From Thermobaculum sp. (GTDB lineage: Bacteria; Chloroflexota; Chloroflexia; Thermobaculales; Thermobaculaceae), in contig JADDPA010000171.1 in NCBI GenBank assembly GCA_016782125.1, positions 1 to 32,564 of the forward strand: a DNA stretch of 32,564 bases. The letters run 5' to 3'. Below the pieces are notes generated by a model. It searched no databases. It had not been told where the DNA came from and was given only the letters and a program-made list of their open reading frames with translations. The stretch's first letter is position 1; each line of letters opens with the position of its first letter. The translations under genes and the position numbers were made by a program. This document shows, in pieces, positions 1-32,564 of this stretch.

Positions 1-53
1 TGTGGCCCATGGATGTGTGCTGAACAGACTTTGACATGACCCTGGCTTGTGTA

Positions 54-83
54 TTGACACTCCGGCTGCGGGCTGCATACAAT
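54..83 (+). promoter_or_regulatory. Sigma70-type promoter
   Basis: A perfect -35 hexamer TTGACA (54-59) is followed by an 18-bp spacer and TACAAT (78-83), a 5/6 match to the -10 consensus. A second TTGACA lies at 31-36 without a matching -10. The promoter points toward the small membrane-protein gene starting at 229, leaving a leader of roughly 140 nt in which no other gene is evident. Confidence 0.6.
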
Positions 84-228
84 CCGGAACTGCCACGTCA
101 TCACCAACACACCAGCCCATGGGAGAGCCCTAAATGGTCGCGCCCATCACCCGAGCAATGCCGAGCGCCGAGAGACAATCGAAGAATGGACCGAGCATGC
201 CCGACCGAACGGTCAGCGGATCCAGCAG

Positions 229-636
229 GTGATACCGCTTCGACGCACCACGGTGCTCGCAGGGATCGTGCTCGGCCTGACAATCGTCGTGGTGGACACC
301 GTAATGCTCGCGATGACCAGGGACTTCAGTCGAGAGAGCCGGGAAGCGGGGCTCACGCTCTGTTTCAACCTCCTCCTCAGCAACATCTTCTACACGCTGA
401 GCGGTTACATCGCCGGTGCAAGCGCACTCAACCGAAAGCAAGGTTTGGCTGCGGGCCTTCTTGCCGCGATCATTGTGGGTCTGCTGGGTGGCATCACCAC
501 TATCTTCGTTACCCGGGAAAACGAGACCGCCGGCCAGATCGTCTTGTCTCTCTTATATCACCTCCTGAGCAATGTCCCGATAGGCGCCGCGTTTGGCTTT
601 GTCGGCGGCAACATTGGTACCCGGCCACAGCAGTAG
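229..636 (+). CDS. Small hydrophobic membrane protein, unrecognised family
   Basis: This 135-residue protein is not recognised. It has about four hydrophobic segments: residues 7-28, 44-64, 72-92 and 104-129. A short charged stretch (DFSRESREAG) follows the first segment, and glycine-rich segments (GLLAAIIVGLLGG, IGAAFGFVGGNIG) give it the look of a small inner-membrane protein. The start is GTG at 229; the frame is open further upstream to about 58 but has no ATG, GTG or TTG there. The ribosome-binding site is poor. It is preceded by a good promoter (54-83) and followed by about 250 nt without a convincing gene. The hydrophobic pattern and codon use support a real gene more than the overlapping frame at 36-671, whose product is arginine/proline-rich. 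Confidence 0.6.
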   Translation: MIPLRRTTVLAGIVLGLTIVVVDTVMLAMTRDFSRESREAGLTLCFNLLLSNIFYTLSGYIAGASALNRKQGLAAGLLAAIIVGLLGGITTIFVTRENETAGQIVLSLLYHLLSNVPIGAAFGFVGGNIGTRPQQ

Positions 637-890
637 CACCGCCGCGATCTCGGCGCGACTCTTTCCCGTAAACGACTGCCGAATGGTGACGTGTCTACCC
701 TTCCGAGGCACTTTCTGCTCCCGACGGCGAAGCATGCCGGGCAACTTTGATTACCCTCGCCGTGTCAAAGTCTCTGAGCTGCATGGCCTGCGGTATGCTC
801 CCTGCGGGTACCAGAATCCCTCGGCGCCAAAGCGTACGGGCGGTTCTCGTATCAGGTATGATGCGCCACAAGTCAGATGGGGAGGTTTGG

Positions 891-2078
891 ATGGCAATCG
901 CGCCATGGACGGAGCAGATCGATACGATGGCGGCGGAGCTCACTGCCACTCGTCGCGAGTTCCATCGCATCCCCGAAATCGGTTTCGAGGAAGTCAAGAC
1001 GAGCGCCCTCGTCGCCGCGAAGCTGCGCGCGCTCGGCCTCGAACCCCATGAAGGGATCGGCAAGACGGGCGTCGTCGCGATGATCGAAGGTGCCCATCCC
1101 GGCAGAACACTCCTGATGCGTGCCGACATTGACGGGCTGCCGATCGAGGAACGGACCAGCCTGGAGTACCGCAGCACTCACCCCGGCAGGATGCACGCCT
1201 GCGGTCACGATACACACATCACGATGATGCTGGCCACCGCGCGGATCCTCCTGGAGCACCGCGAGCATCTCCATGGCCGCGTCAAACTCGTCTTCCAACC
1301 GGCTGAGGAGAGTCTTGGCGGGGCGCGGGCAATGATCGATGATGGTGTCCTCGAGGGTCCACACGTCGATGCCGCGATCGGATGCCATATTTGGAACGAC
1401 ATGCCCACCGGACATGTCGGCGTGCGCGAGGGACCTATCATGGCCGCGAGCGACCGGATACACATCACCGTCGAGGGGCGGGGCGGGCACGGCGCGATGC
1501 CTCACCTGTCGAGCGATGCAATTGTGGCGTCCGCGCAGGTCATCAACAGCCTGCAGACCGTGGTCAGCAGGCGCGTTTCTCCGCTTTCCGCAGGCGTTGT
1601 CACCATTGGCACCATACACGGCGGCTACGCGAGCAACATCATTGCCGACCGGGTGGAGATGGAAGGCACGGTTCGAAGCTTCGACGACGAGGTGTGGCAG
1701 CAGATGCCGGACTTCATCGAGCAGATCGTCGAGGGTACGTGCAGAGCGCTGGGCTGCACCGGGAGTGTCCAGTACACTCGGGGGGTACCGACCACGGTTA
1801 ACGATGCGGAGATGGCCGCGCTCGTGCGCGATGCGGCGACCGAGGTGCTAGGTGCGGATCGCGTGCTTTACCCGCAGCAGAGCACGGGCGGCGAGGACAT
1901 GAGCGTGTTCCTCCAGGCCGTGCCCGGATGCTTCTTCTGGGTCGGCTCCCAGAACTCCGAGAAGGGCGCGGACCGTCCTCACCATCACCCAGAGTTCAAC
2001 GTGGACGAAGACGCAATGCCGCTGGGCGTCAAGGTGCTCGTGGCGAGCGCCTTGAAGTATCTCGATGCTCAGCATTAA
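891..2078 (+). CDS. M20 family metallopeptidase/amidohydrolase
   Basis: This 395-residue protein is a cytosolic di-metal amidohydrolase of the M20D type, related to N-acyl-amino-acid, hippurate and IAA-amino-acid hydrolases, which remove acyl groups from amino acids. Visible motifs are MRADIDGLPIEE (76-87), the metal-binding HACGHDTH (102-109, with Cys104 and His106), FQPAEE with the catalytic and metal glutamates (135-140), GCHIWND (164-170, metal His166), the dimerisation-domain GGHGAMPH, and GGEDMSVF near the C-terminus. The frame extends upstream to 747, but ATG 891 is preferred: GGGGAGG sits five bases before it, and the extra N-terminal residues do not resemble the family. Length is normal for the family. 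The exact substrate cannot be read from sequence. It appears to be a stand-alone gene. Confidence 0.9.
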   Translation: MAIAPWTEQIDTMAAELTATRREFHRIPEIGFEEVKTSALVAAKLRALGLEPHEGIGKTGVVAMIEGAHPGRTLLMRADIDGLPIEERTSLEYRSTHPGRMHACGHDTHITMMLATARILLEHREHLHGRVKLVFQPAEESLGGARAMIDDGVLEGPHVDAAIGCHIWNDMPTGHVGVREGPIMAASDRIHITVEGRGGHGAMPHLSSDAIVASAQVINSLQTVVSRRVSPLSAGVVTIGTIHGGYASNIIADRVEMEGTVRSFDDEVWQQMPDFIEQIVEGTCRALGCTGSVQYTRGVPTTVNDAEMAALVRDAATEVLGADRVLYPQQSTGGEDMSVFLQAVPGCFFWVGSQNSEKGADRPHHHPEFNVDEDAMPLGVKVLVASALKYLDAQH

Positions 2079-2096
2079 TGCGGGATCGGACCAGCC

Positions 2097-2117
2097 TTCC
2101 GGAATGGCACAGTGCCA
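2097..2117. promoter_or_regulatory. Paired palindromes upstream of treT, possible operator
   Basis: Two adjacent perfect palindromes are visible: TTCCGGAA (2097-2104) and TGGCAC-A-GTGCCA (2105-2117). They abut each other in the 171-nt gap between the amidohydrolase and treT. The second has too small a centre to be a good terminator hairpin and is more like a dimeric regulator site. No convincing -35/-10 pair was found beside it, so the role is a guess. Confidence 0.3.
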
Positions 2118-2249
2118 CAGACCCCATAAATTACGTTTCCACGAAGGTTCAGCTCGCGCACCCGCCTCACGTTGAAAGAAGAACTCCTTTGTGATCGAAG
2201 GCTGCGGCAAAGAACCACCGAACAATGAGACGTTCAAATGGAGGCACCG

Positions 2250-3494
2250 ATGTTTGACAGCGTCGATGTAGAGCCCAGGCAGCTAGAGGCATATCGCGGA
2301 ATCGCGCCCGATGAGCAGATAGAGGAGATCAGAACGCTCGCCGCGCAGTTTGGCGGTGCGCGCGTCCTCCATGTAAACGCGACCGCGTTCGGTGGCGGCG
2401 TAGCCGAGATGCTCGCGACCATCGTGCCGCTCATGCGCGATGTCGGGATCGACGCAGAGTGGCGGGTAATCGAGGGAGCGACGGAGTTCTACGAGGTCAC
2501 CAAGAAGTTTCACAACGCTCTCCAGGGCATGGATGTCCCCATCTCGCAGCAGGAACTCGACACCTACCTTCGGTACAACAAGCTCAACGCCGACCGCTTC
2601 AGTCGCGACTATGACTTCGTCATCATTCACGATCCGCAACCTGCCGCGATGCGCCGCCTCATGCTGGAGGAAGGCCGCGGCCAGGCGGGACGATGGATAT
2701 GGCGCTGCCACATCGACATCACCGATGCTCAGCTCGGTGCCTGGGAGTTCCTCCGGCCATACGTGGAAGCGCACGACGCCGCAGTCTTCACGATGCAAGA
2801 ATATGTGAAGCCGGATCTCAGCGTCGGTGAGGTGGCCCTCATCGCACCAGCCATAGACCCGCTGAGCGCGAAGAACGCCGAGCTGAGCGCCGAAGACGTC
2901 GCCACCGTGCTTCGTGAAAACCGGGTTGATCCCGACCGGCCCGTGATCGCGCAAGTGTCGCGCTTCGACCCCTGGAAAGATCCGCTCGGCGTCGTGGACG
3001 TATACCGGTTGGTGCGGGAGCAGGTGCCGGGACTGCAGCTCGTGATGGTTGCGACGATGGCAAACGACGATCCCGAGGGTCACTTGTGGTACGACCGCAC
3101 CAGAGAGCACGCCGGCGATGATCCGAACGTGTTCCTCCTCACGAGCGAGCAGGATAACAGTCAGCAAGTCAACGCCTTCCAGCGGGCCGCGAGCGTTGTG
3201 CTACAGAAGAGCAAGCGGGAGGGGTTCGGTCTCGTCGTCGCCGAGGCACTCTGGAAGCGCACGCCGGTCGTAGCTGGAAACGTCGGTGGCATCCCCGTCC
3301 AGATCCGAGATGGACAGGACGGGTACCTGATATCGACAACCGAAGAAGCCGCCGAGAAGGTGGCGCGCCTCCTCCTCAGCCCTAACGAACAGACGCAGAT
3401 GGGAGAGAGCGCTCACCAGCACATCCGCTCCGACTTCCTCATCACGCGCAAGGTCCTCGACTACCTGCGCCTCTTCAAACGGTTGAGTAACTAA
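2250..3494 (+). CDS. treT: Trehalose synthase, TreT-type GT4 glycosyltransferase
   Basis: This 414-residue protein matches retaining GT-B glycosyltransferases of the TreT type, which make trehalose from a nucleotide-diphosphate glucose and glucose in the cytoplasm. The N-terminal Rossmann half carries HVNATAFGGGVAEML (about 41-55), IHDPQPAAM and RCHIDITDA. The C-terminal nucleotide-sugar half carries QVSRFDPWKDPLGV, then QKSKREGFGLVVAEALWK, the family's E-x7-E signature, then VAGNVGGIPVQI. I chose ATG 2250 over ATG 2238 because GGAGG (2240-2244) lies five bases before it, inside the longer reading frame. Length is normal for TreT. No other trehalose genes are adjacent. The distinction from related glucosylglycerate or sucrose-type GT4 enzymes rests on the HVNATAFGGGVAEML and SRFDPWKDP motifs. 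Confidence 0.85.
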   Translation: MFDSVDVEPRQLEAYRGIAPDEQIEEIRTLAAQFGGARVLHVNATAFGGGVAEMLATIVPLMRDVGIDAEWRVIEGATEFYEVTKKFHNALQGMDVPISQQELDTYLRYNKLNADRFSRDYDFVIIHDPQPAAMRRLMLEEGRGQAGRWIWRCHIDITDAQLGAWEFLRPYVEAHDAAVFTMQEYVKPDLSVGEVALIAPAIDPLSAKNAELSAEDVATVLRENRVDPDRPVIAQVSRFDPWKDPLGVVDVYRLVREQVPGLQLVMVATMANDDPEGHLWYDRTREHAGDDPNVFLLTSEQDNSQQVNAFQRAASVVLQKSKREGFGLVVAEALWKRTPVVAGNVGGIPVQIRDGQDGYLISTTEEAAEKVARLLLSPNEQTQMGESAHQHIRSDFLITRKVLDYLRLFKRLSN

Positions 3495-3596
3495 CCAACA
3501 GCCGGAACACTGACTGCCGGTATAGCGTGCCTGTACTCGCAAACCGGCGTCGGTATCGCCTTGGACTCGATCCCAGGCCCACGCGGCCGTCTGCGC

Positions 3597-5018
3597 CTAC
3601 CCCGAGGCGATGTCACGCTTCAACTCGGCCACCAATAAGTTTCGCAGGTCCATCGCGCGGCGTGCCAGGTCAGGTGGCGCCGGAATGGTACTGTAGCGGG
3701 CTTGGGCATACACTGCCGTAAGTTCACGATAGGCTGCCGATCGCTGGGACTGAGCGTGCTCCTGAGCCGTCTGTGCGGCCTCTCTGCCCCGCCCGTGCTC
3801 CTCAAGAAAGGCCGCTGCGTCTCGATACGCCCGGCGTACCTGCGCGGTGTGCTGCCAGGTCGGATCGCGCAGCATCTCATCTAGAGGATCATGCTCCCGC
3901 ACGGGCCGGCGCAGCAGAGCGCGCAGGCCGCGCCGCAGGTCAGGCGGTTCCCACACCGACTCGCGCGCGACGGGCACACCAGCAAGGCTCTCACGGCGCG
4001 GTCGGTAACGCGTCAGCACATACAGCACAAGCAACAGCGCGCCGAGCGAAACCGACCATACGATCCAGTCCGGCACCTCCAGCATGCGCCGCTGTATTGC
4101 GTCGCGCCAGGCATCCGCATTCTGGTCGGGGTTCGGTGGTGGTGGCCGCCGGAACGGTATGTCCGGTAACAGGCTCAGTATGGCCGCGATGAGCCACGCG
4201 AGCGGCCAGGTAAGAACCCTGAGGGCGGTGCTGACTGCGACGATACCGAGAAATATGATGGCAGCCACCACGTCCGCGAGAACGCGTGCCATGGGAGCTA
4301 CCGTGCCGAACAGGAGCGCGGAGAGCGCCACCGCGGCAACCGCAGCGAGCAGCAGAGGCAGGGCTGAGGTCATAAGCCAGCCAACGACCGAACCTAGCCG
4401 TCCACTGCCGGCGCGCAGTGGTGTTTCGATCCACTGCGTGTACCCGAGCGCAAGCAGGGTCAGCAGGAAAAACACGGCAATCCTCGTCGTGAGTAGAGAC
4501 ACCCCGCCTGCCGTCCCTTGCCACTGCGCGAGACCCCCGAACGTCAATACGGCAATTATCAGCGGCCCCCAGCGAAACACCGCCCCTGCGGCGTCCGTGC
4601 CCGGTGTCTCTCGTCCAATCTGCCGCCACCACAGCCCGAGCACCGCGACAATTGCCAGCGAAGTACCGCCCAATGTAGCACCCCCGTCTGACACCAGCGC
4701 CTGCCACGCGGCGCGGATCCAGGTGGGCTCGAGAGACGACACACTCGAAAAGCTGGTTGCGTGCACTGCCAGAGCGCACGTGAGCAGTATCGCAGCCGCG
4801 ATGGTGACGACATACACGGTCGGAGACGTGCCGCTGAGTGCCCTGGGGAGAAGAAATGCGACGAGACCCAGCACCCAGAGCCAAAGCCAGCCCAGCGGCG
4901 CCGTTTGCGGCGAGCCTGCGACCAGCGCCGTCAGCAGGTGCAGGAGACTCGTCTCCGCGCCGGTGAGCAGAATGACCACAGCGGCCGTATTGCCGAAGCC
5001 GCGCCATGAGTCACGCAT
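3597..5018 (-). CDS. Multi-pass membrane protein with C-terminal DUF4129 domain
   Basis: This 473-residue protein has about nine hydrophobic segments in its first 365 residues, then a basic cytosolic tail matching DUF4129 (VRRAYRDAAAFLEEHG, LTAVYAQARYS, about 385-465). It is the last gene of a MoxR-DUF58-DUF4129 operon. In the widespread version of this operon the third protein also has an extracytoplasmic transglutaminase-like domain; I see no such domain with Cys-His-Asp motifs here, so this is the short variant. The start is ATG 5018 (or in-frame GTG 5021), with GGGAGGAGGT nine bases upstream. ATG 5018 shares one base with the stop of the DUF58 gene. The frame runs open back to 5330, but that part is arginine/proline-rich and overlaps DUF58, so I exclude it. 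The function is unknown; an envelope role is inferred from operon type. Confidence 0.8.
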   Translation of the reverse strand: MRDSWRGFGNTAAVVILLTGAETSLLHLLTALVAGSPQTAPLGWLWLWVLGLVAFLLPRALSGTSPTVYVVTIAAAILLTCALAVHATSFSSVSSLEPTWIRAAWQALVSDGGATLGGTSLAIVAVLGLWWRQIGRETPGTDAAGAVFRWGPLIIAVLTFGGLAQWQGTAGGVSLLTTRIAVFFLLTLLALGYTQWIETPLRAGSGRLGSVVGWLMTSALPLLLAAVAAVALSALLFGTVAPMARVLADVVAAIIFLGIVAVSTALRVLTWPLAWLIAAILSLLPDIPFRRPPPPNPDQNADAWRDAIQRRMLEVPDWIVWSVSLGALLLVLYVLTRYRPRRESLAGVPVARESVWEPPDLRRGLRALLRRPVREHDPLDEMLRDPTWQHTAQVRRAYRDAAAFLEEHGRGREAAQTAQEHAQSQRSAAYRELTAVYAQARYSTIPAPPDLARRAMDLRNLLVAELKRDIASG

Positions 5019-6178
5019 CACGCCGGTACCTCCTCCCGCCGAGCGCGGGCGTCGACCAGCAGTATGCGGTGGCCCGTCCTGCGGTAGATCTCTATCTGCT
5101 CCCGCACCGACTCGGAAGGGGCGGCACTGACCGCGACGATTGTCGTCCCCCGGGGGATCTTCCGGCGCTCCGCGCGCAGCAGGTCCGGAAACGGGATTGA
5201 CGGGAACGGCGGCGCCTTTGCGAGGGCCTCCATCACCGTCGCGAATGGTGCGTCGCCGCGCGCGAGGCCGAGCCGGATACGGTGGCCGGTGCCGGACTGC
5301 AAACCGTTCACAAGCAGGCCGAGCGCCCATCGAGCAGCGTGGGCGCGATGGGCGAGTGTTGCGGCGGTGCTGATCGCTCGCTCAAGGCTCTCCGTATCAA
5401 TCAACTGCCACGGGCGCTCCGAGCTCGCGACATCGAGCAGGATGAGCAGGCCGGGCTCCGTCGTCGGACGCAACACCTTCGACCAGAGCTCCGGGCTGCG
5501 GGCAGTCGCCCGCCAATGCACTTGCCGGAGCGTATCACCCTCCGTGTACGGACGAGCACCGGTGATGTTGAGCGGATCATCCAGGGCGGCAATTCGTGGC
5601 CTGCTGCCCTCGAACGGGAAGAGCCGCCCAAGGTCCAGGTCCTGCAAGGGGAGCAGTCTCGGGTACACCAGGATGGCGACGGTGTCGCGCTCTTCCCGCT
5701 CCTGCTCGTACAAGCCGAACGGGTCGCCGGAGCGCAGGCGGACCGGCCCGATATGATAGTAGCCGCGGCGCGTGCACGCCACGTCGTACGTGAAGCACAA
5801 CCGCTCATACCACCCGACGGATACTTGTTGGCGAATGCCCCACTGCCGGCCGGGACGTTCCTCGTCACCGACTCCTCGGACGTGCAAGTGCGAATCGAGT
5901 TGGTCCTCCAGATGCAGCCACGGAACGGCGAGCGGCTTGCGGTTCGTAATCCGTATCTCCAGGCGAACGGACTCCCCAGCGTACACGCGCTCCGTTGAGA
6001 GGCTGCGATCATACTGCACCGCGCGCAGTACGAAATGGGCCCAGAGGCGTGCCGTCAGTACCACGGCGAGTAGCAGCAACCCAAGTGTGGCCACCGCGTA
6101 GCTGTTTGCCAGGAGCCCCACGAGCAGCAGCAACCCTCCCGCCAGTAGCCACAGGTCCGCGAAAAGCTCCGCGTTCAA
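5018..6178 (-). CDS. DUF58 domain protein with vWA-like fold
   Basis: This 386-residue protein begins with two transmembrane helices (about 8-30 and 33-50), followed by an extended beta-rich region with VRLEIRITNRKPLAVPW and RRGYYHIGPVRLRSGDPFG. The DUF58 signature PYTEGDTLRQVHWRATAR follows, then a vWA-like domain starting LLILLDVASSERPW. The metal-site motif DxSxS reads DVASS, so its first serine is alanine. DUF58 proteins partner MoxR ATPases; here the MoxR gene ends eight bases upstream. The start is chosen as TTG 6178, with AGGAG four to five bases before it, immediately after the MoxR stop. The frame extends to 6229, but those residues overlap moxR and precede the helices unnaturally. 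The start is uncertain; the family call is firm. Confidence 0.85.
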   Translation of the reverse strand: MNAELFADLWLLAGGLLLLVGLLANSYAVATLGLLLLAVVLTARLWAHFVLRAVQYDRSLSTERVYAGESVRLEIRITNRKPLAVPWLHLEDQLDSHLHVRGVGDEERPGRQWGIRQQVSVGWYERLCFTYDVACTRRGYYHIGPVRLRSGDPFGLYEQEREERDTVAILVYPRLLPLQDLDLGRLFPFEGSRPRIAALDDPLNITGARPYTEGDTLRQVHWRATARSPELWSKVLRPTTEPGLLILLDVASSERPWQLIDTESLERAISTAATLAHRAHAARWALGLLVNGLQSGTGHRIRLGLARGDAPFATVMEALAKAPPFPSIPFPDLLRAERRKIPRGTTIVAVSAAPSESVREQIEIYRRTGHRILLVDARARREEVPA

Positions 6179-6185
6179 GGCACTC

Positions 6186-7121
6186 CTACCGCTCGACCGG
6201 GACGCGCAGGCGACTGAGCAGGTCGTCAATAACCCCTGTGGGCGTGCGGCCTCTCAGGCTCGCCTCCTGGTCGAGCACGAGGCGGTGACCAAGCACGGGC
6301 GCCGCGAGTTCCTTCACATCATCCGGTAGGACGAACGCCCTGCCCCGCAGGGCCGCGAGACTCTGCGCGCCGCGGTACAGGGAGATCCCCGCGCGCGGGC
6401 TCGCGCCGAGCTCGATGGCGGGGTGGGAACGGGTGGCGCGGACGAGCGACGTGATATAGGCCGTCACATCCGGCTCGATCGCCACCGACCGCGACTCCTG
6501 GATCACTGCCTCGATGTCGCTGACGCCCGCAACCACGTCCGCTGGCCGAAGAGTCCTCGTGGCGTACTCGCGGAGGATCTCCTGTTCCTGTTCTTCATCG
6601 GGATAGCCGAGCGTGAGCCGCAGGGTGAATCGGTCGAGCTGCGCCTCTGGTAGCGGGAAGGTACCTTCCAACTCCACGGGGTTTTGCGTGGCCAGCACGA
6701 GGAAGGGCCGGGGAAGCGCACGCGTCTCTCCCTCAATCGTCACCTGCCGCTCCTGCATCGCTTCCAGTAGTGCGGACTGTGTGCGTGGTGCGGCGCGGTT
6801 GATTTCATCGGCGAGCACCACACCGGCGAACACCGGTCCTTCACGGAAGAGCCATTCCGACGTGCGCTGCCGGAAGTAATACGAACCGGTAACGTCGGAC
6901 GGCAGCAGATCGGGCGTAAACTGAATGCGCCGGAAGGCGACGCCGAGCGATGCAGCGAGCGCTCTGGCAAGACTCGTCTTCCCCACACCCGGCACATCTT
7001 CGATGAGCACGTGCCCCTCGGCAAGCAGCGAAACAAGTACCAGCTCGGTGGCTGAGTCCATCCCCACGAGCGAGGCCGTCACACTCCGCTGTATGCGCTG
7101 CAACAGTTCCGACGCCGTCAC
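6186..7121 (-). CDS. MoxR family AAA+ ATPase
   Basis: This 311-residue protein is a MoxR-type AAA+ chaperone ATPase. Walker A is VPGVGKTS (43-50), Walker B is VVLADEINRA (101-110), sensor 1 lies in LATQNP (143-148), and the C-terminal lid contains ASPRAGISLY with the sensor 2 arginine. The proposed start is GTG 7121, nine bases after GGAG in a GGAGGAG run; ATG 7139 is an alternative adding six residues, and the longer frame to 7205 is unlikely. It is the first gene of an operon with DUF58 and DUF4129, the usual MoxR/vWA-like partner set. MoxR proteins typically remodel or activate partner complexes; the client here is not evident. Transcription is divergent from the penicillin-binding protein gene. 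Confidence 0.88.
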   Translation of the reverse strand: MTASELLQRIQRSVTASLVGMDSATELVLVSLLAEGHVLIEDVPGVGKTSLARALAASLGVAFRRIQFTPDLLPSDVTGSYYFRQRTSEWLFREGPVFAGVVLADEINRAAPRTQSALLEAMQERQVTIEGETRALPRPFLVLATQNPVELEGTFPLPEAQLDRFTLRLTLGYPDEEQEQEILREYATRTLRPADVVAGVSDIEAVIQESRSVAIEPDVTAYITSLVRATRSHPAIELGASPRAGISLYRGAQSLAALRGRAFVLPDDVKELAAPVLGHRLVLDQEASLRGRTPTGVIDDLLSRLRVPVER

Positions 7122-7303
7122 GTGCCGACACTCCTCCATTGCGATGTGGCGTGGAAGTGGCACTCCATCCACATGGCGACATACGCTTCGCCGACCCTGG
7201 TCCACGTCCGCTCACCGCAGAGTGCGAGGTCACAACGCTTGCGACCCGCATGGTACCAGAACACTCCACGCGGCAGAGACGCATTCCTCTTTTTGCTATC
7301 ATG

Positions 7304-7312
7304 GCTTAAGAT
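7304..7312 (+). promoter_or_regulatory. Possible extended -10 promoter for the PBP gene
   Basis: TGCTATCAT matches an extended -10 element (TGn plus TATCAT, 5/6 to consensus). The region 17 bp upstream has no good -35, as is allowed for extended -10 promoters. It lies 60 bp before the start at 7372, in the divergent gap between moxR and the PBP gene. Confidence 0.35.
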
Positions 7313-7371
7313 CCGCCCATCGTCCAGACAGGGTGGAGAGCGGCATCCCATCATACGGTACAGGAGATACT

Positions 7372-9786
7372 ATGCAACGATACGGTAGCTCTGGCGGCTA
7401 TCGAAGGCCCAGGCGATCCCATCCCGTGCGCAACACACTGATCGGCGTGCTCACGTTGTTGATCGCCGGCGCACTGCTGGCAAGCACGAACGCAGGCGCT
7501 CGAATCCTCGACCGAGTCGGCCTTCCCAGCCTGCGTGGCGAGAACGCCCTTGTCACCGATAGTACACCCACCGCGGGGGGCACCGCTGTCGCCGGAAACA
7601 CGGGCGACCCAACGCAATCGCCCACGGAACCGTCCAGTAGCGAGCCAACGGCAACGAATGCATACAGCACGGGTGGAGTGCGGTCCACGGCAGTCGTCAC
7701 GCAGGAACCTGGTGAGTCAGCGACCGAGCCAACGCAAGCCCCGCCAGCGCCGACCTCTGCTCCAACGGCCCCGCCCCTGGAGGTCGCGCGGGCGTACCTG
7801 CAGAACTGGCAGGCTGGTCGGTATGATCTGATGCATAACTTGATCGCCCAGTCATCGGAGCCGCGCTACACGCGTAAGCAGTTCATAGAGCGCTACGAGG
7901 CGATCTATGCAATGGCAACGATCAAGAGCGTCGCGCCGAAGCTCGCGCCCGAGGCGATTGAGGAGGCAAAGCGCGACGAGTTGCTGCTCCGGCTACCATA
8001 CAGTGTGAAGATGAGCACGAGCGTGGTCGGCGACATCAATGAGACGAACCTGCTCAGCCTCGTCAAGGAAGAGAACGCCTGGCGCGTCCAGTGGAGCCCG
8101 AGCCTGATCTTCAAGGATCTCTCCGGCGACAACCTGATACGCCGGGCGGATTATCCCGCGACCCGTGGTGGTATCTTCGACCGCAACGGCAAACCACTCG
8201 CTATTGAAGGGCCGATACCGCAGATCGGCGTCGTCCCGGGCGAGATAGCAAACGAAGGTGAGATGCTTGACAAGCTCAGCGCCGGGCTGGGTATGGACCG
8301 GAACTTTATACAGCAGCAGTACAAAGGGCGAGAACCGACGTACTTCTGGCCCATGCGCGACCTGCTGCCGGAGCGGTCGAAGCAGTTGCAGTCACAGCTC
8401 GGGAAGATCCCGGGTGTCCGGTTCAGCGAGCGTCTTGGTCGCGTGTATCCGCAGGGTCCAGTAATGGCCCAGGTGCTCGGGTACGTGACCGGCGTGTTCG
8501 CGGAAGATCTCGAGAAGCCGGAGTACGCGAACTACACCCCGTCCGACGTGATCGGCCGGGCGGGCCTGGAGGCTTGGGGCGAGCCGCATCTGCGCGGCGA
8601 TCCGGGCGGCAAGGTGTTCATTGTGGATGCGGATGGGGTGGAAGTACAGACCATCAAGGAAAAGCCATACCGACCAGGGAATAACATCTATCTCAACATT
8701 GATCTAGAGCTGCAGCGCAAGGCGGAGCAGGACCTCGCGAGCGTCAAGCTTCGCAAGGGACCGGTCGCGGGCAGCGTCGTTGCTCTCGATCCAGCAAACG
8801 GGAAGATCCTGGCACTTGCGAGCCTGCCGACGTTCGACCCGAACAAATTCGTTGTCGGGTTCCCGGCAGAGGAGTACAAGCGGCTCACGAGCAAGGCGGG
8901 AAAGAACCCGTTCCAGAACCGCGCGACTGGCTCCTCGTTCCCACCGGCGTCGACATTCAAGCCCATCACCATGGCAGCCGCTATCGCCGCGAACCTGCCA
9001 AGGCTGGATCGGACCTGGTATAGCACGGGCTCCTGGGATCGCCTGGGCAACCCGGTTCGCCGGGACTGGAAAGAAGGGGGACACGGGTACGTCAAGCTCA
9101 TCGACGGCATAACAGAAAGCGTCGACACGATTTTCTACGACCTAGGATACGAATTGTACCTGCGTGACCAGGATTACCTGACGGAGCACGCCAAGAAATG
9201 GCACCTGGGTCAATCATTCAAGGTGGAGGGCCTGGTCGACGAGGCGGCCGGACAGGTACCCGGTCCAGGCGTACCGTACCCGTACTGGGCCCATGGCGAC
9301 AACGTCAACCTCGCCATTGGGCAGGGCAGCATGCGCTCGTCTCCCCTACAGATGGCGGTGGTGTACTCGGCGATTGGGAACGGCGGGACGATATACAAGC
9401 CTCTGCTCATCGATCGCATCGTATCCGCCGAAAACAGCAATACGATCGTCAAGCAGTACAAGCCGCAGGCAATTGGCAAGGCACCCGTGGACCAGCGGGC
9501 TGTGGAGTTCCTGCAACAGGGGCTTCGCACCGTGACCAACGCAGAGAACGGCACGGCGACGCATGTCTTCAAGGACTCCGCGATCTCCGTTGCGGGGAAG
9601 ACGGGCACCGGTCAACAGGACAAAAAAGATCCGTTCGCGTGGTTTGTCGGCTACGCACCCGCGACGAGTCCGAAGGTCGTGGTCGCTGTCGAGGCGGAGG
9701 ACGCGGGCGAAGGCTCCGAGATCGCGGCTCCCGTCGCGCGCAAGGTGCTTGAGGACTACCTTAAGCCTCCGGCGGCACGGCCATAG
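7372..9786 (+). CDS. Class B penicillin-binding protein with NTF2-like domain
   Basis: This 804-residue peptidoglycan D,D-transpeptidase acts outside the membrane. It has a basic N-tail, one membrane anchor (about 21-37), then a Thr/Ser/Pro-rich linker (about 60-135). An NTF2-like (MecA_N) domain follows (about 137-245), starting EVARAYLQNWQAGRYDLM, then a PBP dimerisation domain beginning RRADYPATRGGIFDRNG, and finally the transpeptidase. The active-site motifs are intact: STFK with Ser527 and Lys530, SVD (583-585, the SxD variant common in class B enzymes) and KTGT (743-746). The start is ATG 7372, five bases after AGGAG; the frame is open back to 6925, but only across moxR on the other strand. 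The MecA_N-type domain resembles that of PBP2a-like and PBP3-like proteins of Gram-positives. The partner SEDS protein is not in the window. Signal peptidase follows 134 bases downstream. Confidence 0.92.
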   Translation: MQRYGSSGGYRRPRRSHPVRNTLIGVLTLLIAGALLASTNAGARILDRVGLPSLRGENALVTDSTPTAGGTAVAGNTGDPTQSPTEPSSSEPTATNAYSTGGVRSTAVVTQEPGESATEPTQAPPAPTSAPTAPPLEVARAYLQNWQAGRYDLMHNLIAQSSEPRYTRKQFIERYEAIYAMATIKSVAPKLAPEAIEEAKRDELLLRLPYSVKMSTSVVGDINETNLLSLVKEENAWRVQWSPSLIFKDLSGDNLIRRADYPATRGGIFDRNGKPLAIEGPIPQIGVVPGEIANEGEMLDKLSAGLGMDRNFIQQQYKGREPTYFWPMRDLLPERSKQLQSQLGKIPGVRFSERLGRVYPQGPVMAQVLGYVTGVFAEDLEKPEYANYTPSDVIGRAGLEAWGEPHLRGDPGGKVFIVDADGVEVQTIKEKPYRPGNNIYLNIDLELQRKAEQDLASVKLRKGPVAGSVVALDPANGKILALASLPTFDPNKFVVGFPAEEYKRLTSKAGKNPFQNRATGSSFPPASTFKPITMAAAIAANLPRLDRTWYSTGSWDRLGNPVRRDWKEGGHGYVKLIDGITESVDTIFYDLGYELYLRDQDYLTEHAKKWHLGQSFKVEGLVDEAAGQVPGPGVPYPYWAHGDNVNLAIGQGSMRSSPLQMAVVYSAIGNGGTIYKPLLIDRIVSAENSNTIVKQYKPQAIGKAPVDQRAVEFLQQGLRTVTNAENGTATHVFKDSAISVAGKTGTGQQDKKDPFAWFVGYAPATSPKVVVAVEAEDAGEGSEIAAPVARKVLEDYLKPPAARP

Positions 9787-9920
9787 ACACATGCAATGCC
9801 GAGCAGGGGAAACCCGCTTGGCACGCAGATGGGCAACCACCGACGAGCGAGTCGGCGCAGGGCACCGAGTCATTTCCTGATGGCACAGGGAAGGAAAAGC
9901 GCGGCAAGGCCGGCGGCTGG

Positions 9921-10526
9921 GTGCGTGAGTTGGTAGAGACCGTTGTTCTCACCGTGGTGATATTCTTTGCGGTCCACGCGGTCGTCCAGTCGTACCTCGT
10001 AGATGGCCGCAGCATGCAGCCGAGTCTGCAGCCAAACGAGCGACTGTTCGTCAACAAAGCGGCCTACTGGCGTGTCAGCAACGACAGCCCACTCGCATCC
10101 GTGGCACTCGGTCCGGATGCCGGCACCGGCGAGCGATACCTCTTCACCGCGCCGGAGCGTGGCGATGTGATCGTGTTCCACCATCCCGATGATACCGGTG
10201 CCGATCTTATCAAACGCATTATCGGTCTGCCCGGTGATACCATCCGTCTCAGCGGCGGAAAGGTTCTGCTGAACGGCAAGGAACTGGATGAGCCATACAC
10301 GAGCAACGCACCCACTGAGCCATACGGTGACATTAGGAAGACTACCTGGACGGTGCCCGAGGGTGAGTTATTCGTGCTCGGCGATAATCGAGCGCGCAGT
10401 AGCGATTCCCGTGCGTGGGGTATGGTCCCTGTTGACAACGTCGTCGGGAGTGCCATGTTCCTGTACTGGCCGCTGCCGGAAGCAGGCGGTATTCCCGGCT
10501 CGATCGTGCTCCCATTGGTACGCTGA
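9921..10526 (+). CDS. lepB: Signal peptidase I
   Basis: This 201-residue membrane-bound serine protease removes Sec/Tat signal peptides. It has one N-terminal membrane helix (7-23). The catalytic serine lies in GRSMQPSL (Ser31) and the general-base lysine in DLIKRIIGLPGD (Lys98). The box E region is LGDNRARSSDSRAWGMVP. The start is uncertain: GTG 9921 is the only conventional codon before the helix and has a weak GGCAAGG upstream. The frame stays open through the gap after the PBP stop, encoding a hydrophilic stretch ending GKEKRGKAGGW that resembles the normal cytoplasmic N-tail of such enzymes. A longer protein from a non-standard start is therefore possible. It probably shares a transcript with the PBP gene. 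Confidence 0.9.
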   Translation: MRELVETVVLTVVIFFAVHAVVQSYLVDGRSMQPSLQPNERLFVNKAAYWRVSNDSPLASVALGPDAGTGERYLFTAPERGDVIVFHHPDDTGADLIKRIIGLPGDTIRLSGGKVLLNGKELDEPYTSNAPTEPYGDIRKTTWTVPEGELFVLGDNRARSSDSRAWGMVPVDNVVGSAMFLYWPLPEAGGIPGSIVLPLVR

Positions 10527-10707
10527 TACGCGTTAAGGTCCAAGTCCTTCAGTGGCGGGGTGCTCAACTGCGCCATCGGCCTGGCGCTCCTGATTACTGG
10601 CAACGTAGCAAGCGTCCTCGGCGCCCTAGTGCCTTGATCCCAACGTCCAGCCAAAAAGTGACGACCTTTCGGACCCTGCAATGTTCCGATGCCCTGCGAT
10701 ACAGGCG

Positions 10708-10736
10708 TTGCGCCCACCAGGTGTCGGGGGTACAAT
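10708..10736 (+). promoter_or_regulatory. Promoter of the tetR-men operon
   Basis: TTGCGC (10708-10713), a 17-bp spacer and TACAAT (10731-10736) form a good sigma70-type promoter. The predicted transcription start falls near 10743, just before an inverted repeat at 10746-10767 that would block initiation or early elongation when bound. Confidence 0.65.
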
Positions 10737-10745
10737 CTTGTAGGG

Positions 10746-10767
10746 AAACCGACGAGCCAGTCGGTTT
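10746..10767. promoter_or_regulatory. Probable TetR-family operator
   Basis: AAACCGAC and GTCGGTTT form a perfect 8-bp inverted repeat separated by GAGCCA (6 nt). ACCGAC/GTCGGT half-sites of this kind are typical of TetR-family regulators. The site lies directly after the -10 element and 18 bases before the tetR start, which fits autorepression of the whole men operon. Confidence 0.65.
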
Positions 10768-10785
10768 ATTGGTGGGGAGATTCGG

Positions 10786-11409
10786 GTGCGGACGGAGCAG
10801 GCCAGGAGCGTTTCGCGGCGACAGAAGATCATGGAGTCCGCGCTCGACGTGTTCGCGCGGCGGGGATACCGTGACGCAGCCATGGACGAGATCGCGGACG
10901 CCGCAGAAACATCCAAGGGCGGCGTGTACTTTCACTTCCCCAGCAAGCAAGCGATCTTCCTCGCGCTGCTTGAGCGAATGGCAAACCTCCTCCAGGGACG
11001 GGCGGAGGCCGCGATGGCGGCAGAACCGGACCTGGTGGCGAAGTTTGATGCAGCGCTCCTTGTCGTCATCCGAACGTTCGCGGCGCACCGGCCGCTGGCC
11101 CGGCTCTTTCTCGTTGAGGCGCTCGGCGCAGGACGCGAGTTCAACCAGCGCATGCTGGAGATTCACGCGGACTTCGCAGGCCTCATAGAGCGGCATCTTG
11201 ATGAGGTGGTCGCGCTCGGCGTCATACCGCCGCTCGATACTCACATCGCGGGGAAGGCATGGTTTGGCGCGCTCAACGAGGTGGTCACCGCCTGGGTGCT
11301 TGCGGATGATCCCGGAGACCTGGAGCAACAATACCCCGCACTCCGTACGTTCTTACTGCGCAGCGTGGGGATCACTATCTCGGAAGGATCAAGGGAGGTA
11401 GGCGGGTGA
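10786..11409 (+). CDS. TetR family transcriptional regulator
   Basis: This 207-residue protein has a TetR N-terminal helix-turn-helix (about 12-60) containing SALDVFARRGYRDAAMDEIA and the signature ETSKGGVYFHFPSKQAIF. A helical ligand/dimerisation domain follows. The GTG start at 10786 is preceded by GGGGAGA with a short spacer. The stop overlaps the menF start in a GTGA, so repressor and biosynthetic genes are translationally coupled. It is the first gene of the menaquinone operon and sits directly behind a promoter and a matching palindrome. I infer that it represses its own operon; the ligand is unknown, but acyl-CoA or quinone-related metabolites made by the operon are reasonable candidates. 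Control of menaquinone genes by a TetR regulator is not the textbook arrangement. Confidence 0.88.
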   Translation: MRTEQARSVSRRQKIMESALDVFARRGYRDAAMDEIADAAETSKGGVYFHFPSKQAIFLALLERMANLLQGRAEAAMAAEPDLVAKFDAALLVVIRTFAAHRPLARLFLVEALGAGREFNQRMLEIHADFAGLIERHLDEVVALGVIPPLDTHIAGKAWFGALNEVVTAWVLADDPGDLEQQYPALRTFLLRSVGITISEGSREVGG

Positions 11410-12836
11410 GCGTGCTTGTACCGGACAGGGCCCTCGCGACGCCTCATCTGATCGAGCTGCTTCGCACCGGCATCGAGCGGGCGAATGCAATTGGGCGGCC
11501 GGTAGTTGTCAGTGTTACGCAGCGCGTGCCGATGACGGACCCACTGCGGTTTTACCATGCATGGTCTGATTCTCGCGCCGAGTGCACCTATTGGGAGCGT
11601 CCGGATACGGGACACGCCCTTGTTGGTATCGGCGCAGTCCACATGCTGCGGTCGCCGGGTGCGCACCGGGCGTCGGAGGTGGCGCGCGAGTGGAAGGCGC
11701 TACTTGCAGATGCCGTACCGGATAATGTAGATGCTTGGGGTGCCGGACCGCTCCTGCTCGGCGGCTTCGCGTTCGACCCGGTGACCCCAACCACAGCAAC
11801 GTGGGAGCACTTCCCGGCGGGAATGCTCGTGCTGCCGCGGCATACACTCGCGAACTCCGTTGATGGTTCCTGGCTCACGACCAACGCGATCGCAAAGCCG
11901 GGCGACCAGCCGGAGCTTCTGGTCCAAAGCCTGACGTCCGAGGTCGCGGCCGCATGGACTGTGATCGGTGATGCCGCACCACCTCCGGATGATCGGGCAA
12001 CGGGCGGCGTTATGGTGCGAGACCTTTGCCCTGCATCGGCGTGGAAACGAGCGGTGGCGCACATCGCACACGAGGTGCGAACGGGCGCTGTGGAAAAGGT
12101 CGTGCTTGCCCGGGCGGTCGGTGCTAGCGCCCGACAGCCGATTCCGGTGACGCCGACGCTTGACCGGCTCCGGCGGGAGTATCCCCATTGCACGGTGTTC
12201 GCCGTGGGCGCGGGTGGCAGAACGTTTCTGGGTGCAACGCCGGAGCGTCTGGTTTCGTTGAAGGGAACGGAAGTGCGTGTCTCCTCGATCGCGGGCTCAC
12301 GTCCACGCAGCGCGGATCCGGGCGAGGACCGTTGGATGGGTGCGGATTTGCTGCGAAGTTCTAAAGACCGCGACGAGCACGCGGTTGTCACACGGGCGCT
12401 CGTGGCATCGTTGCGCGAGGTCTGCTCGAATGTCCAAGTCCCGCCGGCACCGGTCATTATGCAGCTGTCGAACGTGCAACATCTCTATACACCCCTCACC
12501 GGGTTTGCGGCAGAAGGGCAGACGGTGCTGCACTTCGTGGAGCGGCTGCACCCGACACCGGCCGTCGGTGGCGCGCCGCGCGCTGAAGCCTTGCGGCTGA
12601 TACGCGCCCACGAGCGGCTGGACCGAGGGTGGTACGCCGGGCCGGTTGGCTGGATGGATGTTCACGGCCAGGGCGAGTTCGTCGTCGCGATCCGGTCCGC
12701 ACTCTTGTCTGGCAGCGAGGCCACGCTGTTCGCTGGTTGCGGCATCGTCGGCGGCTCTGACCCCGATGCCGAGTACGCCGAGTCACAACTGAAGCTGGAA
12801 CCGGTGCAGCGAGCGATCGGCGGCGGGCACGCGTGA
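11406..12836 (+). CDS. menF: Isochorismate synthase
   Basis: This 476-residue protein converts chorismate to isochorismate, the first committed step toward menaquinone. It belongs to the chorismate-binding ADC synthase/MenF/EntC family. The C-terminal catalytic half shows VEKVVLARA (229-237, with the general-base Lys231), FLGATPERL (274-282), RSSKDRDEHAVV (317-328), LHPTPAVGG (381-389) and GCGIVGGSDPDAEYAES (444-460, magnesium-binding glutamates). A start at GTG 11406 overlaps the tetR stop and has GGGAGGT upstream. The next gene is menD, again with a GTGA overlap, which supports MenF over anthranilate or salicylate synthase functions. Confidence 0.92.
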   Translation: MSVLVPDRALATPHLIELLRTGIERANAIGRPVVVSVTQRVPMTDPLRFYHAWSDSRAECTYWERPDTGHALVGIGAVHMLRSPGAHRASEVAREWKALLADAVPDNVDAWGAGPLLLGGFAFDPVTPTTATWEHFPAGMLVLPRHTLANSVDGSWLTTNAIAKPGDQPELLVQSLTSEVAAAWTVIGDAAPPPDDRATGGVMVRDLCPASAWKRAVAHIAHEVRTGAVEKVVLARAVGASARQPIPVTPTLDRLRREYPHCTVFAVGAGGRTFLGATPERLVSLKGTEVRVSSIAGSRPRSADPGEDRWMGADLLRSSKDRDEHAVVTRALVASLREVCSNVQVPPAPVIMQLSNVQHLYTPLTGFAAEGQTVLHFVERLHPTPAVGGAPRAEALRLIRAHERLDRGWYAGPVGWMDVHGQGEFVVAIRSALLSGSEATLFAGCGIVGGSDPDAEYAESQLKLEPVQRAIGGGHA

Positions 12837-14611
12837 GCACCGGACTCGCGAACAGGGCGGTAGCGCAGGCCTTCGTGGATGAGCTTGCACGCTGCGGCGT
12901 GCGCCACGCGTGTGTCAGTCCTGGCTCACGCTCCACGCCGCTCGCGCTCGTGCTTGCGGAGGACGCGCGAATCAGGGTGTGGATCCACCCGGATGAGCGT
13001 TCGGGGTCGTTCTTCGCGCTCGGACTCGCGAAGGCGTCGAACATCCCAGTGGCGCTGTTGTGCACCTCCGGCACCGCGGCGGCGAACTTCTTTCCAGCCG
13101 TCGTTGAGGCAGCGTATGCTCGCGTGCCGCTGCTCGTGCTGACAGCCGATCGCCCGCCGGAACTCCGAGACAACGGTGCTCCCCAGGCGATCGATCAGAG
13201 CCGTCTGTATGGCGTGCACGTTCGCTGGTACACGGAGATGCCCGTGCCGGCCAGCTCGCCGGGCATTGAGCGTCACGTCCGCGTGACTGCGTGCCGGGCA
13301 TTTGCCGCCGCGCTCGGAAGTCCCACCGGGCCGGTGCATCTGAACTTTCCGTTCCGTGAGCCACTGCTGCCCGATCCTGCGGACTTCTCGACCAGTTTGC
13401 CGGGGGGCGGCAGACCGAATGGCGAGCCGTATGTGCGCGTGACTCGCGGTCGCCGAAGACTGGACGATCAGCATGTCCGGCAGCTCGCCGCGGATCTGGA
13501 TGCGCCACATCGCGGTCTAATTGTATGCGGCCCGCAGGATGACGGGCGGCTAGCCGGACCCCTCGTGCGCCTCGCGCATCGGCTCGGATATCCGGTGCTT
13601 GCTGACGGCCTATCGCCCCTGCGCACCGGCCCGCACGACCGCTGCCTCGTGATCGATACGCACGACGCCTTCCTGCGCGACCCCGCTTGGTGCGATGCCC
13701 ACGAGCCGGAGGTCGTCGTGCGCTTCGGCGCGATGCCCACGTCCAAGCCGCTTGTACAGTACCTAGGGCGTTTTCCTCAAGCGCGGCACATCGTCGTCGA
13801 TGAGGGTGAGGGTTGGCGTGACTCGTCGTTGCTCGCCGCCGAGATGGTGTACGCGGACCCGGTGGCGTTCTGTGACCAGCTCGACACTGCGCTGGGGCAC
13901 TGGCAGGATCCGCCTGTGACCTGGGCACAGGAATGGCAGGACGCGCACGCACGCACCCAAAGGACGATCTCGGATACTTTGGCCGGGATGTCCGGAATGT
14001 TCGAGGGCAAGATCTTCGCCGAGCTTCGCGGGTTGCTGCCCGACGGCGCGACGCTGTTCGTCGGCAACAGCATGCCTGTGCGAGACCTCGACACGTTTTT
14101 GGGTGCGACGGACACGGCGATTCGCACGCTGTGCAATCGAGGGGCAAATGGGATAGATGGTGTGATCTCCACGGCGCTAGGTGCGAGCGTCGAGTGCACG
14201 GGGCCGCTTGTCCTGGCGATTGGAGACCTGAGCTTCTATCACGACATGAACGGCCTGCTCGCCGCAAAGCAGTATGGATTAAACGCGACGATCGTGCTGA
14301 TCAACAACGACGGCGGCGGGATCTTCAGCTTTCTGCCCCAGGCGGAGCACCGCGAGCACTTCGAGACGTTGTATGGCACTCCACACGGGCTCGACTTCTG
14401 TGATGCCGTGTGGCTGTATGGGGGGGAGTACATGAGGGCGGATACGTGGTCCGACTTCCGCGCTGCGGTGGTGCGTGGGATCGCAAGTCCGGGGCTCACC
14501 GTCGTCGAAGTGCGCACCGATCGGGAGCGGAACGTCCGGCTGCACCGCGATGTGTGGGCCGGCGTCGCCGATGCGTTGCATACCGGCGTCCGTGCCGAGG
14601 CCACGCCGTAG
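12833..14611 (+). CDS. menD: 2-succinyl-5-enolpyruvyl-6-hydroxy-3-cyclohexene-1-carboxylate synthase
   Basis: This 592-residue thiamine-diphosphate enzyme joins isochorismate and 2-oxoglutarate to give SEPHCHC. The N-terminal domain shows SPGSRSTPLALVLAE, GSFFALGLAKAS and CTSGTAAANFFPAVVEA, the last of which includes the cofactor-activating glutamate region. The C-terminal ThDP/magnesium domain shows LAIGDLSFYHDMNGL and VLINNDGGGIFSFLP. The length is normal for MenD. GTG 12833 overlaps the menF stop by four bases. Its stop shares one base with the menH start, so it is part of one translationally linked unit. Confidence 0.95.
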   Translation: MSTGLANRAVAQAFVDELARCGVRHACVSPGSRSTPLALVLAEDARIRVWIHPDERSGSFFALGLAKASNIPVALLCTSGTAAANFFPAVVEAAYARVPLLVLTADRPPELRDNGAPQAIDQSRLYGVHVRWYTEMPVPASSPGIERHVRVTACRAFAAALGSPTGPVHLNFPFREPLLPDPADFSTSLPGGGRPNGEPYVRVTRGRRRLDDQHVRQLAADLDAPHRGLIVCGPQDDGRLAGPLVRLAHRLGYPVLADGLSPLRTGPHDRCLVIDTHDAFLRDPAWCDAHEPEVVVRFGAMPTSKPLVQYLGRFPQARHIVVDEGEGWRDSSLLAAEMVYADPVAFCDQLDTALGHWQDPPVTWAQEWQDAHARTQRTISDTLAGMSGMFEGKIFAELRGLLPDGATLFVGNSMPVRDLDTFLGATDTAIRTLCNRGANGIDGVISTALGASVECTGPLVLAIGDLSFYHDMNGLLAAKQYGLNATIVLINNDGGGIFSFLPQAEHREHFETLYGTPHGLDFCDAVWLYGGEYMRADTWSDFRAAVVRGIASPGLTVVEVRTDRERNVRLHRDVWAGVADALHTGVRAEATP

Positions 14612-15486
14612 TGCGCCTGACGGTAAACGGCGCCGGGTACAACGTGGAGGTGCACGGCGACGGGCCGCCGCTTCTGCTACTTCACGGCTTCACGGGCAGC
14701 ACTCGGACTTGGGACGTCCACGTGCAGCGCATCCGGGCGCTCGCTCCGGCGAAGGGAGGATGGAGCGGCCACTCGATCGTCTCCGTGGATCTCCTCGGCC
14801 ACGGCCAGTCGGATGCGCCCGCCGATTATGAGCGGTACCGGATGGAACGTGCCTGCGAGGACATCGACGCCGTACTGGACACGCTCGGCCATGGCCGAGC
14901 CGCCGTGCTGGGCTACTCCATGGGCGGGCGGCTGGCATTGCACCTCGCGGTGGAATGCCCCGAGCGGGTCGCTGCGCTCGTTCTTGAGAGCGCCTCGCCG
15001 GGCATCGCGGATCCCATGGAGCGGCGGCATCGAGCGGAGCGCGATGAGGAGCTCGCGATGTCCATCGAGCGGGAGGGCATTCCGGCGTTCGTACAACAAT
15101 GGCAAGACAACCCGATATTCGAGACGCAGCGCGTTCTGCCTGAGGCGGTTCGAACCGCGTTGCGGTCGCAGCGGTTGAATAACAGTCCCATTGGGTTGGC
15201 GAATAGCTTGCGGGGCATGGGCACCGCTGCACAGGAACCGCTGTGGGAGCGGCTCGGCGCTGTTGAAGTGCCCACCCTATTGCTTGCGGGCGAGCACGAC
15301 GCCAAGTACCGGGCGCTTCTGGAAGGCATGTGGGAGCGGTTGCCTCGGGTTGGTGCCGCAGTAATCCCGGACGCGGGACACGCCGTGCACCTAGAGCAGC
15401 CAGAAGTATTTGTGCATCGGGTGGTGGAGTTTTTGTGGGGACAGTTACCGGGCTGGAACAGCCGGGAGGAGATCGAATGGCGGTAG
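14611..15486 (+). CDS. menH: SHCHC synthase MenH, alpha/beta hydrolase
   Basis: This 291-residue alpha/beta-hydrolase should eliminate pyruvate from SEPHCHC to give SHCHC. The motifs are [14 protein letters not shown] (21-34, oxyanion region), [14 protein letters not shown] (57-70), the nucleophile elbow GYSMGG with Ser103, LAGEHDAKY with the aspartate, and [14 protein letters not shown] with the catalytic histidine. GTG 14611 starts on the last base of the menD stop; the frame runs back into menD, but that is not coding. The C-terminal tail after the catalytic His is somewhat longer than in E. coli MenH. MenH is chosen over a generic hydrolase because it lies between menD and menB. Confidence 0.88.
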
Positions 15487-16295
15487 AGTGGCAAACGGCG
15501 CGCGAGTATGAAGACATCCTGTACGAGAAGGCGGAGGGCATCGCGCGCGTCACGATCAACCGGCCCGAGGTGCGCAACGCGTTTCGACCCCGGACCGTGG
15601 CCGAGATGATGGACGCTTTCTCGGACGCGCGCGAGGACCCGCAGGTCGGCGTGGTGCTGCTCACCGGTGCGGGTGACCTGGCGTTTTGCTCCGGCGGTGA
15701 CCAGAAGGTACGGGGCGACGGGGGATACGTGGGCGAGGATCAGATGCCGCGCCTGAACGTGCTTGACCTACAGAAGCAGATAAAGTACCTCCCCAAGCCC
15801 GTGATCGCCGTCGTCGCCGGGTATGCCATTGGTGGCGGTCACGTATTGCACCTCATTTGCGACCTGACAATCGCCGCTGAGAACGCCCGCTTCGGGCAGA
15901 CCGGCCCGCGCGTCGGGAGCTTCGATGCGGGGTATGGCGCGACCTACATGGCGCGCGTTGTTGGGCATAAGAAGGCGCGGGAGATCTGGTATCTCTGCCG
16001 GCAGTACGACGCACATGAAGCGCTCGAGATGGGCCTCGTGAATACGGTGGTGCCGCTGGAGCGCCTGCACGACGAGGCGATACAATGGGCGCGCGAGATT
16101 CTGGAGAAGAGTCCCATCGCGCTGCGCTTCCTCAAAAGCGCCTTCAATGCCGACACCGACGGACTCGCCGGAATCCAGGACCTCGCGGGCAACGCAACGA
16201 TGTTGTACTACATGTCGGAGGAGGGCAAGGAGGGACACCGCGCCTACCTTGAGAAGCGCAAGCCCGACTTCACGAAGTTTCCTAGACAGCCGTAG
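15477..16295 (+). CDS. menB: 1,4-dihydroxy-2-naphthoyl-CoA synthase
   Basis: This 272-residue crotonase-fold enzyme cyclises o-succinylbenzoyl-CoA to 1,4-dihydroxy-2-naphthoyl-CoA. Visible motifs are [12 protein letters not shown]-like [12 protein letters not shown] near residue 24, [12 protein letters not shown] (oxyanion-hole region), [19 protein letters not shown], and the MenB-specific [20 protein letters not shown]. The C-terminal YLEKRKPDF also matches MenB. ATG 15477 has GGGAGGAG upstream and overlaps the end of menH by ten bases. The length is typical. MenB is one of the most conserved proteins of the pathway, and this assignment is firm. Confidence 0.96.
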
Positions 16296-16337
16296 AGGCC
16301 ATTCGACTCAAGGCAGTCCGTGCGAAAGGAGGAGATC

Positions 16338-16895
16338 ATGACCGTCAAGCAGCGGCTCACCGCCGAAGAGCTCTGGACCATGCCGGAGGTCCCTGGCAAG
16401 CGCTTTGAGCTGGTTGAAGGAGAGCTGATCGAGATGCCTGGTACTGGTGCCTTGCACGGCTTCATCGTCAAGAGCATACTTCTACTCTTGGACGCCTACG
16501 TGAAACGTCAAAGGCTCGGTATTGTCCTTGGTGATGGCATCAGCTACATTTTATCCCGCGATCCGGACATCGTGCGGATACCCGATGTGTCCTTTGTCTG
16601 CCGTTCACGGATCCCCGACGGTGGACCACCAGAAGGCTACTGGCCGTTCTCCCCGGATCTCGCGGTCGAGATCGTCTCGCCGAACGACCGATTCAGCGAC
16701 GTGCAGGCGAAAGTCCGGGAGTATCTTGCGGCGGGCACCCGGCTAGTCTGGGTCGTATGGCCAGAAGGCCGCTCGGTGATCGTCCACAGGGCGGACTGCG
16801 TTGTGGAGCTCGGACCGGAGGATGTCCTCTCGGGCGCCGATGTCCTGCCCGGTTTCGAAGTCCAGGTCGGGCAACTTTTCGAGCAGGAGATATAG
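16338..16895 (+). CDS. Uma2 family PD-(D/E)XK nuclease-like protein
   Basis: This 185-residue protein belongs to the Uma2 (DUF820) family, a restriction-endonuclease-like fold that is greatly expanded in cyanobacteria and Chloroflexota. Family marks are FELVEGELIEMPGTGALHG near residue 23, IPDVSFV, SPDLAVEIVSPNDRFSDV and a K-x3-YLAAGTRLVWVVWPE stretch, containing the acidic and lysine positions of the nuclease core. The start is ATG 16338, with AAAGGAGGAGA directly before it; GTG 16320 in the same frame is less likely. It lies 42 bases after menB and three bases before a methyltransferase gene, in the same direction. The role is unknown; many copies move between loci, so this one may be a passenger in the men operon. 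Confidence 0.88.
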   Translation: MTVKQRLTAEELWTMPEVPGKRFELVEGELIEMPGTGALHGFIVKSILLLLDAYVKRQRLGIVLGDGISYILSRDPDIVRIPDVSFVCRSRIPDGGPPEGYWPFSPDLAVEIVSPNDRFSDVQAKVREYLAAGTRLVWVVWPEGRSVIVHRADCVVELGPEDVLSGADVLPGFEVQVGQLFEQEI

Positions 16896-16898
16896 CGG

Positions 16899-17765
16899 AT
16901 GGCACCGGATCGCATTCTGCACGAGGAGAACCGGCGCTCGTGGAACGCCGCCACTGATGCACACAACAGCCACAAGGGCGACCAGGCACGTCGCTATCGC
17001 GAGGGTGGGCAGGCGCTCCACCCCGAAGAGCGTGAGTTGCTTGGCGACATACGCGATCTTGCAGTGGTGCACCTGCAGTGCAACTCCGGCCAGGACATCC
17101 TCGGCCTCGCGCAGTTGGGTGCACACGTCACCGGCGTGGATATAAGCGACACCGCGATAGAGTTTGCTCGCAGGCTCTCAGACGAGACCGGGGTGCCGGC
17201 GACCTTTCACCGCGCCGATGTTTACGACTGGCTGGAGGAGACTGCGCGAGGCGATCAACGCTTCGATGTCGCGTTCTGCTCGTATGGCGCGATCTGCTGG
17301 CTGTCGGACCTCGCAACCTGGGCGCGGGGGATAGCCGGCGTCCTCAAGCCCGGCGGTCGGTTCGTGGTCGTAGATTTTCACCCGGTGTGGCTGATGCTCG
17401 ACGACGACTGGATGCTCAAGTTTCCATATTCCCATTTCGGTCCTTCTCAACCAACGACGTTTCCGGACGGTATTGGGGACTATGTGGCGATGCAGATGAA
17501 GATCACCGACCCGGATAAGCCGCTGCCGGGCGTGCAGGACTTCCAGAATCCGTACCCGGTGCATGAGTTTATCTGGGGGATCGGGGACATTGTGACCGCA
17601 CTCTTGGATGCGGGGCTCGTGCTCACCGCACTGCGCGAGTATCCGTACACGAACTCGGCACATTTCCCCGCGATGAACATCCTCGCCGAAGGACGCTTTG
17701 CTCCGCCCGAAGGTGTGCCGCCAATCCCCCTGATGTACGGCATAGCTGCCCGCAAGGGATTGTGA
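16899..17765 (+). CDS. Class I SAM-dependent methyltransferase
   Basis: This 288-residue protein has a Rossmann methyltransferase core. Motif I is [16 protein letters not shown] (about 55-70), followed by [10 protein letters not shown] with the acidic ribose-binding Asp, [22 protein letters not shown] and [15 protein letters not shown]. The start ATG 16899 lies three bases after the uma2 stop, with GGAGA upstream. Although it sits in a men operon, it is longer than MenG/UbiE and lacks their recognisable C-terminal signature. I therefore do not call it the demethylmenaquinone methyltransferase, though that cannot be excluded. The substrate is unknown. The N-terminal part ([16 protein letters not shown]) is typical of a broad family of small-molecule methyltransferases. 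Confidence 0.82.
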
Positions 17766-17820
17766 GTGCCCGACCCATGCTGATCCGTTACTCCACGGCT
17801 CAGGCGCTTCGCACCTGTAA

Positions 17821-18723
17821 ATGTCGGGGTGCGTTCTGAGTAAGCCCGGTAACTTGCGCGCCTGGTTCGCCGCCGCACGCCCCGCGACCCTCCCCGCCGC
17901 GGTCGTTCCTGTGCTCGTCGGCACCGCGGCGGCCACGCGCGACGGGTTCTTCCGGCTTGGGCCGTTCCTTGCTGCGCTTGGCGCGAGCGTGCTGATACAG
18001 ATCGGCACCAATCTCGCCAACGATTACTTCGACCACCAGAAGGGCGCGGACACGGCGGAGCGGCTGGGACCGATACGCCTCATTCAGAACGCCGTGGCAA
18101 CGCCGCAGCAGGTCCTGCTCGCAACGGTGCTCTGCTTCGGCGCCTCGGCGCTTATCGGCCTCTACCTCGTCTCCGTCGGTGGCTGGCCGATTCTCATCAT
18201 CGGGATACTCTCCATCCTGTCGGGGCTCGCATACACCGGCGGACCGTATCCCCTGGGGTACAACGGATTGGGGGACCTGTTCGTGTTCGTGTTTTTCGGG
18301 CTGGTCGCGGTGGCGGGCACGTATTACCTGCACGCAGGCTCGGTGGACGTGCTCGCGTGGTGGGCTGCGATCCCGGTCGGACTGCTTGTCACCAACATAT
18401 TGGTGGTGAACAACGTACGTGATATCAACACGGACAGGGCCGTGGGTAAGCGAACGCTCGCGACGCGCATCGGCCGCCGTGCCACGCGGGTGCAATACGT
18501 GCTCTTCTTCGTTATCGCGTATCTGGTCCCCCCGTTGCTGTGGTTTGCCGGTCTGCTCTCCGCATGGGTGCTGCTGCCGTGGCTTTCCCTTCCGCTCGCA
18601 GTGCGTGCGGTGCGCGGAGTACTCGTCCACGAGGACGGCCCTACCTTGAACAAGATGCTGCGCACTACCGGCCGCCTTCACATGCTATTTGGCGTGCTGT
18701 TTGCCGTGAGTCTGCTGCTGTGA
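17821..18723 (+). CDS. menA: 1,4-dihydroxy-2-naphthoate polyprenyltransferase
   Basis: This 300-residue integral membrane prenyltransferase of the UbiA superfamily attaches the polyprenyl chain to DHNA to give demethylmenaquinone. The first Asp-rich motif is [11 protein letters not shown] (67-77) and the second is [18 protein letters not shown] (197-214); both bind the diphosphate through magnesium. About eight to nine transmembrane helices are visible. The start ATG 17821 has only a weak ribosome-binding site and follows the methyltransferase by 55 bases, the largest gap in this half of the operon. The stop overlaps the CYTH gene start as GTGA. Confidence 0.93.
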
Positions 18724-19274
18724 GCTCACCCGACGATCGGTCAGCGGTGCAGGCGTTAAGAAACCTGGAAGTCAAGACTCGGTACCCCGATCTCGCCGCC
18801 GCGAGGCGCTTTGCGCGTCAGTTGGGTGCGCGCGAGGCTGGTACGAGCCGCGACGTGGACACGTACTTTCGCGTACCGGAGGGCAGACTAAAGCTTCGGC
18901 GGACGGAGGGAGCGGCGCACGGCATGCTGATCTTCTACCGCCGTCCGGACACGCTGTCGAGCCGCCTTTCCGAGTATCACCTCTCCCGCGTCGACGATGT
19001 GCCGTCGCTTCTATCGCTATTAGATGCTGCGTTCGGCGTGCTCGTCACAGTCTCTAAGAACAGGCAGCTGTTCCTGTACGGCGCGACGCGCATCCACCTC
19101 GACCAGGTGGCCGGACTGGGCAGCTTCGTCGAGCTGGAGACGGTGCTGCACGGTCAGGACGCGGTCGAGGCTGAAGCAGAGCACGAGTTGGTGAAGCGCG
19201 CGCTCCGGCTGGAGGAGCAGCAGGCCGTATCCGCCAGCTATAGTGATCTCCTGCTCCTCGGTGGCGCGGAATGA
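18720..19274 (+). CDS. CYTH domain protein, triphosphatase/CyaB-like
   Basis: This 184-residue protein carries a CYTH (CyaB-thiamine triphosphatase) triphosphate-tunnel domain. The N-terminal NLEVKTRYP matches the ExExK strand with the first glutamate replaced by Asn, a variant seen in CyaB-like members. Further tunnel strands are DTYFRVPEGRLKLRR, MLIFYRRPD, VTVSKNRQLFLY, RIHLDQVAGLGSFVELE. Family members hydrolyse triphosphates such as ThTP or PPPi or, in CyaB, make cAMP; activity cannot be told from sequence. GTG 18720 overlaps the menA stop; GTG 18747 is an alternative start. The stop overlaps menE as ATGA, so it is embedded in the men operon, which is unusual. Confidence 0.85.
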   Translation: MSSPDDRSAVQALRNLEVKTRYPDLAAARRFARQLGAREAGTSRDVDTYFRVPEGRLKLRRTEGAAHGMLIFYRRPDTLSSRLSEYHLSRVDDVPSLLSLLDAAFGVLVTVSKNRQLFLYGATRIHLDQVAGLGSFVELETVLHGQDAVEAEAEHELVKRALRLEEQQAVSASYSDLLLLGGAE

Positions 19275-20722
19275 GTGACATCCTTGTGCCCGACTGGCTC
19301 TCGCACCACGCACGGGCAACGCCGGACCGGACAGCACTCGTCGCAGGTGATGTCCGGTGGTCATGGGCGGAGTTGGACCGCAGAACGGGTGCGCTGGCGG
19401 CGCGGCTCGCGACTGTTGGTGTCCAGACCGGTGAGCACGTGGGCGTTCTCCTCGCGAATGGACCGGACTTTGTGCTGCTCGTCCACGCGCTCATCCGGCT
19501 AAGGGCTGTCCTGGTCCCGCTGAACACGCGGCTGGCCACCGGCGAGTTGGTCTGGCAGGCGCAGGATGCGGGGCTTCAGTTGCTCGTGTACGACGAGTCG
19601 ACTGCCGTCAGCGGACTGGAAACGGCCCGGATTGCGGCAGTCCTTGCCCTGTCCATCGAGAGATTGAGTGCACCAGACCACGGGGAGGATACGCACATTG
19701 CCGCAGGGCCGATGGATCTCTCGGTGGTACACGGGATCGTCTACACATCGGGGACAACGGGCCGGCCGAAGGGGGCGATCCTCACGTATGCCAATCACTT
19801 CTGGAGCGCGACTGGCTCCGCCGTGAACCTCGGCGTCCATCGCGACGACCGGTGGCTCGCCGTGCTGCCGTTCTACCACGTCGGCGGGCTCGCGATCCTC
19901 ATGCGGAGCGCGATCTACGGCACGCCCGTCGAGGTGCAACCTCGTTTTGACCCCGCTGCAGTGAACAACGCCATCGACCATGGTGTGACGCTCGTCAGTG
20001 TCGTGAGCGCTATGCTGCGGCGGATGCTGGATGGGCGTAGTGGTCGGCGACTTCCGGCGAGCCTGCGAGCGGTGCTGCTCGGCGGTGGCCCGGCGCCCCT
20101 TTCGCTGCTTGAAGAATGCGCGCGGATCGGTGTGCCCGTGCTTCAGACGTATGGCATGACGGAAACCGCGTCACAAGCAGTGACCCTCGCACCAGAGGAC
20201 GCCCTGCGTAAACCCGGATCGGCGGGGAAGCCGCTCCTGCCGACCGAGCTTCGCATCGAATCGGGGGAGATACACCTGCGCGGGCCGAACGTCTCGCCCG
20301 GGTATCACAACCATCCACCGGGAACGGGCCGCACGCCGGACGGCTGGCTATGCACGGGTGACCTGGGGCAGCTCGATGCGGACGGCTATCTCTTTGTCCT
20401 CGACCGCCGCGACGACCTGATCCTCTCGGGCGGCGAGAACGTGTATCCCGCGGAGGTTGAAGCCGCGCTGCTCGCCCATCCCGCGGTACTGGAGGCTGGC
20501 GTCACCGGCAGACCAGACGCCCGCTGGAGCGCCGTGCCCGTGGCGAGTGTCGCGCTCCGGCCCGGTTACCGAGTCTCCGCTGAGGAACTACAGGAGTTTT
20601 GCCGGCAGCGGCTCGCGGGATACAAGGTGCCCGTCGAGATTGAGTTCGTGGCCGAGTTGCCGCGGACTGGGTCGGGCAAGCTCCTGCGCCGCTCGCTACG
20701 CGACCGTTGGGCGTCGCGGTGA
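19271..20722 (+). CDS. menE: o-Succinylbenzoate-CoA ligase
   Basis: This 483-residue AMP-forming acyl-CoA synthetase activates o-succinylbenzoate with ATP and CoA. Motifs in order: P-loop-like YTSGTTGRPKGA (158-169), LPFYHVGGL, TYGMTETASQAV, the ribose-binding GWLCTGDLGQLDADGY, the hinge DRRDDLILSGGENVYPAEVE and the C-terminal catalytic-lysine motif PRTGSGKLLRR. The size is typical of MenE. The ATG 19271 start overlaps the CYTH stop by four bases and the stop overlaps eamA. Sequence alone would allow another acyl-CoA ligase; the men operon context makes MenE the best reading. Confidence 0.9.
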   Translation: MSDILVPDWLSHHARATPDRTALVAGDVRWSWAELDRRTGALAARLATVGVQTGEHVGVLLANGPDFVLLVHALIRLRAVLVPLNTRLATGELVWQAQDAGLQLLVYDESTAVSGLETARIAAVLALSIERLSAPDHGEDTHIAAGPMDLSVVHGIVYTSGTTGRPKGAILTYANHFWSATGSAVNLGVHRDDRWLAVLPFYHVGGLAILMRSAIYGTPVEVQPRFDPAAVNNAIDHGVTLVSVVSAMLRRMLDGRSGRRLPASLRAVLLGGGPAPLSLLEECARIGVPVLQTYGMTETASQAVTLAPEDALRKPGSAGKPLLPTELRIESGEIHLRGPNVSPGYHNHPPGTGRTPDGWLCTGDLGQLDADGYLFVLDRRDDLILSGGENVYPAEVEAALLAHPAVLEAGVTGRPDARWSAVPVASVALRPGYRVSAEELQEFCRQRLAGYKVPVEIEFVAELPRTGSGKLLRRSLRDRWASR

Positions 20723-21582
20723 ACCCACACTTCAGCCTGGGCCTGACGGTGCTACTCTGGGCGTCGGCGTTCGCTGGGGTGCGTGCCGGACTCCAGGGCT
20801 ACGGCCCCGGTCACCTCACCGTATTACGCTTCCTCGTGGCTTCCATTGCACTCGCCGGATACGCGGGCGTGGTTCGCCTGCGCCTGCCGCGCCTCCGGGA
20901 TCTGCCGCCACTGGTCCTTGCTGGCCTACTCGGAATCACCACGTATCACATCGCGCTCAACGTTGGCGAGACGACCGTCACCGCCGGTTCCGCCGCGTTG
21001 CTCGTGAACACCGCGCCCGTTTTCACGGCGCTGCTCGCCACGGCGTTTCTAGGCGAGCGCCTGCGAGTGGCGGGCTGGGTGGGAATCGGCGTGAGCTTCC
21101 TCGGTGCCGCGATCATCGGCGTCGGCGAGCGGCGAGGGCTGAGCTTCGAGCCGGGTGCGCTACTCCTGCTTGGTGCGGCATTCGCGTTCAGCTTGTACGC
21201 GATCCTCCAGCGGCCGTTCATGCAGCGCTACACTCCTTTGCAGTTCACAGCCTGCGCGATGTGGGCCGGCACTGTCCCACTACTTGTCTTCCTGCCCGGC
21301 CTGCTCGAAGCAGTTCGATCAGCGCCCGCGAGCTCTACCCTTGCGGCGCTTTACCTGGGACTGTTCCCCTCTGCCGTGGCATACATCACCTGGGCGCACG
21401 TGCTCTCGCGCGTGCCCGCCTCCACCGCCGCGAGCTTCCTGTACCTCGTCTCGCCGCTCACTATTCCGATCTCCTGGCTCTGGCTCGGGGAGACGCCGTC
21501 CGGCCTGTCCCTTCTCGGTGGCGCGCTCACGCTGCTTGGCGTGGTGATCGTCAACACGCGCGGTCGGGAGGGGCAGCGGTAG
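20719..21582 (+). CDS. EamA (DMT superfamily) transporter
   Basis: This 287-residue membrane protein has ten hydrophobic segments in two EamA repeats, as is standard for drug/metabolite transporters. Repeat one begins GLTVLLWASAFAGVRAG and includes NVGETTVTAGSAALLVNTAP. Repeat two includes LGLFPSAVAYITWAHVLSRVPAS and PLTIPISWLWLGETP. The start is GTG 20719, overlapping the menE stop by GTGA; TTG 20707 would overlap further. It is the last gene of the men operon. The substrate cannot be inferred; its co-transcription with menaquinone genes may be incidental or may reflect export of an aromatic intermediate. Confidence 0.88.
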   Translation: MNPHFSLGLTVLLWASAFAGVRAGLQGYGPGHLTVLRFLVASIALAGYAGVVRLRLPRLRDLPPLVLAGLLGITTYHIALNVGETTVTAGSAALLVNTAPVFTALLATAFLGERLRVAGWVGIGVSFLGAAIIGVGERRGLSFEPGALLLLGAAFAFSLYAILQRPFMQRYTPLQFTACAMWAGTVPLLVFLPGLLEAVRSAPASSTLAALYLGLFPSAVAYITWAHVLSRVPASTAASFLYLVSPLTIPISWLWLGETPSGLSLLGGALTLLGVVIVNTRGREGQR

Positions 21583-21670
21583 GGCGGGTTGCCCAGTCGG
21601 ACAACCGCTGACACAAACTACGCAATATCATGATGTGGCCTGGTTTGCTCCATTAATGCAAAGGGGTCGC

Positions 21671-21728
21671 TAGACTCCCGCGAGCCGAGTTTTGGTCTCG
21701 ATCAGTCGCAAGAATCGCGAGAAGTCTA
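21671..21728. terminator. Nested inverted repeat between convergent genes
   Basis: Three nested arms can pair: TAGACT (21671-21676) with AGTCTA (21723-21728), CGCGA (21679-21683) with TCGCG (21715-21719), and CGAG (21686-21689) with CTCG (21697-21700). They lie between the end of eamA and the end of the small gene on the other strand; the outer right arm includes that gene's stop codon. There is no clear U-tract, so a terminator role is only suggested by position. Confidence 0.3.
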
Positions 21729-22103
21729 CTCAACGATCACTATGGCTTCTTCGGTTACGGCGCCAGCTATCTGCTCCTTCTGCTCCCGAGAGATTGTTCT
21801 GGCATTGTCGATCTCCTGCCGGACGAGTCGCCGCAACTCATCCTCGTCCAGGTTCCGCTGCGCACCTCTGCGGTCACTGATCACCTGATACGCGAATTGC
21901 GAAGCCTGGATTATCAGGGCATCTAGAGCTATACCGATCGTCAGCCCCCCGTCGTACGTGGTGGGGCGGTCCGATGCATCTGCTCGCGGATCCCCTGTCC
22001 AGCGGAGGAGTTCCAGTTCCACCTCCCCTGGCAGGCTCGGGGCGACGACTTCGGCCAGTCGGGCCGCAGCCCGACGCGCAACCTCCTGCTCTTGCGGACC
22101 CAT
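21726..22103 (-). CDS. Unrecognised 125-residue protein downstream of the CHAT gene
   Basis: I do not recognise this family. The predicted protein has an N-terminal amphipathic helix (PQEQEVARRAAARLAEVVAP), a short strand region (GEVELELLRW), a Gly-rich segment (TYDGGLTIGIALDALIIQAS) and a charged C-terminal helix (DELRRLVRQEIDNA). It ends in AVTEEAIVIVE. The start ATG 22103 has a strong GAGAGGAGG six bases before it; an in-frame ATG at 22121 is worse placed. It lies 199 bases downstream of the CHAT-STAND gene on the same strand and could share its transcript. No signal peptide or membrane span is evident. The good ribosome-binding site and ordinary composition make it a likely real gene; a link to the CHAT gene is only positional. 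Confidence 0.65.
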   Translation of the reverse strand: MGPQEQEVARRAAARLAEVVAPSLPGEVELELLRWTGDPRADASDRPTTYDGGLTIGIALDALIIQASQFAYQVISDRRGAQRNLDEDELRRLVRQEIDNARTISREQKEQIAGAVTEEAIVIVE

Positions 22104-22302
22104 CGTAAGCCTCCTCTCCATAGATCGCCCTAAGCATCATTCCCGCTGGATATAGCACCGGCGTCCCGCGGTTCCCCGGGATCTACATCGGGGCACTTCC
22201 CGCCGGATGGCTGATTCTACCGATTGCCAATACCCATGCGCACCCCTTACGACTGGTCAGCGCAGGAACCCTGTGGCGTGGGAGACGGGCGGGTCGATCA
22301 GA

Positions 22303-24819
22303 TCAGCGCTCCTGAGCCCCTTCGTCCGATAGTGCTGCACGCAGCAATACTTCTGCTTCATCGGCTGTGATGCTGAGGATGGGGGCTATAGCGGCGGGCA
22401 AGCTGGCATCACCGCTGGATTGCCACAGGCGGGCAAGGCTTAGTAGCGTAATCCCTAGGTCGTGCTCATCGTCGAGTTCACTGGTGATCGTTAGATCCTT
22501 GAGGAAATAGTCCAGCGCCTCCTGCCATTGACCCCGCTCCTGGGCGACCCTGCCGAGCTGGTGGTAGATAGTCGCACTGAAGCGCCGCCTCTGCTCTTCG
22601 TCGAATACCGTCAAGCCCGTAAGCAGCAATAGAGCCTTCTGGTAGGACTCCTCGGCGGCTGGGTATCGCTTGAGCAGGAGTTGGTGCTTGGCGATGCCGT
22701 CCAGCACACTTACGAACTCGACGCCCAGCTGTCCGGCTAGTTTGTCCGCCGGATAGTTCTCCAGGCGAGCCACGACCCTCTGCCCCAACTCCAGGCCCCG
22801 GCGATGATCCTGGACCGCGTCAAGGTATGAGGAGAGGGCGTAGTAGGGGTTGAAAATCGAGTCTTGCGCGTCCAGGTCCAAGTCCAGCGCGGTGACCAGG
22901 TTCTCGTACTCCAGCCCCGCCAGCCCCCGCCCTAGCTGCTTCTGTTGGGCATCCTTCGAGCCGAGCATGCTGGACAGCAGCCGGCCGAGGTTGCCGTAGT
23001 GTCGCCGGAAGGCCGTCTCCACGGCGCGGCGCCTCTCGGCTCGCTCCGGCGCCCGCAGGCGACTGCGCAGGAAGTAGGGCAGCGTCGGCTGCAGGTGCAG
23101 GTGCTTATACGCATCGGGCATGGCGCTCAGCAGACCCCAGTTCGCGGCCTCCCGCAGCACCTCAGCCCAGCGCTCGAACGGCAGCTCGGTCAGGACCGGT
23201 TGCTCTCGCAGGCGGTCGGTGTACTGCGGCAAGAACTCGGTGTCGATCACCGAGGTGAAGGGCGCTAGGCAGGTGAGCAGTTCCTGCGCCTCGGGCAACA
23301 GATTGCCGTGCGAGTAGTCGATGCAGCGCAAGATGCTCTCGGTCTTGTCCTGGGCATCGGCGTTGGGATCATCCAACGCCACGTCACCGGCCTGCAGCGC
23401 CGCCAGCACCTCCGCAGGCGTCTGACGCCCCAGGTTCGCCAGCACTACCTCCAGCGCGAGCGGGTAGCCGCCCAGCAGCTCGATCAGGCGCCGTAGGTCC
23501 TGGTCCTCCCGATACCGCGTCGCGCCGTGCCGCTCCAGGATGGCGTCGGCGAGGCCGGACGCCGCCTCGGGGTCGAGGCCGGGCAGGTCGTACGTGTTGT
23601 CACCGAACGTCCCCAGGGCTAACCACTCCTCGCCGCCGCGCGAGCCGAGCAGCACCAGCGTCTTCCCGCCCACCAGGTCCGCCAGGAGCCGGCGCAGCGC
23701 CTCCCGCTCCTCCTCCGGCAGCGTGTGCTGGATGGCCAGCTCCGCGCCGGTGATCGACTCGAGGTTGTCCAGGATCAGCAGGTGGCGCTCGGCTCGCAGC
23801 CGCTGGGCGAGCATCGCCTGCTGCGCGCCGAGGCCGAGCGGTTGGAAGTCCCTCGCGTACTCGACGCGGTCGAGCAACTCCCGCGCGATGGCATCCATGA
23901 TTTGCTGGCGTGTCCACGCCGTCTCGTCGTAGCCGAAGTAGAGCACCTGACCGACGAGGTGGGTCGTCTGCCACCAAGCACCCAGATGGCGCAGCAGGGT
24001 GGTCTTGCCCGCGCCGCCCATCCCCCGCACCAGCAGCAGGTTGCGACGGGCCAGCAGCCGCTTCTCGATCTGCAGGATATCCAGATCGCGGCCCCAGAAG
24101 CCGTAGGTGGGCGCGGGGAAGTGGTAGCGCCTCGCCTCGCGCTCAAAGTAGGCGGCCTGCTCCTCCGGCGTGAACTCTCGCATTGCCAGGCGCGGCTCCT
24201 GGCGCTGGTAGACCACCGGCAGCAGCCAGTCCTCCAGGTCCACAGTCTGGTTGAAGTAGGCGCGCCGCCCCTTGCTGTTGTACAGCTCGAGGCGCGCTCG
24301 CCGGATGGCGGCGGGCAACTCCGCGTCGGCGAGGAGCTGCCCGTACAGCGTCCGCATCAGCAGTTCGGCGGCGCTGACGGTCACCGAGTAGCCCATCGCC
24401 AGTACCGTCTGCGTCCCGGCCTGCATCAGCCTGCTGCCCAGGCTGGTCTCGGTGGCACCCACCTGCTTGCCCGACTGGCACGCGTTGAGTATCGCGATCG
24501 GCACCTGGTGCGTGACGAGCAGGTCGGCCAGCTCTCCCGCCTCCACAAGGTGGGCCCGCGCGTCCCGCTCGCCCTCGAGTAAGAGGAACCTCTTGCGGCC
24601 GTCGTACCGCTGGAGGTCCTCGCGGCCGAAGCGGGCCTGGTACGTGTAGCGGTCGCTCTCGGCTCCAGCCTGCAACTCATCGAAGGCGAGGAGGGCGCCA
24701 TGCACGTCGAAGTGGACCACGTGGTAGTAGCCGGCCCCCTGCTGGTCCCTGACCCGCTCGAGGTGGTCCAGAAGCGCCTGGTACGTGCCGGGGCGGAGCA
24801 GCTCGACGCGTACGCGCAC
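22303..24819 (-). CDS. CHAT protease-STAND ATPase-helical repeat protein, surviving reading frame
   Basis: The intact 838-codon frame encodes most of a CHAT (caspase-like) peptidase, a STAND/NB-ARC-type NTPase and a helical repeat region. The CHAT dyad is present: HFDVHG (36-41, His40) and LNACQSG (111-117, Cys114). The NTPase shows Walker A GMGGAGKTT (266-274), Walker B LLILD (347-351), LLGSR (390-394) and the GYPLALE (451-457) motif before the winged-helix region. The C-terminal third (about 600-838) is a series of TPR-like helix pairs, with ALLLLTGL and WQEALDYFLKDL. Such proteins are thought to be switch-like conflict or cell-death proteases triggered by NTP-driven assembly. GTG 24819 is merely the first start in this frame; it truncates the first CHAT strand, so it is unlikely to be the native start (see the pseudogene entry). 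Confidence 0.75.
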   Translation of the reverse strand: MRVRVELLRPGTYQALLDHLERVRDQQGAGYYHVVHFDVHGALLAFDELQAGAESDRYTYQARFGREDLQRYDGRKRFLLLEGERDARAHLVEAGELADLLVTHQVPIAILNACQSGKQVGATETSLGSRLMQAGTQTVLAMGYSVTVSAAELLMRTLYGQLLADAELPAAIRRARLELYNSKGRRAYFNQTVDLEDWLLPVVYQRQEPRLAMREFTPEEQAAYFEREARRYHFPAPTYGFWGRDLDILQIEKRLLARRNLLLVRGMGGAGKTTLLRHLGAWWQTTHLVGQVLYFGYDETAWTRQQIMDAIARELLDRVEYARDFQPLGLGAQQAMLAQRLRAERHLLILDNLESITGAELAIQHTLPEEEREALRRLLADLVGGKTLVLLGSRGGEEWLALGTFGDNTYDLPGLDPEAASGLADAILERHGATRYREDQDLRRLIELLGGYPLALEVVLANLGRQTPAEVLAALQAGDVALDDPNADAQDKTESILRCIDYSHGNLLPEAQELLTCLAPFTSVIDTEFLPQYTDRLREQPVLTELPFERWAEVLREAANWGLLSAMPDAYKHLHLQPTLPYFLRSRLRAPERAERRRAVETAFRRHYGNLGRLLSSMLGSKDAQQKQLGRGLAGLEYENLVTALDLDLDAQDSIFNPYYALSSYLDAVQDHRRGLELGQRVVARLENYPADKLAGQLGVEFVSVLDGIAKHQLLLKRYPAAEESYQKALLLLTGLTVFDEEQRRRFSATIYHQLGRVAQERGQWQEALDYFLKDLTITSELDDEHDLGITLLSLARLWQSSGDASLPAAIAPILSITADEAEVLLRAALSDEGAQER

Positions 24820-25426
24820 TCCCGCCTGGCGCAGCCCCTCGACCAGGGGACGGGAGATGGTGCGTAGCCCACATCGCGCGCGCCCTGCGGCCTGGCGGTG
24901 ACGACCAGCAGGTTGATGGTGGGAGAGGGGCGTACATTCGCACGCACATGCTGCGGGGAGGTGTGCTTGCGCACCATCGGCGCCTCCAGCGCGAACGCCC
25001 TAGGGAGAGTGGGGTCCTTGAGGGCTTCCCAGTGCAGCCCCTGAAACTGCGGTGAGCCGGAGATCTCGAAGCGCAGGGACCTATGCCCGACTGAAGCGCC
25101 GCCCTGTAGTCAGCGTAGGCATTGGGATGGCTGAAGACCTGACTGAAAAGGGTTTCTCCGTAGTAAGTTATGCTGGCGGCGGCCTCCCGGGCCTGTACCT
25201 GCTGCAGGAAGGGGAAACGTAGGTGCTCCTCGAAGTACCACTCCAGCCGCCGCTCCTCCTGAGCGGAGAATGGGTCGGCGACAGTGGCGGGATACTCGCC
25301 CGAGCCACCGATGCTGACGGTCGCGTTTGTACCGTCCCCAATGCGCTCGTGGATGTCGACAAGGGTCACGCGGACCTCCCTTAGATCGGCACTATCTCTA
25401 CAAGGCTTGAATACGAAATCTGACAT
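22303..25426 (-). pseudogene. Full-length CHAT-STAND gene with two frameshifts
   Basis: The gene appears to begin at ATG 25426, because homology-like sequence continues across three frames. Frame one gives MSDFVFKPCRD to YADYRAALQSG and contains RRLEWYFEEHLRFPF and YYGETLFSQVF, which look like the usual N-terminal domain of Chloroflexota CHAT proteins. At about 25081 the sense moves to a second frame reading LRFEISGSPQFQGLHWEAL, APMVRKHTSP and INLLVVTARPQGARDVGY. At about 24864 it moves to the third frame, RTISRPLVEGLRQAGVRVRV, which runs to the stop at 22303. Each junction is explained by loss of one base. Either the gene is inactivated or the assembly has two indel errors. The catalytic residues downstream are undamaged, which fits recent inactivation or sequencing error. 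Confidence 0.7.
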
Positions 25427-25464
25427 GCCTAGCCAGAGGCTTTGGGGGATGCAACGGTGCCAGC

Positions 25465-25493
25465 AGTTTAGGCGTGTCAGGTGTCTATGTCAA
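25465..25493 (-). promoter_or_regulatory. Promoter of the CHAT-STAND gene
   Basis: On the minus strand a perfect TTGACA (25493-25488), a 17-bp spacer and TAAACT (25470-25465) form a strong sigma70-type promoter. The expected transcript begins about 30 nt before ATG 25426, supporting that codon as the original start of the gene. Confidence 0.65.
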
Positions 25494-25620
25494 CATTGCG
25501 AGCCTCTCTACGCGACCCTCAGTCGCATTCTTGCAGCGCTAGAAGTGACCCGTGGTAGTGCGGAAAACTACATTACCGCCCCGTATAGTGGCGCTACGAG
25601 GAGGTAGAGAGGTGGTCGCT

Positions 25621-25639
25621 GACCAGGCCTAGCCTGGTC
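25621..25639. repeat. Perfect inverted repeat with 8-bp arms
   Basis: GACCAGGC and GCCTGGTC are exact inverse complements separated by CTA. As RNA this gives a GC-rich 8-bp stem with a three-base loop; as DNA it is a compact dimeric-protein site. No U-run follows on either strand, so it is not a standard terminator. It lies between the CHAT promoter and the doubtful ORF at 25657. Confidence 0.5.
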
Positions 25640-25656
25640 TCAAATGTATCTATCAG

Positions 25657-25908
25657 GTGAGCCAGGACAGATGGTTGAAACAAGAGCCGGAGGTCATTGA
25701 CGCAGACCAAGCCAACATGCTCCGCGCCACCCCCAAAGAAGGTCAGCACTTCTCCTGCGGCGGCGCTCTGTGGGAAGGGTGCAGGACTAGGCGGCACTAC
25801 GTCGAGCAGCTCGCGGAGCAGGGCTGGGTCCAGATTAGGCGGGGACCGCTGGGCGGGAAGGAGGGGTTCGTTCGCAGCGTATTCCCGGCGAGTGCTTGGG
25901 TGAGGTAG
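25657..25908 (+). CDS. Doubtful 83-residue ORF
   Basis: Family not recognised. The product contains ANMLRATPKEGQHFSCGGAL and a helix YVEQLAEQGWVQIRRGPLGG, ending SAWVR. A hand count over its codons gives roughly 65, 49 and 78 per cent GC at positions one, two and three, the pattern expected of a plus-strand gene in this GC-rich DNA. Against it: GTG 25657 has no ribosome-binding site, no promoter is obvious and there is no partner gene. It could be a small gene, or a fragment of a decayed one. Confidence 0.3.
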   Translation: MSQDRWLKQEPEVIDADQANMLRATPKEGQHFSCGGALWEGCRTRRHYVEQLAEQGWVQIRRGPLGGKEGFVRSVFPASAWVR

Positions 25909-26000
25909 AAAAGGCACGGTATCAGGGTCGTTCCTTCGTGCCGGCTTCACGACCGGTATGTGTTAGGGACGCTACGGCGTGGTTTGCGATGACAAGCGTG

Positions 26001-27176
26001 TTACTCACCGCGCGCGGTGACCACATCGTTTCTAGCCGCCCACAGGGTCAGATCCTGCTTCTGTATGGCGGCGGCCATGAGGTCCGGGAAGAGGTCGGGC
26101 GTGCAGGCAAACGTCGGTACGCCGATGCTTGCGAGCGCGGCAGCGTTCGCATGGTCGTACGAGGGCGCGCCCTGATCAGAGAGCGCCAGGAGACAAATCA
26201 CCTGGACCCCGCTGCCCACGAGATCCGCGGCGCGCTTGAGCATACCCTGCGCATTTCCACCTTCGTACAGATCCGTGATCAACACGAGCACCGTATCGGC
26301 TGGTCGGGTGATCAATTCCTGACAGTATGCGAGCGCACGGTTGATATCCGTACCGCCGCCAAGCTGTGCGCCGAACAGCAGATCGACCGGATCGTGCAGG
26401 TCCTCCGTGAGGTCGGCAACCGCGGTGTCGAAGACGACCATGCGGGTGCTAACAGCACGGATCGACGCGAGCACCGCGCCGAAGATGCCTGAGTACACGA
26501 CGGAGGTAGCCATCGAGCCGCTCTGATCCACGCAGAGCACGATGTCGCGCAGGCTGGATTGTCGACGACGGTGCCCGTGGCCGATCAGCCGCTCGGCTAT
26601 TATGGTGCCCTGGTCCGGCACGTAGTGTTGGAGGTTTGCCCGGATTGTTCGGTCCCAATTGATCTCGTTGGGACGTGGGCGGTAGGAGCGCGTTGCCCGG
26701 TTCAGGCTGCCGCGCACGCTTTCGACCATCCGGTGCGCGAGCTTGCTCTCCACCTCCTCGACGACGGTGCGCACCACCTGCCGAGCGGTTTCCTTTGTCC
26801 GTTCCGGTATCACGCGACTGAGGGTAAGCAGGTTCGCGACGAGTTGAACGTCTGGTTCCACCACCTCAAGCATCTCGGGCTCGAGGAGCATCTGCCGCAG
26901 GTTGAGCCGCTCCAGTGCATCCTGCTGCATTACGCGAACCGTGCTCGATGGGAAGTACGTCCGAATATCGCCGAGCCAGCGTGCCACGCGGGGCGAGGAC
27001 GCTCCGAGGCTGCCTGGTCCCTGTTCACCACCATACAGCGCCTCGAGTACCCGGTCCATCCCAAGGTCTCCGCCCTCCAAGTCGGGCACACCGAGGCTCT
27101 CGCCTGCTTCCCCACCAAGCACGAGCCGCCAGCGCCTGAGCCTTTCCGCCTGCTGCGTGGTCTCCTCATCAATCAT
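26001..27176 (-). CDS. vWA domain protein of the SWIM/DUF5691/AAA/DUF5682 cassette
   Basis: This 391-residue protein has a helical N-terminal half (about 1-205) and a C-terminal von Willebrand A domain with a complete MIDAS: DQSGS (217-221), Thr276 in LGGGTDINRAL and Asp302 in ITDLYEGG. No signal peptide or membrane helix is visible, so it is cytosolic. It is the last gene of the cassette: ATG 27176 overlaps the DUF5682 stop by eight bases, with GGGAG upstream. An intact MIDAS suggests metal-dependent binding of a partner. MoxR-type ATPases commonly work with such vWA proteins (for example NorQ/NorD, CbbQ/CbbO, RavA/ViaA), so I infer it is the adaptor for the ATPase two genes upstream. The client is unknown. 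Confidence 0.88.
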   Translation of the reverse strand: MIDEETTQQAERLRRWRLVLGGEAGESLGVPDLEGGDLGMDRVLEALYGGEQGPGSLGASSPRVARWLGDIRTYFPSSTVRVMQQDALERLNLRQMLLEPEMLEVVEPDVQLVANLLTLSRVIPERTKETARQVVRTVVEEVESKLAHRMVESVRGSLNRATRSYRPRPNEINWDRTIRANLQHYVPDQGTIIAERLIGHGHRRRQSSLRDIVLCVDQSGSMATSVVYSGIFGAVLASIRAVSTRMVVFDTAVADLTEDLHDPVDLLFGAQLGGGTDINRALAYCQELITRPADTVLVLITDLYEGGNAQGMLKRAADLVGSGVQVICLLALSDQGAPSYDHANAAALASIGVPTFACTPDLFPDLMAAAIQKQDLTLWAARNDVVTARGE

Positions 27177-29430
27177 GCAGTGGTACTCCCAGTATCTGGG
27201 CGAGCACGGGCAGCACGAGGTCCGCCCGCTCCCGATCCACATCCTCCCCGTTCGGGGTACTTGCCTTATTCAGCGCGTGGTCCATCCCCAGGTGCCGCAC
27301 TTTCTCTCCCATCTTGCGCCTCTCGGGTGCTTGGAAGCCGGAGAACGCCCGCCGCAGCAGCGGCAGCATCTCGGTGAACGTCTCCAAGGGCAGACCCCGC
27401 ATCCATGCATCGAGCGCCCGCCACAGTCCGTCCTGATGGAGCAACAGGAGTCCGCTGCCGCGCAGCACACCCTGAACCCACGCCGCAGCCTGTGCGGGCG
27501 GCGTCACGGGTGTGAGCACCAGTCCCGCCAGCCGCTGCAACTCCCCGGCATTCAGCGCCCCACCCTCCAGCAGGAGGCGGCAGGCCCAGCCCCGAAGGAG
27601 ACCGTGTGCTCCCTCTGCGTGGGCGATGACCGTGAGCGTGGTGGTCCACGACTCGCGCTGCTCTGCCCGGTCGAGGAGCACGACACTATCCTGCACGGCC
27701 GCGATCCCCTCCGCCAGTTTCCCGGCCGCTTCGTCGTCCACGTTCCGGCACATGAGGGGCAGACCGACCAGTGCGCGCTCGAAGAGCGCGGCGATCACGG
27801 GATCCACCTGCGTCGCGCCAGAGCCGCGCACGTCGCCGTACCGGGCAACCCGAGCGAGCGGCGGGAGGGCGTTCATCAGGTGCAATACGTCCGCACTCAC
27901 CGCAGCCAGGTCCCGCACGCGCGCCAGGACGTGATCCGTCGCCGGCTGGAGCCCACCCAGCATTGTGGCGTCGAGCAGGGCGGTCAGCACAGGTAGGTCC
28001 GGCGCGCGGTTCGCGTCGTCGATAGCGCGTGCCGTCGCCGCGGTCTCGACGCTGTTCCCCCACACGCTCGCCTCGATCAAGGCTACCGCGAACTCCGGCT
28101 GCCACTGCAACTGCCACAGTTCATGGAAGGTGCTCACCTTGCCCGCGGCGCGCTCCGGCTGCCCCCAGGATATTCCCAGCCGGCGAAGCCGATGTAGCAG
28201 CCTGCTCCGGGCAAGGTCGTTATCGCGTCTGAGATCCAGGTCAAGTGGCTTTAGCTCGGCGGAGGCCTTCAGTCGCAGCGAGCGCTGCAAGGCGGCAAGG
28301 TCGCGCGCGAGCGGGACCGTTGGTGTGTCGTCCGGAACCTCGCCCAGCCGCTCGCCGATCTCGAGCTTCTCACGAATCAACGCCATCGGCGCCGGGTCGC
28401 CGCCGCACAAGACTGTCTGAATCGCCTCGTGCAGCTCAGCCAGTCCCGGCATCGGGAGTGTCCGCATCGCCGCCAGTGCATCCCCAAGCCGCACCGCCTC
28501 GATCACGTTCGCGGAGGACGCGTCCAGGTCTTCGCCTCGGAGCAGGCGCGCACTGTGAGCCACCCAGCGTGTGGCGATATGATCCTGAGAACTCCAGAGG
28601 TGCTCGTACCAGCCGGGTGCCGCAATGCCCGCGCCGTATCCCGTGCGGTAGGAAAGACGCGAGTTCGTCCAGGGCACCCACGTCGCTTCTACCTTGCCCT
28701 TCTTCAGTCCCGTCAGCAACTTCGCGTCCGCGCCGGCCGTGCTGCCGACGATTGCGGGCGCATGCCACGCGCCGCAGACGACCGCGATCCGGCCATGACC
28801 CTCAGCCTGCGCCTCGCGGACGGTGCGCCGCATCCACGCCTCCCGCTGTGCCTCCCTGCCCTCCGGCTTCGGGGCGTGCGCACGGAGTTCCGTCATCGCT
28901 TCCAGTATCGCCTCGAAGAGACCCACGGCGTCGCGCCGTTGCTCGATCTGGTGCTCCCACCACAACTCGCGGTCCGTGTAGCCTGCCGAAAGCGCAAGCT
29001 GCCCGACTGGATCCTCCTCGATCGTCGGTTGTGTGTCGGCGGGCTGCTCCTCCGTCGGGGCGTCTGAATCGGGTGGCACATCCGCCGAGGTCTGTGGTTC
29101 CTCGTTCCTTCGCTGTCCGAGCTGGTACGCCTGAGGCAGATCGATGAACCGAGCGGGAATGTCGCGGGTGAGTGCGTAGGATAGCGCCTGCCACTCGGGG
29201 GAGTAGTGCACGAAGGGGTAGTACACGGCGTCCTGGGGGCTGTCCGGCGCGTACACCAGCAGCGCAACCGGTGGCGTCATACCGGGCCGGATGAGCGCCG
29301 GTAAGACCGCGTGCGCATCGGGTGGCCCCTCGACCAGCACTATGTCCGGTTCGAGCGTGCAGAGCGCGTCGCGTAGAGAACGCGCGCACCCCGGCCCGTG
29401 GTGCCGGATGCCGAAGATGTGCACCGTCAC
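27169..29430 (-). CDS. DUF5682 family protein, TraB/Tiki-like N-terminus
   Basis: This 753-residue protein belongs to DUF5682, which has no known function. The N-terminal quarter shows GIRHHGPGCARSL (7-19), PDIVLVEGPPDA (28-39) and, after an acidic low-complexity insert (about 107-140), RIAVVCGAWHAPAI (214-227). The pairing of an N-terminal GxxH, an early glutamate after a hydrophobic strand and a later GxxH resembles the TraB/GumN/Tiki/EreA hydrolase superfamily; this relation is my inference. The remaining 500 residues look helical. The start GTG 29430 is three bases after the ATPase stop, with GGAGA upstream; the second in-frame GTG at 29424 is possible. The stop overlaps the vWA start. 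No signal peptide or membrane span is seen. Confidence 0.85.
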   Translation of the reverse strand: MTVHIFGIRHHGPGCARSLRDALCTLEPDIVLVEGPPDAHAVLPALIRPGMTPPVALLVYAPDSPQDAVYYPFVHYSPEWQALSYALTRDIPARFIDLPQAYQLGQRRNEEPQTSADVPPDSDAPTEEQPADTQPTIEEDPVGQLALSAGYTDRELWWEHQIEQRRDAVGLFEAILEAMTELRAHAPKPEGREAQREAWMRRTVREAQAEGHGRIAVVCGAWHAPAIVGSTAGADAKLLTGLKKGKVEATWVPWTNSRLSYRTGYGAGIAAPGWYEHLWSSQDHIATRWVAHSARLLRGEDLDASSANVIEAVRLGDALAAMRTLPMPGLAELHEAIQTVLCGGDPAPMALIREKLEIGERLGEVPDDTPTVPLARDLAALQRSLRLKASAELKPLDLDLRRDNDLARSRLLHRLRRLGISWGQPERAAGKVSTFHELWQLQWQPEFAVALIEASVWGNSVETAATARAIDDANRAPDLPVLTALLDATMLGGLQPATDHVLARVRDLAAVSADVLHLMNALPPLARVARYGDVRGSGATQVDPVIAALFERALVGLPLMCRNVDDEAAGKLAEGIAAVQDSVVLLDRAEQRESWTTTLTVIAHAEGAHGLLRGWACRLLLEGGALNAGELQRLAGLVLTPVTPPAQAAAWVQGVLRGSGLLLLHQDGLWRALDAWMRGLPLETFTEMLPLLRRAFSGFQAPERRKMGEKVRHLGMDHALNKASTPNGEDVDRERADLVLPVLAQILGVPLHD

Positions 29431-29433
29431 CTG

Positions 29434-30558
29434 CTACAGCATCTCCTGACAAGCGCGGTACAGGCCCTTCCAGTCCCGCCGCTCCCTGACCACGGTCTGA
29501 AGATACTCCAGCCACACCAGACGATCTTGTACCGGGTCCTTGATTATCGCGCCGGTGAGTCCCGCCGCGATGTCGTTCGCGCGCACGGAACCGTCGCCGT
29601 AGTACGCCGCGGTAGAGAGGCCGCTCGTCATCACGGATATCGCCTCCGCTGGCGAGAGCGTGCCGCTCGGTGACTTCAGCTTCGTCTTGCCATCAACGGT
29701 TACGCCGTCACGAAGCTCCCGAAAGATCGTGACAACGCGCCGGATCTCTTCGAGCGCGGGCTTCTCGGCGGGCAGTTCCAGCGCACGACCCAGGCTCACG
29801 ACGCGCTGGTCGACGATCTGGACCTCTTCTTCGAGGCTTTCGGGCACCGGCAGGACCACGGTGTTGAAGCGGCGCATCAGGGCGCTGGACAGCTCGTTCA
29901 CGCCTTTGTCGCGGTTATTCGCGGTCGCGATCACGTTGAAGCCTTTGCGCGCCTGCACCTCGGTGCTCAGCTCCGGAACGGAAAGCGTCTTCTCGGACAA
30001 AATGGTAATGAGCGTGTCCTGCACCTCCGCGGGCATGCGGGTCATCTCCTCGATCCGTACGAGCTTGCCCGTCTCCATGGCGCGCATCATCGGGCTCACG
30101 ACGAGTGCGGCGGCACTCGGTCCGTCCGCGAGCAGCCGTGCATAGTTCCAACCGTAGCGCAGGGCGGTTTCGTCCGTGCCCGCGGTACCCTGGATCAGGA
30201 GGGTTGAGTCACCCGAGATCGCCGCCGCGAGGTGCTCGCTCACCCAGCTCTTGGCGGTGCCCGGGACACCGTACAACAGGAGTGCTCGGTCGGTGGCGAG
30301 CGTGGCGACCGCGATCTCGACGGTGCGCGCGTTGCCGATGTACTTCGGGCGCACCTCAAAGCCGCTCCGCAGCTTGCCACCGAGCAGATAGGTGCGCACC
30401 GCCCATGGCGAGAGCTGCCAGTTGGGAGGTCGCTGTCGGTGGTCGTCGCGAGCGAGCTGTTCCAGCTCCTCCGCATACTCGTGCTCGGCGTGCCGTCGGA
30501 GCACTACGCCCTCTGGGCCGGTGCCCGTGCTGTGACCGTTGCCCGCTTGGATACTCAC
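29434..30558 (-). CDS. MoxR-like AAA+ ATPase of the cassette
   Basis: This 374-residue AAA+ protein has Walker A YGVPGTAKS (96-104), a Walker B region KLVRIEEM (165-172), sensor 1 VIATANNRD (209-217) and an arginine-finger-like ALMRRF (226-231). Walker B reads IEE rather than the usual hhDE, so the magnesium-coordinating Asp is Glu here. The N-terminal 70 residues (WQLSPWAVRTYLLGGK) are a family-specific extension. GTG 30558 overlaps the DUF5691 stop as GTGA, with GAGGAGA upstream. As a MoxR-like ATPase next to a vWA protein it is probably the energy-using remodeller of this cassette. It differs from the MoxR at 6186-7121 in length and motifs, so the two are not recent duplicates. Confidence 0.9.
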   Translation of the reverse strand: MSIQAGNGHSTGTGPEGVVLRRHAEHEYAEELEQLARDDHRQRPPNWQLSPWAVRTYLLGGKLRSGFEVRPKYIGNARTVEIAVATLATDRALLLYGVPGTAKSWVSEHLAAAISGDSTLLIQGTAGTDETALRYGWNYARLLADGPSAAALVVSPMMRAMETGKLVRIEEMTRMPAEVQDTLITILSEKTLSVPELSTEVQARKGFNVIATANNRDKGVNELSSALMRRFNTVVLPVPESLEEEVQIVDQRVVSLGRALELPAEKPALEEIRRVVTIFRELRDGVTVDGKTKLKSPSGTLSPAEAISVMTSGLSTAAYYGDGSVRANDIAAGLTGAIIKDPVQDRLVWLEYLQTVVRERRDWKGLYRACQEML

Positions 30559-32240
30559 GCGCGTATCTCCTCTGCTATCTGCTTTCGTAACCGGATGATA
30601 AACTGGAAGGTCCCGATCTCAGTGTGCCACTGCTGCCACAACCAGTCGTCCGTTTCGCGAAGGTTCATTGGCTCCAGTGCCTGATCGAAGCAAGAGGGTG
30701 GCAGGGCAAAAGCGGCTACGGGTATGGTGCCCATCCACGAGCCGGGAGACAGCGACTTCGCTCCCCGCGCACCGGCGAGGTACTTGCGTAACGACCGGAG
30801 GTAGGTTTCGCCGAGGTCCACACTCCAGGGCTGCCTAACCCGTACCAGCCCCTGCGAACAGGCTCGGCTCATAGAGTCGATACTGACCTCGGGACCCCTA
30901 GCTGTCTGTTGGACGGTGGGTTTCCCGCTCGCAGCGACCAGTTCTTGGCGCAGCCGAGGCTCCAGCTGGTCCGCCGACATATGGGTCAGTACCAGTTCGA
31001 GCGACGTCCATGCGAGCGAGCGGTCTCCAGCATCCTTACCCGTATCGTACTGGCTCCGAAGACTCTCCCACAGGGCCGCAGCCCACGCGTCGCTGGCGTC
31101 CAGCGAGAGAGCGTGTGCCCACCCTTCAAGCACGACCGCGCCCCAATCGGGGTTGCCTGCGGCAGCCTGGACTAGATCCTTGGGATCAGCACCAAGCGAA
31201 TCGTGCCAGTGACTCAGCGGTACGAGGCTCAGGAGTTGCCGGGTCCACCAAGCCCGCTCGCCGAGCCCCTGCGGCGGTTTCGCCACGATGCCATCTCGGA
31301 TCCAGTCGTTCGGCAGCGATTCCGGCGGCAGAACGTGGAGCGAGCCGCGCTGACCACCTCGGCCGAGACTACTCGCGAGCCTTCGCAATCCCCACGGCTG
31401 TTCCTTTGGTGCCTCATAGCGGAGCACAGCGCCAGCGCGCTCCCGCATTCTCAGGGAGAGGGCGGAATCTGGTAAGCGCCCCAGGAGGCCAGCCGCACGG
31501 GTGCGGACGGTCGTGCTGCGATCGTTCAGAGTATCCTCTAACAGTGGCTCATCCGCTTGCGAGAGACCTTCGGACAGGATGTCGAGCATCTCACGGCGAA
31601 ACTCTGCCTTCTCGCCCCGCCAGGCGGAAGCTATCCAGGCGCGCGCTTGCTCGGGTGCTTCGGCCCGCACGCGGCGCAGCGCTGTGAGCCGTTGTGGGAG
31701 AGTGCCGTCCTCCCATCTGGCCTGGTGGACCTCGAGTCCGGCGGTGGCATCCGGTACTAGGTGATCCTGGACCCACCGCCATTCCGGATTCTGCGCGGCG
31801 AGCCAGACGCCTCGCTGCCCGAGCACCGGCAGGAGTGCGGAGCGCAGCGCCGCCCCGCGAAGTGAGAGCAAAGCGGGCAGCAACTCAAACGGTACCCGCA
31901 TACTTGCCAGGCGCAGGCGTTCCAGCGCCTCCAGCAGCAGGGCGTCACCCTTCTGACTTAGGAGCTGGCCGAGCAGATCTGCCGCGCGGGACGAGCAGGT
32001 GGATAGGCGTTCGGGCGGTGCGGGCACCGCCTGTGGAAGGGCGCTTGGGCGAAGTCCCGCCTTCCGGTACACCGCACGCGCGCCGGCCGCGAGCAGGAGC
32101 GCCCGCTCCGGCTCGACGTCAATCAGTTTCTCGATCAGCTCGTCGAGCGTCGTGCCGGTTCGGACCGGGCCACTCGCCGCCCGTGACGTGCCAGTGAGGG
32201 CGACACTCAGGAGAGTGTCGCCGATTTCTGACCGCATCAT
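30555..32240 (-). CDS. DUF5691 family protein
   Basis: This 561-residue protein fits DUF5691, a family without known function that accompanies SWIM, MoxR-like ATPase, DUF5682 and vWA genes in other bacteria. The sequence is rich in helical repeats resembling HEAT/ARM units, for example PFELLPALLSLRGAALRSAL, DDLNDRSTTVRTRAAGLLGRL-like segments around residue 240, and RMRERAGAVLRY. The N-terminus (SEIGDTLLSVALTGTSRA) and an ERALLLAAGARAVYRKAG segment are family-like. ATG 32240 overlaps the SWIM stop as ATGA; the next codon is also ATG. No enzymatic motif is evident. I infer a scaffold or client-recognition role. The family name is from recognition of context and sequence, not a search. Confidence 0.8.
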   Translation of the reverse strand: MMRSEIGDTLLSVALTGTSRAASGPVRTGTTLDELIEKLIDVEPERALLLAAGARAVYRKAGLRPSALPQAVPAPPERLSTCSSRAADLLGQLLSQKGDALLLEALERLRLASMRVPFELLPALLSLRGAALRSALLPVLGQRGVWLAAQNPEWRWVQDHLVPDATAGLEVHQARWEDGTLPQRLTALRRVRAEAPEQARAWIASAWRGEKAEFRREMLDILSEGLSQADEPLLEDTLNDRSTTVRTRAAGLLGRLPDSALSLRMRERAGAVLRYEAPKEQPWGLRRLASSLGRGGQRGSLHVLPPESLPNDWIRDGIVAKPPQGLGERAWWTRQLLSLVPLSHWHDSLGADPKDLVQAAAGNPDWGAVVLEGWAHALSLDASDAWAAALWESLRSQYDTGKDAGDRSLAWTSLELVLTHMSADQLEPRLRQELVAASGKPTVQQTARGPEVSIDSMSRACSQGLVRVRQPWSVDLGETYLRSLRKYLAGARGAKSLSPGSWMGTIPVAAFALPPSCFDQALEPMNLRETDDWLWQQWHTEIGTFQFIIRLRKQIAEEIRA

Positions 32241-32564
32241 CGCTGTTCTCCAATCGACCGATAGGCCCCGTTTGCGAGCACGCCAAGCGGGAGGAGCGCG
32301 TCACCATTCCACTCCCCCGCAAGGTCGACTGGGGAGCCACCGGAGACCGCAAGGAGATCCCAGTAGTCCCCCATGGAGAGGGGAAGCACACACCCTTCGC
32401 GGTCGCGTACCCACCATAGCCCATCTTCCGTCCGCAGAAGCGTTACCCCACGCAGCACGCAGCCGAAGCGGTCCAGCCACGGCTGGCGCGCCATCGCGAC
32501 CGTCACCTCTCGGAGGTAAATTCCGATTGACTCAGCGCCGGGAATGAGGTCCGTGATCCGGATT
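32237..32564 (-). CDS. SWIM zinc-finger family protein, C-terminal part only
   Basis: The window cuts this gene; about 108 C-terminal codons remain, with an open frame through the window edge. The visible part (VAMARQPWLDRFGCVLRGV, DGLWWVRDREGCVLPL, DLLAVSGGSPVDLAGEWNG) matches the C-terminus of the SWIM zinc-finger proteins that precede DUF5691 in this gene set. The SWIM CxCx(n)CxH motif itself would lie upstream, outside the window, so the call rests on this C-terminal pattern and gene order. The stop overlaps the DUF5691 start by four bases, making it the upstream member of the cassette; the cassette promoter must lie beyond the window. Confidence 0.65.
   Translation of the reverse strand, partial: IRITDLIPGAESIGIYLREVTVAMARQPWLDRFGCVLRGVTLLRTEDGLWWVRDREGCVLPLSMGDYWDLLAVSGGSPVDLAGEWNGDALLPLGVLANGAYRSIGEQR

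Follow-up and report, generated by a model that had tools for sequence, protein, structure and literature searches.

A DUF5682 (YehM family) protein encoded between a MoxR ATPase and a VWA protein has a TraB/Tiki-like N-terminal domain

Not every protein of the superfamily that unites Tiki, PrgY and the erythromycin esterases hydrolyses a substrate, ChaN and PMT being exceptions, and to our knowledge ChaN binds haem and is not known as an enzyme. We also know of no earlier tie between the TraB fold and AAA+ motors. A well studied protease of the Tiki superfamily requires two histidines, two glutamates and a nearby arginine for its activity (PMC6254334). The MoxR family of AAA+ ATPases, of which YehL is a recognised subfamily, is believed to help particular protein complexes to mature or become active (PMC3893208). 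For the NorQ/NorD pair it has been proposed that the VWA protein sits inside the pore of the ring, where its MIDAS binds the client (PMC9976466).

The window analysed here is a whole stretch of 32,564 nucleotides from Thermobaculum sp. (GCA_016782125.1, contig JADDPA010000171.1, positions 1 to 32,564, forward strand), which encodes the four-gene cassette listed in Table 1. The gene order DUF5691-MoxR-DUF5682-VWA is conserved, and the homologous operon of E. coli K-12 is yehL-yehM-yehP-yehQ. The VWA gene begins within the last 8 nt of the DUF5682 gene, the DUF5691 gene runs 4 nt into the beginning of MoxR, and 3 bases separate DUF5682 from MoxR; these overlaps and short gaps suggest that the genes are co-translated. 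The MIDAS of the VWA protein is intact (DQSGS, GGTD, LITD), and the ATPase has the Walker A sequence GVPGTAKS and the Walker B sequence RIEE. Across 80 loci a MoxR gene was found near DUF5682 in 76, a VWA gene in 70 and a DUF5691 gene in 68, many of the absences coinciding with contig ends. We consider it very probable that the DUF5682 protein belongs to the MoxR/VWA machine.

Table 1. Coordinates of the cassette genes and of the features of the DUF5682 protein in the window
Feature	Position	Strand	Evidence
VWA protein, CoxE-like, YehP homologue (36%)	26001..27176	(-)	PF05762, E 1.2e-51
DUF5682 protein (E. coli YehM family)	27169..29430	(-)	753 aa, GTG start; PF18934, E 5.3e-260; 88 homologues
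HEAT-like all-helical C-terminal region, residues 256-753	27172..28665	(-)	AF2/DSSP; weak Foldseek matches
TraB/Tiki-superfamily domain, residues 1 to ~255	28666..29430	(-)	HHalign 95-98% to TraB/PrgY; AF2; Foldseek
Motif 4, G220-A-W-H223 (second GxxH)	28762..28773	(-)	G220, H223 88/88; pair with TraB G208, H211
Arg motif, R196-E-A-W-M200 (TraB R-D-x-x-M)	28831..28845	(-)	R196, E197, M200 88/88; TraB R183, D184, M187
Acidic, proline-rich disordered insert, residues 107-140	29011..29112	(-)	Composition; pLDDT < 50 at 112-131
D97 (RFIDLP), Asp of TraB/PrgY 'DR.I..T' motif	29140..29142	(-)	88/88; pairs with TraB D111
E34, predicted catalytic/metal Glu directly after strand 2	29329..29331	(-)	88/88; pairs with TraB E36
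Motif 1, G7-I-R-H10 (GxxH, end of strand 1)	29401..29412	(-)	H10 88/88, G7 83/88; pairs with TraB G9..H12
MoxR-type AAA+ ATPase, YehL subfamily (40%)	29434..30558	(-)	PF07728, E 1.6e-35
DUF5691 protein	30555..32240	(-)	PF18944, E 4.3e-110

Several further genes were seen around these operons. Several of the loci examined have SWIM zinc-finger genes upstream, and there is none within this contig. In Runella defluvii (L080:2918-5944 and L080:8268-11237) the operon also encodes two YehI-like (DUF4132) proteins, one on either side of DUF5682; E. coli yehI also sits just upstream of yehLMPQ, and YehI may be a further component of the system. Adjoining the Thermobaculum cassette is a gene for a CHAT-NTPase (NACHT/NB-ARC-like)-TPR protein (22303-24819, minus strand), the reading frame of which opens at profile position 124 of 289, within the CHAT domain, so that a frameshift or a loss may have affected its 5' part.

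A sequence-only reading of this DNA had placed three motifs in the DUF5682 protein, GIRH at residues 7-10, PDIVLVEGPPD with E34 at 28-38 and GAWH at 220-223, and translation of the open reading frame confirmed their positions. It had also described an acidic and proline-rich insert at about residues 107-140; these 34 residues contain 11 Asp or Glu and 6 Pro, and disorder is predicted there. The range noted at that time, 28750-29430, corresponds to codons 1-227, and the TraB-like domain extends slightly further. The C-terminal two thirds of the protein make up a separate all-helical region. Our best reading of DUF5682/YehM is that of a two-part cytoplasmic protein, in which a TraB/PrgY-type domain is joined to a HEAT-like helical scaffold.

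To compare the N-terminal domain with the superfamily, a profile of DUF5682 residues 1-300 was aligned by HHalign with reference sets of GumN-type TraB, ChaN, erythromycin-esterase-like and COG1916-type TraB/PrgY proteins collected from bacterial genomes and plasmids. The COG1916-type TraB/PrgY profile matched at 95.3% (E 2.3e-8) in local and 97.6% (E 1.4e-11) in global alignment, spanning the whole domain (212-222 columns) with the motifs in register. As pairwise HHalign E-values lack database calibration, shuffled and unrelated controls were run: block-shuffled TraB profiles reached a mean score of 28.6 and a maximum of 40.1, compared with the 64.4 observed for DUF5682, and profiles of VWA, MoxR and DUF5691 proteins from the same operons gave 0.1-0.3% and reversed profiles 0.2-0.5%. 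A narrow DUF5682 profile had given only 2% against GumN-type TraB, and the match rose to 95% once divergent DUF5682 members and COG1916-type TraB members were included.

The aligned pairs between DUF5682 and TraB are G7-G, H10-H, E34-E, D97-D, R196-R, E197-D, M200-M, G220-G and H223-H. Thus beyond the motifs already noted three more signature residues, D97, R196 and M200, match TraB. Among 19 TraB sequences sampled the invariant residues H, E, R, G and H pair with H10, E34, R196, G220 and H223, and this five-residue pairing recurred in every TraB alignment tried. R196 lies 27 residues before H223, the expectation in the superfamily for a conserved basic residue being about 25-29 (PMC6254334).

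Conservation was assessed in 88 aligned homologues, comprising 80 relatives found by scanning bacterial and archaeal genomes, K-12 YehM and divergent Chloroflexota proteins from a family search; the scan of 80 covered Chloroflexota, Planctomycetota, Cyanobacteria, Pseudomonadota, Verrucomicrobiota, Bacteroidota and other phyla. H10, H11, E34, S77, E79, D97, R196, E197, M200, G220 and H223 were identical in all 88, which led us to dismiss a chance origin of the motifs, and all are kept by YehM, which is only 26% identical to the query. Position 7 is proline in five of the 88, indicating that the glycine of the first 'GxxH' is not essential, and W222 is variable. In a 67-sequence alignment invariant positions were denser at the N-terminus, with 27 among the 255 residues of the N-domain versus 20 among the remaining 498. 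Two further observations were made on individual relatives. Three divergent 900-aa proteins from the same class as the source genome (L145, L146 and L147) have 'PVAHH' in place of 'GIRHH' and retain the H, E, D, R-E-x-x-M and G-x-x-H residues. In a 95% identical relative (L002:6001-9255) the DUF5682 frame runs past residue 649 into non-matching sequence, with no VWA gene after it, which suggests a frameshift or assembly error.

AlphaFold2 predicted the full-length protein with good confidence (pLDDT 89, pTM 0.81). When this model was compared with the PDB using Foldseek, the result was dominated by the helical C-terminal region, with weak matches of the importin/cohesin helical-repeat type, and for this reason the N-domain was modelled alone (pLDDT 87.5, pTM 0.86). 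Its predicted fold is alpha/beta, with the strand order expected for the TraB/Tiki superfamily. Strands are predicted at residues 2-8, 30-33, 93-95 and 214-220, and H10, E34, D97 and H223 each fall a few residues after one of them, a placing that would bring all four to one edge if the sheet is of the parallel alpha/beta type.

The first PDB match of the N-domain was 7w5z_E (probability 0.77, E 0.037, TM 0.26-0.32), which carries the PDB name 'TraB family protein', and the same protein from other entries appeared at ranks 3 and 16; Tetrahymena complex IV includes a TraB-family subunit (PMC10060162). Among viral proteins, the top match of the full-length model was again a 'TraB family protein' (probability 1.00, E 0.006, TM 0.48 by target length). 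As these scores are modest, with low TM values and E above 0.001 for the top TraB matches, the weight of the fold searches rests on the identity of the top matches. A separate scan of viral contigs for TraB relatives confirmed none.

Motifs of this kind might have arisen by convergence or coincidence, and it is in keeping with such an origin that single sequences and standard libraries (Pfam, NCBIfam, PDB sequences) revealed no TraB similarity: a TraB label for the DUF5682 protein was absent from Pfam, where this held also for divergent members, and from NCBIfam and PADLOC, and neither the single protein nor the DUF5682 profile retrieved anything relevant from the PDB sequences. However, the whole-domain profile match far exceeds the controls, shuffled or unrelated, and TraB ranks first in each of two unbiased fold searches. 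We regard convergence as exceedingly improbable and have rejected it on these grounds. We conclude that the DUF5682 N-domain is almost certainly homologous to the TraB superfamily and that, as judged from sequence, residues 1 to about 255 hold the complete His-Glu-Asp-Arg-His signature.

Within the superfamily the closest branch is TraB/PrgY. The ChaN profile aligned in the same register at 15%, a local score that was equalled by 3 of 60 block shuffles, so that this link is weak, and the erythromycin-esterase-like (Ere) profile gave no signal against DUF5682, leaving that link undetectable by sequence; 3b55, an Ere-family protein, ranks 25 in the N-domain Foldseek list against the PDB. The sequence-only reading had named TraB, Tiki and EreA together: its superfamily assignment was upheld when residues 1-255 were checked by profile and by Foldseek, with the resemblance closest to TraB/PrgY and that to Ere escaping the sequence comparison. 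Two erythromycin-esterase-like (PF05139) genes are present elsewhere in the source genome (G000:C140:437-1492 and G000:C73:4580-5617). With regard to the '2His/2Glu' set of RRSP, DUF5682 has both histidines, the main glutamate and the arginine, and the position of the second glutamate, which in RRSP and ChaN lies two residues ahead of the first histidine, is occupied by I8. Since the second glutamate is missing in the TraB branch too, its absence favours chemistry of the TraB type over that of the Ere type.

The presence of a TraB/Tiki domain with its signature residues kept means that the MoxR ATPase operon probably carries an enzyme. The picture that we favour overall, and consider reasonably likely, is of a cytoplasmic TraB-type hydrolase coupled via its HEAT-like region to a MoxR/VWA remodelling machine; for the hydrolase activity itself the balance tips only slightly in favour. 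By analogy with NorQ/NorD, the MoxR ring and its VWA partner would capture a client by means of the VWA MIDAS and use ATP to remodel it. The helical region of DUF5682 would dock on this machine, and the TraB-like site might then cleave a peptide, ester or lactone bond of the exposed client, with H10 and E34 as a putative water-activating pair and R196 and H223 binding substrate or metal. Hydrolysis, metal dependence, substrate, complex formation and the identity of the client are inferred. More tentatively, YehL, YehM and YehP may form an ATP-driven remodel-and-cut machine, in which the MoxR ring and VWA adaptor hand a folded client over to a TraB-type hydrolase that is mounted on a helical scaffold.

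The main rival to hydrolysis is a role in ligand or metal handling. In this view the TraB fold and ancestry are kept, the site would bind a ligand or a metal much as haem is bound by ChaN, and the operon would serve to insert a cofactor or in maturation, as NorQ/NorD or CoxD/CoxE do. Maturation factors are known among MoxR/VWA pairs (PMC9976466, PMC3893208), the VWA protein of the cassette is CoxE-like, and ChaN has the motifs too, His/Glu/Asp clusters being good metal binders. Against this, the Arg-x-x-x-M motif and D97 fit TraB/PrgY better than ChaN, where Arg is replaced by W and Asp by N, and neither a common client nor a consistent client metalloenzyme emerged from the inserted and neighbouring genes of 15 sampled loci. 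We consider this role rather unlikely.

It is also conceivable that the cassette serves in phage defence or conflict, with the TraB-like domain as its toxic effector. Ternary conflict systems of the MoxR-vWA type are on record (PMC7159879), DUF5682 is patchy in Chloroflexota (25 of 151 genomes) and the CHAT-NTPase-TPR gene adjoins the cassette here. However, no CHAT homologue was found near DUF5682 in related loci, PADLOC recognised none of the four genes in a meaningful way, with weak AAA matches for MoxR and nothing for the other three, and YehM, DUF56xx and TraB are not mentioned in PMC7159879. Moreover, 5303 of 5426 complete E. coli genomes (about 98%) carry yehM, which is nearly always chromosomal, as fits a core function. 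A conflict role therefore appears improbable. In one strain, E. coli HNSQ2209, yehM is interrupted by an IS5-family transposase (NZ_CP137737.1:1867916-1871259).

Returning to the TraB-type hydrolase reading, the TraB/Tiki domain provides the first predicted chemistry for the yehLMPQ operon, the YehL subfamily having no known function, and it brings a widespread family into the superfamily. It also names exact residues for mutation, as the signature residues correspond to H11, E35, D101, R175 and H202 in YehM. The open literature searched held no paper on DUF5682, yehM being named only in passing lists, and we know of no activity for any member of the family. The TraB/Tiki domain carries no label in any of the family libraries tried; the relationship may have been noted elsewhere (Pfam clans, subscription papers).

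Among known proteins, the erythromycin esterase family (PF05139) shares the superfamily fold predicted for DUF5682 but has GExxH with differently arranged surroundings. ChaN (PF04187) shares the aligned GxxH, E and second GxxH, but has GExH, and W/D where DUF5682 has R/E. GumN-type TraB has the five invariants H, E, R, G and H in common with DUF5682, with a weaker profile score (45-61%). TraB/PrgY (PF01963, COG1916 type) is closest: over about 220 residues its GxxH, E, Asp, R-D/E-x-x-M and second GxxH follow one another as in DUF5682 and in register with it, and both families lack a Glu two positions ahead of the first His. Unlike TraB/PrgY, DUF5682 has no evident signal peptide, places the domain at its N-terminus with a disordered acidic insert, continues for about 500 residues of helical repeats and is set in a MoxR/VWA operon. 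NorQ/NorD, CbbQ/CbbO and RavA/ViaA, like the cassette, combine a MoxR ring with a VWA partner bearing a MIDAS, and we know of no TraB-type domain subunit in any of them. The E. coli operon is without DUF5691 and has the SWIM protein YehQ downstream, whereas at many other loci a SWIM gene lies upstream of DUF5691; its MoxR (40%), DUF5682 (26%) and VWA (36%) proteins nevertheless match those of the Thermobaculum cassette in the same order.
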